Positions 1 through 64,000 of a stretch of 64,000 nt of DNA are shown here, in pieces. The stretch spans positions 992,001-1,056,000 of the forward strand of contig NZ_QHKM01000001.1 in the NCBI RefSeq assembly GCF_003258365.1, read 5' to 3'. Under the pieces are notes generated by a model. The model was not told where the DNA came from and made no database searches. It was given only the letters and a program-made list of their open reading frames with translations. The DNA is from Hymenobacter edaphi. GTDB taxonomy: Bacteria; Bacteroidota; Bacteroidia; Cytophagales; Hymenobacteraceae. The position numbers and the translations under genes were made by a program. How positions within the stretch are numbered: the stretch's first letter is position 1; the number at the start of each line of letters is the position of its first letter.

Positions 1-2130
1 TACCGCTTCTGGGCCGCCAGCTACGATGCCAACGGTAATTTCCTGACTGCCCGCCGCCGCGGGTTGGTACAGGACGCCAGCCGCACCACCCCGCGTCGGT
101 ACGGCGAAATTGACAACCTGCGCTACCGCTATCAGGCCGACCTGAATAGTGCTTCAGCTGCCAGCAACCGGTTGCTGCGCGTTGATGATCTAGCTCCTGC
201 AGTTGCCGAGTTTGGCCTCCGGCAGCCTACACGCCCCGATTTCCAGGATGGAGCCACGAGCGGCAGCTCCCAGCCCGACTACACCTACGACGATGCCGGC
301 TCGCTCATCAGCGACCGTAACAAGGGCATCGATACCATCCGCTACAATCACCTGCACCTTCCCACCCGCATCGTGTGGGCCAATGGCAACCGGCTGGAAT
401 TCCGCTACAGCGCCGCCGGGCAGAAAGTAGCCAAACTAGCCACGCCCGCAGGCAAGCTCACCGTCCGCACCGACTACCTGGGCGCTTGGCAATACGAAGG
501 CGACTCGCTTCGGTGGCTGAATACCAGCGAAGGCCGCGCCCTGCGCTTTGTGCAACTGGATGCCGCGCGCCAGCCGCACGTACGCTACAGCTACGAATAT
601 ACCATCAAGGACCACCTCGGCAACCTGCGCGTGGCCTTCCGCCGCGGCGACCGAGCCACTCACCGCGCAACGATGGAACTTGGCCTGGCGGAGCAGGAAG
701 AAGCACAGTTCGATTACGTGCGCGAAACCCGGCTCCAGACCACCGATGCCGCGGCGGGCCAGTACGTTGCCCGCCTGAACGCCGCCGCTGGCAAACCGAT
801 TGGTCCGTTGAAAACGTTGACCGTGCGCAAAGGCGATACGCTGCGAATTGAGGCGTTCGGCCGGTACAATCAGCCGGTTCACAATATCAACTACGGCTTC
901 TCACTGCTAAGTTTTGTCACGTCGCTGCTGCAGCAACCTCCGGTAGCGGCGCCCGGTGATACTCGTTCGGCCCGTACACGCGCGCTACCCTTCCTTGGAG
1001 TGAGCCTGGCCCTGGTACCACAGCTCACCCAGCTTAGCAACGGCGTGCCCAAAAGCTACCTACGCGTGTTGGTTTTTGATCAAGATTCTGCCTTACTTAC
1101 CAGCTATACTCAGCAGCTCACCATGGCTGGCAAAAACAACTACCAACGGCTCAACATCGACCTGACAGCCCCGCAGGATGGCTTCGTGCAAGCCTATGTA
1201 GGTAATGAAAGTGACACCGACGTGTACTTTGATGACATCAGCGTTGACTATCAGCCGACGTTGCTGGTACAGGAGAATCAGTATGATCCGTTTGGTTTGG
1301 ATTTGATAGGTTTAAATCATATAGTCTGCTCAGGAAATGAATTTACTTTTAATGGTAAAGAGAAGTTGGATGATTTTGGAGTGAATTATAGTGCTTATGA
1401 AGCGAGACTATATGACCCGGTAATAGGAAGATGGATGACTGCAGACCCTTTGTCTGAGGAAGAGCCGAGCTGGAGCCTATATAGAGCTTTTTTTGATAAC
1501 CCTATTAAAAATATCGATCCTGATGGTAGATTGGAAGGCGAATTCAGGGATAGACAAGGTAATAACCTTGGCAATGATGGTATAAATGATGATAAGATAT
1601 ACCTGCTGAACGAAGGTGTAAGAGCTAGGACCGAAGATTGTTCGATAAATTGGGGAGGTGAACTGACTAAGAAGCAATCGGATCAATTGAAAAAATATTC
1701 TACGGAAGTTTGTGGGTTAATTATCATGGATCGAGTAGAAGAAGGTTCTGATTACACAATCAGCGACCTGAACACTACGGGTGAATCTTCTGTTACAGGG
1801 TACACTTTAGAGCCTGGCGGACCGTCAACCACTGAAAAGGAAAAAGACAAACGTATTCCTGAAGGAGTATATAATATCGATAATTATTCAAGCCAAAAGC
1901 ATCCTGATAATTTTATTATCTATAATGATCAAGTTTCTAAAGACAGGAAAATACTGCTTCATAGTGGTAATAGAGGTTCTCAAACAGAAGGATGTGTAAT
2001 GCCAGGAAAGAAAAAATCTAATGGTTCTGTTGGTAATAGCAAAGCTGCGATGGACGAACTGCGTACTTACATAAAATCGCAAGGTGTTCCTAATACAAAG
2101 ATGATAATTAATAACAAAATACAGCCATGA
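1..2130 (+). CDS. RHS repeat-associated core protein, C-terminal part, with DUF5675-like toxin tip (5' end outside window)
   Basis: The reading frame is open to base 1, so only the C-terminal ~709 residues are present. YD-type repeats are visible (YTYDDAGSLISDR, NRLEFRYSAAGQKV), followed at about nt 1340-1530 by the RHS core signature (ARLYDPVIGRWMTADPLS ... NPIKNIDPDG). The tip after NIDPDG (nt ~1530-2130) looks DUF5675-like: GYTLEPGG, RIPEGVYNI, then LLHSGNRG...TEGCVMPG. The H-x-G ... T-E-G-C spacing resembles the YkuD L,D-transpeptidase active site (inference). In RHS proteins the core forms a shell and the tip is the delivered effector. From about nt 1270 the DNA becomes strongly AT-rich compared with the GC-rich shell, a typical sign of tip exchange. 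The stop codon overlaps the start of the next gene by 4 bp, the usual toxin-immunity arrangement. Family assignment is firm for RHS and moderate for the tip. Confidence 0.85.
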   Translation, partial: YRFWAASYDANGNFLTARRRGLVQDASRTTPRRYGEIDNLRYRYQADLNSASAASNRLLRVDDLAPAVAEFGLRQPTRPDFQDGATSGSSQPDYTYDDAGSLISDRNKGIDTIRYNHLHLPTRIVWANGNRLEFRYSAAGQKVAKLATPAGKLTVRTDYLGAWQYEGDSLRWLNTSEGRALRFVQLDAARQPHVRYSYEYTIKDHLGNLRVAFRRGDRATHRATMELGLAEQEEAQFDYVRETRLQTTDAAAGQYVARLNAAAGKPIGPLKTLTVRKGDTLRIEAFGRYNQPVHNINYGFSLLSFVTSLLQQPPVAAPGDTRSARTRALPFLGVSLALVPQLTQLSNGVPKSYLRVLVFDQDSALLTSYTQQLTMAGKNNYQRLNIDLTAPQDGFVQAYVGNESDTDVYFDDISVDYQPTLLVQENQYDPFGLDLIGLNHIVCSGNEFTFNGKEKLDDFGVNYSAYEARLYDPVIGRWMTADPLSEEEPSWSLYRAFFDNPIKNIDPDGRLEGEFRDRQGNNLGNDGINDDKIYLLNEGVRARTEDCSINWGGELTKKQSDQLKKYSTEVCGLIIMDRVEEGSDYTISDLNTTGESSVTGYTLEPGGPSTTEKEKDKRIPEGVYNIDNYSSQKHPDNFIIYNDQVSKDRKILLHSGNRGSQTEGCVMPGKKKSNGSVGNSKAAMDELRTYIKSQGVPNTKMIINNKIQP

Positions 2131-2738
2131 AGAAATTTTTGATTTTTTCAGTGTTCATGATGTCTTTTCTGCAATGCTTTTCATATAAAACGTGTAATAA
2201 TAATGACCTGAATAATAAAATGGTTATATTATATAAATCATACAACGAGAAAAAATATTATATTTTTTTCAATAATTTCCCCAGTAATTTTAACAATCTC
2301 ATATATTCTTATGATTACAATGCCAGGAATAAAAACAATCTGTATAATCTATATGATAAACACATACCCTACTTCTTTGATAGTTATAAGACCGGAAGAG
2401 TGGGTGTTGATGAGATTATAAAAAAAATTTATCCTATAGCATGTGAGGGTAGATGGAGTGCAGATGCAGTTGATTTATTTCAAAATTGTTTGCGAAAAAT
2501 GATAGTTAACGAGACTCCGTGGATTATACAAGAGTTGAAAAAGCACTCTAATGATAGAAATACTAAATTCTGGCATTTTGTGCTTGATGGGTCGCCTTCA
2601 CTGGATAAACAAATTAAAGTTATATACAATGATTTATATAAAGCTGTGAGTAAACAAGATCCGAAACAGGCATATGTTATGAAATTGGAATTTAATCGTA
2701 TGTATAATTTAAACAAAAAAATCAATATGTGTAAATAA
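2127..2738 (+). CDS. Candidate secreted immunity protein for the RHS tip
   Basis: 203 aa, ATG overlapping the RHS stop (ATGA), therefore translationally coupled. Residues 1-19 form a clear export signal (MKKFLIFSVFMMSFLQCFS), so the product should act in the periplasm or envelope. The body is rich in Asn, Tyr, Lys and Phe, with no recognisable catalytic motif. Base composition is very AT-rich, matching the RHS tip and unlike all neighbours, so the two probably arrived together. Immunity function is inferred from position and size; a periplasmic inhibitor would fit a toxin acting on peptidoglycan. I do not recognise a named family. Confidence 0.6.
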   Translation: MKKFLIFSVFMMSFLQCFSYKTCNNNDLNNKMVILYKSYNEKKYYIFFNNFPSNFNNLIYSYDYNARNKNNLYNLYDKHIPYFFDSYKTGRVGVDEIIKKIYPIACEGRWSADAVDLFQNCLRKMIVNETPWIIQELKKHSNDRNTKFWHFVLDGSPSLDKQIKVIYNDLYKAVSKQDPKQAYVMKLEFNRMYNLNKKINMCK

Positions 2739-2773
2739 TAATTATAAAAATATTTTTTTGGGAAAACACGAAA

Positions 2774-2815
2774 TAAAAAAAGCCAGTCGCATCATGATGC
2801 GACTGGCTTTTTTTA
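2774..2815. terminator. Bidirectional intrinsic terminator
   Basis: A perfect 14+14 bp palindrome (AGCCAGTCGCATCA and its complement, 2781-2808) is flanked by an A-run on the left and a T-run on the right. It can end the immunity gene on the plus strand and the tRNA on the minus strand. Confidence 0.85.
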
Positions 2816-2819
2816 TTTG

Positions 2820-2893
2820 TAGCGGGGACGAGAGTTGAACTCGTGACCTCAGGGTTATGAATCCTGTGCTCTAACCAACTGAGCTACCCCGCC
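2820..2893 (-). tRNA. tRNA-Met (anticodon CAT)
   Basis: Read on the minus strand this is a 74-nt cloverleaf: acceptor GGCGGGG pairs with CCCCGCT plus discriminator A, D-arm GCTC...GAGC, anticodon loop TTCATAA (anticodon CAT), T-arm GAGTTCAACTC. CCA is not encoded. The anticodon stem contains one A-C mismatch next to the loop. CAT could also be the lysidine-modified tRNA-Ile2, but an elongator Met tRNA is the better reading. Confidence 0.9.
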
Positions 2894-3031
2894 CTGTTTG
2901 GTGGTGCAAAGGTAAAGCGAAGATTTAACCCCACGCAAGCTTTGACGGAAAAAAAAGCCGTGTATCTTGCCGCTACTCCCCAATCTGGCTGATTGCCAGC
3001 TAGACAAATTTTTCGCTTCTCTCGCTGCCCT

Positions 3032-3445
3032 ATGCCCATTTCCGCTACTCGCTCCAAGCACCGGTTCGTGCAGGAATACCCCGTCAATGCCTCGGCTAAG
3101 ATTCTTTATCCCTACCTCGCTTCAGCCTCCGGACTGCGCCAATGGTTCTGCCAGGACGTGCAGATGGTGAACCCGCACATCTACAACTTCGTGTGGGACA
3201 ACCAGCCCCACCTCGCCGAAATTACTTCGCAACGGACCAACCGCTCGGTGCGCTTTGTATTCCTGGGGCCGGAGCGCCGGCACCTGCCCGATGCCAACTA
3301 CCTCGACTTCACCATCGAGTCGTCGGAGCTGACGCAGGAGGTATTTCTGAAGGTGGTGGACTACTCCGAGGAAACCGACGACATCGAACTGACCGAAATG
3401 TGGGACAACTTGGTCCAGAACCTGCGCGAACAGGTGGGCGGCTAA
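3032..3445 (+). CDS. START-like domain (SRPBCC fold) protein
   Basis: 137 aa if started at the ATG at 3032 (MPISATRSKHRFVQEYPVNA). The frame is open 13 codons further upstream, but the family normally begins with the K-x-x-F-V-x-E-Y-P-V segment. PVNASAKILYPYLASASGL and the tryptophan- and acid-rich C-terminus (TEMWDNLVQNLREQ) match the START-like proteins common in Bacteroidota. The fold usually binds a hydrophobic ligand; no specific function is known to me. It precedes the LptF/G permease on the same strand with a 165-bp gap holding a promoter-like element. Confidence 0.75.
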   Translation: MPISATRSKHRFVQEYPVNASAKILYPYLASASGLRQWFCQDVQMVNPHIYNFVWDNQPHLAEITSQRTNRSVRFVFLGPERRHLPDANYLDFTIESSELTQEVFLKVVDYSEETDDIELTEMWDNLVQNLREQVGG

Positions 3446-3554
3446 GCCACTTTTTCCGACGACCGGATGTTCCGAAAGGAGCGGAGCCAGCCCATTGCCC
3501 GGGCGGCACCGCTCCTTTTTTGTTCGCCGACCGTTTCCCGGCGCCGAGGCAACG

Positions 3555-3562
3555 TACCTTTG
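3555..3562 (+). promoter_or_regulatory. TACCTTTG, -7-like element of the Bacteroidota promoter
   Basis: Matches TAnnTTTG, 48 bp upstream of the permease start. No TTG sits at the expected 17-23 bp further upstream, so only half of the promoter is supported. Confidence 0.45.
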
Positions 3563-3610
3563 CGGCCGTTTTCGGCGTTAAGGAGCCAACTGCTGCGGCT
3601 TACTGCTGGT

Positions 3611-5056
3611 ATGAAGAAAATCGATAAACTAATCCTGCAGGCCTTTTTTGGGCCGTTCCTGCTCACGTTTGCGGTAGTGGAGTTCGTCTTCCTCACCCAG
3701 ACGATGATGAAATACCTCGACGACCTCGTCGGGAAGGACCTGGGCACGGGCGTGATCCTGCAGCTGCTGATGTACTTCAGCGTGCTGATCGTGCCCATTT
3801 CGCTGCCGCTGGCGGTGCTGCTCTCCTCACTGATGACCTACGGCAACCTGGGGGAGCACCACGAACTAACGGCCATCAAGACCTCGGGCGTGTCGCTGAC
3901 GCGGATTCTGCGGCCGGTGATGCTGTTCAGCGCTCTGCTGGCCGGCTTTGCCTTCTGGTTCAACAACACCATTGTGCCCAAGGCCAACCTGAAGGCCTAC
4001 AGTCTGCTCTGGGACGTGCGCCAGCAGAAGCTCGCGCTGGACATCCGGCCGGGCGTGTTCTACAGCGGCATCCCGGGCTACACCATCAAGGTCAACAGCA
4101 AAGCCGGCGAAAACGGCGAGAAGCTGTACGGGGTGATGATTTACGACCACAGCGGCAACAGCGGCAACGTGGCCATGGTCCTGGCCGACTCCGGCCGCAT
4201 GGCTACCCGCTACGACGGGCAGTACCTCGCGCTGGAGCTGTTCAATGGCCGCAAATACGTGGAGCAGCCCACCGCCCGCGACCGGTCCGGCGCCGGCTTT
4301 GTGCAGCAGAAGTTCGACCGCACCGATATTATTTTCTCGCTGGCTTCCTTCAGCCTCGACCGCACCAAGGAGGATCTGTTTAAGGAAAACAAAATCATGC
4401 TCACGCTGCCCCAGCTCCGCGGCTTCGTCGATTCTATGCAGTTGGTATTAAATAAGGAGCGGCGGCAGGCGGGCATGCAGCTGAACCCGTATTTTCTCTA
4501 CCAGCGCTTCGATACCACGGGGCAGGTTTTCGACCAGCGCACCGCCGCCTGGCAGGTGCCAGCCACGAAGATGCCGGCCTCGTCGGCGATGGTGCTGGAG
4601 GCGGCGGCCAACCGGGCCCGCAACATGCGCTCTTTTATGACCACCTACTCGGAGCGGCTGAGCAGCACGGCCCGCGAAATGGGCAACTACCGCATCGAGG
4701 TTTTCCGCAAATACACCCAGTCGGTAGCCATTCTGGTGATGTTCCTCATTGGCGCGCCGCTCGGGGCCATTATCAAGAAGGGTGGCCTGGGCGTGCCGGT
4801 GCTGGTGTCGATTCTGTTCTTCATCATCTTCTACGTCGTGTCCATCATCGGCGAGAAATACGGCCGCGAGGCGGTGATGCCGGTGGGCGTAGGCATGTGG
4901 ATGTCCAACTTCGTGCTGCTGCCCGCTGGCCTGTTTTTCCTCTACCAGGCCCGTCGCGACTCCAGCCTGTTCGAAGTCGACTTTTGGCTGCGCCTCTCGC
5001 GCAAGCTGCCCAAGTGGTTTGTGCGCAAGCCCGCACCGGTGACGACGGCAGGGTAG
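3611..5056 (+). CDS. LptF/LptG-family permease of the LPS export machine
   Basis: 481 aa from the ATG at 3611 (MKKIDKLILQAFFGPFLLTF), chosen because this is the canonical start of YjgP/YjgQ-family proteins; the frame extends further upstream but runs across the promoter. About three membrane segments in the first 120 residues, a large central periplasmic domain (~120-360), and three C-terminal segments (QSVAILVMFLIGAPLGAIIKK onwards). EHHELTAIKTSGVS is the conserved cytoplasmic coupling motif. Such proteins join LptB and LptC to pull lipopolysaccharide from the inner membrane. F or G type is not decided from sequence alone. It ends at a strong terminator. Confidence 0.85.
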   Translation: MKKIDKLILQAFFGPFLLTFAVVEFVFLTQTMMKYLDDLVGKDLGTGVILQLLMYFSVLIVPISLPLAVLLSSLMTYGNLGEHHELTAIKTSGVSLTRILRPVMLFSALLAGFAFWFNNTIVPKANLKAYSLLWDVRQQKLALDIRPGVFYSGIPGYTIKVNSKAGENGEKLYGVMIYDHSGNSGNVAMVLADSGRMATRYDGQYLALELFNGRKYVEQPTARDRSGAGFVQQKFDRTDIIFSLASFSLDRTKEDLFKENKIMLTLPQLRGFVDSMQLVLNKERRQAGMQLNPYFLYQRFDTTGQVFDQRTAAWQVPATKMPASSAMVLEAAANRARNMRSFMTTYSERLSSTAREMGNYRIEVFRKYTQSVAILVMFLIGAPLGAIIKKGGLGVPVLVSILFFIIFYVVSIIGEKYGREAVMPVGVGMWMSNFVLLPAGLFFLYQARRDSSLFEVDFWLRLSRKLPKWFVRKPAPVTTAG

Positions 5057-5082
5057 AGGCGGGGCTCGTCCTGCCTGAAATG

Positions 5083-5126
5083 AAAGCGTTTGCCCGGGTC
5101 GCAAGCCCGGGCAAACGCTTTTTTAA
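5083..5126 (+). terminator. Intrinsic terminator after the LptF/G gene
   Basis: A 16-bp perfect stem (AAAGCGTTTGCCCGGG, 5083-5098; complement 5106-5121) with a short loop, then a T-run. Confidence 0.9.
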
Positions 5127-5193
5127 TGCTCAGTAACTGACGGATTCAGACCTTATTCAATCCGCATTCCGTCCAACGGGCCGAATATTTTCT

Positions 5194-5201
5194 TACCTTT
5201 G
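5194..5201 (+). promoter_or_regulatory. TACCTTTG, -7-like element for rpsO
   Basis: TAnnTTTG match 80 bp upstream of the rpsO start codon and downstream of the preceding terminator; an upstream TTG at the expected spacing is not evident. Confidence 0.5.
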
Positions 5202-5280
5202 CGCCACGCCTAGCTATGTTGCCGGCGTATACCCTTTTTCACACTTTTAATCCAAGACGGGGCTTTCTCCCTATCTGCCG

Positions 5281-5556
5281 ATGAAACTCACTACCGAAGC
5301 CAAGCAGGCTATCTTCGAACAGCACGGCGTTGCCAAGACCAAAACCGACACCGGTTCGGCCGAATCGCAAATCGCGCTGTTTACCACGCGTATCTCGCAC
5401 CTGACGGAGCACCTGAAAGTCAACAAGAAAGACTTCTCGACCCGTCTGGGCCTGCTCAAGCTGGTAGGTAAGCGCCGTCGTCTGCTGAACTACCTGCAGC
5501 AGCGCGACATCACCCGCTACCGCGCCATCATTAAGGAGCTGGGCATCCGCAAGTAA
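5281..5556 (+). CDS. rpsO: 30S ribosomal protein S15
   Basis: 91 aa, the usual length. [22 protein letters not shown] and [16 protein letters not shown] are the conserved S15 segments that bind the 16S rRNA central domain. It is monocistronic here: its own promoter-like element and a terminator follow, with pnp as the next gene, the same rpsO-pnp order known from many bacteria. Confidence 0.97.
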
Positions 5557-5566
5557 CCCACTCCAG

Positions 5567-5606
5567 AAAGCAGGGAGCCCGCCGGCCGGGTTCCCTGCTT
5601 TTTTTG
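5567..5606 (+). terminator. Intrinsic terminator after rpsO
   Basis: GCAGGGA (5570-5576) pairs with TCCCTGC (5592-5598), with a GC-rich inner part, followed by seven T. Confidence 0.9.
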
Positions 5607-5735
5607 CGTTGCCCGGCACACGTTCGTTGGCCGGGCACGTTGCTTTAAAAGAGTCGGATATTCCGCGCCGCTTCCCTGAGCCGGCCCGGCTTCGCTGCCA
5701 AAACGCTGTTCCAACCCCAAGCTACCCCTGAAGGA

Positions 5736-7982
5736 ATGCCTCCTTACAACGCGGTTACCAAACACATTACCCTGCCCGACGGTCGGCAGATTTCCCTCGA
5801 AACCGGCAAGCTAGCCAAGTTCGCCGATGGCGCCGTCGTGGTGCGCCTCGGCGACGCGATGCTGCTGGCCACGGTCGTGTCGCAGCCCTCGCAGCGCGAA
5901 GGCGTGGACTTCCTGCCGCTGTCGGTAGACTACCAGGAGAAATTCGGCGGTGCCGGCAAGATTCCCGGCTCGTTCCAGCGCCGCGAAGGCCGCCTGTCGG
6001 ACTACGAAATCCTGGTATGCCGCATCGTCGACCGCATCCTGCGTCCGATGTTCCCCAAGGACTATCACTACGAGGTGCAGGTGATGATTTCGCTGATTTC
6101 GGCCGATAAGGACGTACAGCCCGATGCCCTGGCCGCCCTGGCCGCGTCGGCTGCCCTGGCTATTTCCGATATTCCCTTCGCCGGCCCCATCTCGGAGGTT
6201 CGCGTGGCCCGCATCGACGGCAAGCTGCAGATCAACCCCAAAACCGCCGACATTGCCCGCGCCGACATCGACCTGATCGTGGGCGCCACGGCCGACTCGG
6301 TGGCTATGGTGGAAGGCGAGATGAACGAAGTGAGCGAGGAGGAAATGGTGGAAGCCATTGCCTACGCCCACGAGGCCATCAAGGAGCAGGTGCGCGTGCA
6401 GCAGGAGCTGGCCCAGGCCATCGAAAAGTCGCACGTGAAGCGCGAGTACCCCAAGTACGACGAGAACGAAGAGCTGAAGCAGCGCATTAACGAAGCCGTG
6501 TATCAGGCTGCGTATGAGGTGGCTAAATCGGGCAACCCGAGCAAGGCCGGCCGCAAGGAAGGCTTCTCGGCCATCAAGAAGCCGCTGCTGGAAAAGCTGC
6601 TGGCTGAGCAGCCGGAGCTGGACCAGAAGATGTTCGCGCGCTACTACGGCTCGGCCGAGAAGAAGGCCATCCGCGACATGATGATCAAGGAGCGCACCCG
6701 CCTCGACGGTCGTCAGCTGACGGAAATCCGCCCCATCTGGTCGGAGGTGAACTACCTGCCCGGTGCCCACGGCTCGGCCCTGTTTACCCGCGGTGAAACC
6801 CAGTCCTTGACCACGGTGGCCCTGGGTACCAAGCTCGACGAGCAGATTGTGGACTCGGCCATGGTGTCGGGCTACAACAAGTTCCTGTTGCACTACAACT
6901 TCCCGGCTTTCTCGACCGGCGAGGTGAAGCCCAACCGCGGCCCCGGCCGCCGCGAAATCGGTCACGGCAACCTGGCCATGCGCTCCATCAAGAAAGTGCT
7001 GCCCGCCGAGGACGAAAACCCCTACACCATCCGCGTGGTGTCGGACATCCTGGAGTCGAACGGCTCGTCGTCGATGGCTACCGTGTGTGCCTCCTCGATG
7101 GCGCTGATGGACGCCGGCATCAAGCTCAAGGCCGCCGTTTCGGGCATTGCCATGGGCCTCGTGCAGGACAAGGAAACCGGTGAGTACGCCGTGCTGTCGG
7201 ATATCCTGGGCGACGAGGACCACCTCGGCGACATGGACTTCAAAGTGACCGGCACGGAGAAAGGCATCGTGGCTTGCCAGATGGACATCAAAATCCAGGG
7301 CCTGTCCAGCGAAATCATGACCGCCGCGCTGCACCAGGCCCGCGAAGGCCGCCTGCACATCCTGGGCGAAATGGCCAAGACCATCAGCGAAACCGCGGCC
7401 GACCTGAAGCCCCACACCCCGCGCTCCACCAAGATTCTGGTGGACAAGGAGTACATCGGCGCCATCATCGGCCCGGGCGGCAAAGTGGTGCAGCAGATCC
7501 AGAAGGACACCAACGCCACCATCACCATCGAGGAGAAGGACGAGAAGGGCCACGTGTACATCTACACCTCCAACGCCGACGACATGGCGGCGGCAGTGGG
7601 CCGCATCCGCGGCATCGCCGCGACGCCGGAAGTGGGCGAGACGTACAGCGGTACGGTTCGCTCGATCCAGGCCTACGGTGCGTTCGTGGAGTTCATGCCC
7701 GGCAAAGACGGCCTGCTGCACATCTCCGAAGTAAGCTACGACCGTCTGCCTTCGCTGGAAGGCGTGCTGACGGTGGGCCAGGAAGTGAAAGTGCAACTGG
7801 TTGAGGTTGACAAGAAGACCGGCAAATTCCGTTTGTCGATGAAGAGCCTCACGCCGAAGCCGGAAGGCTACGTCGAGCCGTCGGAGCGCCCCGAGCGGGG
7901 TGACCGTCCGGAGCGCGGCGACCGGCCCGACCGCGGCCCGCGCCCCGACCGGGGCCCGCGTCCGGAGCGGTTTACCCGCTAG
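5736..7982 (+). CDS. pnp: Polynucleotide phosphorylase
   Basis: 748 aa. Two RNase PH-like domains (about 15-145 and 325-470; FTRGETQS, SGYNKFLLHYNFP, GRREIGHG), with catalytic aspartates in GDEDHLGDMDFKVTG near residue 490. A KH domain follows (IGAIIGPGGKVVQQIQ, ~560-620), then an S1 domain (GTVRSIQAYGAFVEFMPGKDG, ~632-705). The enzyme degrades RNA phosphorolytically from the 3' end in the cytoplasm. The C-terminal ~35 residues are an arginine-rich tandem repeat (PERGDRPERGDRPDRGPRP), probably an extra disordered RNA-binding tail. Start at ATG 5736 (MPPYNAVTKHITLPDGRQIS). Confidence 0.97.
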   Translation: MPPYNAVTKHITLPDGRQISLETGKLAKFADGAVVVRLGDAMLLATVVSQPSQREGVDFLPLSVDYQEKFGGAGKIPGSFQRREGRLSDYEILVCRIVDRILRPMFPKDYHYEVQVMISLISADKDVQPDALAALAASAALAISDIPFAGPISEVRVARIDGKLQINPKTADIARADIDLIVGATADSVAMVEGEMNEVSEEEMVEAIAYAHEAIKEQVRVQQELAQAIEKSHVKREYPKYDENEELKQRINEAVYQAAYEVAKSGNPSKAGRKEGFSAIKKPLLEKLLAEQPELDQKMFARYYGSAEKKAIRDMMIKERTRLDGRQLTEIRPIWSEVNYLPGAHGSALFTRGETQSLTTVALGTKLDEQIVDSAMVSGYNKFLLHYNFPAFSTGEVKPNRGPGRREIGHGNLAMRSIKKVLPAEDENPYTIRVVSDILESNGSSSMATVCASSMALMDAGIKLKAAVSGIAMGLVQDKETGEYAVLSDILGDEDHLGDMDFKVTGTEKGIVACQMDIKIQGLSSEIMTAALHQAREGRLHILGEMAKTISETAADLKPHTPRSTKILVDKEYIGAIIGPGGKVVQQIQKDTNATITIEEKDEKGHVYIYTSNADDMAAAVGRIRGIAATPEVGETYSGTVRSIQAYGAFVEFMPGKDGLLHISEVSYDRLPSLEGVLTVGQEVKVQLVEVDKKTGKFRLSMKSLTPKPEGYVEPSERPERGDRPERGDRPDRGPRPDRGPRPERFTR

Positions 7983-8127
7983 TACCAGTTTCGCCGTAGG
8001 AAGGCCCTAACCCTTGACGCGAACTTTCGGTTGGAAGGTGCTGTTAGCCCCTTCTGACCGAGGTTCACGTTAGGAATCCTCTCAACAAGACCAACCTGCA
8101 CCTTTTTACCCTTCGCGCCCGTCTACA

Positions 8128-8991
8128 ATGAGACAACTTAAAATCAGCAAGCAGATTACCAACCGCGAAAGTCAGTCGCTGGATAAGTACCTCCAGGAGA
8201 TTGGCAAGGTCGATCTGCTCACTCCCGACGAGGAGGTAACGCTGGCGCAACGCATCAAGGAAGGCGACCAGCAGGCGCTGGAAAAGCTCACCAAGGCCAA
8301 CCTGCGCTTCGTGGTGTCGGTGGCCAAACAATACCAGAACCAAGGTCTGTCGCTGGGTGATTTGATCAACGAGGGCAACCTCGGCCTGATCAAAGCCGCC
8401 AAGCGCTTCGACGAAACCCGCGGCTTTAAGTTCATCTCCTACGCCGTGTGGTGGATTCGCCAGTCGATTCTGCAGGCCCTGGCCGAGCAGTCGCGCATCG
8501 TACGTTTGCCCCTGAACCGCGTCGGCTCGCTGAACAAGATCAGCAAGTCGTTTTCGGAGCTGGAGCAGAAGTTCGAGCGGGAACCCTCGCCGGAGGAAAT
8601 TGCCGAAGTGCTGGAGCTGACCACCTCGGAAGTGGTGGACACGCTCAAGATTTCGGGCCGCCACGTATCGGTGGACGCGCCGTTTGTGCAGGGCGAGGAA
8701 AACCGCCTGCTCGACGTGCTCGAAAACGAGGACGAGGAGTCGCCCGACATGGGCCTGATGAACGACTCGCTGCGCAAGGAAGTGCAGCGCGCCCTCTCCA
8801 CGCTGACCAAGCGCGAGGCGGACGTGATTACGCTGTATTTCGGCCTCAACGGCGAGCATTCGCTCACGCTGGAGGAAATCGGCGAGAAGTTCAACCTGAC
8901 CCGCGAGCGGGTGCGCCAGATCAAGGAAAAGGCTATCCGCCGCCTGCGCCACACCTCGCGCAGCAAGGCGCTGAAGCCGTACCTGGGCTAA
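8128..8991 (+). CDS. rpoD: Housekeeping RNA polymerase sigma factor (RpoD/SigA)
   Basis: 287 aa, the short form normal in Bacteroidota, without region 1.1. Region 1.2 ([20 protein letters not shown]), region 2 ([40 protein letters not shown]), region 3, and region 4 with the HTH that reads the upstream promoter element ([21 protein letters not shown]) are all intact. It should recognise the TTG/TAnnTTTG promoters noted throughout this window. The 145-bp upstream gap contains no clear promoter match. An intrinsic terminator follows. Confidence 0.96.
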
Positions 8992-9018
8992 TAACCTTCC
9001 TGGTTTTTGCCAGTGACG

Positions 9019-9049
9019 AAAACCCCGGCCCCACGGTCGGGGTTTTTGT
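9019..9049 (+). terminator. Intrinsic terminator after rpoD
   Basis: CCCCG (9023-9027) pairs with CGGGG (9038-9042), followed by TTTTTGTTT. Confidence 0.8.
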
Positions 9050-9139
9050 TTGACCAAGTGGCAGGTGCCCGCTCCGGCTGGCTGCCACAATGGTACTTTT
9101 CGGCCATTAAGCCGCATTCTGAAGCGAGTAGTACGAGTT

Positions 9140-9174
9140 TTGACTAGCACTACCCGCGGAGGACCTTACCTTTG
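9140..9174 (+). promoter_or_regulatory. Promoter of trxB (TTG ... TACCTTTG)
   Basis: TTG at 9140-9142 and TACCTTTG at 9167-9174 are separated by 24 bp, one more than the usual 17-23. The -7 element lies 30 bp upstream of the start codon. Confidence 0.6.
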
Positions 9175-9204
9175 CCGCTCCTTACGGAATTCGCATTTTA
9201 ACTC

Positions 9205-10152
9205 ATGGAGAATACTGCCGCTGAACACGTCAAGTGTTTGATTATTGGCTCGGGGCCGGCCGGCTACACGGCCGCCATCTATGCCGCCCGCGCCAACATG
9301 GCGCCCGTCATGTACCAGGGCCTGCAGCCCGGCGGGCAGCTGACCATCACCAACGACGTGGAGAACTTCCCCGGCTACCCCGACGGCATCATGGGTCCGG
9401 AAATGATGGAAGACCTGAAAAAGCAGGCCGCCCGCTTCGGTACCGATATCCGCTACGGCATTGCCACGGCGGTGGACTTCTCGGGCCACCCGCACCGCGT
9501 GACCATCGACGAGAAGCACACGCTGACGGCTGACGCGGTCATTATTGCCACCGGGGCGTCGGCCAAGTGGCTGGGCCTGGAGTCGGAGGCGCGGCTGAAC
9601 GGCTCGGGCGTATCGGCCTGCGCCGTGTGCGACGGGTTCTTCTACCGGGGCAAGGACGTGGCCATCGTGGGCGCCGGCGATACGGCGGCCGAGGAAGCTA
9701 CTTACCTGGCCAACCTGTGCAACAAGGTGTACATGCTGGTGCGGAAAGGGGAGATGCGCGCCTCCAAGATCATGCAGAAGCGCGTGCTCGACAATCCCAA
9801 GATTGAGGTGCTATTCGATTCGGCTACCGACGAAATCCTCGGGGAGCATGCCGTGGAAGCGGTGCGGGTGAAAAACCTGCTGACCCACGAGACGCGCGAA
9901 ATTCCGATTCACGGCTTTTTCGTGGCCATCGGGCACGAGCCGAACTCGGGCATCTTCCGTGAGTATCTGCACCACGACGAGCAGGGCTACCTCAAAACCA
10001 TTCCCGGCACCAGCAAGACCAACGTCGACGGCGTGTTTGCCTGCGGCGACGTGCAGGACTTCGTGTACCGGCAGGCCGTAACGGCCGCCGGCACCGGCTG
10101 CATGGCCGCGCTGGACGCCGAACGGTACCTGGCGGCGCTGGGCGTGCATTAA
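9205..10152 (+). CDS. trxB: Thioredoxin-disulfide reductase
   Basis: 315 aa, normal length. FAD-binding GSGPAG near residue 16, the redox-active CAVC (C139-C142), the NADPH-binding GAGDTA, and C-terminal GVFACGDVQDFVYRQAVTAAGTG. It uses NADPH to reduce thioredoxin in the cytoplasm. Monocistronic, with its own promoter; downstream lies a large inverted repeat. Confidence 0.95.
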   Translation: MENTAAEHVKCLIIGSGPAGYTAAIYAARANMAPVMYQGLQPGGQLTITNDVENFPGYPDGIMGPEMMEDLKKQAARFGTDIRYGIATAVDFSGHPHRVTIDEKHTLTADAVIIATGASAKWLGLESEARLNGSGVSACAVCDGFFYRGKDVAIVGAGDTAAEEATYLANLCNKVYMLVRKGEMRASKIMQKRVLDNPKIEVLFDSATDEILGEHAVEAVRVKNLLTHETREIPIHGFFVAIGHEPNSGIFREYLHHDEQGYLKTIPGTSKTNVDGVFACGDVQDFVYRQAVTAAGTGCMAALDAERYLAALGVH

Positions 10153-10159
10153 GGGTCGT

Positions 10160-10252
10160 AGCGCGAAGCTCTGCTGCGCGATTCGTTGGACCAGGCAACC
10201 GGCGAGTAACGTTCGGGCGTCAGCAACGAAACGCGCAGCAGAGCTTCGCGCT
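10160..10252. repeat. REP-like long inverted repeat
   Basis: A perfect 21-bp arm (10160-10180, starting AGCGCGAAGCTCTGC) recurs inverted at 10232-10252; the match extends inward to about 30 bp with a mismatch (CGATTCGTTG versus CAACGAAACG). The loop is ~33-51 nt. It sits 8 bp after the trxB stop. There is no T-run, so it is more like a mobile palindromic element than a classical terminator. Confidence 0.75.
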
Positions 10253-10349
10253 GCATCTCAGTCCCGGCAGAATACTAAAAATTGGATTTGGCCGTTGCAA
10301 CGGGCCGGCTTGCCTTACGGGCGGGCCGGCCCGTTTTGCCTGGCTTCCG

Positions 10350-10357
10350 TACCTTTG
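10350..10357 (+). promoter_or_regulatory. TACCTTTG, -7-like element for the M23 peptidase gene
   Basis: Lies 23 bp upstream of the GTG at 10380. The nearest TTG is 11 bp upstream, shorter than consensus. Confidence 0.45.
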
Positions 10358-10379
10358 CGGGCTCCCGAGGGCTGCGCCG

Positions 10380-11540
10380 GTGAGCGTGGCCCGCGGGGAC
10401 GTCCACCCAGTCCTATTGCACTTGTCAACCACATTCAAATTCTGGCTGCTCGGTTTGCTGGCTCTACTGCTGAGCTTCGCCCCCGAGGCGGCCCAGGCGC
10501 AACGGCGCCGCACGCCCCGGCCCAAGGCCAAAGCGGGCACTCCCAAGGATTTCTTCAAGATCCGGGCTCCCAAAATCCGCTACGTGCGGCCCGATACGTC
10601 GGTGGTCGTTGAGACGGAAGAGCTGCCCGACGATAACTCGGAAGCCGCCAAATCGGTGTTCAAGCCGGCCAAGCCGCTGAGCATCGTCAGCGAGGATACC
10701 AGCACGCTCAACCTGGGCGAGCAGAGCATCGTGGAAATGTCGGAGGAAGTGCTCATCGACTCGTCCTGGATCAAGGTGGCGGGCTACTACTCCATCTGGG
10801 ACACGCGCTACGTGAACCCCTACCGCCGCGACCCAAGCCGCTACCGCGACACGCTCACCCTGCACCTGACCGACCCCGCCCGGCAGCGCCTGGCCAAGAT
10901 GCCGCTGACCACCACGCCCGTCACCTCGGGCTTCCGCTTCCGCGGCTACCGCTGGCACTACGGCGTGGACCTGGACCTGGAAACCGGCGACTCGGTGAAG
11001 GCCGCTTTCGACGGCGTGGTGCGCGTGGTGAACTGGGACGGCGGCGGCTACGGCAACTACATCGTGGTGCGCCACTACAACGGCCTGGAGACGGTGTACG
11101 GCCACCTGAGCAAGCAGCTGGTGCGCCCCGGCACCTTCGTGAAAGCCGGCGACCTGATCGGCAAGGGCGGCAGCACCGGGCGCAGCACCGGCTCGCACCT
11201 GCACTACGAAGTGCGCTACGAGGGCAACCCCATCAACCCCGAGGAGATTTACAATTTCCCGGAGTATCAACTCAAGAAGGAAAACCTGGCCATTACGGCC
11301 GCCTTGTTCAACTACGCCGGGCAGGCGGCCCGCATGCGCGCCGCCGTGCAGGCCCGCAGCGGCAGCAGCAGCCACCGGCCCACGGCCGCCCGGCGCACCG
11401 TGTCGTACCGCGTCCGCTCGGGCGATACGCTGTCGGAAATTGCCGACAAGCACGGCGTCTCCCAGGCTCAGATTCGCCGTCTGAACGACATCACCGGCAA
11501 AACCACCCTGCGCGTCGGCCGTACGCTGCGGATCAAGTAA
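10380..11540 (+). CDS. Exported M23 (LytM) metallopeptidase with C-terminal LysM domain
   Basis: 386 aa from GTG 10380; there is no ATG, and TTG codons at 10416 or 10422 are possible starts. An N-terminal signal segment is seen (FWLLGLLALLLSFAPEAAQAQ). The M23 domain carries zinc ligands in WHYGVDLDLETGD (around residues 193-197) and GSHLHYEV (around 274-276). A LysM peptidoglycan-binding domain follows at ~340-386 (YRVRSGDTLSEIADKHGVS). The predicted role is cutting or remodelling peptidoglycan cross-links outside the inner membrane. Monocistronic; followed by a short inverted repeat before bshB1. Confidence 0.88.
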   Translation: MSVARGDVHPVLLHLSTTFKFWLLGLLALLLSFAPEAAQAQRRRTPRPKAKAGTPKDFFKIRAPKIRYVRPDTSVVVETEELPDDNSEAAKSVFKPAKPLSIVSEDTSTLNLGEQSIVEMSEEVLIDSSWIKVAGYYSIWDTRYVNPYRRDPSRYRDTLTLHLTDPARQRLAKMPLTTTPVTSGFRFRGYRWHYGVDLDLETGDSVKAAFDGVVRVVNWDGGGYGNYIVVRHYNGLETVYGHLSKQLVRPGTFVKAGDLIGKGGSTGRSTGSHLHYEVRYEGNPINPEEIYNFPEYQLKKENLAITAALFNYAGQAARMRAAVQARSGSSSHRPTAARRTVSYRVRSGDTLSEIADKHGVSQAQIRRLNDITGKTTLRVGRTLRIK

Positions 11541-11542
11541 AG

Positions 11543-11624
11543 AGTTGTCCGTTGTCAGTTGCGCGTTGCCAGTTCGTTCTGCAAGCCTCACGCCCTGACA
11601 ACGGACAACGCGCAACCGACAACT
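11543..11624. repeat. Intergenic word-type inverted repeat (GTTGTC family)
   Basis: Left arm 11543-11572 is built of GTTGTC and GTTGCGC words. Right arm 11595-11624 holds the same words in reverse complement (GACAAC, GCGCAAC), in a shuffled order. It fills the gap between the M23 gene stop and the bshB1 ATG at 11630. Confidence 0.7.
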
Positions 11625-11629
11625 ACTGC

Positions 11630-12349
11630 ATGAAACTCGATATTCTGGTTTTGGCTTCGCACCCCGACGACGCGGAGCTGTGCGCCGGCGGCACCATTGC
11701 CGCGGCCATTGCGCAAGGCAAAAAAGTAGGCGTGGTGGACCTCACGCGCGGGGAGCTGGGCAGCCGTGGCACGCCCGAAACCCGCGCCCGCGAAGCCCAG
11801 GCTGCTTCTGAATTGCTGGGCCTGAGTGCGCGCGAAAACCTGGGCCTGCCCGACGGCTTCTTCCGCAACGACCGGGAGCATCAGCTGCCCATCATCCAGG
11901 CCGTGCGCCGCTACCAGCCCGACATCGTGCTCTGCAACGCCGTCCACGACCGGCACCCCGACCACGGCCGCGGCTCCCAGCTGGCCTCCGAAGCCTGCTT
12001 CCTCTCGGGCCTGAAGATGATTGAGACGCTGGGCGAGGATGGGCAGCCCCAGGCCGCCTGGCGCCCCGGCCGGGTGTATCACTTCATCCAGGACCGCTAC
12101 CTCAAGCCCGACTTCGTGGTGGACATTTCGGCCCACTGGGAAACCAAGCGCGCCGCGGTGGCCGCCTACGGCTCGCAGTTCAACGTAGCCGCCGACGGGC
12201 AGCCGCACACCCACATTTCCTCGCCGGAATTCTGGCACTTCATGGAAGGCCGGGCCCGGGAGTTCGGCCACGCTATCGGGGTGGAGTTCGGGGAAGGCTT
12301 CACCGTGGAGCGCCCGATTGGGGTACGGGATTTAGCGGGGTGGTTTTAG
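11630..12349 (+). CDS. bshB1: Bacillithiol biosynthesis N-acetylglucosaminyl-malate deacetylase BshB1
   Basis: 239 aa, standard length. The LmbE/PIG-L zinc motif ASHPDDAEL is at residues ~9-17, with VHDRHPDHGRGSQLA further on and HFMEGRAREFGHAIG near the C-terminus. It removes the acetyl group from GlcNAc-malate in the second step of bacillithiol synthesis. Start at ATG 11630 (MKLDILVLASHPDD); the frame extends upstream only through repeat DNA. The other bsh genes are not in the window. Confidence 0.92.
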   Translation: MKLDILVLASHPDDAELCAGGTIAAAIAQGKKVGVVDLTRGELGSRGTPETRAREAQAASELLGLSARENLGLPDGFFRNDREHQLPIIQAVRRYQPDIVLCNAVHDRHPDHGRGSQLASEACFLSGLKMIETLGEDGQPQAAWRPGRVYHFIQDRYLKPDFVVDISAHWETKRAAVAAYGSQFNVAADGQPHTHISSPEFWHFMEGRAREFGHAIGVEFGEGFTVERPIGVRDLAGWF

Positions 12350-12406
12350 TATAAATAGGTTAGTTAACTATTTTTTACAGTTAATGGACTTAATTAAGTT
12401 CGGGTT

Positions 12407-12805
12407 ATGAAAACAAAATATTTTCTTTTTTCACTGCTTTTGCTTTCATCTTGTGTTGATCATTTTGAAGAGGCAGAAGTGTACGGTCATTACACCCCAA
12501 AATACATAGGGAATTTTGATACACTTGAATTACGGCCGCAAGGTGTATATCAGCGTAGAGTATATGACTCCAATAAAAAATTATTACTAAAGATGAGAGG
12601 CGAATGGTCTTTTGAAAGTGAAAATAGGATATTGCTGGATAGGTTTTACCTTAATCTGGACGATGATTTAGTGAAGTTTCCGGAACTGGTACAGGATACA
12701 GCAGGGGGAGTGAATACTTATTTTGAAACCCAAAATGAAACTATTAAATTTTGTATTGGGTATGAGTCAGATGAAAATTGCTTTTATAAAGTAGCGCAAA
12801 AGTAA
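12407..12805 (+). CDS. Small lipoprotein of unknown function, AT-rich
   Basis: 132 aa with a lipobox, LLLSSC (Cys16). The mature part has YGHYTPKYIGNFDTLELRPQG and a GEWSFE segment, resembling small lipocalin-like or copper-resistance-like beta-barrel lipoproteins, but I cannot name a family. The DNA is much more AT-rich than its flanks, which suggests transfer. It stands alone between bshB1 and a terminator. Confidence 0.65.
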   Translation: MKTKYFLFSLLLLSSCVDHFEEAEVYGHYTPKYIGNFDTLELRPQGVYQRRVYDSNKKLLLKMRGEWSFESENRILLDRFYLNLDDDLVKFPELVQDTAGGVNTYFETQNETIKFCIGYESDENCFYKVAQK

Positions 12806-12829
12806 GTTACTTTGTAAGTAAGCATAATT

Positions 12830-12871
12830 AAGCAGAACCGCCCGGCTGATTCCAGCCGGGCGGTTCTGCTT
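12830..12871 (+). terminator. Terminator-like 19-bp perfect hairpin
   Basis: Arms 12830-12848 (AAGCAGAACCGCCCGGCTG) and 12853-12871 are fully complementary with a 4-nt loop. No T-run follows. It lies between the lipoprotein gene and the accC fragment. Confidence 0.7.
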
Positions 12872-12891
12872 GCAGCCTATCAGTGGAAACT

Positions 12892-13097
12892 TTACCGCGC
12901 CAACCGATTCTTCTTCCAGTTCGACACCGGCACGGCCGCGCCGCCCGCCGTTGCGCCGTTCGAGGCCGTAGCGGCACTGGCGCCTTTTTGCTCGGTGAGT
13001 AGCTTGGCGGCGAGCTGGGCTAGGCGTTTGTTGCAACACGCGGAGCTGAAAATGGACGCGCACGGAATTCGTATCGAAGTCGCCGGAGGTGAAGGCA
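12892..13097 (-). pseudogene. Duplicated 3' fragment of accC
   Basis: Read on the minus strand, one frame gives AFTSGDFDTNSVRVHF and another gives LAQLAAKLLTEQKGA ... SNWKKNRLAR, ending at a TAA. These match the C-terminus of the intact AccC encoded at 15543 (AFTSGDFDTNFVRDHF ... LAAKLLTEQKGA ... SNWKKNRLAGR). The fragment is frameshifted and has no N-terminal part. It is a decayed partial copy of roughly the last 75 codons, ~2.5 kb from the functional gene and on the same strand. Confidence 0.85.
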
Positions 13098-13191
13098 AAA
13101 TACAAAGCGGTGGTAGGAAGCCAGCTGCATGTGTACACCCACGAAGCCTTGACTCAGTCTGCTGTTCAGTGGGTGGCGCTACCTTGGCCCC

Positions 13192-14253
13192 ATGATTGAC
13201 CTGCGCTACAACTACCCGGTGCTGCCGGCCCACCATGAGCTGTTTCGCCAAGCCCTGGCGACGCTGCCATCCGACGAGGCCTACCTGCTGATGGAGCCGC
13301 CCGGCCACTACGCCGCCGACCGGGCCGTAGCCGCCGCCTGGCTCACGCGCCCCGGCTACCCCATCGACCCCGAAACGGTGCACCTGGGCTGCGGCGGGCA
13401 CCACGCGCTGGTGGCCATTTTGCTGGCCGCGCAGCTGGCCGGCCGCACCGTGGTGGTGGATGCTGTGGCCTACAACGGCTTTCTGCTGCTGGCCCGGCGC
13501 TTCGGGGTGCAGCTGGTGGCATGTCCGCTGGATGCCGACGGGATGGAGCCGGCGGCGCTGGAGCACCTGTGCCGGCAGCACCGCGCCGCGGCCGTGTACC
13601 TGACGCCCACCGTGCACAACCCGCTGGGCCTGGTGATGCCCCTGGCGCGGCGCCGGGAGTTGGTAGAAGTGGCCCGCCGCGCCGACGTGCTGCTCATCGA
13701 CGACGACGCCTACGGCTTTCTGCAGCCCGGGGCGCCGCCGAGCTTTGCCCACCTGGCGCCCGAGCGCAGCTTCTACATCTTCAGCCTGGCCAAGGCCGTG
13801 GCCCCGGGCGCCAAGCTGTCCTACATCGTCGCGCCGCCGCCGTGGCGGGAGGAGCTGATCAACGCCATCCGCACGCTCACCGGCGGTTCGGTGATGCTGC
13901 TCACGCGCCTGCTGGGCGCCTGGGCGCAAAACGGGCTGCTCGCCCAGCTTATTGCCGAAAAGCAGCAGGAAGCCCGCCGCCGCCAGGCCCTGGCCGCCGC
14001 CGCGCTTCGGGGGCTGCCCTACCAGGCCCAGCCCACCAGCTTCCACCTCTGGCTCCCCCTGCCCGCCACCGCCGACGTGCCCACCCTGGAGCGGCAGCTG
14101 CTGGCCCGCGGCGTGGAAGTGGTAACCAGCGCCGCCTACCAGCTCCGGCCCGACCCGGCGCACAACGGCCTGCGCCTGGCCCTGGGCAACCTCGCCGACG
14201 ACGCGCTCCTGACCCGGGGGCTGGCCCTCGTGGCCGATACGGTAGGTGGGTGA
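13192..14253 (+). CDS. PLP-dependent class I/II aminotransferase, MocR-type core without HTH
   Basis: 353 aa. DDDAYGFLQPGAPP and FSLAKAVAPGAKLSYIVAPP (Schiff-base lysine in SLAKA) define a fold-type I aminotransferase closest to the enzyme half of MocR/PdxR regulators or 2-aminoadipate transaminase-like proteins. The DNA-binding winged helix of MocR is absent. The substrate is unknown. The start ATG is only 5 bp after a TACCTTGG element, so the message may have almost no leader. No metabolic neighbours give a clue. Confidence 0.8.
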   Translation: MIDLRYNYPVLPAHHELFRQALATLPSDEAYLLMEPPGHYAADRAVAAAWLTRPGYPIDPETVHLGCGGHHALVAILLAAQLAGRTVVVDAVAYNGFLLLARRFGVQLVACPLDADGMEPAALEHLCRQHRAAAVYLTPTVHNPLGLVMPLARRRELVEVARRADVLLIDDDAYGFLQPGAPPSFAHLAPERSFYIFSLAKAVAPGAKLSYIVAPPPWREELINAIRTLTGGSVMLLTRLLGAWAQNGLLAQLIAEKQQEARRRQALAAAALRGLPYQAQPTSFHLWLPLPATADVPTLERQLLARGVEVVTSAAYQLRPDPAHNGLRLALGNLADDALLTRGLALVADTVGG

Positions 14254-14336
14254 GCCGTTGGGTGCGGGGCGACCAGCGCGGCGGCTTTGCCGGTGCGGGG
14301 GCGGGCAGTACCTTCGGGCAATTTCCCCTTCTTTTT

Positions 14337-15407
14337 ATGACTAACTCTTTCCCGTCGTGGTCGACGGTTCGGCTGGGCGCCCTGCTGTTGGGAGTTGCCG
14401 CCTGTGGTAAAAAGGAATCGGACCCGCAGAAGCCGCGGGTGTATACCACGGTCAGCACCCTGGCCGGGAGCGGGGTCGAGGGTTTTGCCGACGGCGCGGG
14501 CAGCGCGGCCCGGTTTGCGGCGCCCGAAGGCGCCGCCGTGGACGGGCAGGGCAACGTGTACGTGGCCGACCCCGGCAACGCCCGCATCCGCAAGATTACG
14601 CCGGCCGGCATGGTGTCGACGCTGGCCGGTACGGGCACCGCCGGGACGCTCAACGGGGCGCTGACGACGGCCCGGTTTGTGGGCCCGGTGGACGTGGCCA
14701 TCGACAGCCAGAACAACCTGTACGTGGCCGATGGCAACTGCATCCGCCGCATTGCCGGCAATACCGTCAGCACCTACGCCGGCGCCGAAGCCAGCGGCTA
14801 CGCCGAAGGCAGTGCCACGGCCGCCCGGTTCAGCAGCGTCAACGGCGTGACGGTGGATGCCCGGGGCGTGCTCTACGTGTCGGATTACTCCAATTACCGC
14901 ATCCGCAAGATCATGCCCGATGGCACCGTGAGCACCCTGGCCGGCACCGGCCAGCGCGGCTACGCCGACGGCGCCGGCAGCACAGCCCAGTTTGCCGGGC
15001 CCGAAGGACTGGCCGTCGATGCGCAGGGCACCGTGTACGTGGCGGATTTTGCCGGCTACCGCATCCGCAAGATTACCCCCGAGGGCACCGTGAGTACGTT
15101 GGCCGGCACGGGCCAGCGCGGCAGCAACGACGGCGCCGGCAGCACGGCCCAGTTTGCCGGGCCCACCGGCATCACCCTCGACGCGCAGGGCAACCTGTAC
15201 GTGGCCGATATCGGCAACCACTGCATCCGCAAGGTGACGCCCGCCGGCGACGTGAGCACCCTGGCCGGCACGCGGGTGAGCGGCGCCACCGACGGGCCGG
15301 TGGGCACCGCGCAGTTCGACCTGCCGGCCGGCATGACCAGCGCCGGCGACGGCACGCTCTACGTGACGGAGTTCGGGCAGCGCATTCGCGCCATCAAGGC
15401 GGAGTAA
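14337..15407 (+). CDS. NHL-repeat lipoprotein
   Basis: 356 aa from ATG 14337; the frame stays open far upstream but that part overlaps the aminotransferase gene. Signal with lipobox VAAC (Cys23). About six NHL-type repeats follow, each with A-V-D-x-x-G-x-x-Y-V-A-D, I-R-K-I-T-P-x-G and V-S-T-L-A-G-T-G elements, which should form a beta-propeller on the cell surface or in the periplasm. No enzyme motif was seen. A TACCTTCG element lies ~25 bp upstream. It ends at a shared convergent terminator. Confidence 0.85.
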   Translation: MTNSFPSWSTVRLGALLLGVAACGKKESDPQKPRVYTTVSTLAGSGVEGFADGAGSAARFAAPEGAAVDGQGNVYVADPGNARIRKITPAGMVSTLAGTGTAGTLNGALTTARFVGPVDVAIDSQNNLYVADGNCIRRIAGNTVSTYAGAEASGYAEGSATAARFSSVNGVTVDARGVLYVSDYSNYRIRKIMPDGTVSTLAGTGQRGYADGAGSTAQFAGPEGLAVDAQGTVYVADFAGYRIRKITPEGTVSTLAGTGQRGSNDGAGSTAQFAGPTGITLDAQGNLYVADIGNHCIRKVTPAGDVSTLAGTRVSGATDGPVGTAQFDLPAGMTSAGDGTLYVTEFGQRIRAIKAE

Positions 15408-15472
15408 GGGCCGAGGCGCCCCGCCCTCAGCCGTGAACAACGGGGCTGGCGGCCCGAGTGCTACGAGGACGC

Positions 15473-15532
15473 AGCCCCCTAAAACAGCGCTGCCCGACCG
15501 GGACCGGTCGGGCAGCGCTGTTTTAGGGGGCT
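15473..15532. terminator. Perfect 28-bp bidirectional terminator hairpin
   Basis: Arms 15473-15500 and 15505-15532 are perfectly complementary with a GGAC loop. It lies between the convergent NHL and accC genes; AAAAC/GTTTT blocks lie inside the stem. Confidence 0.85.
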
Positions 15533-15542
15533 GGCGGACGGA

Positions 15543-17057
<1,515 letters not shown>

Positions 17058-17087
17058 GCCGGAGAGGGGCAGGGGGAGGGAAGGGAG

Positions 17088-17313
17088 TGGCGAAAGTAAT
17101 AGGGTGACACGTAACACGTGACAGGTAACAGGGCTAAATTCGGTAACAAGCAACCGGTGACAGGTAATGTGTCGAGACCAAATAGTAGCAATAGGGCTGG
17201 GCGTTGAGGAAGATATAGACACTTGGCAGGACTTAGCAAAATGGCCGGGCTGTTCATTGGGCGCTCCATTTATTTAACCTGTCACGTGGCACCTGTTACC
17301 TGTCACTCTATTC
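17088..17313. repeat. Intergenic word-type inverted repeat (GTGACAGGTAACA family)
   Basis: Left arm from 17088 (GGCGAA, then GTGACACGTAACACGTGACA) with a partial extra copy at ~17156 (GGTGACAGGTAAT). Right arm 17275-17313 holds CCTGTCACGTG, CACCTGTTACCTGTCAC and TTCGCC in reverse complement. CACGTG occurs in both arms. It fills the divergent accC/spt gap; the remaining ~135 bp between arms and on to 17448 hold no gene. A TAACTTGC element near 17367 could be the spt promoter. Confidence 0.7.
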
Positions 17314-17448
17314 GCCATGCCGAATATCGCGGCGCCTAACGCTCGTTGCCTGAGCGCGGTTTCGTAACTTGCGCCACATTTGGCCTGCGCCCTGAATGGC
17401 GTGGGCCAAACGGTTTTTCCCGCTTACTCACCCAAAAAGCATCCCCGC

Positions 17449-18687
17449 GTGGACATTTTTGAGAGAATTGCCGCCAACCGCGGCCCGCTCGGCAGCCACT
17501 CGCACTACGCCCACGGCTACTTCACCTTTCCCAAGCTTGAAGGCGAAATCAAGCCGCGCATGATTTTCCGGGGCAAGGAAGTGCTGACCTGGAGCCTGAA
17601 CAACTACCTGGGCCTCGCGAACCACCCCGAAGTACGCAAGGCCGACGCCGATGCCGCCGCCGAGTTCGGCATGGCCCTGCCGATGGGCGCCCGCATCATG
17701 AGCGGCAACTCCAACTACCACGAGCAGCTGGAAAAGGAGCTGGCCGAGTTCATTCAGAAGGACGACGTGCTGCTGCTCAACTTCGGTTACCAGGGCGTGG
17801 TGAGCATCATCGACTCGCTCGTCTCGCGCCACGACGTGATTGTGTACGACGCCGAGTCGCACGCCTGCATCATCGACGGGGTGCGCCTGCACCAGGGCAA
17901 GCGCTTCGTGTTTCCGCACAACGACATGGCCGGGCTGGAAAAGCAGCTGGAGCGCGCCAAGCGCATCGTCGACGAGACGGGCGGCGGCATCCTGGTCATT
18001 ACCGAGGGCGCCTTCGGCATGTCGGGCAACCAGGGCGACCTGAAGTCCATCGTGGCCCTGAAGCAGAAGTGGAACTTCCGCCTGTTCGTCGACGACGCCC
18101 ACGGCTTCGGCACGATGGGCGCTACCGGCGCCGGGACGGGCGAAGAACAGGGCGTGCAGGACGGCATCGACCTTTATTTTTCGACGTTTGCCAAGTCCAT
18201 GGCCAGCATCGGCGCCTTCGTCGGCGGACCCGAGCCGGTAATTGAATATTTGCGCTACAACATGCGTAGCCAGATCTTCGCCAAATCGTTGCCCATGCCC
18301 CTTGTAGTGGGTGCTTTGAAGCGTTTGGAGCTGCTGCGCAGCCAGCCGGAATTGAAAGAAAACCTGTGGACCATCGTGCGCGCCCTGCAAGCCGGCCTGC
18401 GCGAAAAGGGCTTCAACATTGGCACCACCAGCACCCCGGTGACGCCGGTGCTTCTAAACGGGGAAATTCCCGATGCCACGGCCCTAACCTTCGATCTGCG
18501 TGAGAATTACGGCATTTTCTGCTCCATCGTGGTGTACCCGGTGGTGCCCAAAGGCGTGATTATGCTGCGCCTCATCCCGACGGCGGTGCACACGCTGGCC
18601 GACGTGGACCAGACCATTGCCGCCTTCGAAGCCATTGCCGCCAAGCTCGATAAGGGCCTGTACTCAAAACAGCCCGCAACGGCCTAA
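17449..18687 (+). CDS. spt: Serine palmitoyltransferase-type alpha-oxoamine synthase
   Basis: 412 aa from GTG 17449 (VDIFERIAANRGPLG), where Bacteroidota homologues begin. AHGYFTFPKLEG, LTWSLNNYLGLANHPEV and the PLP-lysine motif STFAKSMASIGAFVGG (K249) are diagnostic of this family. It condenses serine with an acyl-CoA to start sphingolipid synthesis at the inner membrane. A glycine C-acetyltransferase-like role cannot be excluded, but the N-terminal FTFPKLEG region favours the SPT of Bacteroidota. A strong terminator follows. Confidence 0.8.
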   Translation: MDIFERIAANRGPLGSHSHYAHGYFTFPKLEGEIKPRMIFRGKEVLTWSLNNYLGLANHPEVRKADADAAAEFGMALPMGARIMSGNSNYHEQLEKELAEFIQKDDVLLLNFGYQGVVSIIDSLVSRHDVIVYDAESHACIIDGVRLHQGKRFVFPHNDMAGLEKQLERAKRIVDETGGGILVITEGAFGMSGNQGDLKSIVALKQKWNFRLFVDDAHGFGTMGATGAGTGEEQGVQDGIDLYFSTFAKSMASIGAFVGGPEPVIEYLRYNMRSQIFAKSLPMPLVVGALKRLELLRSQPELKENLWTIVRALQAGLREKGFNIGTTSTPVTPVLLNGEIPDATALTFDLRENYGIFCSIVVYPVVPKGVIMLRLIPTAVHTLADVDQTIAAFEAIAAKLDKGLYSKQPATA

Positions 18688-18704
18688 AACGCACTTTTGG
18701 CCCG

Positions 18705-18750
18705 AATAACAAAGCCGCCCGTTGCTAATGCAGCGGGCGGCTTTGTTATT
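18705..18750 (+). terminator. Intrinsic terminator after spt
   Basis: 17-bp perfect arms (AATAACAAAGCCGCCCG, 18705-18721; complement 18734-18750) ending in TTTGTTATT. Confidence 0.9.
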
Positions 18751-18937
18751 GTACTTATTCAAGAGAATCGAGGGAGGGGCAAAAATCTAAAATGGGGATT
18801 TTGGGTGGCGAAATTGCCCCGTACGGGCTGCAATCGGCCTTGAAAAATTTTTTCGAAAATTAGCTTTGATTTGAAATGCCCGTATATTAGCCACGGTCAA
18901 ACCCTTGTTTCACACCACTAACCCCCCTCTCTTTCTC

Positions 18938-19210
18938 ATGGCTAACAATTTTGGCAAACTCCGGGACCTCGTTCACTCGCTGGAAGCTGACTTCGAGAAG
19001 TTCTACGACAAGAGCAATTCGGCGGCCGGCACCCGCGTGCGCAAAGGCATGCAGGAGCTGAAGAACATGGCTCAGGAAATCCGCGCTGAGGTGCAGAACA
19101 CCAAGAACAGCGCCACCGACAAGGCCGCCGCTCCGGCTGCCAAAGCCGCTCCGGCTAAGAAAGCTGCCGCTCCGGCCGCTAAAAAAGCTGCTCCGGCCAA
19201 GAAGAAGTAA
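18938..19210 (+). CDS. Histone H1-like DNA-binding protein
   Basis: 90 aa from ATG 18938 (MANNFGKLRDLVHSLEADFEKFYDKSN). The N-terminal ~60 residues look helical (RKGMQELKNMAQEIRAEVQ). The C-terminal ~30 residues are a Lys/Ala/Pro tail of AAPAKKA-type repeats, as in chlamydial Hc1-like and Bacteroidota histone-H1 proteins. The predicted role is nucleoid compaction through the basic tail. The upstream 190-bp region is AT-rich and contains TATATTAG at 18883, a weak -7 match. A strong hairpin follows. Confidence 0.85.
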   Translation: MANNFGKLRDLVHSLEADFEKFYDKSNSAAGTRVRKGMQELKNMAQEIRAEVQNTKNSATDKAAAPAAKAAPAKKAAAPAAKKAAPAKKK

Positions 19211-19252
19211 TGCCTCGGGGCGGCCCGGTCACGCCGCTCCACGCTACTGCTC

Positions 19253-19299
19253 AAACGCAAACGGGCGCCTGGTGCAAACCAGGCGCCCGTTTCGCGTTT
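19253..19299. terminator. Convergent terminator hairpin
   Basis: A 14-bp perfect core stem (AACGGGCGCCTGGT, 19260-19273, with 19278-19291), extended by AAACGC and GCGTTT. It lies between the histone-like gene (+) and tyrS (-). Confidence 0.85.
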
Positions 19300-19312
19300 C
19301 CCGCGGAGCCGA

Positions 19313-20611
19313 CTACGTTAGCTTGATCAGGTAGTAGTTCTTCTTGCCCTTCTGGGCCACAATGTACTTATCCAGCAGCAGCGGCACTTCGGCGGCCTGC
19401 TGCTCGATGGTGGCTTTTTCGCGGTTCAAACTCACGCCGCCGCCCTGAATCATCTTGCGCGCCTCGCCCTTGCTCGGGAAGATGGTGCTGCCAGTGGTTT
19501 CGCTCAGCAGCCCGACGACGTTCTGCTCGGCCAGCGCGGCGCGGGGCACTGCCACCTGCGGCGAGCCGGCAAACACGTCGAGCAGGGTGGCTTCGTCGAG
19601 CGAGGCCAGGTCGCCGCCGCCAAACAGGACCTGGGAGGCCGACACGGCGGCTTCGTAGGCCTGCTGGCCGTGCACGCGGATGGTCACGTCCTGGGCCAGG
19701 GCTTTCTGCAGGGTGCGCAGGTGCGGGGCCTGGGCGTGCTCGGCTTCCAGCGCTTCGATGGCGGCCTGCGGGAGCAGGGTGAACACGCGGATCAGGCGCG
19801 GCACGTCGGCGTCGGCGGCGTTGAGGAAGAACTGGTAGAACTGGTAGGGCGAGGTCATCGAGGCGTCGAGCCAGACGGTGCCCGTTTCCGACTTGCCGTA
19901 CTTGGTGCCGTCGGCCTTGGTGATGAGCTGGCCGGTGAGGGCGTAGGCCTTGCCCTCGCCGCCGGTGAGGCGGCGGATCAGCTCGGTGCCGGTGGTGATG
20001 TTGCCCCACTGGTCCGAAGCGCCCATCTGCAAGGTGCAGCCCAGGGTTTTGTAGAGGTGGTAGAAGTCGTAGCCCTGCAGCAGCTGGTAGCTGAACTCGG
20101 TGTAGCTGATGCCGTCGGCGCCGGTGTCCTCGTTGCCGCCGATGCGGCGCTTCACCGAGTCTTTGGCCATCATGTAGTTCACCGTCAGGTGCTTGCCCAC
20201 CTCGCGCAGAAACTGCAGAAAGCCAAACTCCTTGAACCAGTCGTAGTTGTTGACGACCACCGCGCCGGTGGGCGAGTCGTCGAAGGTGAGGAACTTCTCC
20301 AGCTGGGCTTTGATGCCGGCCTGGTTGGCGCGCAGGGTGGTTTCGTCGAGCAGGTTGCGCTCGGCCGATTTGCCCGAAGGGTCCCCGATCATGCCGGTGG
20401 CGCCGCCCACCAGGGCCACGGGGCGGTGGCCGGCGCGCTGCAGGTGCACCAGCAGCATGATGGTGGCCAGGTTGCCGATGTGCAGGGAGGCGGCCGTGGG
20501 GTCGAAGCCGATGTAGCCGGAGACGGGCGCGTGGTTGTTCAGCTGCTCGTCGGTGCCGGGCATCATGTCGTGAAACATGCCGCGCCAGCGCAGTTCGTCG
20601 ATAAGGGACAT
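19313..20611 (-). CDS. tyrS: Tyrosyl-tRNA synthetase
   Basis: 432 aa from the ATG at 20611 ([20 protein letters not shown]). Class I signatures HIGN (HIGH) and KYGKS (KMSKS), tyrosine and tRNA binding segment [18 protein letters not shown], and a C-terminal S4-like RNA-binding region ([16 protein letters not shown]). It charges tRNA-Tyr in the cytoplasm. The start codon abuts the left arm of an inverted repeat, so the frame upstream of 20611 is repeat DNA. Confidence 0.96.
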
Positions 20612-20613
20612 TG

Positions 20614-20694
20614 CGTTTTTCGTTGTTGGTTTTTCGTTTTTCGGCGCCGACTGATCGTGTGGTTCGAACAACGAAAAATCAACAACGAAAAACG
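20614..20694. repeat. Intergenic word-type inverted repeat (TTTTTCGTTG family)
   Basis: Left arm about 20614-20643 and right arm about 20665-20694 are complementary over ~30 bp with two to three mismatches; both are built from TTTTTCGTTGTTG/CAACAACGAAAAA words. The left arm ends 3 bp before the tyrS start codon. Confidence 0.75.
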
Positions 20695-20740
20695 GAAGCC
20701 GCAAAGGTAAGCGGCGGGGGCGCTGCCGCGCGCATGGGTT

Positions 20741-22288
20741 TTACTCAAAGCCTTCCCGGGCCTCCTTGATGCGCTTGAGGACGAAGGGCCGCAGGTCGGC
20801 GCGGGGGTGGCGAAACAGCAGCACCTCGCTGCCCCGCACGCGGGCGTACGGGCTCTGCACCCGCCCCACGACTTCCACCGTCCCGAAGGCCTGCCGCAGG
20901 TCTTCGGGTCCGTCGCCCTCGTTGGCGTAGATAAAGGCCGTAACCGAATCGGGGGCGGGCATCCAGTAGGCGTTGGAGCCGTTGAGGGTGTAGGCGCGGG
21001 GCAACCCCAGGGCGGGCCCAAACCAGTTCAGCGCCCCGGCCTGCCCGTAATTGTCGCCGTAGACGATGCAGTGGGCGCGCTCGGCGGGCGGCAGTTGGGC
21101 CAGGGCCCGTTGCACCAGCGGGGCGTACTCGTCCCAGCCGTGCATGTCGGCCGCGTCCTGGGGCAGCTGGTGCTGCCGGCCGTCTTCCCAGCGCGTGAGG
21201 GCGGCGACGGGCAGCTGCCGCACGTAGCGCGCCAGCTGCTCGACGGACAGCACCGGCAGCAGAGCGGGCACCAGGGGCAAGGTCAGCCCGATGCCCAGGA
21301 CCAAGGCGCCGGGCAGCACCGGCCGACTTTTGCGCGCCAGAAACACCGCGCCCAGGGCCATCAGGGGCGGGTACACGGCGGCGGCGTAGTAGTTTTTGCC
21401 CCGGCTGAGCAGCAGCAGGCCGATGACGAAAAAGTAGGCCAGCGCCAGTGGGCGGTAGGGCCGACCGGCGCGGGTGAAGCCGAACCAGAGCCCGGCCAGC
21501 CACAGCGGGGCGCCGGCCAGCGTCATGGGCAGCTGCTCGACGAGGAAGCTGATGGGGGAGACGTTGGTGAGCTGGGTTTCCTGCAGCTTGTGCATGTGCC
21601 CGAGCACCGGCCAGTGGTGCGTGGCCTGCCAGACGAGGTTGGGTAGAACAATGAGCGCGGCCAGACCCACCGCGCCCCAAAACCAGCGCGTCAGCAGCCA
21701 GGGCCGCTCCTGCGGGGTGAGCAGCAGGGCCAGCACCAGGGCCAGCACGTAAAAGGCGGTGGTGTACTTGGCCAGCAGCCCCAGCCCGATGGCCACGCCC
21801 AGCCAGAGCAGCCGCCGCGGCTCGTGGGTGTGCACGAAGCGGATAACCAGCCAGCCGTAGAGCGTCCAGAAGAACACGTCCAGGAAATTGGGCTGGAACA
21901 AGCCGTGCATGGCCAGGTACACCGGCGCCAGGGCCACCGCCAGGCCCGCCGCCAGCTGGGCCCCGCGGCCGCCACCGGCTTCGCGCGCAATCAGCCCGGT
22001 GAGCAGCACCGTCAGCCCTCCGAACAAGGCCGGGAAAAACTTCACCCCGAGGACGCTGTGCCCGAACGCGGCCTGCGCCAGCCACGAGAGCGGCGCCAGC
22101 AGCGGCGGAATTTCCTTGTAGCCCCAGGCCAGGTGGTGGGCCATGTCGAGGTAGAGGTACTCGTCGCGGTGCAGGCCGTAGCGGCCCGACAGCAGCAGCT
22201 GCACCAGAAACTTGGCGGCGGCCACGGCCAGCAGCCCGGCGCCGAGGCGTACCGGGCGGGCATTCAGGGGAGGAGCGGAAACGGGCAT
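20741..22288 (-). CDS. GT39-family membrane glycosyltransferase (ArnT/PMT-like)
   Basis: 515 aa. The N-terminal luminal-loop motif HRDEYLYLDMAHHLAWGYKE after the first membrane segment is typical of PMT_2/ArnT-like enzymes. About ten hydrophobic segments fill residues 15-350, and the C-terminal ~150 residues form a soluble periplasmic part (YGDNYGQAGALNWFGP). Such enzymes transfer sugars from polyprenyl-phosphate donors to lipids or proteins in the periplasm. The acceptor is unknown. It is upstream of tyrS on the same strand but separated by a repeat, and divergent from holA. Confidence 0.85.
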   Translation of the reverse strand: MPVSAPPLNARPVRLGAGLLAVAAAKFLVQLLLSGRYGLHRDEYLYLDMAHHLAWGYKEIPPLLAPLSWLAQAAFGHSVLGVKFFPALFGGLTVLLTGLIAREAGGGRGAQLAAGLAVALAPVYLAMHGLFQPNFLDVFFWTLYGWLVIRFVHTHEPRRLLWLGVAIGLGLLAKYTTAFYVLALVLALLLTPQERPWLLTRWFWGAVGLAALIVLPNLVWQATHHWPVLGHMHKLQETQLTNVSPISFLVEQLPMTLAGAPLWLAGLWFGFTRAGRPYRPLALAYFFVIGLLLLSRGKNYYAAAVYPPLMALGAVFLARKSRPVLPGALVLGIGLTLPLVPALLPVLSVEQLARYVRQLPVAALTRWEDGRQHQLPQDAADMHGWDEYAPLVQRALAQLPPAERAHCIVYGDNYGQAGALNWFGPALGLPRAYTLNGSNAYWMPAPDSVTAFIYANEGDGPEDLRQAFGTVEVVGRVQSPYARVRGSEVLLFRHPRADLRPFVLKRIKEAREGFE

Positions 22289-22395
22289 ATCTTTGCCAGT
22301 GGTGAAATGGCGAGATGGTGAAATAGTGAGTTGACGCTCAACTTACCTAATGCCAGCGCATCAAACTCACCACCTCTCCACCTCATCACCTCGCC
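22288..22395. repeat. Promoter-like element plus word-type inverted repeat (TGGTGAAA family)
   Basis: TATCTTTG (22288-22295, plus strand) is a -7-like element for holA. Left arm 22300-22332 (TGGTGAAATGG, GATGGTGAAATAGTGAG) and right arm 22361-22395 (CAAACTCACCACCTC, CACCTCATCACCTCGCC) are made of complementary words. The right arm ends 1 bp before the holA ATG. Confidence 0.65.
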
Positions 22396-22396
22396 A

Positions 22397-23452
22397 ATGC
22401 CCGCCCTTTCCGCCGACCAGATCATGCCGCAGCTCCAGAAGGGGCAGTTTCAGCCGGTGTACTTTCTGCAGGGGGAGGAGCCGTACTACATCGACCTGGT
22501 GTCGGACTTCATCGAGAAGAACGCCCTGAGCGAGCAGGACAAGGGTTTCAACCAGGTGGTGCTCTACGGCAAGGATACCGACATTGCGACGGTGCTCGGG
22601 CAGGCGCGGCGCTTCCCGATGATGGCCGAGCGCACCGTCGTCATCGTGAAGGAGGCCCAGAACCTGCCGGGGCTGGAAGGGGAGGCCGGGCAGACCATGC
22701 TGGAAGCGTACCTGAAAAATCCGCTGCCGAGCACGGTGCTGGTCTTCGCCCACAAGCACAAAACCCTCGACGGCCGCAAGAAGCTCGGCAAGCTCATGGC
22801 GGAGCACGCCGTGCTGCTGACCTCCGATAAGCTGCGCGACTACCAGGTGCCCCAATGGCTACAGGCCACCATGCGCCAGCGCCAGCGCCCCATCCACGAC
22901 GAGGCGGTGCAGCTGCTGAGCGAGTATATCGGGGCCGATTTGGGCCGGCTGCTGGGCGAAATCCAGAAAATCGAGCTGAACCTGCAGCCCGGCCAGCCCA
23001 TCGACGCGGCCACGGTGCAGCGCATGGTGGGCATCAGCAAGGACTACAACATCTTCGAGCTGCAGAAGGCGCTGATTATGCGCGACATCCTGAAGGCCAA
23101 CCGCATCATTCAGCACTTCGCCCTGAACCCCAAGGACAACCCGCTCATTCCGAACCTGACCCTGCTCTTCAACTTCTTCCTGCGCCTGCTGCAGCTGCAC
23201 ACGCTGCCCAACCCCTCGCCGGCCGACTGGAAACGCATCGGCGTGGCCAACCCGTACGCCCAGAAGGAGTACCAGCAGGCGCTGAAAGTCTTCCCGTACC
23301 CGCGCACCCGCGACATTATCCGCCTGATTCGCCGGGCCGATCTGCAGAGCAAGGGCGTGGAAGCCGGCTCGATGTCGGAGGCCGACATCCTGCAGGAGCT
23401 GGTGTTCATGGTGCTGCACCCGCAGGTGCCGGTGGCGGCGGTGCTGGGCTAA
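22397..23452 (+). CDS. holA: DNA polymerase III subunit delta
   Basis: 351 aa from ATG 22397 (MPALSADQIMPQLQKGQFQP); the frame continues upstream only through repeat DNA. PVYFLQGEEPYYIDLVSDFI and the degenerate AAA+ core (VVIVKEAQNLP, LPSTVLVFAHKHKTLDGRKKLGK) identify HolA of the Bacteroidota type. It opens and loads the beta clamp as part of the clamp loader. Confidence 0.93.
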   Translation: MPALSADQIMPQLQKGQFQPVYFLQGEEPYYIDLVSDFIEKNALSEQDKGFNQVVLYGKDTDIATVLGQARRFPMMAERTVVIVKEAQNLPGLEGEAGQTMLEAYLKNPLPSTVLVFAHKHKTLDGRKKLGKLMAEHAVLLTSDKLRDYQVPQWLQATMRQRQRPIHDEAVQLLSEYIGADLGRLLGEIQKIELNLQPGQPIDAATVQRMVGISKDYNIFELQKALIMRDILKANRIIQHFALNPKDNPLIPNLTLLFNFFLRLLQLHTLPNPSPADWKRIGVANPYAQKEYQQALKVFPYPRTRDIIRLIRRADLQSKGVEAGSMSEADILQELVFMVLHPQVPVAAVLG

Positions 23453-23463
23453 CGGCCAGCGTG

Positions 23464-23801
23464 ATGACCTACGATCTCGACGCCCTGCAGCGTCACCTGG
23501 AGGCGCAGTGGCCGGCCGCCGCCTCAAGTGGGAGCTGGGGCCGACGGAAAAGCTGCACCCCGATTTTTGGGTGGTGGAGTTTGCGCCCGGGAACAAGCAT
23601 GGATTCTGGATCTATGCCGCGTTGGGGATGTCGCTTGGGCTGGCCGGCGAGGCCATCGAGTTGCATAGGTTCGCCCCTCGGGCGGATATGAACGTGGCGG
23701 AGCTGCTGGTAGCCGCCGCTGCGTACCACCGCATTGTTCCTATACTAAAAACAGGCGGTACTTTTGCACGGCCGCCACGCGTGTCCGCTCCGGCTTCATG
23801 A
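23464..23801 (+). pseudogene. Frameshifted remnant of a Sufu-like (suppressor of fused domain) gene
   Basis: ATG 23464 starts MTYDLDALQRHLEAQWPA in one frame; near nt 23508-23520 the sense continues in a different frame as RRLKWELGPTEKLHPDFWVV, IYAALGMSLGL and AEAIELHRFAP-like sequence. LHPDF...VEF and ALGMS are recognisable Sufu-family positions. The second frame stops at 23801, far short of a full domain, and its end overlaps the promoter of the next gene. It is therefore frameshifted and probably truncated, unless a small frameshifted product is made. Confidence 0.6.
23734..23766 (+). promoter_or_regulatory. Promoter of the GAF gene (TTG-N22-TACTTTTG)
   Basis: TTG at 23734-23736 and TACTTTTG at 23759-23766 are 22 bp apart, a full match to the Bacteroidota sigma-A consensus, 57 bp upstream of the start codon. 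Confidence 0.7.
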
Positions 23802-23822
23802 CGTGCTTACCCACACCCCCGT

Positions 23823-24545
23823 ATGCCCTTACCCGTTGCCCATCCGCTGCCGCTCGACGAAGCGGCCCGCCTGCAGGCGTTGCGCCCCTACCAGCTGCTC
23901 AACACCATGCAGGACGAAACCTTCGCCGAGCTGGCCCGCCTCACGGCCCAGCTGTTTCGGGTGCCCATCTGCATCATTGCCCTGGTGGAGGAAGAAGTGG
24001 TGCGCTTCGGGCTGAACCACGGCCTGCCGCCCGATATGGACCGCGTGAACCGCTGGGAAACGCTGTGCTCGGTGGCCTTGCTGGGCGAGGGCGTGACGGT
24101 GTATGAAAACCTGCACGCCGAGCCCTGCGCGCTGATCAACCCCGGGCTGGTGCAAAACCTGCACCTGGGCTTCTACGCCGGCCACACCCTGCGCACCCCC
24201 GACGGGCAGCCCATCGGCGTGCTGTGCGTGATTGACAACCAGCCCCGCCCGTTCAGCCCCGCCGAAGCCGCCCTGCTCGAACGGCTGTCGGGCGTGGTGA
24301 TGAGCCTGCTGGATTTGCGCGTGGCCCTGGTGCAGCAGCCGCGCTGGAACCAGGAGCTGTGGGCCGCCATCTACGCCCGCATCGAGGACTCCGTGACCCG
24401 GCTGGAAACCCTGGCCGCGCTGACGGGCTGGGAAGACCGCGCCGACAGCTCCAACGCCCTGGCCTACCAGGATTCCACCCAACAGGAAATGCTGCGCGTT
24501 ATCGAGGTGCTGAACCAGCAGATTCAGGCCGCCCAGCCCCGGTAA
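23823..24545 (+). CDS. GAF-domain protein
   Basis: 240 aa. DEAARLQALRPYQLLNT followed by FAELARLTAQLFRVPICIIALVEEEVVRFGLNHG is the typical N-terminus of stand-alone bacterial GAF proteins; RTPDGQPIGVLCVIDNQPRPFS is the end of the fold (~residues 25-165). The C-terminal ~70 residues are helical without a known domain. The ligand is unknown; no kinase or cyclase part is fused. Monocistronic, with a good promoter. Confidence 0.82.
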   Translation: MPLPVAHPLPLDEAARLQALRPYQLLNTMQDETFAELARLTAQLFRVPICIIALVEEEVVRFGLNHGLPPDMDRVNRWETLCSVALLGEGVTVYENLHAEPCALINPGLVQNLHLGFYAGHTLRTPDGQPIGVLCVIDNQPRPFSPAEAALLERLSGVVMSLLDLRVALVQQPRWNQELWAAIYARIEDSVTRLETLAALTGWEDRADSSNALAYQDSTQQEMLRVIEVLNQQIQAAQPR

Positions 24546-24560
24546 CACTACTTTCGGGCT

Positions 24561-24604
24561 CCGCCCGCGCTCCGGCTGGTTTCCCGCCGTCGGAGCGCGG
24601 GCGG
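24561..24604 (+). terminator. 14-bp hairpin after the GAF gene
   Basis: CCGCCCGCGCTCCG (24561-24574) pairs perfectly with 24591-24604. No clear T-run; it could end the GAF transcript or structure the leader of the next gene, which starts 22 bp later. Confidence 0.6.
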
Positions 24605-24625
24605 TGTCGTTTCAAGCGAATCATC

Positions 24626-25375
24626 ATGCGCGCTTTTATTCATCAGGACGCCGACGGCCACTGGTCGAACCCCAACAGTTTCGTGGCCCTCGACGGCTTC
24701 CGCCACATGGGCTGGGAAATCGTGCCCTTCCGCCAAACCGCGGAGCTGGAAGCCGTAACGCTGCCCGACCGGGAACCCGCCGACGTGGTGGTGGGCCCCA
24801 TCGGCTCGGTGCAGGCGGCGCTGCGGCAGCTGGGCGTAGCGGTGCCGGCCGAGGCCAGCTACCCCGAGGCGCTGCGGCCCTTCCTGGGCCGCCGCCTCTG
24901 GCAGTCCACCCTCGATACCGTGGCCGCCACGCCCGACCTGTGGCCGGTGTTCGTCAAGCCCGTGCACGCGCTCAAGCAGTTTACCGGCGTGCTGGTGCGC
25001 AGCCCCCGCGACCTGGTGGGCTGCGGCACCCAGGGGCAGGATACCGCCGTGTGGTGCGCCGAGCCGGTCCGCTTCGTGGCCGAGTGGCGCTGCTTCGTGC
25101 GCTACGGCCGCATCCTGGACCTGCGCCGCTACCGCGGCGACTGGGCCGCCGCCCCCAGCCGGCAAGTGGTGGAGCAGGCCGTGGGCGCCTACGCCGACGC
25201 GCCCCACGGCTACGCGCTGGATTTTGGCCTGACCGACGCCGGTACCACGCTCATCGTCGAGGCCAACGAGGGCTACGCCATCGGCGCCTACGGGCTGGCC
25301 CCGGTGCCCTACGCCAGGCTGCTCGCCGCCCGCTGGGCTCAGCTGACCGGCACCGAGGACTACTGCAATTTTTGA
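24626..25375 (+). CDS. ATP-grasp domain protein (DUF4343-like)
   Basis: 249 aa from ATG 24626 (MRAFIHQDADGHWSNPN). VFVKPVHALKQFTGVLV resembles the ATP-grasp nucleotide-binding lysine strand, and DFGLTDAGTTLIVEANEGYAIGAYGL supplies the acidic and Asn metal-binding end (VEANEG). This matches small ATP-grasp proteins annotated as DUF4343. They are expected to form an acyl-phosphate and ligate it to an amine or thiol; the substrate is unknown. No partner ligase gene adjoins. Confidence 0.75.
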   Translation: MRAFIHQDADGHWSNPNSFVALDGFRHMGWEIVPFRQTAELEAVTLPDREPADVVVGPIGSVQAALRQLGVAVPAEASYPEALRPFLGRRLWQSTLDTVAATPDLWPVFVKPVHALKQFTGVLVRSPRDLVGCGTQGQDTAVWCAEPVRFVAEWRCFVRYGRILDLRRYRGDWAAAPSRQVVEQAVGAYADAPHGYALDFGLTDAGTTLIVEANEGYAIGAYGLAPVPYARLLAARWAQLTGTEDYCNF

Positions 25376-25400
25376 GCAGATGATCCGCCCGTCTGTTATT

Positions 25401-25499
25401 CTCATCTGGCGTCCGCGCAGCAAAGGGCCTTACCACGTTGAATAGCTTGATTACCAGCTGACGTGGCAAGATCCTGTGCTGCGCCGGATGCCAGATAAG
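25401..25499. repeat. Long imperfect palindrome with the ATCTGGCGTCC core
   Basis: Left arm ~25401-25438 (CTCATCTGGCGTCCG ... TACCACGT) and right arm ~25461-25499 (ACGTGGCAAGATCC ... GATGCCAGATAAG) are complementary over ~38 bp with several mismatches. The ATCTGGCGTCC core recurs at 29144 and, inverted, at 31769. It is probably a small nonautonomous repeat. Confidence 0.65.
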
Positions 25500-25531
25500 G
25501 GTGGTAGTTCTTAAATGAATGGAACCCAAAA

Positions 25532-25563
25532 GAAAAATTTCCACGTTATAAGGAAAAATTTCC
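25532..25563. promoter_or_regulatory. Candidate operator of the Xre-RES operon
   Basis: GAAAAATTTCC occurs twice (25532-25542 and 25553-25563), exactly 21 bp apart, two helical turns. Each copy is near-palindromic. It lies just upstream of a TAGGTTTC element (25565-25572) and 33 bp before the antitoxin ATG, a fitting place for antitoxin autorepression (inference). Confidence 0.5.
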
Positions 25564-25595
25564 CTAGGTTTCGGCCTCCAAACCAACCCACACCT

Positions 25596-26057
25596 ATGGC
25601 CACTGCCAGCCTCAAACCCAAAGACGCGACGGCGCTGCCCGTAGCCCTGCGCAAGAAGTGGGCGGCCTGGGGCCGCACCGGTAAGGACTCCTTCGCCCTG
25701 GTGCTGGAGGCCCGCAAGGGCGTGCCCGCCGCCACGGCCTTCGAAGTAGCCCAGGCCTACCAGCTGCAGCCCAACGAGCTGGAGGCCATCTACGAGCTGT
25801 CGACCAAGACCTTGCGCAGCTACTCCCAGGAAAACCGGCCCCTGAGCGCCGCCAGCAGCGAGAAGACGCTCAAGATTATTGCCCTCTACAACCTGGGCGT
25901 GGAAGTGTTCGGGCAAGCCGATGCCTTTCTGCGCTGGCTCGACAAGCCCGCCCACGGCCTCGACCAGGAAGTGCCCCTACGCCTGCTCGAAACCTCGGGT
26001 GGCATCGACCTGGTGGCCGAGGAGCTGCAGCGCATTGCCCACGGCGACCTGTCCTAG
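25596..26057 (+). CDS. Xre/MbcA/ParS-type antitoxin with DUF2384 toxin-binding domain
   Basis: 153 aa from ATG 25596 (MATASLKPKDATALPVALRKK); an earlier start would cover the operator repeats. The C-terminal domain has ALYNLGVEVFGQADAFLRWL and LRLLETSGGIDLVAEELQRI, the conserved DUF2384 pattern (G-x-x-x-F-G ... W-L ... L-L-x-T). Its last helices block the RES active site in known complexes. The gene ends 3 bp before the toxin gene, forming a Xre-RES (MbcA-MbcT) type II toxin-antitoxin pair. Confidence 0.85.
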   Translation: MATASLKPKDATALPVALRKKWAAWGRTGKDSFALVLEARKGVPAATAFEVAQAYQLQPNELEAIYELSTKTLRSYSQENRPLSAASSEKTLKIIALYNLGVEVFGQADAFLRWLDKPAHGLDQEVPLRLLETSGGIDLVAEELQRIAHGDLS

Positions 26058-26060
26058 CCC

Positions 26061-26528
26061 GTGCTGCTCTACCGCATCTGCCTGGCCAAGTACGCCGACG
26101 GCCTCTTTGCCTCGGGCTACCGGGCGCGCTGGAATTTCAAGGACCAGTTCGTCATCTACTGCGCCAGTAGCCGGGCCCTGGCCTGCCTGGAAAACGTAGT
26201 CCACCGCAGCGGGGAGGGCCTCAACGAGCAGTTTCGGGTGCTCGTCATCGAGGTGCCCGACGACCTGCTGGTGCAAGAAGTGCTGCTGACCGACTTGCCG
26301 CCCGACTGGGCCAAGGCCAGCCGCTACGCCCTGTGCCAGCCCCTGGGCAGCCAGTGGTACGAAGCCCGCCGCTCGGCCGTGCTGCGCGTGCCCTCGTCCA
26401 TCGTGCCGCAGGAAAGCAACTACCTGCTGCACAGCCGCCACCCCGACTTTCCGCGCATCCGCATCGTGGCCCGGGAGCCGTTCAGCTTCGACGCCCGCAT
26501 CAAGGCCTCCGACGCCGGCGCGGCGTAG
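26061..26528 (+). CDS. RES-domain toxin (predicted NAD+-degrading)
   Basis: 155 aa from GTG 26061 (VLLYRICLAKYADGLFASGY). The motif residues are present: R23 in RARWN, Y33, E44 in ACLENVVH, and the serine segment VPSSIVPQESNYLLHSRHPDF. The family (MbcT, Res) destroys NAD+ by phosphorolysis or hydrolysis and arrests growth when unbound by antitoxin. The length is normal and no key residue is missing, so the system looks intact. Confidence 0.87.
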   Translation: MLLYRICLAKYADGLFASGYRARWNFKDQFVIYCASSRALACLENVVHRSGEGLNEQFRVLVIEVPDDLLVQEVLLTDLPPDWAKASRYALCQPLGSQWYEARRSAVLRVPSSIVPQESNYLLHSRHPDFPRIRIVAREPFSFDARIKASDAGAA

Positions 26529-26608
26529 GCAGCTTGAAGCAGCCCATCGGGCCGCCATTGCGGCCCGAAGCATCTGGCTTCCTGACGCAGAAACGCCCAC
26601 AACAGACC

Positions 26609-26790
26609 GTCATTCCGAGCGAAGCATCCCGCGTGTTTGGCCTGGTGGTATTGTCCTGCGGAGCCCGGCGAAGCCTCTCTACCGAACGATTCAACGAAAA
26701 GGCAGAGAGGTTTCGCCGGGCTCCGCAGGACGTGCTTTTCCCAATTGGTCAACGTCAGCCTACGAGATGCTTCGTTGCGCTCAGCATGAC
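26609..26790. repeat. 182-bp nested palindromic element (MITE/REP doublet)
   Basis: Outer ends GTCATTCCGAGCGAAGCATC (26609-26628) and its degenerate complement at 26764-26790 (GATGCTTCGTTGCGCTCAGC). Inside, 28-bp arms 26653-26680 (GTCCTGCGGAGCCCGGCGAA...) and 26704-26731 match at 27 of 28 positions. It sits in the 292-bp convergent gap between the RES toxin and the molybdenum hydroxylase operon. No ORF inside. The GTCATnCnGAGCG...AAGCATC ends resemble dispersed repeats known from many genomes. Confidence 0.8.
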
Positions 26791-26820
26791 CTTCTTTTCT
26801 GCCGCTGGTTCGCGGTGCGT

Positions 26821-29073
26821 TTAGCTGCGCAAGAGCTTGTCCGGCGTAAGCGGCAGGGAGCGGAGGCGCTGGCCGGTGGCGTGGTACACGGCGTTGGTAA
26901 TGGCGGCGGGCGTGCCCACGCAGCCGATTTCGCCGATGCCGCGGGCGCCCAGCTCGCTGATGTGCGGGTCGGGGATGCCGAGCCACTCCACGGTGATGTC
27001 GGGCGTGTCGGCCAGGCTGGGCACGTGGTAGTCGGCCAGGTTGCGCACCACGGCGCGGCCGGTGCGCTGGTCGTACTGGGTTTCCTCCATCAGCGTGGCT
27101 CCCAGGCCCATCATCACCCCGCCGATAATCTGGGAGTGCGCGGTTTTGGGGTTCATCAGCCGGCCCACGTCGTACACGGCGCAGAGCCGGGCCAGGCGAA
27201 TGGAGCCGCTGGCCTCGTCGACGCGCACCTTCACGAACACCGCCCCGAAGGAGTAGAACGAGTACTGCTCCCGCTCCTCGCCGGGCTTGACCGAGGCCGT
27301 GGCCGCCACCGACGGCAGCTTCGCCCGGCGCAGGATGGCGGCGTAGTCCTCGCCCCGCGTCGCGTCGGCCTTGAGCACCAGCCGCCCGTCGCGGGCCTCG
27401 ATGGCGTCTTCGGCTTGGCCGTGCAGCGGGGATTGGGGGCTCTGAGTAGCCAGGCGTTTGAGGGCCGTGAGCACGTTGCGGCAGGCTTCCAGCGCCGCCG
27501 GGCCGATGGTGGCCGTAGTGGCCGAGCCCCCGCTGGTGGGCGCGGTGGGCAGCGCGGAGTCGCCCAGCTCGAAGCGCACGCGCTCCAAGGGCAGGGCCAG
27601 ACCGTCGGCGCTGATCTGGCGGAAGATGGTGTAGGCACCGTTGCCCAGCTCGTGGGTGGCGCTCTGCACCAGGGCGCGGCCGTCGGCAAAGAGGGTAGCC
27701 CGAGCTTCGGCGGGGCGGCGCGCGGCCGGGTACATGGTGGTGGCCATGCCGTAGCCGACGAGCTGGGTGCCCTCGCGCATGCTGCGCGGTTTGGGGTTGC
27801 GCTGGTCCCAGCCGATGAGCTTCTGGCCGCGCTCGTAGCACTCGCGCAGGTGCTTGCTCGACCAGGGCTTGCCGGTTTCGGGGTTCTTCTCGGCGTAGTT
27901 GCGCAGGCGCAGCTCCACCGGGTCGAGGCTAAGCTCGGCGGCCAGCTCGTCCATGGCGCATTCGAGGGCCCAGCCGCCCACGGTTTCGCCGGGGCCGCGC
28001 ATGGGGCAGGGCGAGGGCAGGTGCAGGTGGGCCAGCTGGTGCGAGAAGCCCAGGTGGGGCACCGCGTACAGCATGCGCGAGACGCGGGCGCAGGGCTCGG
28101 TGTAGCCGCTGGTGATGGAAGCGTGGGTCTGGGTGTCGTGCTGCAGGGCGAGGAGCTTCCCGTCGCGGGTGGCGCCCAGGCGCAGCGTCTGGTGGGTAGC
28201 GGCGCGCTGCCCGGCCACGCTGAACATGTCCTGCCGCCGCCACTCGATCTTGACCGGCCGCCCGACCAGCTGCGCCGCCATGGCCGTGAGCAGGGGCGGG
28301 GCAAACAGCCAGCCCTTGGCCCCGAACGCGCCGCCGATAAACGGGCAGACCACCTGCACGCTCTCCTTGGGCAGCCCCAGCGACGTCGACACGACTTCCT
28401 GCAGATTCTCCACCCCGCGGCTGGTGTCGTACAGGGTCAGAAACGGGCCGCCGGGGCGCTGCTCCCAGCGGGCAATGGTGGCCAGCGGCTCGATGGGGTT
28501 GTGGTGGGTAATGGCCGACTGGTAGACGCGCTCCAGGCGCACCGGGGCCGCAGCCAGGGCCGCTTGCGGGTCGCCCACGGTTACCTGCAGCTTTTCGTCC
28601 TTGGCGCCCACGAAGGTTTCGGGCAGGGTGCGGTGGCTGGCCGCTTGCATGGTCAGCTCCGGGGCTTGCTCCTCGTAGCGCACGCGCACCAGCGAGGCGG
28701 CGTGGCGGGCCCGCTCCAGGGTATCGGCCACCACCACGGCCACGGGCTGCCCGGCGTAATGCACGGCGGCGTCCTGCAGGGGCTGGCGGGTTTCGGTCAT
28801 GCCGCCCTCGCCCCGAAACAGCGTGCCGCCTACCTTCTCGGGCAGGGGCTGCAGGCGCGGGGCGTTTTCGGGGGTGAGCACGGCCAGCACGCCGGGCGCC
28901 GCCCGGGCCGCCGCGGTATCGATGGCACGGACCGTGCCGCGGGCCACCGTGCTGCCGACGATGGCACCGTAGGCCAGATTGGGCACGTCCCACTCGGCGC
29001 TGAAGCGCGCCGCGCCGGTGACTTTCAGCCGACCATCCACGCGGTCGAGCGGTTTTCCGGTGTGTTCTAGCAT
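26821..29073 (-). CDS. Xanthine dehydrogenase-family molybdopterin-binding subunit (PaoC-like)
   Basis: 750 aa from the ATG at 29073 (MLEHTGKPLDRVDGRLKVTG). Conserved segments include GGAFGAKGWLFAPPLLTAMAA, PMRGPGETVGGWALECAMDE, and the active-site glutamate region GARGIGEIGCVGTPAAITNAV. It binds the molybdenum cofactor and oxidises an aldehyde or heterocycle. With the two genes upstream it forms a complete L-M-S enzyme, most like the periplasmic aldehyde oxidoreductase PaoABC. An XdhC/PaoD-type cofactor chaperone is not in the window. Confidence 0.9.
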   Translation of the reverse strand: MLEHTGKPLDRVDGRLKVTGAARFSAEWDVPNLAYGAIVGSTVARGTVRAIDTAAARAAPGVLAVLTPENAPRLQPLPEKVGGTLFRGEGGMTETRQPLQDAAVHYAGQPVAVVVADTLERARHAASLVRVRYEEQAPELTMQAASHRTLPETFVGAKDEKLQVTVGDPQAALAAAPVRLERVYQSAITHHNPIEPLATIARWEQRPGGPFLTLYDTSRGVENLQEVVSTSLGLPKESVQVVCPFIGGAFGAKGWLFAPPLLTAMAAQLVGRPVKIEWRRQDMFSVAGQRAATHQTLRLGATRDGKLLALQHDTQTHASITSGYTEPCARVSRMLYAVPHLGFSHQLAHLHLPSPCPMRGPGETVGGWALECAMDELAAELSLDPVELRLRNYAEKNPETGKPWSSKHLRECYERGQKLIGWDQRNPKPRSMREGTQLVGYGMATTMYPAARRPAEARATLFADGRALVQSATHELGNGAYTIFRQISADGLALPLERVRFELGDSALPTAPTSGGSATTATIGPAALEACRNVLTALKRLATQSPQSPLHGQAEDAIEARDGRLVLKADATRGEDYAAILRRAKLPSVAATASVKPGEEREQYSFYSFGAVFVKVRVDEASGSIRLARLCAVYDVGRLMNPKTAHSQIIGGVMMGLGATLMEETQYDQRTGRAVVRNLADYHVPSLADTPDITVEWLGIPDPHISELGARGIGEIGCVGTPAAITNAVYHATGQRLRSLPLTPDKLLRS

Positions 29074-29132
29074 TGGAAGGGAAGTCGGGGTAAAAGCTTG
29101 TCCTGGCGGGAAAAAGCCCGGAATACAATCGT

Positions 29133-29174
29133 CCGTCCTGCTCGATCTGGCGTCCACTGCGCTCAGCAGGACGG
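29133..29174. repeat. REP-like hairpin with the GATCTGGCGTCC core
   Basis: CCGTCCTGCT (29133-29142) pairs with AGCAGGACGG (29165-29174); between them lies GATCTGGCGTCCACTGCGCT. It interrupts the operon between the FAD and molybdenum subunit genes. The core is shared with 25401-25499 and the element at 31728-31835. Confidence 0.7.
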
Positions 29175-29191
29175 GCCGCTGTGCTATTCGA

Positions 29192-30247
29192 TCATTGCGC
29201 GGCTACCTCGCCGCTGACCCCGCCCACGCTGGCGGCGAAGGCCGTGCCGGCCGGGCCCTGCAGGGGCTGCAGGCCGCTGGTTTCCAGCAAGGCGCGCACC
29301 AGCAGGTTGCGGCCCATAGGGATTTTGTAGGCGTTGTGCTCCAGGGGCCGGGCCTCGGCAAAAGCCTGCGCGGCGGCGGCGCGGAACAGCTTTTCGCTGG
29401 GCTTTTGGCCAGCTAGCATAGTCTCCACCGCGGCCGGCAGGCGCCAGGGCTTGTGGGCCACGCCGCCCAGCGCCACCCGGGCCCGCCGGATTTTCTTGCC
29501 CTCCATTTCCAGCGCCACCGCGCACGACACCAGCGCAAAGGCGTAGGAGGCCCGCTCGCGCACTTTCAGGTAGTGCGAGCGGCCATTGAAGGCGGGTAGG
29601 TCGAGGCTGGTAATCAACTCGCCGTGGGCCAGGGTGGTGTCCTGCTGCGGGGTGTCGCCGGGCAGGCGGTGCAGCTCGGTGAAAGGGATGACGCGCGGGC
29701 CGCCGGGGCCGAGGGTCTGCACCTGGGCGTCGAGGGCGGCCAGGGCCACGGCCAGGTCGCTGGGGTGGGTGGCGACGCACTTATCCGAAGCCCCGAAGAG
29801 GGCGTGCACGCGGTTGTAGCCGCCCAGGGCCGCGCAGCCCGAGCCGGGCTCCCGCTTGTTGCAGGGCTGGGCCGGGTCGCGGAAGTAGGGGCAGCGGGTG
29901 CGCTGCAGGGGGTTGCCGCCGAGGCTGGCCATGTTGCGAATCTGGGTGGAAGCTCCGGCCAGCAGGGCCTCGCTCACGGCCGGGTAGCGCTGCCGCACCA
30001 GCGGGTGCAGGGCCGCGGCCGTGTTCGATACGCCCGCGCCCAGGCGCAGGCCGCCGCCCTCGAGCGGGGTGATGCTGGTCAGGCCGAGCGGCGTCACGTC
30101 GACCAGCAGCTCGGGGTGGAGCACGCCTTCCTTCATCAGGTCGAGCTGGGAAGTGCCGCCGGCCACGAAGGCGGCCGTGGGCTGGGCGGCCACGGCGGCG
30201 CTGGCCTGGGCGGGGGAGCTGGCGCGTTGGTACTGAAACGGGTGCAT
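29192..30247 (-). CDS. FAD-binding subunit with extra [4Fe-4S] insert (PaoB-like)
   Basis: 351 aa from the ATG at 30247 (MHPFQYQRASSPAQASAAVA). FAD-binding VAGGTSQLDLMKEG and ASLGGNPLQ are present. The insert RCPYFRDPAQPCNKREPGSG with a further Cys (GCAA) matches the [4Fe-4S] binding loop of E. coli PaoB and 4-hydroxybenzoyl-CoA reductase-type subunits. It relays electrons from the Fe-S subunit via FAD. Starts 14 bp after the upstream gene, so cotranscribed. Confidence 0.88.
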   Translation of the reverse strand: MHPFQYQRASSPAQASAAVAAQPTAAFVAGGTSQLDLMKEGVLHPELLVDVTPLGLTSITPLEGGGLRLGAGVSNTAAALHPLVRQRYPAVSEALLAGASTQIRNMASLGGNPLQRTRCPYFRDPAQPCNKREPGSGCAALGGYNRVHALFGASDKCVATHPSDLAVALAALDAQVQTLGPGGPRVIPFTELHRLPGDTPQQDTTLAHGELITSLDLPAFNGRSHYLKVRERASYAFALVSCAVALEMEGKKIRRARVALGGVAHKPWRLPAAVETMLAGQKPSEKLFRAAAAQAFAEARPLEHNAYKIPMGRNLLVRALLETSGLQPLQGPAGTAFAASVGGVSGEVAAQ

Positions 30248-30261
30248 GGCGGGGGCGGCGC

Positions 30262-31350
30262 TTAGGCGCCTTGGACTTCCTGGATGGCGGCAATGATGTT
30301 GGCGTAGGCGGCGCAGCGGCACAGGTTGCCGCTCATGGCCTCTCGTATTTCGGCGGCCGAGCGTTTTTGCTGGTCCTGCACCAGCGCCGAGGCGGTCATG
30401 ATCTGGCCCGGCGTGCAGTAGCCGCACTGAAACGCGTCGTGCTTCACGAAGGCGGCCTGCACCGGGTGCAGCTCCTCGCCCCGGGCCAGGCCCTCGATGG
30501 TGGTGATGGTGCGACCCTCGTTCATCACGGCCAGCGTGAGGCAGGCGAGGGCGCTGTGCCCGTCGAGGTGCACGGTGCAGGCCCCGCACTGGCCGTGGTC
30601 ACAGCCCTTCTTGGTGCCGGTGAGGTGCAGCTGTTCGCGCAGCGCGTCGAGCAGCATCACGCGGGGCTCCACCTGCAGGCGGTGGCTCTGCCCGTTGATG
30701 CGCAGGGTCAGGGGCACGGTGCCATCGGCGGCGGGCCGCGGGGCGACGTTGGGTGCCAGCTCTGGCGGAGCGGCTTCGGCCGCGGTGCCGGCCCCGAGCA
30801 GCAGGAGCAGGGCCGAAGCGGCCAGCGTGGCCGTCAGAAACGTGCGGCGCGAGAGGCCGCTGCCCGGCGCGGGGGCCTCGGCGGGCGCCGAAACGGCCGG
30901 GCGCGGCGCGGCGCCCGGGGCGGGGCGCAGGGCTTCCAGCGCGGCCAGCACCTGCCCGGCCTGAATGGGCTGCCCGGGTGCCACCGTCACCTGCCAGCGC
31001 AGGCGGCCCTGCTCGTCGAGCAGCACCAGGGCCCGCTGCCCGGTCAGGCCGAACCGGGCGGCTACCGCGCCGTGGGCGTCGAGGGCATGCCAGGTCTCGG
31101 CCGGTGGGGGCACGTCGACAAAGGCCGCCCCGCCGTCGAACTCCTGCACCAGGCGGGCAAACAGGGCGCTCTGGTAGGCCGCGGCGGGGTCCCAGGCATG
31201 GGCGGCGAAGGCGAGGATGAGGGGCTGGCCGCGGCGGTCGGCGAGGCGCGAGCCGTCGGGCAACGCGCAATCCGGGACGAGTGCGCCGAGGGCAGTAAGG
31301 GGCCGGGGGGGTGTGGGCATGGCAGGCGGCATAAGGCAGAACGTTGTCAT
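30262..31350 (-). CDS. [2Fe-2S] subunit fused to an N-terminal redoxin-like domain (PaoA-like)
   Basis: 362 aa. The C-terminal ~160 residues are a full xanthine-dehydrogenase-type [2Fe-2S] subunit: GCDHGQCGACTVHLDG and FQCGYCTPGQIMTAS ... GNLCRCAAY. Just before it is SRRTFLTATLAASALLLLLG, a Tat-like twin-arginine motif plus hydrophobic segment, which in PaoA is the N-terminus of the protein. Here ~165 residues precede it, with a thioredoxin/AhpC-like pattern (LPDGSRLADRRGQPLILAFA; ALVLLDEQGRLRWQV) but no CxxC. The ATG at 31320 is an alternative start. First gene of the operon. Confidence 0.85.
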   Translation of the reverse strand: MTTFCLMPPAMPTPPRPLTALGALVPDCALPDGSRLADRRGQPLILAFAAHAWDPAAAYQSALFARLVQEFDGGAAFVDVPPPAETWHALDAHGAVAARFGLTGQRALVLLDEQGRLRWQVTVAPGQPIQAGQVLAALEALRPAPGAAPRPAVSAPAEAPAPGSGLSRRTFLTATLAASALLLLLGAGTAAEAAPPELAPNVAPRPAADGTVPLTLRINGQSHRLQVEPRVMLLDALREQLHLTGTKKGCDHGQCGACTVHLDGHSALACLTLAVMNEGRTITTIEGLARGEELHPVQAAFVKHDAFQCGYCTPGQIMTASALVQDQQKRSAAEIREAMSGNLCRCAAYANIIAAIQEVQGA

Positions 31351-31453
31351 ACGGCAAACCCGACAGCCAGGCCGCTCCGCCGGGGTAACCTAGGGGAAAG
31401 GCGCAGAGGCCAAGCCGCCCCGCCGCCGGAACCAGCGCCGCCCGCCTGCCACG

Positions 31454-31487
31454 AAAAAGCCCTTCCGGCCGGGCGGCCGGAAGGGCT
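31454..31487 (-). terminator. Minus-strand intrinsic terminator
   Basis: AGCCCTTCCGGCC (31458-31470) pairs with 31475-31487; on the minus strand a TTTTT tract (complement of 31454-31458) follows the stem. It would end the decayed gene upstream. Confidence 0.75.
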
Positions 31488-31536
31488 AGGAAGTAGTGGC
31501 TGCAAACGGTCAGTAAGCGGCTGTCGGCAGGTTGGC

Positions 31537-31912
31537 TTATGCAGTAAGGGTGGCGCGGCGGGCGGCGATGCCGGCGCGCGCGGCCGTCAGGATATCGACC
31601 TGGCCTTGCACCTGCACGGCGTCGAGGCGGGCCTGAAACCGGGCGTTGCCGGTGCTGGCGCGGTTGTCGCGCACGATTTTCTTGCGCTCGGCCTGCAGCA
31701 GCTCCTGGGCGCTGAGGCCGGCTGGGCTGTGTGGACAGCAAGCCAAAAGAACGTCATGCTTCTACAAGCGGACGCCAGATCAAGCATGCCGGCCAAAAAG
31801 CACCAGAATTCATTTTTTTGGTTGCTGTCCACACACCCTAGGGCCGCCTCGCTCTGGGCCCGTAGGATTTTCGGCGTCTTTGCGGGCCAGGGCCGCCGCG
31901 CCGGCTGCCGAA
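31537..31912 (-). pseudogene. Decayed gene split by a small palindromic element; family not recognised
   Basis: After the insertion point the minus strand reads AGLSAQELLQAERKKIVRDN ... ILTAARAGIAARRATLTA and ends at TAA (31537-31539). Upstream of the insertion, coding-like GC-rich sequence continues (e.g. PAKTPKILRAQSEAALG in one frame) to about 31912, where it ends in AT-rich DNA. The 31728-31835 element lies in between. I do not recognise the protein. The rest of the 31351-32129 gap holds a terminator (31454-31487) and nothing else I can support. Confidence 0.4.
31728..31835. mobile_element. ~108-bp MITE-like element with TGTGTGGACAGCAA inverted ends
   Basis: Left end TGTGTGGACAGCAAGCCAAA (from 31728) and right end, read inverted from 31835, TGTGTGGACAGCAACCAAAA. 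No room for a transposase. Inside is TCATGCT ... GCGGACGCCAGATCAAGCAT, the same core as the repeats at 25401 and 29133. No clear target duplication could be read. Confidence 0.65.
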
Positions 31913-32129
31913 TAGTTTACAGGATGCTGTTCGGCTCAAAAGCAAGCAGCCGCCCCGCGTGACCACGGCGGCTTCAGGAGCGGTGGTAGCGGCCGTGTGG
32001 TGGTGGAAGGCATTGTCCAGGAATAGAGAAGCCGGGCCCTGAAACGAAGTCATGCCTTGTTGGCCACCCGGGTGCCGAGTAAGAGCCCCACTGTATATTG
32101 CTCCCTGAAATTTACGCTTCGTCACCCCT

Positions 32130-33761
32130 ATGCTCCATCGATTTACCCGCTCCTGGGCTTACGTTAGCCTGTTGGTTGTTGCGACTTGCCTGCACCCAGC
32201 CGCACCCGCACAAGGCCAGGCACCAGTCAAGCAATGGGACAAAGTCATTGGGGGCAGTAGCCAAGACCAGCTATGGGCCGTGCAGCCCACCCGCGACGGG
32301 GGCTACATCCTCGGCGGCATGTCCTATTCGCCCATCAGCGGAGATAAAACCCAAGGCAGCCAGGGCGACTCCGATTACTGGGTGGTAAAATACAGTGCCA
32401 GTGGCACCAAGCAATGGGACCGGACCTTCGGTGGCAGCGCGGGGGACGACCTGAGAGCCCTGCAGCAAACCCCTGATGGCGGCTACCTGCTCGGCGGTAA
32501 CTCTCTCTCGCCGATCAGCGGCGACAAAACCCAGGGCAGCCAGGGCAACGCTGATTTTTGGGTCGTGAAGATCGACGCCAGCGGCGCCAAGCAATGGGAC
32601 AAACGCTTTGGGGGCCTTGGGAATGAACAGTTGTATGCTGTGCAGAACACCAGTGACGGCGGCTACATGCTGGGCGGCTATTCCAGCTCGAATGCCAACG
32701 GTGACCGGACGCAGCCCACCCAGGGAGCCGCTGATTACTGGGTCGTGAAGCTTGATGCCACTGGCGCCAAGCAGTGGGACAAACGGTTTGGCGGCAGCGA
32801 CAACGACGTCCTGACCACGCTCAAGCCGGCCGCTGGCGGGGGCTATGTGCTCGGTGGGTATTCGTATTCGCCCATCAGCGGCGACCAGACCCAGCCACGC
32901 CGCGGCGGCTCGGACTACTGGTTGATCAAGATTGACGCCGGTGGGAACAAGCAATGGGACAAACGCTTTGGGGGCGCTCAATACAATGATATGTGGGCGC
33001 TGCAGCTCACCAGCGACGGCGGCTACCTGCTGGCGGGGAACTCCGATTCCCCCGTCGGTGGCGACAAGACGCAGGCCGGGCAGGGCTACGAGGATTACTG
33101 GGTCGTAAAACTCGACGCCAGCGGCACCAAGCAGTGGGACAAAACCTACGGCGGCCGCGACAAAGACATGCTGACGGCCGTCCAGCAAACTCCTGATGGC
33201 GGCTACCTCCTCGGGGGCACATCCAGGTCGTGGGTGAGCGGAACAAAAACGCAGGCCAACCAAGGCGCAGAAGACTACTGGGTGGTGAAGATTGACGCCA
33301 ACGGCGGCCAGCAGTGGGACCTGACGCTGGGCGGCAACAACGCGGATAACCTTACCGATCTGCAGCAAACCAGCGACGGCGGCTACCTGCTCGGCGGCTA
33401 CTCCCACTCGGGGGTTAATGCCGACAAAACCCAGCCCAGCCTGGGCGGGCAGGACTTTTGGCTGGTCAAGCTAAGCGGCAGCGCCACCACTGCCACCACT
33501 GCGCCCCTGGCTCCGCGGCACTTGCAGCTTCATCCTAACCCGGCGCAGGAGCGCATCACCCTGCGCCTCGCTGACGCGCCACGGGGCCGGCTGCGGCTGC
33601 GCCTGCACGACGCGACGGGCCGCGTCGTGCTGACCCGTTCCTTCGTGCACGGCGGTGCGCAGGAATCGGTAGAGCTGGGCCCGCAACCCGCCGGGCTGTA
33701 CCTGGTGCGGGTAGAGGGGCCAACTGGGTACCTGGCCACGCAACGACTGGTCGTGGAATAG
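32130..33761 (+). CDS. T9SS-secreted repeat protein (KQWDKxFGG repeats) with C-terminal sorting domain
   Basis: 543 aa. Signal peptide at 1-28 (SLLVVATCLHPAAPAQG). Seven tandem ~53-residue repeats follow, each with QWDKxFGG, a QQTxDGGYLLGG strand and DYWVVKIDAxG, the beta-propeller-like repeat often seen in Bacteroidota surface proteins. The last ~75 residues (LHPNPAQERITL ... LYDATGRVV-like LRLHDATGRVVLTRS ... GLYLVRVEG) are a type A type IX sorting domain, so the protein is exported across the outer membrane. Its substrate or partner is unknown. A short terminator follows. Confidence 0.85.
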   Translation: MLHRFTRSWAYVSLLVVATCLHPAAPAQGQAPVKQWDKVIGGSSQDQLWAVQPTRDGGYILGGMSYSPISGDKTQGSQGDSDYWVVKYSASGTKQWDRTFGGSAGDDLRALQQTPDGGYLLGGNSLSPISGDKTQGSQGNADFWVVKIDASGAKQWDKRFGGLGNEQLYAVQNTSDGGYMLGGYSSSNANGDRTQPTQGAADYWVVKLDATGAKQWDKRFGGSDNDVLTTLKPAAGGGYVLGGYSYSPISGDQTQPRRGGSDYWLIKIDAGGNKQWDKRFGGAQYNDMWALQLTSDGGYLLAGNSDSPVGGDKTQAGQGYEDYWVVKLDASGTKQWDKTYGGRDKDMLTAVQQTPDGGYLLGGTSRSWVSGTKTQANQGAEDYWVVKIDANGGQQWDLTLGGNNADNLTDLQQTSDGGYLLGGYSHSGVNADKTQPSLGGQDFWLVKLSGSATTATTAPLAPRHLQLHPNPAQERITLRLADAPRGRLRLRLHDATGRVVLTRSFVHGGAQESVELGPQPAGLYLVRVEGPTGYLATQRLVVE

Positions 33762-33794
33762 CGTGGTGGTAGTCTTCGGCCAGCACCCGCAGAA

Positions 33795-33818
33795 AGCCTG
33801 ATGATGTCGGGCTTTTTT
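33795..33818 (+). terminator. Terminator after the T9SS repeat protein
   Basis: AGCCTGA pairs with TCGGGCT (one G-T pair), followed by TTTTTT. Confidence 0.7.
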
Positions 33819-33926
33819 AGTGAGGGCCATATCGACTGCGCGACCCGCGCAGCAAGCCCGTATACCCCATTTCCCCCAATCCGCGTTGAAAGCAGGCAAA
33901 AGCCGCAACCCGCGGGCATTTTTCCC

Positions 33927-33934
33927 TACTTTTG
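33927..33934 (+). promoter_or_regulatory. TACTTTTG, -7-like element
   Basis: 47 bp upstream of the TPR gene start; no TTG at the expected distance. Confidence 0.45.
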
Positions 33935-33980
33935 ACCAGATAGGCCCCGCCCGGGGCTGCCTTCCCGCAACGCACCGCCA

Positions 33981-36900
33981 ATGAAGTTACTGCCCCGCCT
34001 GGCGCTGGCGGCCTCGCTCAGCGCCGCGACGCCCCTGGCCCTGCAAGCCCAGCACACCCAGAAATTCACCAACGAGGAACGCTACTACTTCGAAGGCCTC
34101 GACCTGTTCGACCGCGGCCAGTACGGCGCCGCCCAGCAGTCCTTCCAGCAGTACCTCGACGCGACCATCCGCCGCACCGGCGAGCTGCGCGACCGAACCG
34201 CCGACGCGGAATACTACGTGGCCGTCAGCGGCCTCTACCTGTTTCACCCCGACGCGGAAGGGCGCATCCTCGCCTTCGCCGAAAACAACCCGGCCCACCC
34301 CAAAGCGGCCGCGGCCTACTTCGAGCTCGGCAAGTTTTACTTCGACAAGAAGGACTACAAGTCGGCGGTGAGCTACCTGAGCCGGGTGGCGCCCGATAAC
34401 CTGACGGCCGCGCAGCGCGGCGAGGCCGAGTTCAAGCAGGGCTACGCGCACTTCCAGCTCAAGGAATACGACAAGGCCCGCCTGCTCTTCGACCGCAACA
34501 AGCAGGGCAACCACGAATTCCGCTACGCCAGCAGCTACTACGCGGGCTACCTGGCCTACCGCGCCGGCGACTTCAAGGCCGCCCGCACCGACCTGGCCAC
34601 CGCCGAGCAGAACGACGCCTACCGCCCCGTGGTGCCGGCTATCATGAGCCAGATCTACTACAAGGAGGGCAACTACGACGGGCTGATCAGCTACGGCACC
34701 AAGGCCCTGGCCCAGACCCCGCCGCCGCAGTCGGCCGACGAGATTCAGCTGCTGGTGGGCGACGCCTTTTACCAGAAGCAGGACTGGGCCAAAGCCGCCG
34801 AGTACTTCGACAAATACGCCGCCGGCCGCAAGAAAATCGAGCCGATGGTGCAGTACAAAATCGGCTACGCCAACTTCAAGCAGGGCGACTTCAAGGGCGC
34901 CGCGGCTTCCCTGAAGGGCATTGCCGCCGGGCGCGACTCCCTGGGCCAGAACGCGGCCTACCACCTGGGCCTGAGCTACCTGCAGACGGGCTCCAAGCAG
35001 CTTGCGCTAAACTCGTTCGACGCGGCCCGCAAGGCCACCTTCGACAAGCAGGTGGCCGAAAACGCGGCGCTCAAGTACGCGCAGGTCAGCTACGAGCTGG
35101 GCAACACCCCCGACGCCATTACGGCCCTGGAGGAGTTCGGCAAGAAGTACCCGCGCTCCAAAAACCGCGCAACCGCCAACGAGCTGCTGGCCGACGCCTA
35201 CCTCACGACCACTGACTACGCCCGCGCCCTGGCGTACCTGGACAACGTGGACGAGCGCACCAGCAAGCTCAACGCCTCCTACCAGCGCATTGCCTACTAC
35301 CAGGCCGCCACGCTCTACAACAACGGGCAGTACCAGCAGGCCCTGCCGGTGCTCGAGAAAAGCCTGAAGTACTCCCAGGACGACGCCATCCGGGCCGGGG
35401 CCGAGGTGCTGCGCGGCGACGTGTACAGCATCGGCCAGGAGTTTCCCAAGGCCATCAGCTCCTACACCGCCGCCCTGCGCACCGCCCGCGACGGGGCCGC
35501 CGCCGACACCGACTACGACCAGAAGGCCCGCTACGGCCTCGGCTACGCCTACTACAACACCAAGAAGTACGACCAGGCCCGGCCCTTCTTCCAGCAGTAC
35601 CTCGGCGACCCGGTGGCCAAGCCCGCCTCGGACCCGAACTACTACGATGTGACCCTGCGCCTGGCCGACACCTACTACATCAGCAAAAACTACGCGCAGG
35701 CGCTGGAGCTGTACAACAAGGTCATTCAGGCCAACGCGGCCGACAAGGACTTTGCCTACTACCAGAAAAGCCTCACGCTGGGCCTCATGGGCCGCCGCGA
35801 CGAGGCCGCCCAGACCCTGCAGACGCTGCTGCGGGTGTCGCCCAACTCGCGCTACGCCGAGGACGCGGTGTACCAGCAGGCCAACCTGGACTACGAAAGC
35901 GGCAACTTCCAGCCGGCCATCGAGGGCTTCTCGAAGCTCATCGACAACCGGCCCAACTCCACGCTGATTCCCTCGGCGCTGGTCAAGCGCGGCACCTCGT
36001 ACCAGAACCTGCAGCAGTACGACAAAGCCGCCGCCGACTTCAAGCAGGTGCTCCAGCAGTTTCCGCGCACCAAGGCCGCCACCAACGCCATTGCCAGCCT
36101 GCAGGAAAGCCTCTCGGCCGGCGGCAAGGCGGAGGAGTTCGACCAGTACCTGGCCCAGTACAAAGCCACCAACCCCAACGACAAGTCGGTGGAGAGCGTG
36201 GAGTTTGAGGCGGCCAAGTCCCTATACACCGCCGAGAAGTACGCCCAGGCCATTCCGCGCCTGGAAGCCTACCTGAAGGAGCACACCAGCAGCACCCTGG
36301 CCGCCGACGCGCGCTTCTTCCTGGCCGATGCCTACCTCAAAACCGGCCGCAAGCAGGACGCGCTGCCCAGGCTGCGCGCCGTGGTTGATGAAAACAAGAG
36401 CGAGTACGTGAACCGCGCCGTGGCCCGCGTGGCCGACCTGGAGTTCGAAAACAAGAACTACGCGGAGGCCGCCAAGTACTACGACCGGCTGCGCCAGACC
36501 ACCCGCGTAGCCCGCGAGCGGGCCACGGCCGGCCTGGGCCTGGTGCGCAGCTACTACGAAGCCGCCAACTACCCGGAAGCCAAGCGCGTGGCCGCGGAAA
36601 TCGTGACCGAGGGCAGCGCCGCGCCCACCATCATCAGCGCCGCCAAGCTCTACGTGGGCAAGGCCGACTACAAAGCCGGCAACCTCGACGCGGCCGTGGC
36701 CGGCCTGACCGAGTCGGCCCGCACGGTGGACGTGAACGGGGCCGAGGCCCAGTACCTGCTGGCCGACGTGCTCTACCAGCAGAAAAAGTACGAGCCGGCC
36801 CTCGACGCGGCCTTCAAGCTGAACTCCGACTTCAACCAGTTTGACCTCTGGCTGGGCCGCGCCTTCCTGCTCATCGCCGACATCTACCGCGACCAGGGCG

Positions 36901-37199
36901 AGGCCTTCCAGGCCAAGGCCACGCTAAACTCCATCATCGACAACAAATTCCCGGTGCCCGAAATCATCGAGGAAGCCAAGCGCAAGCTCGCCGCCCTCGA
37001 CGCCGCCACCCCGGCCCCGACCAGCACCACTGGCAAGGGCAAAACCACGAGCACCCCGGCCAAGCCCGGCACCACCAAGGCCCCGGTGAAAACGCCCGCG
37101 GGCAAGACCGGCGCCCGCCAGTCGCTGGTGCCGCCGGCCGACACCACCAAGACGGATACCGCCGCGCCCGAGCCGGATGCGCCGGCCGACGAGGAATAG
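33981..37199 (+). CDS. Large exported TPR protein
   Basis: 1072 aa with signal peptide (MKLLPRLALAASLSAATPLALQAQ). At least a dozen TPR-like units run from ~35 to ~960 (e.g. AAAYFELGKFYFDKKDYKSA, ALELYNKVIQANAADKDFAY, AIEGFSKLIDNRP). The C-terminal ~70 residues are a Pro/Thr/Lys-rich disordered tail. It is expected to be a periplasmic scaffold. It heads a same-strand group with an outer-membrane barrel, an HU-SPOR protein and ExbB/ExbD/TonB, which suggests a role in envelope or outer-membrane assembly (inference). Confidence 0.85.
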   Translation: MKLLPRLALAASLSAATPLALQAQHTQKFTNEERYYFEGLDLFDRGQYGAAQQSFQQYLDATIRRTGELRDRTADAEYYVAVSGLYLFHPDAEGRILAFAENNPAHPKAAAAYFELGKFYFDKKDYKSAVSYLSRVAPDNLTAAQRGEAEFKQGYAHFQLKEYDKARLLFDRNKQGNHEFRYASSYYAGYLAYRAGDFKAARTDLATAEQNDAYRPVVPAIMSQIYYKEGNYDGLISYGTKALAQTPPPQSADEIQLLVGDAFYQKQDWAKAAEYFDKYAAGRKKIEPMVQYKIGYANFKQGDFKGAAASLKGIAAGRDSLGQNAAYHLGLSYLQTGSKQLALNSFDAARKATFDKQVAENAALKYAQVSYELGNTPDAITALEEFGKKYPRSKNRATANELLADAYLTTTDYARALAYLDNVDERTSKLNASYQRIAYYQAATLYNNGQYQQALPVLEKSLKYSQDDAIRAGAEVLRGDVYSIGQEFPKAISSYTAALRTARDGAAADTDYDQKARYGLGYAYYNTKKYDQARPFFQQYLGDPVAKPASDPNYYDVTLRLADTYYISKNYAQALELYNKVIQANAADKDFAYYQKSLTLGLMGRRDEAAQTLQTLLRVSPNSRYAEDAVYQQANLDYESGNFQPAIEGFSKLIDNRPNSTLIPSALVKRGTSYQNLQQYDKAAADFKQVLQQFPRTKAATNAIASLQESLSAGGKAEEFDQYLAQYKATNPNDKSVESVEFEAAKSLYTAEKYAQAIPRLEAYLKEHTSSTLAADARFFLADAYLKTGRKQDALPRLRAVVDENKSEYVNRAVARVADLEFENKNYAEAAKYYDRLRQTTRVARERATAGLGLVRSYYEAANYPEAKRVAAEIVTEGSAAPTIISAAKLYVGKADYKAGNLDAAVAGLTESARTVDVNGAEAQYLLADVLYQQKKYEPALDAAFKLNSDFNQFDLWLGRAFLLIADIYRDQGEAFQAKATLNSIIDNKFPVPEIIEEAKRKLAALDAATPAPTSTTGKGKTTSTPAKPGTTKAPVKTPAGKTGARQSLVPPADTTKTDTAAPEPDAPADEE

Positions 37200-37305
37200 G
37201 AGCGAGGTGCTTTTGGAATTTATAGTCAACTGAAAAAGAATGCGCTGCGACCCAGGGGCTCCAGCAACGCCCGAAGGCCGTAGCGCATCCATCATACCCC
37301 CGTAC

Positions 37306-39021
37306 ATGAGCGTTAGCCCTTCCCAACGCCTTGCCCTGACTGCCCTGCTGGCCACCGCCGCCGGTGCCACATTGGCGCAGGGGCAGCCCACCAAGCCCCG
37401 CACCCGCGGCACCATCGAGGACGCCGAAATCGAAGTGGTGAAGGAGCGGGAAAACCAGCTGCCCGAAGCCGCCCGCAACTACGACAAGGTGGAGCTGCCC
37501 GCCCCGACCAAGGCCGACCGAGCGGTGCGCTACACCTTCCCCGACTTCCGCCTGCCCAGCCAGAACCTCAACCCCACGGTGCGGGTGCTCACCATCAAGC
37601 AGGAGGAGCTGGCCCCGCTGCAGGGCAACTACGCCCGTCTCGGCGTGGGCAACTACGCCTCGCTCTTCGGCGAAGCGCACGCCCACACCACCCGCAACGA
37701 GGACCACGCCCTGGGCCTGGATCTGCGCCACCTGTCCTCGGCCCGCGGGCCCGTCGACGGCAAGAACTCCGCCGTGAGCCAGAGCCGGCTGGGGTTGAAC
37801 GGCGAGCTGTACCGCGGCGCCGTGACGCTGGGCGCCAACGTGAAGCTGGGCCGCGACCGGGCCAACTTCTACGGCTACAACCCCACCACGGAGCCCAAAC
37901 CCTCGCCGGACTCCATCAAGCAGACCTTTTTCCGCACCGACGCGCAGGTGTTCGTGCGCAACCGCGACCGGGACGCCAAGTTTCAGTACGACCTGGCCGG
38001 CGGCTACCGCTACTGGAAAGACCGATTTGAGGCCAAGGAATCGGACCTGTACGCCCAACTGCGCACGGCCTACTACGTGACGGAAAAAGGCCGCGTGCGC
38101 CTCGACGGCGACCTGTCGTTCATTTCGCAGAAAGACTCGGCCTACTCCGTGAGCCGCCCCTTCGTGCAGGCCACGGCCCAGTACGAGCAGCGCATCGGCG
38201 ACCGGCTCGACGTGGGCATCGGCGCCACCCTGGGCTACACCGGCGACACCATCAACGACGCCAAGCAGGTGACGGTGTTTCCGGCCATCCGGGTGGGCTA
38301 CGCCGTGGTGCAGGACAAGTTCGTGCTCTTCGGCGGCCTCGGCGGCGGACTGCAGCGCGTCACGCTCTACGACCTGAGCCAGGAAAACGCCTGGCTGGGC
38401 AAGCGCCAGCAGGTGGCCGACACCCGCCGCGGCCCCTCGGTGTTCTTCGGCTTCAACGCCGCCCCGGCCCGCGCCCTGCAGGCCTCGGTGAAAGTGACGC
38501 TGGCCAACGACTACAACCTGTACTTCTACAACAACTCCGGGCGCGACTCCTCGCGCTTCGATTTGGTGTACAACCGCGACGGGAGCACCCAGCTGGTGAA
38601 CGTGCACGGGGAGCTGATCTATAACGCGGCCGAAAAGCTGCGCCTCGGCACCAAAGTGGACTACAACGGCTACAAGGTGAAGACCCTGGCCAAGCCCTTC
38701 CACCGGCCCAACTTCCAGGGCGTGTTCTTCGGTTCGTACAACATGAACGAGAAGCTCATGCTCGGCGGCGAGCTGTACGTACTCAACTCCAGCTACGGCT
38801 CGACGCTGCGCCGCAGCTCCCTGGTGCCGCTGACGTACACCGAAACCGTGCAGAAAACCGACGCCGTCATCGACCTCAACCTGCGGGCCGATTACCGCTT
38901 TTCGGAAAATCTCTCGTTCTTTGTTTTGGGCAACAACCTGCTGGGCCGCAAATACGAGCGTTTTTTGAACTACCCGTCCAAAGGCGTCAACGTACTCGTG
39001 GGGGCCGGCTACCAGTTTTAA
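37306..39021 (+). CDS. Outer-membrane beta-barrel protein, TonB-receptor-like
   Basis: 571 aa from ATG 37306 (MSVSPSQRLALTALLATAAG) with signal peptide. After a ~90-residue N-terminal segment come many alternating amphipathic strands (ALGLDLRHLSSARG, RLGLNGELYRGAVTLGANVK) ending in GAGYQF, the terminal phenylalanine typical of BAM substrates. No plug domain is evident, so it is a barrel related to TonB-dependent receptors rather than a complete one. The 106-bp gap after the TPR gene contains an AATGCGCT/AGCGCAT hairpin. Confidence 0.8.
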   Translation: MSVSPSQRLALTALLATAAGATLAQGQPTKPRTRGTIEDAEIEVVKERENQLPEAARNYDKVELPAPTKADRAVRYTFPDFRLPSQNLNPTVRVLTIKQEELAPLQGNYARLGVGNYASLFGEAHAHTTRNEDHALGLDLRHLSSARGPVDGKNSAVSQSRLGLNGELYRGAVTLGANVKLGRDRANFYGYNPTTEPKPSPDSIKQTFFRTDAQVFVRNRDRDAKFQYDLAGGYRYWKDRFEAKESDLYAQLRTAYYVTEKGRVRLDGDLSFISQKDSAYSVSRPFVQATAQYEQRIGDRLDVGIGATLGYTGDTINDAKQVTVFPAIRVGYAVVQDKFVLFGGLGGGLQRVTLYDLSQENAWLGKRQQVADTRRGPSVFFGFNAAPARALQASVKVTLANDYNLYFYNNSGRDSSRFDLVYNRDGSTQLVNVHGELIYNAAEKLRLGTKVDYNGYKVKTLAKPFHRPNFQGVFFGSYNMNEKLMLGGELYVLNSSYGSTLRRSSLVPLTYTETVQKTDAVIDLNLRADYRFSENLSFFVLGNNLLGRKYERFLNYPSKGVNVLVGAGYQF

Positions 39022-39120
39022 GGTGAACTGGTGAGATGGTGAAATGGTGAGTTTGATGTTCACGCATCAGTCACTGTTTCACCATCTTGCCGCTCGCCAT
39101 TTCACCATCTCACCACTCAC
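39021..39120. repeat. Intergenic word-type inverted repeat (TGGTGAAA family)
   Basis: Left arm 39021-39060 (AGGTGAACTGGTGAGATGG, TGAAATGGTGAG) starts at the last base of the barrel gene stop. Right arm 39077-39120 (GTTTCACCATCTTGC, CATTTCACCATCTCACCAC) ends 4 bp before the likely TTG start of the next gene. Confidence 0.75.
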
Positions 39121-39124
39121 TGCT

Positions 39125-40261
39125 TTGCAGCTTACCGACCACATCCAGCACCTGCTCCGGGACCATGACTGCGTCATCATTCCGGACTTCGGCGGCCTGA
39201 TTGCGGACTACGAGCCGGCCCGCCTGCACCCGGTGCGCCACACCCTGGCCCCGCCGGCCAAGCGCGTGGCCTTCAACCAGGCCCTCACCCGCAACGACGG
39301 CCTGCTGGTTGACACGGTGAGCCGCCGCCTGAGCTTGACGCCCGGCATGGCCCGCCAGCAGGTGCGCGACGCGGTGCAGCGCATGCAGCAGGAACTGGAC
39401 GAGCAGCAGCGCACCGAGCTGCCCGGCATCGGCATTTTTCGCCAGGCCCCCGGCCGCGGCCTCGACTTCGAATATACCGGGCACCAGAACCTGCTGCCCG
39501 CCAGCTTTGGCCTGCCCGAGCTGACCTCGCGCCCCGTGCGCGCCACCGATGCCCTGCTGGCCCGCGAGCGGGTGCATCAGGCCCCGCTGCCCGTGCTGGC
39601 CCCGGCCCGCCGCAAGGCCCTGCGCCGCGTGCTCAACGGAGTGCTGAGCGTGAGCATCTTGGGCCTGGTGCTGTCGGCCAACCTGCAGGCGGTGCACAAG
39701 CTAGGCTGGTGGCCCGACGGCTGGTGGCCCTACGCCCCGGCCGGCATGGCCAGCACTCCGCAGGTGCGCCCGCAGGCCGCCAACCTCGCCGCCCAACCCT
39801 GGACGGAAACCGCCGTGCCCGACGGTACGCCCGAAGACGCACCGGAAATCGGCAAGCCCGCCGTGGCCGCACCGGCCAAAGCCGCTGCAACCCCGGCCGC
39901 CACGACGGCGTCCGTTGCCGCAGCCACCAAAGCTGCGGTGGAAGGCCGCAAGGCTGCCAAGCCGGTGGCCGTGAAACCGGCTGCTGCGGGCCGCAACACC
40001 GTGTCGGGCGTGTCGAACCGCTGGTACGTGGTGAAGGCCACGTTCAACTCCCTGGCCGGCGCCCGGCAGGTGCAGAGCAACTACGCCGGCAAGGGCGTGG
40101 CCGCCAAGATTCTGCTGCCGCGCTGGGGCCACCGCGGCGTCGTCAATACCAAGAAGTACCGCGTCACCGTTGCTGATTTCGCTGACAAGAAATCGGCCAA
40201 CCAAAGCCTGCCCGCACTGAAGAAGCAGTTCGGCAACGAAATTCTGGTTTACCCTTACTAA
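39125..40261 (+). CDS. HU-CCDC81 and SPOR domain protein
   Basis: 378 aa from TTG 39125 (LQLTDHIQHLLRDHDCVIIP). ATG codons at 39044 and 39056 are in frame but would translate the inverted repeat, so TTG is preferred. The HU-CCDC81 domain is at ~1-110 (HDCVIIPDFGGLIADYEPAR), a membrane segment at ~165-185 (VLNGVLSVSILGLVLSANL), an Ala/Pro linker, and a SPOR domain at ~300-378 (RWYVVKATFNSLAGARQVQ). SPOR binds denuded glycan strands, so the protein may link cytoplasmic DNA-binding-like domains to septal peptidoglycan. exbB starts 3 bp later. Confidence 0.83.
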   Translation: MQLTDHIQHLLRDHDCVIIPDFGGLIADYEPARLHPVRHTLAPPAKRVAFNQALTRNDGLLVDTVSRRLSLTPGMARQQVRDAVQRMQQELDEQQRTELPGIGIFRQAPGRGLDFEYTGHQNLLPASFGLPELTSRPVRATDALLARERVHQAPLPVLAPARRKALRRVLNGVLSVSILGLVLSANLQAVHKLGWWPDGWWPYAPAGMASTPQVRPQAANLAAQPWTETAVPDGTPEDAPEIGKPAVAAPAKAAATPAATTASVAAATKAAVEGRKAAKPVAVKPAAAGRNTVSGVSNRWYVVKATFNSLAGARQVQSNYAGKGVAAKILLPRWGHRGVVNTKKYRVTVADFADKKSANQSLPALKKQFGNEILVYPY

Positions 40262-40263
40262 GC

Positions 40264-40965
40264 ATGCTCGCAACCCTGCTGCTGCAGACCGCTGTAGTCA
40301 CCGCCGACTCTACCACCGCCGCCGCCGCGGCCACGGCCGCCGCCCAGCCCTCCTCCATTTCGGTTATCGACCTGATCCTGAAGGGGGGCTGGATCATGTT
40401 CCCGATTTTCGCCCTCTCGCTGGTGTCGTTCTACATCATCATTGAGCGCTACATCACCATCCGCAAGGCCGCCGCGCTGCCCGACGGGTTCATGAACCAG
40501 ATCCGCAACCTGATGGTGAAGGGCGACCTGCAGGGTGCCAAGATGCTCTCGGCCCAGACGGCCTCGCCGCTGGCGCGCATGATCGAGAAGGGCATCCGCC
40601 GCATCGGCCAGCCGCTGAAGGACATCGAAACCAGCGTGGAAAACGTGGGCAAAGTGGAAATTGCCCGCCTCGAAAAGAACATCAGCATCCTCGGCATCAT
40701 CGCCGGCATTGCCCCGATGCTCGGCTTTGTGGGTACCATCGTCGGGGTAATCAACATCTTCTACGCCATTGCCTCGACCGGCGACTTCGGCATCGCCCAG
40801 ATTTCGGGCGGTCTGTACACCAAAATGGTGACCTCCGCCGCCGGCCTGATCGTGGGCATGATTGCCCACATCGGCTACCACTGGCTCAGCATCATGGTCG
40901 AGCGCCTGGTGTTCCGTATGGAAAACTCGGCCATCGAGTTCATGGACATTCTTCAAGACAATTAG
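40264..40965 (+). CDS. exbB: MotA/TolQ/ExbB proton channel protein
   Basis: 233 aa. First membrane segment WIMFPIFALSLVSFYIIIERY (~45-65), cytoplasmic domain, then the ExbB signature GIIAGIAPMLGFVGTIVGVI and GLYTKMVTSAAGLIVGMIAH. It forms the pentameric channel that energises TonB with the proton gradient. Follows the HU-SPOR gene by 2 bp; exbD lies beyond a repeat. Confidence 0.92.
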   Translation: MLATLLLQTAVVTADSTTAAAAATAAAQPSSISVIDLILKGGWIMFPIFALSLVSFYIIIERYITIRKAAALPDGFMNQIRNLMVKGDLQGAKMLSAQTASPLARMIEKGIRRIGQPLKDIETSVENVGKVEIARLEKNISILGIIAGIAPMLGFVGTIVGVINIFYAIASTGDFGIAQISGGLYTKMVTSAAGLIVGMIAHIGYHWLSIMVERLVFRMENSAIEFMDILQDN

Positions 40966-41081
40966 TGAGATGGTGAGGTGGTGAAATGGTGAGTTTGAGG
41001 TTCGGGCAACCGAAACCGCGCAGGTTGCGCCAGTAGAACGACACTCACTATTTCACCACCTCACCAGTTCACCATCTTACC
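40965..41081. repeat. Intergenic word-type inverted repeat between exbB and exbD
   Basis: Left arm 40965-40998 (GTGAGATGGTGAGGTGG, TGAAATGGTGAG) begins on the last base of the exbB stop. Right arm 41042-41081 (CACTCACTATTTCACCACC, TCACCAGTTCACCATC) ends 2 bp before the exbD ATG. Confidence 0.78.
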
Positions 41082-41083
41082 AA

Positions 41084-41488
41084 ATGGACCTCAGCCGCCG
41101 TCGTAAGCTTTCTTCGCACGTCGAGACCAGCTCGATGAACGACATCATGTTCTTCTTGATGCTGTTCTTCCTGATTGTGTCGACCATGGTGAATCCCAAC
41201 GTCATCAAGCTCATGCTGCCCAACGCCCGCTCGGGCAAGCAGGCTATGAAGCAGCCCATTACCATTTCGGTGGACGCCAACGGGCAGTACTTTATCGACC
41301 GGCAGCCCGTAACGGCCACCGAGCTGGAGGCCGACTTGGGGCGCCGCGTGCAGGGCCTGGAAAGCCCCACCGCCGTGCTGCGCGTCGACAAGTCGCTGAA
41401 CGTGCAGAAACTGGTCGACATTCTGGAAATCGGCAACCGGCTCAAGATCAAAATGGTCATGGCCACCGCGGCCGAATCGGGCAAATAG
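41084..41488 (+). CDS. exbD: ExbD/TolR-family biopolymer transport protein
   Basis: 134 aa. A single membrane helix, MNDIMFFLMLFFLIVSTMV, with the essential aspartate (D20), then the periplasmic domain (AVLRVDKSLNVQKLVDILEI). It dimerises in the ExbB channel. Confidence 0.9.
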   Translation: MDLSRRRKLSSHVETSSMNDIMFFLMLFFLIVSTMVNPNVIKLMLPNARSGKQAMKQPITISVDANGQYFIDRQPVTATELEADLGRRVQGLESPTAVLRVDKSLNVQKLVDILEIGNRLKIKMVMATAAESGK

Positions 41489-41646
41489 CCCGGCCGCCGC
41501 AGCAACCTGGCCCGACCCTTGCCCAACCCTGGCCCCGGTGCGCTGAACCCCAGCCGCACCGGGGCGCGTTGTTTAGGCCAAGGCCGCTGCAGGGCTGAGC
41601 CAGCCCAGGACCGGGTTGCCGGCTGGACGGTCTGACCCAGCCCACC

Positions 41647-41681
41647 TCACTAAATCACTAAGTCACTAAGTCACTAAATCA
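41647..41681. repeat. Direct TCACTAA(A/G) repeats upstream of tonB
   Basis: Four to five copies of TCACTAAAT/TCACTAAGT in a row, ending 8 bp before the tonB ATG. No matching left arm is visible in the 201-bp exbD-tonB gap; it looks like a one-armed version of the other intergenic repeats. Confidence 0.7.
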
Positions 41682-41689
41682 CCGCAGTC

Positions 41690-42604
41690 ATGGCTGAATT
41701 TCGTCACGAGCACCGCCGCGAAGCCCTGATTGGCACCATTGCGTTTCACGCGCTGCTGGCGCTGCTGTTTCTCTTTATCGTCTTCAAAAACCCGCCCGAC
41801 AGCATTGCCGAAATGGGCGACGGGGGCGGCGTGGAGCTGAACTACGGCATGGACCAGGTCGGCGACGGCGACGTGCAGACCTCGGCCCAGGCCAACGCGT
41901 CGCCCAACCGGGAGGACTCCAAGCCGCCGGCCCAGCAGCCCGACCCCGAGCCCCAGCAGGCCAGCACCCCCACGCCACCCACGCCCGCCGAGGACGTGCA
42001 GGAAAAGGTGGTAACCAGCGAGGCGGAGGAAAACGACGTGAAGATTCCGCCGGTGGAAAAGCCCACCCCGCGCCCCCGCGAGGAGCCGGTGCGCGAGCCG
42101 GTGAAGGAACCCGAGCCCGAGCGGCCCAAGGTTAATCAGCGCGCCATCTTCACCCCGCGCGGGGCCACGGCCAACACCGGCGGCAACGGCGTGAACGGCA
42201 GCAGTGACGCGCCCGCCGGCAACAACAACGGCGACAACCCCGGCACCGTGGGCGACAAAGGCGACCCGCGCGGCACCTACACCGGCAAGGCCTACTCCGG
42301 CGACCCGGGCAGCGGCGGCGGCTCGGGCGGCGGCGACGGCGACGGGTTCGTGGGCGGCGGCTGGGCCTTCGCCGCGACGCCCAAGCCCGAAGCCGTGGAC
42401 AACCAGAACGGCTACCTGCGCTTTAAAATCAAAATCAGCGCCGACGGCGAAATCGAGTCGGTAGATAAAGTAGCCGGCAACATGTCGGCCGAGCAGGTAC
42501 GCATCTGCCGTAGCCTGATTCAGGAGCGGTTCGGGGTGCGCAAGCTCAAGGCCGAAGCCGGGCCCGCCACGGGCTTCTTCACCTTCCGCTTCAAGGTGGA
42601 ATAG
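41690..42604 (+). CDS. tonB: Energy transducer TonB
   Basis: 304 aa. Membrane anchor ALIGTIAFHALLALLFLFIV (~11-30), a long Pro/Glu/Lys linker (~75-150) followed by a Gly/Asn/Asp-rich stretch, then a C-terminal domain (YLRFKIKISADGEIESVDKV ... FFTFRFKVE). It is a divergent TonB type seen in Bacteroidota. With exbB and exbD it energises outer-membrane receptors. Confidence 0.85.
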   Translation: MAEFRHEHRREALIGTIAFHALLALLFLFIVFKNPPDSIAEMGDGGGVELNYGMDQVGDGDVQTSAQANASPNREDSKPPAQQPDPEPQQASTPTPPTPAEDVQEKVVTSEAEENDVKIPPVEKPTPRPREEPVREPVKEPEPERPKVNQRAIFTPRGATANTGGNGVNGSSDAPAGNNNGDNPGTVGDKGDPRGTYTGKAYSGDPGSGGGSGGGDGDGFVGGGWAFAATPKPEAVDNQNGYLRFKIKISADGEIESVDKVAGNMSAEQVRICRSLIQERFGVRKLKAEAGPATGFFTFRFKVE

Positions 42605-42637
42605 CCGCCGCTCGACTCGCTTACTTGGCAAAAGCTG

Positions 42638-42677
42638 ACGCCGCTGGTCGGAATTCTCCGGCCGGCGGCGTTTTTTT
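42638..42677 (+). terminator. Terminator after tonB
   Basis: ACGCCGC pairs with GCGGCGT around a GC-rich inner part (42638-42670), followed by seven T. Confidence 0.8.
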
Positions 42678-42700
42678 GCACCCTGATTTCCCCGCCCGCC

Positions 42701-44032
42701 ATGACTTACCAGCAAACCCTCGACTTTCTCTACGGCCAGCTGCCGATGTTTCAGCGGGTGGGTGCTGCCGGCTTCAAGGACGGACTGGTGGGCGTGCAGA
42801 AGCTGGTAGCCGCCATGGGCCACCCGGAGCGCGGATTTCGCAGCGTGCACGTGGCCGGCACCAACGGCAAGGGCAGCAGCTCGCACCTGTTGGCCGCCAT
42901 CCTGCAGTCGGCCGGCTACCGCACCGGACTCTACACCTCGCCGCACCTGCGCGAGTTCACCGAACGCATTCGGCTGAACGGCCGGGAGCTGACGCCCGAA
43001 TACCTGGTGGCCTGGGTGGCGCGCTGGCGCGGGTTGTTCGACGAGGTGCAGCCGTCCTTTTTCGAAATGTGCGTGGCCCTGTGCTACGACTACTTCGCCG
43101 CCGAGCAGGTGGACGTGGCCGTCATCGAAGTGGGTTTGGGCGGGCGGCTCGATTCCACCAACATCATCACCCCGCTGGTGTCGCTCATCACCAACATCAG
43201 CTACGACCACCAGGCCATCCTGGGCGACACGCTGCCGCTGATTGCCGCCGAAAAAGCGGGCATCATCAAGCCCGGGGTACCCGCCGTTGTCAGCCAGACG
43301 CAGCCCGAGGTGCAGGCCGTGTTCGAGCAAACCGCCGCCGAGCGCGCCGCCCCGCTGCTCTTCGCCGCTACCCGCTACCGCGCCGAGCTGCTGCGCGACG
43401 CGCCCGCCGCGGCCAGCCAGTACCTGCGCCTCTGGCGCGACGGGGCGGTGTGGCTGGACGAGGTGGAGCTGGCCCTCGTGGGGGACTACCAGCGCCTGAA
43501 CCTGCCCGGCGTGCTGGCTACCGTGGAGGAGCTGCGCCGCCAGGGCTTCATCATCACTGACGAGCACATCCGCCAGGGCCTGCGCGCCGTGCGCGAGCTT
43601 ACCGGCCTGCGGGGCCGCTGGCAGATCATCGGCCGCCAGCCGCTCACCATCTGCGACACGGGCCACAACGAGGCCGGCATCCGCCTGGTGGTGCAGCAGC
43701 TCGGCCGGCTGCGCTACCAGCGCCTGCACGTGGTGCTCGGCATGGTGGCCGACAAGGACCTGGGCAAGGTGCTGGCCCTGCTGCCCACCGAGGCCACCTA
43801 TTATTTTTGCGCCGCCAACATTCCGCGGGCGCTGCCGGCGGCTGAGCTGGCGGCCCAGGCGGAGGCCCACGGCCTGCGCGGCCCGGTTTGTGGCTCGGTG
43901 GCCAACGCCCTGGCCGAAGCCCGGCGGCAGGCTGGGCCCGAGGACGTCATTTTCGTCGGCGGCAGCACCTTCGTGGTAGCCGAAGTACCCGACCTGTACG
44001 AAGCCGAAACCGGGCCCGAAACCGCGGCTTAG
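42701..44032 (+). CDS. folC: Folylpolyglutamate synthase / dihydrofolate synthase
   Basis: 443 aa. P-loop VAGTNGKGSSSHLLAAI, TSPHLREFTERIRLNG, the Mur-ligase motif EVGLGGRLDSTNII, ITNISYDHQAILGDTL, and GRWQIIGRQPLTICDTGHNE in the C-terminal domain. It adds glutamate to dihydropteroate and folates. Own transcription unit after the tonB terminator. Confidence 0.94.
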   Translation: MTYQQTLDFLYGQLPMFQRVGAAGFKDGLVGVQKLVAAMGHPERGFRSVHVAGTNGKGSSSHLLAAILQSAGYRTGLYTSPHLREFTERIRLNGRELTPEYLVAWVARWRGLFDEVQPSFFEMCVALCYDYFAAEQVDVAVIEVGLGGRLDSTNIITPLVSLITNISYDHQAILGDTLPLIAAEKAGIIKPGVPAVVSQTQPEVQAVFEQTAAERAAPLLFAATRYRAELLRDAPAAASQYLRLWRDGAVWLDEVELALVGDYQRLNLPGVLATVEELRRQGFIITDEHIRQGLRAVRELTGLRGRWQIIGRQPLTICDTGHNEAGIRLVVQQLGRLRYQRLHVVLGMVADKDLGKVLALLPTEATYYFCAANIPRALPAAELAAQAEAHGLRGPVCGSVANALAEARRQAGPEDVIFVGGSTFVVAEVPDLYEAETGPETAA

Positions 44033-44135
44033 CAGTGGGCGGCGGTAGGGCAGAGGCCCACCGCCACAACGGCCGTCAAGCCGCACCGGCCCGTTAGAAT
44101 GGCAGGTCGCGGCGTAGCGTCACCCGCGCCCCACA

Positions 44136-44168
44136 AACTCACCACTTCACCACTTCACCATTTCACCT
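44136..44168. repeat. One-armed TCACCACTTCACC repeat before trmB
   Basis: AACTCACCACTTCACCACTT and CACCATTTCACC end 4 bp before the trmB ATG. No left arm can be found near the folC stop. Confidence 0.65.
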
Positions 44169-44172
44169 CTAG

Positions 44173-44844
44173 ATGGGTCGAATTAAACTCCGGCGCTTTG
44201 CCGAAAACGCCCAGCGGGCCGACATTGTCGAGCCGGGCAAGGACACCTTCGGGGCGCTGCGCGGCCGCTGGCAGGCCGATTTTTTCAAGAATGACAACCC
44301 CATCACCCTGGAAATCGGCTGCGGCAAGGGCGAGTACACCGTGGGCATGGCCGAGCGCTACCCGGAGCGCAACTTCCTGGGGCTCGACATCAAGGGCGAG
44401 CGGATGTACCGCGGCAGCAAGCTGGCCGAGGAAAAAGGCCTGACGAACGTGGGCTTCCTGCGCATGCAGGCCGAAAAGCTGCTGGAGCACTTCAGCCCCG
44501 GCGAGCTGGACGAAATCTGGATTACCTTCCCCGACCCGCGCCCGAGCCTGGGCGACACCAAGCGCCGCCTCACGGCCCCGCGCTTCCAGGAGCTGTACCG
44601 CCAGCTGCTGCGCCCCGGTGGCCTGGTGCACCTCAAAACCGACTCCGACCTGCTCTTCGACTACACCCTGGAGCTGCTGCAGGAGCAACCGGCCCCGAAC
44701 CTGGTCTTCACCAAAGACCTCTACCAGACCACCGGCCTGCTGCCGCACGCGTACGACATCCAGACCACCTACGAGCGGCGGTACCGCGCGCTGGGCGTGC
44801 CCATCAAGTACCTGCACTTTTCGTTTGAAGCAGGTGACAAGTAA
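44173..44844 (+). CDS. trmB: tRNA (guanine46-N7)-methyltransferase
   Basis: 223 aa. SAM-binding LEIGCGKGEYTVGMAE, NFLGLDIKGERMYRG, and the family signature IWITFPDPRPSLGDTKRRLT. It methylates G46 in the tRNA variable loop. Its stop codon lies inside the left arm of the following repeat. Confidence 0.94.
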   Translation: MGRIKLRRFAENAQRADIVEPGKDTFGALRGRWQADFFKNDNPITLEIGCGKGEYTVGMAERYPERNFLGLDIKGERMYRGSKLAEEKGLTNVGFLRMQAEKLLEHFSPGELDEIWITFPDPRPSLGDTKRRLTAPRFQELYRQLLRPGGLVHLKTDSDLLFDYTLELLQEQPAPNLVFTKDLYQTTGLLPHAYDIQTTYERRYRALGVPIKYLHFSFEAGDK

Positions 44845-44944
44845 TACGTGACAGGTTCGCCGTGCTGACCTATACGTACCATGTATCACTGGTCACCTGT
44901 TACTTGCCACGTGTTACCTCCCAAAAACCAGTCGCGTGTTACCC
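44831..44944. repeat. Intergenic word-type inverted repeat (GGTGACAAGTAA family)
   Basis: Left arm 44831-44856 (CAGGTGACAAGTAATACGTG) contains the last codons and stop of trmB. Right arm 44885-44918 (GGTCACCTGTTACTTGCCAC, GTGTTACC), with an extra GCGTGTTACCC at 44934-44944, ends directly against the next ATG. Confidence 0.75.
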
Positions 44945-45784
44945 ATGAAGCAACCCCCCATCGTCACCCTGCCGCTGTTTGCCGAGCTGGACCGGCTGCT
45001 GCTGGACTTTCTGCGCACGCTCAGCCCCGAGGAGTGGGAGCGGCAGACGCTGGCCCCGCGCTGGCGGGTGATGGACGTGGCCCTGCACCTGCTCGACGGC
45101 AACCTGCGCACCCTCTCCATGCTGCGCGACGGGCACTTCGGCGTGGCGCCCACCGGCGACATGGGCACCCACACCGGCCTGGTGGAGTTTCTCAACCAGC
45201 TCAACGCCGACTGGATTACCGCCACCCGCCGCCTGAGTCCGCAGGTGGTCACGTGGCTGCTGGAGTTGAGCGGCCGCGAGTACACCGCGTTTCTGCAGAC
45301 CCTCGACCCCTGGGCACCGGCGGCCTTTGCCGTGGCCTGGGCCGGCGAGGCTGAGTCGCCGAACTGGTTTCACGTGGCGCGGGAGTACACCGAGAAGTGG
45401 CACCACCAGCAGCAGATCCGCCAGGCCGTGGGCCGCGGCGAAGATGCCCTGCTGGCCCCGGCCCTCTACGAGCCCTACCTGCAAACGTCCATGCGCGCCC
45501 TGCCGCACCACTACCGCACGGTGCTGGCGCCCGAGGGCACCCAGCTGCGGGTGCGCCTGAGCGGCCCGGTGCCCGGCGAGTGGCAGCTGGTGCGCACCGC
45601 CGACCACTGGCAGCTGACGCCCGAGCGCCCCACCCCCGACGCCACCGTCACCATCGATGGCGCGGTGGTCTGGCGGCTGCTGAGCAACGAGCTGGACCCC
45701 GCCGACGCCGCCCGCCACGTGCACACCGAAGGTGAGCAGTGGCTGGGCGAGAAAATCATGGACCTGGTGGCCGTGATGGTGTGA
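44945..45784 (+). CDS. DinB/MDMPI-type (maleylpyruvate isomerase N-terminal-like) protein
   Basis: 279 aa from ATG 44945 (MKQPPIVTLPLFAELDRLLL). The four-helix bundle has WRVMDVALHLLDGN (first metal His) and FHVAREYTEKWHHQQQIRQA (further His), the DinB-superfamily metal triad. The C-terminal ~90 residues (WQLTPERPTPDATVTIDGAV) resemble the SCP2-like half of TIGR03083-type proteins. Many DinB-fold enzymes use low-molecular-weight thiols, and this organism has bshB1, so a bacillithiol-dependent role is possible (inference). The substrate is unknown. Confidence 0.72.
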   Translation: MKQPPIVTLPLFAELDRLLLDFLRTLSPEEWERQTLAPRWRVMDVALHLLDGNLRTLSMLRDGHFGVAPTGDMGTHTGLVEFLNQLNADWITATRRLSPQVVTWLLELSGREYTAFLQTLDPWAPAAFAVAWAGEAESPNWFHVAREYTEKWHHQQQIRQAVGRGEDALLAPALYEPYLQTSMRALPHHYRTVLAPEGTQLRVRLSGPVPGEWQLVRTADHWQLTPERPTPDATVTIDGAVVWRLLSNELDPADAARHVHTEGEQWLGEKIMDLVAVMV

Positions 45785-45910
45785 TTGACTGGCTAAATGG
45801 CTGGGCGTTCAATCGGTAGCCAATAAAAAAGGTCCTTTCCGCGCGGAAAGGACCTTTTTCTTGTAAGCCGTTGTGGCGCAGGTAGTGCCATTTAGCCATT
45901 TGTCAATCAA
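45782..45910. repeat. Inverted repeat spanning both stops of a convergent gene pair, enclosing a perfect terminator
   Basis: Left arm 45782-45804 (TGATTGACTGGCTAAATGGC) begins with the TGA of the plus-strand gene. Right arm 45887-45910 (GCCATTTAGCCATTTGTCAA) contains the stop of the minus-strand gene. Between them, GGTCCTTTCCGC and its perfect complement (45831-45854), flanked by A6 and T5, form a bidirectional terminator (45825-45859). Confidence 0.85.
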
Positions 45911-46526
45911 TTTCCAGCTCTTCAAACACGGTTTCCATTTCGCTGAAGTCGCGCACGCCGGGGCGGATTTCGTCGCCACCTTCCAGCACCAGGCCGCGGG
46001 GCTGCACCGCGTCGAGCAGCTGCCGCACCGTGCCGGGCGCGAAGCCGGGCGCCAGCCAGATGGGGTAGGAGCGGGCCTGCTCGGTAAGGCGCGTCAGCTG
46101 GGCCTCGGTGAGGGGCTGCGGGGGCAATTCGGCAAACACGAAGCCGGCCACGTGCGGGGCCAGCAGCTGAAAGCGGCGGTCCACGTCTTCGGGCAGCATA
46201 TCGGGCACCCAGCCCACCAGCAGCCACGCGGGCAGGGCCAGTTCGGCCATTTCTTCGGCCGTGCGCAGCCCGTGCAGCAGCACCGCGTGCAGCCCGCACT
46301 GCCGGGCCAGGGCGTTGATCTGCTCGGCCGGCATAGCCCCAAACTCGCCGATCAGCTCCACGCCGGCCACCCAGCCGCTCAGCTCCTGCACCAGCTCGGG
46401 CGTGACGGCGCCCGGCAGGGCCGGGTCGAGGCGAAACGTGAGGTAGTCGGCCCCCATGCCGGCGCAGTAGCGCACGTCGGAGAGGTTGTTGATGCCGCGA
46501 ACCAGAACGGAAGTCAGAAGAGCCAA
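45903..46526 (-). CDS. TrpF-like TIM-barrel protein lacking catalytic residues
   Basis: 207 aa from a TTG at 46526 (LALLTSVLVRGINNLSDVRY). The pattern RGINNLSDVRYCAGMGADYL aligns with the KICGITN-x-x-D-A...GADA start of phosphoribosylanthranilate isomerase, and GGDEIRPGVRDFSEMETVFE with its end (SSGVE-x-x-PGxKD). The catalytic Cys of K-I-C-G is Arg here, the catalytic Asp region lacks an Asp, and the phosphate-binding GGSG is absent. It probably does not catalyse the Trp pathway step. It is not in a trp operon. Confidence 0.65.
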   Translation of the reverse strand: MALLTSVLVRGINNLSDVRYCAGMGADYLTFRLDPALPGAVTPELVQELSGWVAGVELIGEFGAMPAEQINALARQCGLHAVLLHGLRTAEEMAELALPAWLLVGWVPDMLPEDVDRRFQLLAPHVAGFVFAELPPQPLTEAQLTRLTEQARSYPIWLAPGFAPGTVRQLLDAVQPRGLVLEGGDEIRPGVRDFSEMETVFEELEID

Positions 46527-46622
46527 GGTGGTGAGATAGTGAAATGGTGAAATGGTGAGTTGATGTTCGGGCTCCTGGCAGCGTGAACGACACTCACCAA
46601 TTCACCATTTCACCATCTCACC
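46526..46622. repeat. Intergenic word-type inverted repeat in a divergent gap
   Basis: Left arm 46526-46564 (AAGGTGGTGAGATAGTGAAA, TGGTGAAATGGTGAG) starts at the TTG start codon of the TrpF-like gene. Right arm 46590-46622 (CACTCACCAATTCACC, CACCATCTCACC). Then 85 bp with a promoter lead to mnmA. Confidence 0.78.
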
Positions 46623-46660
46623 GCCGCGAAGGTAGGAAACCCAACGCGGCTGTTCGGTGT

Positions 46661-46668
46661 TACCTTTG
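46661..46668 (+). promoter_or_regulatory. TACCTTTG, -7-like element for mnmA
   Basis: 40 bp upstream of the mnmA ATG; no convincing upstream TTG. Confidence 0.5.
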
Positions 46669-46707
46669 CCATTCGGCCGGGAACTTTGACCTCCCGGGCG
46701 CTACTCT

Positions 46708-47886
<1,179 letters not shown>

Positions 47887-47907
47887 GCCATCCACTGTAT
47901 TGTCGTT

Positions 47908-48609
47908 ATGAAGCGTCTGTTATTTCCGGTAGCGGCCGGCCTGCTGCTCGGCCTGGGAGCCTGCAAAAACACCAGCGAAGCGCCCACGGCCTCGGGCCGC
48001 GACTATTACCCGCTGAAAGTTGGCACCGAGCGCGTCTACGACGTGGTGGACCGCAGCTACACCAACAACCGCGCGACCGAAACCCGCTCGCAGGTGCGCG
48101 AGCAGCTGACCGAGTCCTACACCGACGCCACCGGCGCGCTGACCTACAAGCTGGTGCGCTCCTCGCGGGCCCTGGCCACCGACGGCTGGCGCGTCGACAG
48201 CGTGCAGACGCTGACGGTGAATGCCCAGAACCTGCTGCTGACCCGCAGCAACTGGCGCACCGTGGAGCTGATTTTTCCGGTGCGCGACGGGGCCGAGTGG
48301 AACAAGAACGCCTTCAACGACCGCGACACCCTGGTGGCCCTCAACCGCCGCTACCAGGACGTTGGGGCCAGCTTCGCGGCCGGCACCCGCAGCTACGACA
48401 ACACCCTGACCACCTACGACGACGACCCGGACCGCAACAACCTCTACTACGAGTTCAACTCGCGGCAGGTGTTTGCCAAGGGCATCGGGCCGGTGCTGCG
48501 CGAGTCGCGGGCGCTGAACTACTGCCAGCCCAACGGCAGCTCCGGCTGCCAGGTCGGGGTGAACTACATCACCTCGGGCAAGACGCACACCGAAACCCTG
48601 GTGCAATAG
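47908..48609 (+). CDS. Lipoprotein of unknown function
   Basis: 233 aa; signal with lipobox LGAC (Cys19). The mature part begins YYPLKVGTERVYDVVDRSYT, a pattern repeated in Bacteroidota lipoproteins (P-L-x-V-G-x-x-W/R-x-Y-x-V), and ends NYITSGKTHTETLVQ. No enzymatic motif. 21 bp after mnmA, so possibly cotranscribed; a hairpin follows. Confidence 0.7.
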   Translation: MKRLLFPVAAGLLLGLGACKNTSEAPTASGRDYYPLKVGTERVYDVVDRSYTNNRATETRSQVREQLTESYTDATGALTYKLVRSSRALATDGWRVDSVQTLTVNAQNLLLTRSNWRTVELIFPVRDGAEWNKNAFNDRDTLVALNRRYQDVGASFAAGTRSYDNTLTTYDDDPDRNNLYYEFNSRQVFAKGIGPVLRESRALNYCQPNGSSGCQVGVNYITSGKTHTETLVQ

Positions 48610-48632
48610 GCCGCGGCGGCATCCCGAACGGG

Positions 48633-48664
48633 CAACGCCCGCCAGCGCAAGCCGGCGGGCGTTG
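48633..48664 (+). terminator. 11-bp GC-rich hairpin after the lipoprotein gene
   Basis: CAACGCCCGCC (48633-48643) pairs with 48654-48664. The trailing sequence is only weakly T-rich. Confidence 0.6.
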
Positions 48665-48694
48665 TCGTGTCCGGAAAACCCGCCGGGCGGTCCG

Positions 48695-48725
48695 TTGGGG
48701 CTCCTGCGCTAATTCAGTATCTTGC
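48695..48725 (+). promoter_or_regulatory. Promoter-like TTG-N20-TATCTTGC
   Basis: TTG 48695-48697 and TATCTTGC 48718-48725 are 20 bp apart, 23 bp upstream of the protease start codon; the -7 element has one deviation from TAnnTTTG. Confidence 0.5.
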
Positions 48726-48748
48726 CTATTCCATTTTCACTCGTATTC

Positions 48749-50425
48749 ATGCGTCTTCTTTCCCTGGGACTCGTGCTGGCGGCCCTCACGCTGGCCGCGC
48801 CGGCGGCGCAGGCCCAAAGCAGCCCCGTGCAGCGGCACCTGGTGTATTTCCGCGACAAAACCGGCACGCCCTACACCGTGGCGCAGCCGCAGGCCTTTCT
48901 GTCGGCGCGGGCGGTGCAGCGGCGCACCCGGCAGGGCATTGCCGTGCTCCCGCGCGACCTGCCGGTGACGCCCGCCTACGCCACGCAGGTGCGCAACACC
49001 GCCGGCGTGCGCCTGCTCTACACCTCGCGCTGGTTTAACGCCGCCGTGGTGGAATGCAGTGCTACGGCGCTGGCGCAGCTGCAGGCCCTGCCCTTCGTGC
49101 GCACGGCCACCACCCTCAACCGCAACGCCGCGGCTTCGCTGCCGGTGCGCAACCCCGTCAGGCCGCAGGCCGCCCCCGCCGCGGCGCGCACCGCCGCCGT
49201 GCCCGCCGATTACGGGCTGGCGTACGGGCAAGCCGAGATGATCGGGGCCGTGGCCATGCACAACGCCGGCTACCGGGGCGAAGGCATGCAGATTGCCGTG
49301 TTCGACGCGGGCTTTCCGGGCGTCGACCAGATGGCCGCTTTTGCCCCGCTGCGGCAGGAAGGCCGGCTGCTGAGCACCTTCGACTTTGTCGACAAGGACC
49401 GCGGCGTGTACGAGAAGAACGACCACGGTACGCTCACGCTCTCGACGCTGGCGGCCAACCAAACGGGCTACTTCATCGGCACGGCGCCCAAGGCCAGCTA
49501 CCACCTCTGCATCACCGAGGACATTCGCTCGGAGCACCCGGTGGAAGAGGCCAACTGGCTGATTGCGGCCGAATACGCCGATTCGCTCGGCGTCGACGTC
49601 ATCAGCTCCTCCCTGGGCTACACCACCTTCGATGCGCCCTCCACCGACCACACCTACGCCGAGCTGAACGGGCGCACCGCCATTGCCAGCCGCGCCGCCA
49701 GCGTGGCCGCCCGGGTGGGCATCCTGGTGCTGAACTCAGCCGGCAACGACGGCAACAACAGCTGGCAGTACATCGGCGCGCCCGCCGACGCCGACTCGGT
49801 GCTGACCGTGGGCGCGGTGGATACGCTGCTGGTGCGCGGCAGCTTCAGCTCCATCGGCCCCACGGCCGACGGGCGCATCAAGCCCGACCTCGCGGCCCGG
49901 GGCGTGCGCGCCACCGGCCTCTCGCCCGGCAACGGCATCCTGCAGGGCAACGGCACCTCCTACGCCTGTCCCATCCTGGCGGGCATGGCGGCCGGTTTCT
50001 GGCAGGCCAATCCCTCGCTCACGGCCCAGCAGGTGCGGCAGTTTCTGCGCAGCAGCGGCACCCAGGCCTCCAGCCCCGACAACTTCGTGGGCTACGGCGT
50101 GCCCAACTTCGTGCGGGCCTACAACCTGGCCAACCCCGGCGCCCCGCTGGCCGCCGGCGCCCCCCGCCAGCCCACCGAGGAGCTGAGCGTGTTTCCGAAC
50201 CCCGCGGGCTCGGAGCTGGCCCTGTACCTGCCCGAGCCCTTCCGCCGCCAGGCCCTGCGGGTGCGCATCCGGGACAGCCGCGGGGCGCTGGTCAGTGAGC
50301 AGCGCCTGGCCGCGGCGGGCCGCGAGCAGGTGCCGCTGCAGCTGCCCGCGCTCAGCCCCGGCGCCTACACCTGCACGGTGGAAGCCGGCAGCGAGTCGCG
50401 CACGGTGCGCTTTGTGCGGCAATAA
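48749..50425 (+). CDS. Secreted S8 (subtilisin-like) serine protease with type IX sorting domain
   Basis: 558 aa from ATG 48749 (MRLLSLGLVLAALTLAAPAA) with signal peptide. An N-terminal inhibitor-like region is followed by the S8 domain. The catalytic triad is visible in order: Asp in IAVFDAGFPGVD, His in KNDHGTLTLS, Ser in GNGTSYACPILAGMAAG. The C-terminal ~80 residues (LSVFPNPAGSELALYLPEPF) are a T9SS type A domain, so the protease is exported to the surface or medium. Confidence 0.92.
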   Translation: MRLLSLGLVLAALTLAAPAAQAQSSPVQRHLVYFRDKTGTPYTVAQPQAFLSARAVQRRTRQGIAVLPRDLPVTPAYATQVRNTAGVRLLYTSRWFNAAVVECSATALAQLQALPFVRTATTLNRNAAASLPVRNPVRPQAAPAAARTAAVPADYGLAYGQAEMIGAVAMHNAGYRGEGMQIAVFDAGFPGVDQMAAFAPLRQEGRLLSTFDFVDKDRGVYEKNDHGTLTLSTLAANQTGYFIGTAPKASYHLCITEDIRSEHPVEEANWLIAAEYADSLGVDVISSSLGYTTFDAPSTDHTYAELNGRTAIASRAASVAARVGILVLNSAGNDGNNSWQYIGAPADADSVLTVGAVDTLLVRGSFSSIGPTADGRIKPDLAARGVRATGLSPGNGILQGNGTSYACPILAGMAAGFWQANPSLTAQQVRQFLRSSGTQASSPDNFVGYGVPNFVRAYNLANPGAPLAAGAPRQPTEELSVFPNPAGSELALYLPEPFRRQALRVRIRDSRGALVSEQRLAAAGREQVPLQLPALSPGAYTCTVEAGSESRTVRFVRQ

Positions 50426-50475
50426 CCCGGCTTCTGCAGCTCCCAGAGGGCTGTTGGCTTCTGAGCCCTTTCGCT

Positions 50476-50502
50476 GGTCCGTCCGGCGGGAGGGCCTTTT
50501 TA
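50476..50502 (+). terminator. Likely terminator after the protease gene
   Basis: GGTCCGTCC pairs imperfectly with GGAGGGCC, followed by TTTTT. Confidence 0.6.
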
Positions 50503-50524
50503 TGAGTTCTGTTTGCTAACTATT

Positions 50525-50554
50525 TTGGATTGCTAAAAATATTGGGTACCTTTA
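50525..50554 (+). promoter_or_regulatory. Promoter-like TTG-N19-TACCTTTA
   Basis: TTG 50525-50527 and TACCTTTA 50547-50554, 19 bp apart; 35 bp upstream of the ATG at 50590. Confidence 0.6.
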
Positions 50555-50589
50555 AATCGTATTGCAGAACCATTCAAGCACAGCGCATC

Positions 50590-50910
50590 ATGCTCCAACT
50601 GATGACCACTAAGCGAATTGGCCGGCGCCAATTCCACTTCACCGTACAGGGCGGCTCCTTCCACGAAGTCGTGGCCGAGTACGACCGATTGAGCTTTCCC
50701 GACGTGGCCGCCTGCGGCCTCTGCGGCTCCGATAACCTGGACCTGACCTCGCGCGTGGCCCAGGACAAATTCAAGTACACCTCCGTCAAGTGCCTGGACT
50801 GCCGCGGCGACCTGACCTTCGGCAAAATGCAGCGCGACGACCAGACCGTGTTCCTGCGCCGCCGCGAGTCGGGCGAGCTGGACTGGCAGGCCTGGAAGAA
50901 AGGGGAGTAG
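50590..50910 (+). CDS. Small zinc-ribbon protein
   Basis: 106 aa from ATG 50590 (MLQLMTTKRIGRRQFHFTVQ), the first start downstream of the promoter. Two CxxC knuckles, CGLCGSDN and VKCLDCRGDL, form a zinc ribbon; the C-terminus GDLTFGKMQRDDQTVFLRRR is basic. Some phage-type ssDNA-binding or recombination accessory proteins have a similar ribbon followed by F-x-x-R. No assigned function; nucleic-acid binding is a guess. Confidence 0.65.
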   Translation: MLQLMTTKRIGRRQFHFTVQGGSFHEVVAEYDRLSFPDVAACGLCGSDNLDLTSRVAQDKFKYTSVKCLDCRGDLTFGKMQRDDQTVFLRRRESGELDWQAWKKGE

Positions 50911-50912
50911 AA

Positions 50913-51291
50913 AAGGTGACGCGTACTACGTGACAGGTAACAGGTGAAAAGTTGAGTTAGGAGTGAATGGCGGTTGGGCCGGGGCCGTGTGGTGAGACGC
51001 CCGGCCCGCAGCCTGCCCGGCTAGCTTACCCCGTGCGACTATCGGCTTATTAACGGCCCGGCCATACTTTGTGGCCGGGCCGTTCGTTTGGGGGCCGTTC
51101 GGATGGCGCGACCGGTCTTGTTCTGCCAGGTCCATTGGGCTGCGGGCTGCTGAAAGGCCCCGTTGCCCCGACCAGCCCCGGCAACGAATAAGCGGAAACA
51201 CCCCGCCCGGCGGAACCCGGCACCTGCTCCCTTCATCACCTAATTACCCAATCACTCCCAACCTGTCACGTGTCACCTGTTACTTGTCACC
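50913..51291. repeat. Wide intergenic inverted repeat (GTGACAGGTAACA family) with internal hairpin
   Basis: Left arm 50913-50948 (AAGGTGACGCGTACTACGTG, ACAGGTAACAGGTGAAAA) begins 3 bp after the zinc-ribbon stop. Right arm 51260-51291 (AACCTGTCACGTGTCACC, TGTTACTTGTCACC) ends 21 bp before rpe. In the ~310-bp middle no gene is supported. Confidence 0.65.
51052..51084 (+). terminator. 13-bp perfect hairpin in the zinc-ribbon/rpe gap
   Basis: AACGGCCCGGCCA (51052-51064) pairs perfectly with 51072-51084 and is followed by TCGTTTG. Probably ends the zinc-ribbon transcript. Confidence 0.65.
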
Positions 51292-51312
51292 CCATTGCCT
51301 AATTTCGCGGTC

Positions 51313-52011
51313 ATGAGCACTTCTCCCCGCCGCATCACTCCCTTGCTAGCGCCGTCGTTGCTGGCCGCCGACTTTGCCAACCTGCAGGCCGAAACCGAGC
51401 GCCTCGCCGGTAGCGCCGCCGACTGGCTGCACTGCGACATCATGGACGGGCGCTTCGTGCCCAATATTTCCTTCGGTATTCCGGTGCTCCAGGCCATTCA
51501 CCGCCACGCCAAGCAGCCGCTCGACGTGCACCTGATGATCGAGGACCCCCAGAACTACCTGCAGGCCGTGCGCGACGCCGGCGCCGCGGGCATCACCGTG
51601 CACTACGAGGCCTGCCCGCACCTGCACCGCGTGCTCCAGCAGATCAAGAAGCTGGGCTGCCGCGCCGGCGTAGCCCTGAACCCGCACACGCCCGCCTGGG
51701 TGCTGCAGGACATTGCCCAGGACGTGGACCTGGTCTGCGTGATGTCGGTAAACCCCGGCTTCGGGGGGCAGAGCTTTATTCCGCACACCCTGCAGAAAGT
51801 GGCCGAGCTAAAGGAACTGCTCACCGATGCCGGCTCCGAGGCGCTGATTGAGGTGGACGGCGGCGTGAACGAGCAGAACCTGCTGCCGCTGGTGGAAGCC
51901 GGCGCCGACGTGCTGGTGGCCGGCTCCTTCGTGTTCAGCGCCCCCGACCCCGTAGCGACCCTGGCCGAGCTGCGCGCCCAACTCAACGGCCTGTTTTCCG
52001 CCGCGAATTAA
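51313..52011 (+). CDS. rpe: Ribulose-phosphate 3-epimerase
   Basis: 232 aa from ATG 51313 (MSTSPRRITPLLAPSLLAAD). LHCDIMDGRFVPNISFG, VHLMIEDPQNYL, VMSVNPGFGGQSFI and EVDGGVNEQN are the conserved metal-binding and phosphate-binding TIM-barrel motifs. It interconverts ribulose-5-P and xylulose-5-P. Its stop overlaps the next start (TAATG). Confidence 0.96.
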   Translation: MSTSPRRITPLLAPSLLAADFANLQAETERLAGSAADWLHCDIMDGRFVPNISFGIPVLQAIHRHAKQPLDVHLMIEDPQNYLQAVRDAGAAGITVHYEACPHLHRVLQQIKKLGCRAGVALNPHTPAWVLQDIAQDVDLVCVMSVNPGFGGQSFIPHTLQKVAELKELLTDAGSEALIEVDGGVNEQNLLPLVEAGADVLVAGSFVFSAPDPVATLAELRAQLNGLFSAAN

Positions 52012-54545
52012 TGACGAACCGTCGACCCTCGTTCTGGCCGACCGTGACGGTGCGGGCCCTGCTGCTGGCCGGCCCCGCTGCGGCCTTAGTGCCCGCCACC
52101 GCTCTGGCCCAGCAGCCCGCCGCCGGCCGCGTGGAGCTGCGCGGCACCGTGCGCGACGCCGCCGGCCAGCCCGTGGAGCAGGCCTCGGTATCGGTGGAGG
52201 GCCAGCCCGGGGGCACCAGCACCGACGAGGCCGGGCGGTTTCGCCTGAGCGCGGCCCGGCCCGCGGGCAGCTCCCTGGGGGGCGGTTCCCTGACGGTGGT
52301 GGTGCAGCGTCTGGGCTACGCCACCGTGCGCCGCACGGTCTCGGCCCGCGAGCTGGCCGACGGAGCGGCCGAGCTGAGCCTGAGTCTGCAGGCCAGCACC
52401 CGCGCCCTCGACAACGTGACCGTGCGCGGGCAGCGCGGCGTGGACACGCGCGAGCAGATCAGCCTCACGACGCTGGAGCCGCGCACGGCCAAGGAAATTC
52501 CCTCGACCTTCGGCGACTTCAACGCCATTCTGAAGACCCTGCCGGGCGTACAGTCGACCAACGAGCTGACCAGCACCTACTCGGTGCGCGGCGGCAACTA
52601 CGACGAAAACCTGGTCTACGTCAACGGCATCGAGATTTACCGGCCGTTTCTGGTCACGCAGGCCCAGCAGGAAGGCCTGAGCTTTGTCAACCCCGACCTG
52701 GTCGACAAGGTGGAGTTTTCGTCGGGCGGCTGGCAGCCGCGCTTCGGCGACAAGCTCTCCTCGGTGCTGAACGTGGAGTACAAGCAGCCCACGCAGCGCG
52801 GCCTCACCGCCACGGCCAGCCTGGTGGGCGGGGCGCTCAGCTACGAGAACGTGTCGAAATCGGGGCGGGTGAGCTACCTGGGCGGGCTGCGCTACAAGAC
52901 GGCGGACTACATCCTGGGCACGCTGCGGCAGCTGAAGGGCGGCTACAACGCGGACTACGCCGACGGGCAGCTGTACGTCAACATCGGGCTGGGGCCCAAG
53001 GACGACCTGCAGAAAACCAGCCTGGGCGTGCTCGGCTCCTGGGCCCACAACAACTACCGCTTCGCCCCGCAAACGGGCCAGGTCACGTTCAGCACCGGCA
53101 CCAACCAGTTTCAGCGGCTGACCATCTTCTACGATGGGCGCGAGCGGATGCAGTACGACACCTACCAGGGCGGGCTGAACCTGCGGCACCATTTCACCCC
53201 GAAGCTGACCGGGGAGCTGATCGGCGGCGGGCTCATCACCCGCGAATACGAGATGCGCGACGTGGAAGCCTCTTACCGCCTGGCCGACATCAACCGCGAC
53301 CCGAACTCGCCGGACTTCAACCAGGCCGTGCGCCAGCGCGACGTGGGCTCGCGCTTCGACCACTCGCGCAACCGGCTGCTGGCCTGGATCGGCACCGTGG
53401 AGGCGCGCGCCACCTACGCGCCGGCGCCGCGCCACGAGCTGCGCGTGGGCGTGAAAGCCGGCCGGGAGCACGTCGACGACCGGCTGGACGAGTACGCCTT
53501 CACCGATTCGGCCGACTACGTGCCGGCCAAGCGCTTCAGCCGCCTGCGCACCCAGCTGGACCTGACCTCGACCCGGGTGCAGGGCTACGGGCAGCACACC
53601 TGGCGCCTCGACTCGCTGCGCACCGTCACCTACGGCGTGCGCCTGCACTACTGGTCGGTGAACCAGCAGCTGACGGTGAGCCCGCGGGTGCAGTTTGCGG
53701 CCCGCTCGCGGCGCCACCCGAGCGTGTCGTACAAGGCGGCCACGGGGCTGTACTACCAGCCGCCGTTTTACCGCGAGCTGCGCAACCAGCAGGGCGTGCT
53801 CAACCCCGCGCTGCGGGCGCAGCGCTCCGTGCACGTTATCGGGGGCACCGAGTACCGCTTCCGGTACTGGGGCCGCCCGTTTCAGCTTACCGGCGAGGCC
53901 TACTTCAAGTACCTGACAGACGTGATTCCCTACGACGTGGACAACGTGCGCCTGCGCTACTTCGCCCAGAACCTGGCCACGGCCTACGTGGCCGGCGTCG
54001 ACGGGCGCCTGAGCGGGGAGTTTGTGCCCGGGGCCGAGTCGTGGTTTAGCCTGGGCCTGCTCACCACCCGCGAAAACCTGCGCGGCGACTCGCTCACCGT
54101 TTACAACGGCGACGGGCAGCCCATTGGCAAAAAGGAGAAGGGCTACATCCGGCGCCCGACGGACCAGCGCGTGAACCTGGGTATTTTCTTCCAGGACCAC
54201 CTGCCGAACAACCCCTCGGTGCGCGGCTACGTGAACTTCGTGTTCGGCTCCGGCCTGCCCTTCAGCCCGCCCGCCCTGCCCGAGCTGCGCGGCACCAGCA
54301 AGCTCACCCGCAGCTACAAGCGCGTGGATCTGGGTTTCTCGAAGGTGCTGAGCTTACGCACCATCCGCTCCAGCAAGTTCTACCAACCGGAAAGTCTCTG
54401 GATGGGCCTGGAAGTGCTCAACGTGTTTGCCGCCAACAACGTGGCCGGCTACAGCTACATCCAGGACCTGAACGGGGCCACCTACGGCGTGCCCAACTAC
54501 CTCTCGCAGCGCGTGGTGAACCTGCGCGTCATTGCCCGCTTCTAA
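52011..54545 (+). CDS. TonB-dependent receptor with N-terminal carboxypeptidase-regulatory-like domain
   Basis: 844 aa with signal peptide (residues ~10-36). CarboxypepD_reg-like domain ~40-125 (GTVRDAAGQPVEQASVSVEG). Plug domain with LPGVQSTNELTSTYSVRGGN and YVNGIEIYRPFL, then the 22-strand barrel ending LRVIARF with terminal Phe. The substrate is unknown; no SusD or peptidase neighbour. Translationally coupled to rpe by a 1-base overlap, an unusual metabolic partner. Confidence 0.88.
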   Translation: MTNRRPSFWPTVTVRALLLAGPAAALVPATALAQQPAAGRVELRGTVRDAAGQPVEQASVSVEGQPGGTSTDEAGRFRLSAARPAGSSLGGGSLTVVVQRLGYATVRRTVSARELADGAAELSLSLQASTRALDNVTVRGQRGVDTREQISLTTLEPRTAKEIPSTFGDFNAILKTLPGVQSTNELTSTYSVRGGNYDENLVYVNGIEIYRPFLVTQAQQEGLSFVNPDLVDKVEFSSGGWQPRFGDKLSSVLNVEYKQPTQRGLTATASLVGGALSYENVSKSGRVSYLGGLRYKTADYILGTLRQLKGGYNADYADGQLYVNIGLGPKDDLQKTSLGVLGSWAHNNYRFAPQTGQVTFSTGTNQFQRLTIFYDGRERMQYDTYQGGLNLRHHFTPKLTGELIGGGLITREYEMRDVEASYRLADINRDPNSPDFNQAVRQRDVGSRFDHSRNRLLAWIGTVEARATYAPAPRHELRVGVKAGREHVDDRLDEYAFTDSADYVPAKRFSRLRTQLDLTSTRVQGYGQHTWRLDSLRTVTYGVRLHYWSVNQQLTVSPRVQFAARSRRHPSVSYKAATGLYYQPPFYRELRNQQGVLNPALRAQRSVHVIGGTEYRFRYWGRPFQLTGEAYFKYLTDVIPYDVDNVRLRYFAQNLATAYVAGVDGRLSGEFVPGAESWFSLGLLTTRENLRGDSLTVYNGDGQPIGKKEKGYIRRPTDQRVNLGIFFQDHLPNNPSVRGYVNFVFGSGLPFSPPALPELRGTSKLTRSYKRVDLGFSKVLSLRTIRSSKFYQPESLWMGLEVLNVFAANNVAGYSYIQDLNGATYGVPNYLSQRVVNLRVIARF

Positions 54546-54568
54546 ACCCGCCACAACGGCCCGAATGC

Positions 54569-54603
54569 CGCGTGCCCGCCCCGAATTTCGGGACGGGCAC
54601 GCG
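54569..54603 (+). terminator. Hairpin after the TonB-dependent receptor gene
   Basis: CGCGTGCCCGCCCCG pairs with the segment ending at 54603 with one mismatch; a GTTGGT tail follows. Confidence 0.65.
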
Positions 54604-54680
54604 TTGGTATAATGCGGTAGCTATTGAGCGTAGGAATGCAACACGTTGATCAAGGGGGAGGCGCCGCTGGCAAAGGCCGG

Positions 54681-55118
54681 TCAGAAACCCAGGCGCTGGG
54701 AGTAGGACAAGTACAGCGCGAGGCCGAGCGGAAATAGCAGGAGGATGGCCGCTTTGCCGGGCCAGGGCCGCGGAGCGGGCGTGACCAGGTCAATTAGCTG
54801 GGTGAAGACCCCCAAGCCGCTGGCCAGCGTCACCAGCAGCATCCAGCCGCGTCCGGCCGCGTCGAGGGTACCGCCAGCAACCAGCACCAGGCCCATGTGC
54901 TGCAGGCAGACAAGGCCGAGGGTAGCCAGGGCAAAGCCGCCGCGCCAGCCGCGCCGGGCAGCCGCGGCGTTCAGGGGGTTGACGGATTGGTAGAGCACTA
55001 CCGGGGAAATCAGCCAGCCGAGCGGCGCGAAGAAGTGGGCCGCCAGCAGCGTGAGTCCCAGCAGGCAGGCCGCGAAGCCTAGCGCGGGGCCGAACGACCA
55101 GGAATGGAGCAGGCGCAC
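54681..55118 (-). CDS. Small integral membrane protein of unknown function
   Basis: 145 aa with four hydrophobic segments (GFAACLLGLTLLAAHFFAPL, FALATLGLVCLQHMGLVLVA, GWMLLVTLASGLGVFTQLI, AAILLLFPLGLALYLSY). No family recognised. It starts 9 bp after the hydroxylase gene stop and is therefore probably cotranscribed with it. Confidence 0.65.
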   Translation of the reverse strand: MRLLHSWSFGPALGFAACLLGLTLLAAHFFAPLGWLISPVVLYQSVNPLNAAAARRGWRGGFALATLGLVCLQHMGLVLVAGGTLDAAGRGWMLLVTLASGLGVFTQLIDLVTPAPRPWPGKAAILLLFPLGLALYLSYSQRLGF

Positions 55119-55127
55119 CGGCGTGGA

Positions 55128-55856
55128 TTACTTATCGGCGTCCTGGTGCACGTCGCGGAAGCGGAGCATGTCGAGCAGGCGCTGCTCCTTCGCGTTGTCG
55201 AAGCCGCAGGTGGCGCGGAATTCCCGGGGGTTGCGGTAGGTGCCGAAGAGCATGTCCCACCACACGATGTCGCCGTAGTTGTGGGCGTGGTGCTCGTACT
55301 CGTGGTGGATGCGGTGCATTTCGGGCCGCTGGAAGATGTAGCCCACCCACTGCGGGGTGCGCACGTTGGTGTGGTAGAAAAACTCGCCCAGGGCCGTGCA
55401 GAGCGTATAGACGGCGCCGGCGGCCGGGCTCAGGCCCAGCAGCGTAAATACCAGCAGCGTGCCGATAAGGGAATTGACCACCATTTCCACCGGGTGCTTG
55501 TAGAAGGAGGTGATGACCTCCAGCCGCTGCGGGCTGTGGTGAATCTGGTGAAAGTGCCGCCACAGAAAATCGACGCGGTGTCGCCAGCGGTGCCACCAGT
55601 AAAACACGAACGTGGCCACCAGGTAGGCCAGCAGCCCGCCCACCGCCGGCCCCACGTGGGCCGAGAGGTGAAACACGGAGTAGGCCGACAGCCACTTTTC
55701 CCAGCTGATGCCCGCCAGCAGCACCACCAGCAGCTGCACCGCGTTGAGCAGCAGCACGCGGGCGGGCCAGGTGGGCACGGCGGGCAGGCGCCAGCCCGGG
55801 CGCAGGCGTTCGAGCACGAAACAGCCCGCAAAAACGAGAAAGATGATGGGGAGCAT
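55128..55856 (-). CDS. Sterol desaturase / fatty acid hydroxylase family protein
   Basis: 242 aa from the ATG at 55856 (MLPIIFLVFAGCFVLERLRP). Three to four membrane segments and the di-iron histidine boxes in order: HRWRH (HxxxH), HQIHHS (HxxHH), then HTN and HRIHHEYEHHAHNYG. It is expected to hydroxylate or desaturate a lipid in the inner membrane. A Crp/Fnr gene lies immediately upstream, with a TTGA-N6-TCAA box between. Confidence 0.87.
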   Translation of the reverse strand: MLPIIFLVFAGCFVLERLRPGWRLPAVPTWPARVLLLNAVQLLVVLLAGISWEKWLSAYSVFHLSAHVGPAVGGLLAYLVATFVFYWWHRWRHRVDFLWRHFHQIHHSPQRLEVITSFYKHPVEMVVNSLIGTLLVFTLLGLSPAAGAVYTLCTALGEFFYHTNVRTPQWVGYIFQRPEMHRIHHEYEHHAHNYGDIVWWDMLFGTYRNPREFRATCGFDNAKEQRLLDMLRFRDVHQDADK

Positions 55857-55916
55857 GAGCGCAGAGCTTGGGGTGAAACGATGCCCCAAAAGTCCCGCGC
55901 CGCCCGCCGCCCGCGC

Positions 55917-55930
55917 TTGACAAATATCAA
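55917..55930. promoter_or_regulatory. Candidate Crp/Fnr-type box
   Basis: TTGACAAATATCAA (TTGA-N6-TCAA) overlaps the stop codon of the Crp/Fnr gene and lies 61 bp upstream of the hydroxylase start. It resembles the FNR consensus TTGATnnnnATCAA. Confidence 0.45.
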
Positions 55931-56508
55931 TTTCGCTCCCGGCCGGCGCCCTGGGCCCGGATGCGGCTGATGGTTTCGGGCGTCACGCCGAGGTAGGAGG
56001 CCAGGTGCTTGAGCGGCACGCGCTGCAGCACTTCGGGGAAGGATTGAACCAGCTGGGCGTAGCGCTGCTCGGCCCGCAGCAGGCGCAGCTGCTGGGTGCG
56101 CTGCTCGCTGAGCACGTAGTAGTGCTCGGTGAGCACGCGCCCCACGTAGTTGAACTCGGGAAAGTCGCGGTAGAGCTGCTGCAGCTGCTCGTAGCTGATG
56201 GAGTACAGCACGCTGGCTTCGAGCAGCTCGATGAACTCCTGCGACGCGGTGCGGGTCAGGAAGCTCACGATGGAGATGATAAAGTCGCCCTCGCGCATAA
56301 ACCAGGTGTTGGCCTCGCGCCCCTCGTGCAGGTAGTAGCCCCGGGCCAGCCCGCGTTCCACGAAGTAAATCCGCCCCGCCACCTGGCCCGGGGCCAGCAG
56401 CGCCCGGCGGGCGGGCAGCTCCTCGCGGCGCATCTGCTCGGTGATGGCGCGCAGGCAGGCGTCGGAGAGGGGATAAAGGGCCCGCAGGCGAAGCAGCAGC
56501 GCATCCAT
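55927..56508 (-). CDS. Crp/Fnr-family transcriptional regulator
   Basis: 193 aa from the ATG at 56508 (MDALLLRLRALYPLSDACLR). The cyclic-nucleotide-binding-like beta-roll covers ~25-115 (GRIYFVERGLARGYYLHEGR), then the dimer helix and a C-terminal HTH (LKHLASYLGVTPETISRIRA). The Cys cluster of FNR is missing, and the cNMP-binding RTA motif is not evident, so the signal is unknown. Probably controls the hydroxylase operon just downstream. Confidence 0.85.
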   Translation of the reverse strand: MDALLLRLRALYPLSDACLRAITEQMRREELPARRALLAPGQVAGRIYFVERGLARGYYLHEGREANTWFMREGDFIISIVSFLTRTASQEFIELLEASVLYSISYEQLQQLYRDFPEFNYVGRVLTEHYYVLSEQRTQQLRLLRAEQRYAQLVQSFPEVLQRVPLKHLASYLGVTPETISRIRAQGAGRERN

Positions 56509-56543
56509 AGGCGAAAACGGGAATCCGGGGGCGGCCAACAAAC

Positions 56544-56591
56544 GCCCGCCGCCCCAAAAGTCCGGAATTCCGGGCTCCTGGGGCGGCGGGC
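56544..56591 (-). terminator. 13-bp perfect hairpin after the DUF2911 gene
   Basis: GCCCGCCGCCCCA (56544-56556) pairs with 56579-56591. On the minus strand GTTTGTTGG follows. It separates the DUF2911 gene from the Crp/Fnr gene. Confidence 0.7.
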
Positions 56592-56610
56592 CGCAGCACG
56601 GACGTATCTT

Positions 56611-57471
56611 CTAGTAGGCTTTCGACTGCCACTGCGTCAGGGTCACTTTCATGCCCGGCAGCTGGGTTTTAAACTTGTCGTCGTCCTTGTCGCCGGCTTT
56701 GATGGCGCGCCGGGCGCTTTCCACGGCCGAGAGGTAATCCTCCTTCTGGGCCATCAGGCGGGCTTTCAGCCAGAGGTTGGTGTAGCTCTCGTTCAGCTCG
56801 ATGGCCCGGTTGATGTAGCGCAGGGCCAGCTCGGCCTCGATCTGGTTCTGGATCAGGTAGTCGGCGGCGGCGGCCAGCAGCTGCGGGTCGTTGGGCGTTT
56901 TGCTCAGGGCCGCCTGCATGCTCTGCAGCACCTTGGCGTGCACGTTGGTGCGGATAAACACCGAAATGGTCTTTGTTTCCCACGACAGGTTCAGGCGGGC
57001 GGCATTGGGGCGCACGTCCGAAAACCAGTAGTGCAGCGATTCGCGCATGGGCGTGGTTTCGGGCAGCACCGCCACGCGCAGCACGTCGTCCTCGGCCTTG
57101 TAGCCTTCGCTGCCCCAGTGGTTGGTCACCTTGTTGAGGATGAGCTGCCAGTCGTGGTCGGCCGAGGGCAGCACGTAGAGCGAGTAGGTGCCCGCGGCCA
57201 CGGGCTTGCCGCTGAGGCGCACCGAGTCGGAAAAGGTGATGAGCGTGTTTTCGTTGGCGCCGGCCCGCCACACCTGCTCGTAGGGCACCAGCTGCCCCCA
57301 GACCTTGCGGTTTTTCACCCCGGGCGTGTGGTAGTCCACGGTCACGTCGGCCAGGCCGATGGTCTGGGTGACGACGGCGTGCGGGCTGGCCTGGGGCTGC
57401 ACGAATTGCTGGGCGTGGGCTTCGGCCGCCCCCAGAAAGGCGGCCAGAATCAGGCAAAAGAAGCGGGACAT
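56611..57471 (-). CDS. DUF2911 protein with C-terminal TPR-like helices
   Basis: 286 aa from the ATG at 57471 (MSRFFCLILAAFLGAAEAHA), which gives a clean signal peptide. The DUF2911 region (~25-175) has IGLADVTVDYHTPGVKNRKV, WRAGANENTLITFSDSVRL and GTYSLYVLPSADHDWQLILN. A helical part with a TPR-like unit (AELALRYINRAIELNESYTN) follows. Common in Bacteroidota; function unknown, exported. A TACCTTGG element lies on the minus strand at 57528-57521. Confidence 0.82.
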   Translation of the reverse strand: MSRFFCLILAAFLGAAEAHAQQFVQPQASPHAVVTQTIGLADVTVDYHTPGVKNRKVWGQLVPYEQVWRAGANENTLITFSDSVRLSGKPVAAGTYSLYVLPSADHDWQLILNKVTNHWGSEGYKAEDDVLRVAVLPETTPMRESLHYWFSDVRPNAARLNLSWETKTISVFIRTNVHAKVLQSMQAALSKTPNDPQLLAAAADYLIQNQIEAELALRYINRAIELNESYTNLWLKARLMAQKEDYLSAVESARRAIKAGDKDDDKFKTQLPGMKVTLTQWQSKAY

Positions 57472-57668
57472 GGCAGGGGCAATGGGTGTGGAGCTAACGC
57501 GGCGGGCCGAAAGAAAAGTGCCAAGGTACGACAAGCGGGCCGCCGCCGGGTTTAATTCACATCATCATGTGAGCCGCGGAGGCGGTGAGCAACTGCGCGT
57601 TAGAGGCGGAAAAAAATACGGCAATGGCAACTGCGCGGCGAAAAATTTCGGTATTTGATTTTGGCGCG

Positions 57669-57676
57669 TACCTTTG
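57669..57676 (+). promoter_or_regulatory. TACCTTTG, -7-like element of the his operon
   Basis: TAnnTTTG match 23 bp upstream of the leader ORF ATG and about 310 bp upstream of hisG. A TTG at the ideal upstream distance is not evident. Confidence 0.55.
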
Positions 57677-57699
57677 CCCGCATAATTCCCAATTCCCGC

Positions 57700-57813
57700 A
57701 TGTCCCTCGTCGCCTCGTTGCGCTACACTACGTCGCCGGCCGCCCCGCACTGGGCCGCCGCGCCGGGGCATGCCGGTCATCATCACCACCATTCCTCCCC
57801 GGGAGAGGAATAA
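57700..57813 (+). CDS. hisL: Histidine operon leader peptide (predicted)
   Basis: A 37-codon ORF from ATG 57700 to TAA 57811-57813, placed just after the his promoter. It contains seven His codons, five of them consecutive (57778-57792, HHHHH), two codons after another His (GHAGHHHHH). This is the hallmark of a his attenuation leader: a ribosome short of His-tRNA stalls on the run. No Shine-Dalgarno is seen, as is normal for this phylum. Not reported as a gene by length-based callers. Function is inferred from position and codon content. Confidence 0.75.
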   Translation: MSLVASLRYTTSPAAPHWAAAPGHAGHHHHHSSPGEE

Positions 57814-57985
57814 TTACGTATAGGCGTTCGGCTACGGTCCGAACCTACGTCGCCCCGCCGGTTTTGGCCCCTTGCCGCTCAAGAGCAGCTCTGCTTCGGA
57901 CCCCGGCCCCCTTTGATGATGTTTTCGACAACGAATCGGCGCGCTTTGCCGCGGTCGGCGTTGTTTCCCGCTTTTCCTTTTTCCC
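57778..57985 (+). promoter_or_regulatory. Putative his attenuator region
   Basis: After the His run come GTTCGG (57826-57831) pairing with CCGAAC (57839-57844), extendable outward by CGTA/TACG; a GATGATG at 57915-57921 that can pair with the His-codon CATCATC (57778-57784); and a GCCG-CGGT-CGGC stem near 57947 followed by a pyrimidine/T-rich tract up to the hisG ATG. Alternative pairings are possible, but the exact terminator cannot be fixed by eye. Confidence 0.45.
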
Positions 57986-58837
57986 ATGATTCGTCTGGCC
58001 ATCCAGAAATCTGGTCGTCTGAGCGAAGACTCGCTCGCCCTGATCCGCGAATGCGGCATCGGCTTTGTCAGCAGCTCCTACAAGCTCAAAACCGAAGCCA
58101 CCAACTTCCCCCTCGAAATCCTGTTCCTGCGCGACGACGACATTCCCGGCTACGTGCAGGACGGCGTGGCCGACCTGGGCATCGTGGGCCAGAACGTGCT
58201 GGCCGAAGCCGGCCTGCCCCAGCTCCAGGTCGAGGCGCTGGGCTTCAGCAAGTGCCGCCTCTCGCTGGCCGTGCCCCGCGGCGAGGCCTACAGCTCGGTG
58301 GCCGATCTGCAGGGCAAGAACATTGCCACCTCGTACCCCGAAATCCTGGGCCGCTACCTGGCCGGCGAAGGCGTGCAAGCCCAGCTGCACACCATCAGCG
58401 GCTCGGTGGAAATTGCCCCGAGCATCGGCCTCGCCGACGCCATCTGCGACATCGTGTCGTCGGGCTCCACCTTGCTCGGCAACGGGCTGCGCGAGGTGGA
58501 AACCGTGTTTCGCTCCGAGGCCGTGCTCATTGCCAGCCCGCAGCTGCCGCAGGAGAAGCAGCGCCTGCTCGAGCAGCTGCGCTTCCGCATGCAGGCCGTG
58601 CGCCGCGCCCGCCGCAACAAGTACATCCTGCTCAACGCCCCGGTGGCGGCCCTCGACGCGGTGAAGGCCCTGCTGCCGGGCATCAAGTCGCCCACGGTGA
58701 CGCCGCTGGCCGAAGCCGGTTGGGTGTCGGTGCAGTCGGTGGTCAACGAGGACGACTTCTGGCACATCACCGACCAGCTCAAGGCCGTCGGGGCCGAAGG
58801 CATCCTGGTGCTGCCCATTGAGAAGATGATTAGCTAA
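57986..58837 (+). CDS. hisG: ATP phosphoribosyltransferase (long form)
   Basis: 283 aa. IRLAIQKSGRLSEDSLALIR start, DLGIVGQNVLAE, phosphate loop SGSVEIAPSIGLADAICDIV, and a C-terminal ACT-like regulatory domain (~210-283, KSPTVTPLAEAGWVSVQSVV), so it is the feedback-inhibited long form that needs no HisZ. It catalyses the first step of histidine synthesis. Confidence 0.95.
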   Translation: MIRLAIQKSGRLSEDSLALIRECGIGFVSSSYKLKTEATNFPLEILFLRDDDIPGYVQDGVADLGIVGQNVLAEAGLPQLQVEALGFSKCRLSLAVPRGEAYSSVADLQGKNIATSYPEILGRYLAGEGVQAQLHTISGSVEIAPSIGLADAICDIVSSGSTLLGNGLREVETVFRSEAVLIASPQLPQEKQRLLEQLRFRMQAVRRARRNKYILLNAPVAALDAVKALLPGIKSPTVTPLAEAGWVSVQSVVNEDDFWHITDQLKAVGAEGILVLPIEKMIS

Positions 58838-58838
58838 G

Positions 58839-58950
58839 CGGTGAACTGGTGAGATGGTGAACGGGTGAGTGCCGTCCTGCCTGCGCCAACTGCGCGGGGC
58901 CGGCCTCCCGAACATCAAACTCACCCGTTCACCATCTCACCAGTTCACCG
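58839..58950. repeat. Perfect 32-bp inverted repeat filling the hisG-hisD gap
   Basis: Arms 58839-58870 (CGGTGAACTGGTGAGATGG...) and 58919-58950 are complementary at all 32 positions, with a 48-nt loop. The left arm starts 1 bp after the hisG stop; the right arm ends 2 bp before the hisD ATG. Confidence 0.92.
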
Positions 58951-58952
58951 AA

Positions 58953-60242
58953 ATGCAACGATTCAACTACCCCAGCCCGGCCCAGTGGCCGGCGCTGCAG
59001 CTGCGTCCGGCCCAGCAGGAAGCCGCCGAGGTGGAGCAGCGGGTGCGCGCCATCTTCGACGACGTGCGCCAGCGCGGCGACGCGGCCCTGCGCCACTACG
59101 CGGCCGCCTTCGACGGCGCCGCGCTGACCGAGTTACGGGTTTCCGCCGCCGAGCTGGCGGCCGCGGCCGCCGCGGTGCCCGCCGCGCTGCAGGCCGCCAT
59201 CCGGCAGGCCCGCCAGAACATCGAGCGGTTCCACGGCGCCCAGCGCGAGGCCGAGCTGCGCCTGGAAACCATGCCCGGGGTGGAGTGCTGGCGCCGCCCG
59301 GTGCCGGTGCAGCGCGTGGGCCTCTACATTCCGGGCGGCACGGCGCCGCTGTTCAGCACCCTGCTGATGCTGGGCGTGCCCGCCCGCCTGGCCGGCTGCC
59401 CCGACATCGTGCTGTGCACGCCCCCGACCAAGGACGGCTCCGTCAACCCGGTCATCCTCTTCACCGCTGCGCTGCTGGGCATTGATACCGTCATCAAGGC
59501 CGGCGGGGCCCAGGCCATTGCCGCCCTGACCGGCGGCACCGAATCCGTGCCGGCCGTCGACAAAATCTTCGGCCCCGGCAACCGCTACGTGACGGCCGCC
59601 AAGCAGCTGGCCGCCCAGCGCGGCGTGGCCATCGACATGCCGGCCGGCCCGTCGGAAGTACTGGTCATTGCCGATGCCTCGGCCAATCCGGTATTCGTGG
59701 CGGCCGACCTGCTCAGCCAGGCCGAGCACGGCCCCGACTCGCAGGTGGTGCTCTTGTCCGATTCGGCGCAAGTGCTCGACGCCGTGACGGCCGAGGTGCA
59801 GCGGCAGCTGGCCGAGCTGCCCCGCCGCGACGTGGCCGCGCAGGCCCTGCGGGAAAGCCGGGCCATCCTGCTCGGCAGCGCCGCCGACATGCTGCACTTC
59901 TCGAATCAGTACGCGCCCGAGCACCTGATCCTGGCCACCGACCACGCCGAGGCGCTGGCCGCCGACGTAACCAGCGCGGGCTCGGTGTTCCTGGGCCACC
60001 TCACGCCCGAAGCCGCCGGCGACTACGCCTCCGGCACCAACCACACCCTGCCCACCAACGGCTACGCCCGCAGCTACAGCGGGGTGTCGCTCGACTCGTT
60101 CGTGAAGAAAATCACCTTCCAGCGCATCACCCCCGCGGGGCTGCGGGCCCTCGGGCCGGTGGTCGAAACCATGGCCGAAGCCGAGGGCCTGCGCGCCCAC
60201 GCCCGGGCCGTGACCCTGCGGCTGGACTCAATTGGTAGTTAA
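58953..60242 (+). CDS. hisD: Histidinol dehydrogenase
   Basis: 429 aa from ATG 58953 (MQRFNYPSPAQWPALQLRPA). VGLYIPGGTAPLFSTLLMLG, IFGPGNRYVTAAKQLA, DMPAGPSEVLVIAD, AEHGPDSQVVLL and NQYAPEHLIL carry the NAD, zinc and catalytic Glu/His residues. It catalyses the last two steps to histidine. Confidence 0.95.
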   Translation: MQRFNYPSPAQWPALQLRPAQQEAAEVEQRVRAIFDDVRQRGDAALRHYAAAFDGAALTELRVSAAELAAAAAAVPAALQAAIRQARQNIERFHGAQREAELRLETMPGVECWRRPVPVQRVGLYIPGGTAPLFSTLLMLGVPARLAGCPDIVLCTPPTKDGSVNPVILFTAALLGIDTVIKAGGAQAIAALTGGTESVPAVDKIFGPGNRYVTAAKQLAAQRGVAIDMPAGPSEVLVIADASANPVFVAADLLSQAEHGPDSQVVLLSDSAQVLDAVTAEVQRQLAELPRRDVAAQALRESRAILLGSAADMLHFSNQYAPEHLILATDHAEALAADVTSAGSVFLGHLTPEAAGDYASGTNHTLPTNGYARSYSGVSLDSFVKKITFQRITPAGLRALGPVVETMAEAEGLRAHARAVTLRLDSIGS

Positions 60243-60336
60243 CAAGCAGCCCTGAACAATGAGCAACCGGGGCAGCGGCGCTTGAGCCGGCTGCCACCCG
60301 CAGTGCTCATCGTTCGTTGGCAATTGATCATTGAAC
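60232..60336. repeat. Word-type inverted repeat in the hisD-hisC gap
   Basis: GAACAATGAGCA (60254-60265) pairs with TGCTCATCGTTC (60304-60315) with one mismatch; GGCAGC and GCTGCC pair inside. Outer CAATTG...AAC words near 60226-60247 (covering the hisD stop) match the complement of GTTGGCAATTGATCATTG at 60317-60334. Confidence 0.65.
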
Positions 60337-60339
60337 GCA

Positions 60340-61389
60340 ATGAACCTCGACGAACTCATCCGGCCCAACGTGCGGGCCATGAAACCCTACGCCTCGGCCC
60401 GCGACGAATTTCAGGGCACGGCGCAGGTCATGCTCGACGCGAACGAGAACAGCCTGGGCTCGGTCGGCGGGCAGGCCTTCAACCGCTACCCCGACCCGCT
60501 GCAGCGCGCCGTGAAGGCCGAAGTGGCCCGCCTCAAGCAGGTCGGCCCCGGGCAGATTTTCCTCGGCAACGGCTCCGACGAAGCCATTGACCTGCTGCTG
60601 CGCCTGACCTGCGTGCCGGCCCGGGACAGCATCCTGATTTTGCCGCCGACCTACGGCATGTACGAAGTGGCTGCCAACCTCAACGACGTGGCCATCGAGC
60701 GGGTGCCGCTGACGGCCGACTTCCAGCTTTCCGACGACGCTATTACTAAGGTGTTGGCCTCGCCGGCCAAGCTGGTGTTCGTCTGCTCGCCCAACAACCC
60801 CACCGGCAACCTGCTGCACGCGGCGGCGGTGGAGCGCATCCTGCGCGGCTTCCCGGGCCTGGTCGTGGTCGACGAAGCCTACAGCGACTTTGCCGCCGCG
60901 CCGAGCTGGACTTCGCGCCTCGCGGAGTTTGAGAACCTGGTGGTGCTGCAGACGTTTTCCAAGGCCTGGGGCCTGGCCGGGCTGCGCCTGGGCATGGCCT
61001 TCGCCTCGCCCGCGCTTATCGGCTACCTCAACAAAATCAAGCCGCCCTACAACGTCTCGGAAACCACCCAGCAGCACGCGCTGGCCGGCCTGGCCGATAC
61101 CACTGGCTTCGAGCAGATGCGCCGGGCGCTGCTGGCCGGGCGGGAGCAACTGGCCGCCGCCCTGCCCGCCGTCGGCATCGTCGAGCACGTGTTTCCGTCC
61201 GACGCGAACTTCCTGCTGGTGCGTTTCCGGCCCGATGCCACCGCCGTGTACGAGTACCTGCTCGGGCGCGGCATCGTGGTGCGCAACCGCACCACCCAAC
61301 CCGGCTGCGCGGGCTGCCTGCGCCTGACCGTGGGCACGCCCGCCGAAAACCAGCAGCTGCTCGCCGCCCTGCACCAGTACCCCGGCTAG
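60340..61389 (+). CDS. hisC: Histidinol-phosphate aminotransferase
   Basis: 349 aa from ATG 60340 ([20 protein letters not shown]). [34 protein letters not shown] and the PLP-lysine motif [14 protein letters not shown] are diagnostic. It transaminates imidazole-acetol phosphate. A 64-bp GC-rich gap without repeats follows. Confidence 0.95.
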
Positions 61390-61453
61390 GCCCTTGCCGG
61401 CCCGCCCGTTCTTTCCGACCACGACCACCGCGCCCCACGACGGCGCGCCTGCC

Positions 61454-62557
61454 ATGAAAAAAGTACTCTTCATCGACCGCGACGGGACCATCCTCGTCGA
61501 GCCGCAACCCAGCCAGCAGGTCGACTCCTTCGACAAGTTTCAGTTTCTGCCCGGTGCCATCACCGGCCTCGCGCGCATTGCCCGCGAGCTGGACTACGAG
61601 CTGGTGCTGGTCACCAACCAGGACGGCCTCGGCACCGACTCCTTTCCCGAGGATACGTTCTGGCCCTGCCAGAACCTGATGCTCGACATTCTGCGCGGGG
61701 AAGGAGTGGAGTTTGCCGCCGCCCTCATCGACCGCAGCTTCCCCCACGAAAACCAGCCCACCCGCAAGCCCGGCCTCGGCCTGCTCGGTGAGTACCTCGA
61801 CCCCGCCAACGGCTACGACCTGCCGAATTCCTACGTGCTCGGCGACCGGCTCACCGACGTGCAGCTGGCCGAGAACCTGGGCTGCCGCGCCGTCCTGCTC
61901 AGCGACGAGCTCAGCGACGAGCGCGCCGCGCTGACCACCACCAACTGGGACGCGATATACCAGTTCCTGCGCCTGCCCGCCCGCCAAGCCGTGGTACAAC
62001 GCGACACCAACGAAACTAAAATCAGCGTCGAGCTGAACCTGGACGGCAGCGGCCGGCACAGTATAAAAACCGGACTCGGGTTTTTCGACCACATGCTCGA
62101 TCAGCTGGCCAAGCACAGCGGGGTGGATATGCGGGTGCAGGTGCAAGGCGACCTGCACATCGACGAGCACCACACCATCGAAGACGCCGCCATTGCCATC
62201 GGTGAAGCTTTCAGCCAGGCCCTCGGTGACAAGCGCGGCCTGGCGCGTTACGGCTTCCTATTGCCCATGGACGACGCGCTGGCCCAGGCGGCCATCGACT
62301 TCTCCGGCCGCCCCTGGCTGGTGTGGGATGCCCACTTCAAGCGGGAAAAAATCGGCGACATGCCCACGGAAATGTTTTACCATTTCTTTAAAAGCTTCGC
62401 CGATGCGGCCCGCTGCAACCTCAACGTCAAGTGCGAGGGCGACAACGAACACCACAAGATCGAAGCCATTTTCAAGGCGGTGGCCAAAGCTATCAAAGCC
62501 GCTTTGCAGCGCGACGCCAGCAAGATGGAAATTCCCAGCACCAAAGGGGTGCTGTAG
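61454..62557 (+). CDS. hisB: Bifunctional histidinol-phosphatase / imidazoleglycerol-phosphate dehydratase
   Basis: 367 aa from ATG 61454 ([20 protein letters not shown]). The N-terminal HAD phosphatase has the FIDRDGTI nucleophile motif and [17 protein letters not shown] (residues 1-165). The C-terminal IGPD domain has [34 protein letters not shown] and [12 protein letters not shown] with the manganese-binding histidines. The fused form is as in enterics and Bacteroidota. Confidence 0.95.
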
Positions 62558-62565
62558 GCTTTACA

Positions 62566-62668
62566 CAAATGTTGAAACAAATGGATAAGTCCTGGTTTCC
62601 GGGTTTGCAGCCAATGCAAGGCAGGCAGATGGAAAGGAAAGCCATGTTTATTCATTTGTTAAACATGG
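62566..62668. repeat. Word-type inverted repeat in the hisB-hisH gap
   Basis: Left arm 62566-62588 (CAAATGTTGAAACAAATGGA) and right arm 62648-62668 (TTATTCATTTGTTAAACATG) match at about 17 of 20 positions as complements. The DNA is more AT-rich than the operon. Confidence 0.7.
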
Positions 62669-62681
62669 TTTGAATCAGCAA

Positions 62682-63269
62682 ATGGAAATAGCCGTCATTG
62701 ATTATAAGGGAGGCAACGTGCAGTCGGTGCTGTTTGCCCTGGAGCGCCTCGGCGTGCAGGCCACCCTGACCGCGGAACCCGACGCCATTCGCCGGGCCGA
62801 CAAAGTCATCTTTCCGGGCGAAGGCGAAGCCGCCTCGGCCATGCGCGAGCTGCGTGCCCAGGGCCTCGACCAGCTGCTGCCCACCCTGACGCAGCCCTTC
62901 CTGGGCGTGTGCCTGGGCATGCAGCTGCTGGGCCGGCACAGCGAAGAAGGCGACACCGAGCTGCTCGGCATCCTGCCCTTCGACGTGCAGCGCTTCCAAC
63001 CCGACGCGCAGCACAAGGTGCCGCACATGGGCTGGAACACCCTGCGTAACCTTCGCTCCCCGCTCTTCCGGGGGCTGCGCGAAGACGACTACGTGTACTT
63101 CGTGCACAGCTACTACGCGCCGGTGGGCGCCTACACCATTGCCGAGGGCGCCCACCCGGGCCCGTTCAGCGCGGCCGTGCAGCACCAGAACTTCTACGCC
63201 GTGCAGTTTCACGCCGAAAAGAGCGGCCCCGTCGGCACGCGCATCCTCCAAAACTTCCTCGACCTGTAA
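62682..63269 (+). CDS. hisH: Imidazole glycerol phosphate synthase, glutaminase subunit
   Basis: 195 aa from ATG 62682 (MEIAVIDYKGGNVQSVLFAL). Class I amidotransferase triad: nucleophile in PFLGVCLGMQLLG, and His/Glu in VQFHAEKSGPVG. It supplies ammonia to HisF, which should lie just beyond the window. Confidence 0.94.
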   Translation: MEIAVIDYKGGNVQSVLFALERLGVQATLTAEPDAIRRADKVIFPGEGEAASAMRELRAQGLDQLLPTLTQPFLGVCLGMQLLGRHSEEGDTELLGILPFDVQRFQPDAQHKVPHMGWNTLRNLRSPLFRGLREDDYVYFVHSYYAPVGAYTIAEGAHPGPFSAAVQHQNFYAVQFHAEKSGPVGTRILQNFLDL

Positions 63270-63279
63270 TCGACCCGCC

Positions 63280-63999
63280 ATGGAAATCATTCCCGCCATC
63301 GACCTGATCGGGGGCCAGTGCGTGCGCCTGACCGAGGGCGACTTCGCCCAGCAAACCACCTACGATTCCGACCCGCTGGCCGTGGCCCAGCGCTTCGAGC
63401 AGCACGGGCTGCGCCGCCTGCACCTGGTCGACCTCGACGGGGCCCGGGCCAAGCAGCCCGTCAACCTGGCCGTGCTTGAGCGCCTGGCCCGCCACACCAC
63501 GCTGCACATCGACTTCGGCGGCGGGCTGCAGCACGAGGACGCCGTGCGCCAGGCCTTCGACGCGGGCGCTGCCCAGATTACGGCCGGCAGCATTGCCGTG
63601 CGGGAACCCGAAACCGTGCAGCACTGGCTGCGCACTTTCGGGGCCGGGCGCATCATCATCGGGGCCGATTTTCGGGATGAGCACATTGCCATCAACGCCT
63701 GGGCTGAGCAATCGGAGCGGACCCTGCAGGAGTTTGTGGCCGGGTACCTGGCCGCCGGGGCCCATACCTTCGTGTGCACCGACGTGCGCAAGGACGGCAA
63801 GCTGCAGGGGCCGGCGCTGGAAACCTACCAGCAGCTGCGCGGCCAGCTGCCGGCGGCCCGGTTGGTGGCCAGCGGCGGCGTGACCACCGTGGCCGATCTG
63901 CAAGCCCTGGCGGCGCTGGGCATGCACGGGGCCATCATCGGCAAAGCCATCTACGAGGGCACCATCAGCCTGGCCGAGCTGGCGCCCTTCGTGGCGTAA
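63280..63999 (+). CDS. hisA: ProFAR isomerase (phosphoribosylformimino-AICAR-phosphate isomerase)
   Basis: 239 aa from ATG 63280 (MEIIPAIDLIGGQCVRLTEG), 10 bp after hisH. Catalytic Asp in PAIDLIGG and Asp in FVCTDVRKDGKLQG, phosphate-binding IDFGGGLQHED and VASGGVTTVADL. Complete; the stop is one base before the window edge, and the operon very probably continues. Confidence 0.95.
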   Translation: MEIIPAIDLIGGQCVRLTEGDFAQQTTYDSDPLAVAQRFEQHGLRRLHLVDLDGARAKQPVNLAVLERLARHTTLHIDFGGGLQHEDAVRQAFDAGAAQITAGSIAVREPETVQHWLRTFGAGRIIIGADFRDEHIAINAWAEQSERTLQEFVAGYLAAGAHTFVCTDVRKDGKLQGPALETYQQLRGQLPAARLVASGGVTTVADLQALAALGMHGAIIGKAIYEGTISLAELAPFVA

Positions 64000-64000
64000 G

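What the first reader, a model, noticed from the sequence alone, without database searches (positions are those of the whole stretch)
57669..57985. Unannotated his leader peptide with five consecutive His codons and putative attenuator
Directly after the TACCTTTG element is a 37-codon ORF (57700-57813) with HHHHH at 57778-57792 and seven His in total, followed by a ~170-nt structured region before hisG. GATGATG at 57915 can pair with the CATCATC His codons, and GTTCGG/CCGAAC forms a stem at 57826-57844. This is the arrangement of enteric his attenuation, here in a GC-rich Bacteroidota without Shine-Dalgarno sequences, so the mechanics may differ (no clear U-run terminator; hisG start sequestration is an alternative).
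Basis: partly seen in the sequence, partly recalled or inferred. Interest (0 to 1): 0.75.

Follow-up and report, generated by a model that had tools for sequence, protein, structure and literature searches.

The report
Histidine-sensing leader peptide before hisG
Just upstream of the histidine-making genes lies a tiny gene rich in histidine codons, conserved across much of the Bacteroidota, which very probably lets the cell sense histidine shortage while translating it; in this bacterial family the stop signal that should follow is unusual or missing.

Summary
The His run does not arise in 20,000 shuffles. Relatives settle the identity: a His-rich leader ORF precedes hisG in essentially all Hymenobacteraceae loci examined and in most other Bacteroidota with the long hisG, usually just downstream of TAnnTTTG. 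In other Bacteroidota, 27 of 34 loci carry a U-run terminator before hisG, often with an antiterminator strand in the leader ORF: textbook attenuation. In the window's lineage (0 of 9) the U-run terminator is absent. Instead there is an invariant hairpin at the leader stop codon (57791-57811), found once per genome in the genus, a motif at near-fixed spacing, and further hairpins with compensatory change in relatives. The His-codon/GATGATG pairing is kept in only part of the genus, so it is not the general switch. Best reading: a genuine His leader-peptide attenuator whose RNA OFF step is unresolved here. The kind is known (enteric hisL; Flavobacteriaceae hisG 5' elements reported in 2021); the Hymenobacteraceae form is a variant.

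The parts
57646..57676 (+). Bacteroidota-type promoter: weak -33 element TTTC (57646-57649) and -7 element TACCTTTG (57669-57676); start of transcription likely near 57681 (inferred)
   Evidence: TAnnTTTG lies 12-33 nt upstream of the leader ATG in almost every relative that has the leader; no experiment
57700..57813 (+). his leader peptide ORF, 37 codons, MSLVASLRYTTSPAAPHWAAAPGHAGHHHHHSSPGEE*
   Evidence: same ORF in 9 of 9 clade-A loci; in pairwise counts the last 14 codons differ 31 times at codon position 3, 12 at position 1, 0 at position 2
57778..57792 (+). five consecutive His codons CAT CAT CAC CAC CAT (regulatory codons)
   Evidence: 0 of 20,000 shuffles
57791..57811 (+). P1 hairpin ATTCCTC-CCCGGGA-GAGGAAT, from the last His codon into the stop codon
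   Evidence: pattern CATTCCTCN{3,7}GAGGAA occurs exactly once in each of the 8 genus genomes, at this place, reversed control 0 there; conserved into Pontibacter, Rufibacter and Cyclobacteriaceae
57817..57823 (+). CGTATAG, counterpart of the CATATNG motif whose G lies 15-16 nt after GAGGAA in relatives (13-15 nt in clade A); pause-site-like (inferred)
   Evidence: invariant columns C30-T34 and G36 in 26 main-clade Hymenobacter
57826..57844 (+). P2 hairpin GTTCGG-CTACGGT-CCGAAC
   Evidence: replaced by GCATCCGGC...GCCGGATGC in L005; covariation of the positional counterpart in main-clade Hymenobacter
57857..57907 (+). P3, GCCGG...CCGGC with a variable inner hairpin; weak
   Evidence: seen by eye in clade A; no statistical support in the window's clade
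57915..57921 (+). GATGATG, able to pair with CATCATC; kept in only 5 of 9 clade-A loci
57928..57964 (+). candidate terminator hairpin T, ACAACG...CGTTGT
   Evidence: hairpin in the same place with changed sequence in L004 and L033, but energy z-scores only +0.3 to -2.7; weak
57965..57977 (+). tail TTCCCGCTTTTCC after T; interrupted U tract
   Evidence: fails the strict U-run test
57986..58837 (+). hisG, ATP phosphoribosyltransferase (long form, 283 aa)
   Evidence: Pfam HisG and HisG_C
58902..63999 (+). rest of the operon inside the window: hisD, hisC, hisB, hisH, hisA
   Evidence: Pfam Histidinol_dh, Aminotran_1_2, IGPD, GATase, His_biosynth; hisC and hisH named from family and position

Best explanation
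The 5' region of this his operon is a histidine-sensing leader-peptide attenuator. RNA polymerase starts just after TACCTTTG (57669) and a ribosome translates the short ORF. When charged tRNA-His is plentiful the ribosome runs through the His codons to the stop; when it is scarce it stalls on them. A stalled ribosome would cover the 5' arm of the stop-codon hairpin P1, so P1 cannot form, the RNA downstream folds differently, and transcription reaches hisG. With histidine present most transcripts end before hisG. Shown by sequence: the ORF, its promoter element, its conservation and coding constraint, P1, and (in relatives) further hairpins with compensatory change. Inferred: translation, stalling, and that the outcome is premature end of transcription. 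Unresolved in this lineage: which element ends transcription, since the U-run terminator seen in other Bacteroidota is missing. Candidates are the imperfect-tail hairpin T at 57928-57977, or Rho.
For: His-rich ORF before hisG in 9/9 clade-A loci, essentially all Hymenobacteraceae loci examined and most other Bacteroidota loci with the long hisG; chance excluded. His is the residue most often clustered in these upstream stretches (141 of 199 loci). Promoter element just upstream of the ORF and none downstream of it in the window's genus. Changes in the His end are mostly synonymous. In other Bacteroidota 27/34 loci have a strict U-run terminator, and in the group with clear terminators 14 of 31 show ORF:terminator-arm complementarity at p<=0.05, median z -1.64. 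Covariation in main-clade Hymenobacter: 8 pairs with two-sided changes, 0 of 500 shuffles as high. The same 8 genomes carry a Trp-codon leader plus terminator-like hairpin before trpE, so this lineage appears to use ribosome-mediated attenuation.
Against: No expression data. In the window's clade there is no strict U-run terminator (0/9), no ORF:terminator-arm complementarity (0/9 at p<=0.05), and the folding energies of P2 and T are hardly beyond shuffles. Equilibrium folds with a ribosome placed at the His codons or at the stop give no clear two-state switch for clades A or B.
Confidence: 0.82

Rival explanations
1. Same sensor, but termination is by Rho rather than by an intrinsic terminator: the long C-rich leader exposes or hides a Rho loading site depending on where the ribosome stops.
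For: U-run terminator missing in clades A, D, E and P and nearly all of B; rho present in 8/8 genus genomes; the leader-hisG stretch has more C than G in all 9 clade-A loci, e.g. 60 C and 44 G in the window.
Against: No Rho-site test was made; the C excess is mild; the trp leader of the same genomes has a GC-rich hairpin with an equally imperfect U tract (GUUGCUUUU), so an imperfect tail does not exclude intrinsic termination.
Confidence: 0.3
2. The leader acts on translation: without Shine-Dalgarno sequences, alternative pairing hides or frees the hisG start.
Against: That pairing would hide the hisG start exactly when histidine is short, the wrong sense; it is not conserved outside part of clade A; relatives have U-run terminators in this interval; the leader-to-hisG distance ranges from about 70 to 240 nt.
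Confidence: 0.07
3. The ORF encodes a small functional (for example metal-binding) His-rich protein rather than a sensor.
For: Peptide end GHAGHHHHHSS conserved in clade A.
Against: Everything but the His cluster differs freely between clades (HHSSF, LWEAGLCAGC, HHFHHSS, HRRHHRGC); the ORF always lies before hisG; its C-terminal codons also build the P1 hairpin.
Confidence: 0.03
4. Chance His run in a GC-rich intergenic region.
For: None.
Against: 0/20,000 shuffles; conserved across families.
Confidence: 0.01

Closest known systems
Enteric his attenuator (hisL; Rfam RF00514 His_leader)
   Same: His-run leader ORF directly upstream of hisG; short hairpin at the leader stop codon directly after the His codons (E. 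coli CCUGA..UCAGG around UAG; here AUUCCUC..GAGGAAU into UAA); further hairpins before hisG
   Different: No Rfam hit, no U-run terminator, G-10Y-1G+1 pause consensus not conserved, Bacteroidota promoter, no sequence relation, near-leaderless ORF in some relatives
Structured 5' element of hisG in Flavobacterium psychrophilum and other Flavobacteriaceae (PMC9723704)
   Same: Same gene and phylum; that paper reports strong clues for leader-peptide attenuation before amino-acid operons and a conserved hisG 5' element without Rfam hit
   Different: Many loci outside Cytophagales (Flavobacteriales-type) have a U-run terminator and an antiterminator strand in the ORF (..CSQAR); the Hymenobacteraceae loci mostly do not
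Bacteroid-trp RNA (RF01692; PMC2864571)
   Same: A predicted cis-regulatory RNA of Bacteroidetes; its link to trp operons and Trp-codon leaders is recalled, not read there
   Different: No RF01692 hit in the his loci tested or in the trp leaders L214 and L216 of this genus at the gathering score

Membership tests
Ribosome-mediated amino-acid leader-peptide attenuator (general kind) | Short ORF upstream of a biosynthetic operon with a run of codons for the product amino acid | tested here: met
Ribosome-mediated amino-acid leader-peptide attenuator (general kind) | ORF is transcribed: promoter upstream of it, none between ORF and first gene | tested here: met
   TAnnTTTG upstream and none downstream in the window's genus; by sequence only
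Ribosome-mediated amino-acid leader-peptide attenuator (general kind) | Intrinsic terminator with a U run between ORF and first gene | tested here: not met
   0/9 in the window's clade, 1/26 clade B, 0/30 clade P; met in 27/34 other Bacteroidota. A hairpin with an imperfect tail is present
Ribosome-mediated amino-acid leader-peptide attenuator (general kind) | Mutually exclusive antiterminator that depends on ribosome position | tested here: inconclusive
   clade A 0/9 at p<=0.05; loci with clear terminators 14/31; equilibrium folds show no clear switch, nor for the E. coli control
Ribosome-mediated amino-acid leader-peptide attenuator (general kind) | Expression responds to the amino acid or its charged tRNA | not testable with these tools
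   needs RNA measurement
Rfam His_leader RF00514 (enteric his attenuator) | Score above the family's cut-off | tested here: not met
   no hit for 57300-58200 even at E up to 5; E. coli control hits at 131.6 bits
Rfam His_leader RF00514 (enteric his attenuator) | Pause hairpin at the leader stop codon with a G-10 Y-1 G+1 pause site | tested here: not met
   hairpin present, but about 14 nt to the invariant G (E. coli 11), position -1 is A in Pontibacter, G-10 not conserved (consensus from PMC9291695)
Bacteroid-trp RF01692 | Rfam match | tested here: not met
   no hit in the window leader or in representative his loci

The most novel reading that the evidence does not exclude
Hymenobacteraceae and Cyclobacteriaceae have replaced the U-run terminator of their his attenuator by a different ribosome-responsive switch, built on an invariant stop-codon hairpin and a CAUAUNG element at near-fixed distance that acts as a programmed RNA polymerase pause or factor site.
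Probability: 0.28. Interest if true: 0.62.

Novelty: new variant of a known kind. Interest (0 to 1): 0.42.

Why it matters
It shows that histidine-codon sensing by leader translation is widespread in Bacteroidota, a phylum whose ribosomes mostly ignore Shine-Dalgarno sequences (general knowledge) and where such control has hardly been described. The Hymenobacteraceae version keeps the sensor but lacks the textbook terminator, so it gives a natural test of what the RNA half of an attenuator really needs. It has no match in Rfam 15 and could be added as a family.

Tried and rejected
GATGATG:CATCATC as the general switch: rejected, absent in L005-L008. Rfam membership: no match. Equilibrium folds with the ribosome at the last His codon, at the stop or absent: no clear two-state switch for clades A and B; the E. 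coli control also keeps its terminator in every state, so such folds cannot decide. ORF:terminator-arm complementarity: positive as a group where terminators are clear, negative in clades A, B, C, D, E and P. Folding z-scores of P2 and T in clade A: not significant in most loci in this GC-rich DNA. Searches for other leaders: the ilvD family was absent from the genus, and the thrA start lay outside the fetched stretches.

Full report
What is in the sequence. All the coordinates in the finding are correct. TACCTTTG (57669-57676) is followed at 57700 by an ATG that opens a 37-codon ORF, MSLVASLRYTTSPAAPHWAAAPGHAGHHHHHSSPGEE, ending with TAA at 57811-57813. hisG begins at 57986 and is followed by hisD, hisC, hisB, hisH and hisA in the window (Pfam). 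The gene upstream is divergent and codes for a DUF2911 protein. In 20,000 dinucleotide shuffles of the 310 nt before hisG no run of five His codons appeared in any frame.

Relatives. A family sample, 80 named contigs and phylum and order samples were used to read upstream of hisG. A His-rich ORF is found in essentially every hisG locus of Hymenobacteraceae examined, in different local forms: GHAGHHHHHSSPGEE (window genus and H. gummosus, clade A), AHHHxHGHHSSF (main Hymenobacter, clade B), HHRHHHLWEAGLCAGC (clade C), PQHHHHHL (D), GHGHHHLHR (E), HHFHHSS (Pontibacter, Rufibacter and some Cyclobacteriaceae; P). Most Spirosoma loci (HRRHHRGC), Chitinophaga and most loci from other classes and orders of the phylum with the long hisG have one too. 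Several Cytophagales loci, for example Dyadobacter, Larkinella and Fibrella, showed none, and so did the loci with a distant hisG, so the leader is not universal. Over 199 distinct loci 141 have at least four His in ten residues, against 1.5% of shuffles, and His is the most frequent such residue.

Transcription. TAnnTTTG, the Bacteroidota -7 element, lies 12-33 nt before the leader ATG in nearly all loci with the leader, and none lies between leader and hisG in the window's genus. In clade C and Spirosoma the ATG begins 4-8 nt after the element, so the leader ORF may be nearly leaderless there (inferred).

Coding constraint. In clade A pairwise comparisons the last 14 codons differ 31 times at codon position 3, 12 times at position 1 and never at position 2, as expected of a selected peptide with synonymous drift.

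Classical attenuators in the rest of the phylum. Of 34 other Bacteroidota loci 27 have a strict terminator (hairpin plus at least six U in seven) between leader and hisG. Examples: Chitinophaga AGGCUUACCG..CGGUAAGCCU-UUUUUU with CGGUAAGC in the ORF; L128 and its like ACCCGUUUGA..UCAAACGGGU-UUUUU with CUCAAGCG in the ORF; L144 and L151, where ORF strand and terminator arm differ together, GCGCCGG/CCGGCGC against GCGUCGG/CCGACGC. Among the 31 loci with clear terminators 14 have ORF:terminator-arm duplexes stronger than 95% of shuffles. This is the textbook arrangement and supports reading the window's ORF as a sensor.

The window's lineage is different. No strict U-run terminator in clade A (0/9), one in clade B (1/26), none in P (0/30), D or E; four of eleven in C. 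Instead three features recur. First, hairpin P1, AUUCCUC..GAGGAAU, runs from the last His codon into the stop codon. The pattern CATTCCTCN{3,7}GAGGAA occurs once per genome in all eight genus genomes, each time at this place, and the reversed control is zero there. Second, CATATNG follows P1 at near-fixed spacing, its G 15-16 nt after GAGGAA in clades B and most of P; clade A has CGTATAGG, CGTATAAG or CTACATG at about the same distance. Third, hairpins P2 and P3 in clade B show compensatory change: 8 of 23 pairs with changes on both sides, against a shuffle mean of 3.9 and 0 of 500 shuffles as high; sliding the partner strand destroys it. P1 itself hardly varies and so gives little covariation evidence.

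What P1 may be. The E. coli his leader has a small hairpin around its stop codon directly after the His codons, and it is needed for the hisL pause (PMC9291695). P1 has the same place. But the spacing is about 14 nt rather than 11, and the G-10Y-1G+1 consensus is not kept, so 'pause hairpin' is an analogy, not a membership.

The OFF step. Immediately before hisG a hairpin (57928-57964) with an interrupted U tail UUCCCGCUUUUCC recurs with changed sequence (L004 CGGUGC..GCACCG; L033 CGACGCCG..CGGCGUCG), but its energy is not beyond shuffles in most clade-A loci (z +0.3 to -2.7). The trp leader of the same genomes, WWW plus AAGCCCGGC..GCCGGGCUU-GUUGCUUUU, also has an imperfect U tail, so intrinsic termination with a poor U run is possible in this lineage. 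Rho is encoded in all eight genomes. I cannot decide between these.

Prior knowledge. A Flavobacterium psychrophilum transcriptome study reports clues of leader-peptide attenuation before amino-acid operons and a conserved hisG 5' element without Rfam match (PMC9723704). A Bacteroides study notes leader-peptide-like ORFs in long 5' UTRs (PMC7366714), and a study of his genes in the Bacteroidota superphylum discusses attenuation only for enterics in the passages found (PMC8305728). Rfam has Bacteroid-trp (PMC2864571) but nothing that matches here. Subscription papers could not be searched, so earlier predictions of Bacteroidota his attenuators may exist.

Verdict. Observation confirmed. A histidine leader-peptide attenuator is the right kind of thing; the specific GATGATG switch is not supported across the genus; the Hymenobacteraceae form is a variant whose terminating step is open.

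Noticed in passing
window 57558-57571: CACATCATCATGTG, an inverted-repeat element kept in L001, L002, L004, L005 and L006 between the his promoter and the divergent DUF2911 gene, next to a conserved GCCAAGGTA (TACCTTGG on the - strand); perhaps an operator of the divergent promoter.
   Followed up: no
L216 (own genome) and L211-L215, L217, L218, upstream of trpE: Trp leader ORF with WWW (WW in L214) and conserved hairpin AAGCCCGGC..GCCGGGCTT-GTTGC in the 8 genomes of the genus; not matched by Rfam Bacteroid-trp in the two tested.
   Followed up: partly
L034, L035, L036, L046, L063 and relatives (Rufibacter/Adhaeribacter group); Spirosoma loci L057, L058, L061, L062: A second TAnnTTTG element between the His leader and hisG, about 24-47 nt before hisG (132-142 nt in Spirosoma), which could let transcription bypass the attenuator.
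   Followed up: partly
L014, L020, L025, L061, L062 upstream of hisG: Leader ATG only 4-6 nt after the TAnnTTTG element: the leader peptide may be translated from a leaderless or near-leaderless mRNA.
   Followed up: no
main Hymenobacter loci such as L018, L019, L021, L026, L096, L098, L108: A long-range pairing GACCCCGUUGGG with CCCAACG-n4-GGGUC encloses P2, P3 and a further hairpin, making a large multibranch structure between leader and hisG.
   Followed up: partly
genus genomes G000-G007: No match to the ilvD family TIGR00110 in any of the 8 genomes although it is found in all 14 control genomes; possible loss or replacement of branched-chain amino-acid synthesis.
   Followed up: no
family genomes G008 and G013 (genus g2), G071: Near-complete Hymenobacteraceae genomes without a hisG match: possible histidine auxotrophs.
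   Followed up: no
L064 (Cesiribacter sp. SM1): Leader ORF with two separate His clusters, HHHHCLFFTAPHHWQAVHHHHA.
   Followed up: no
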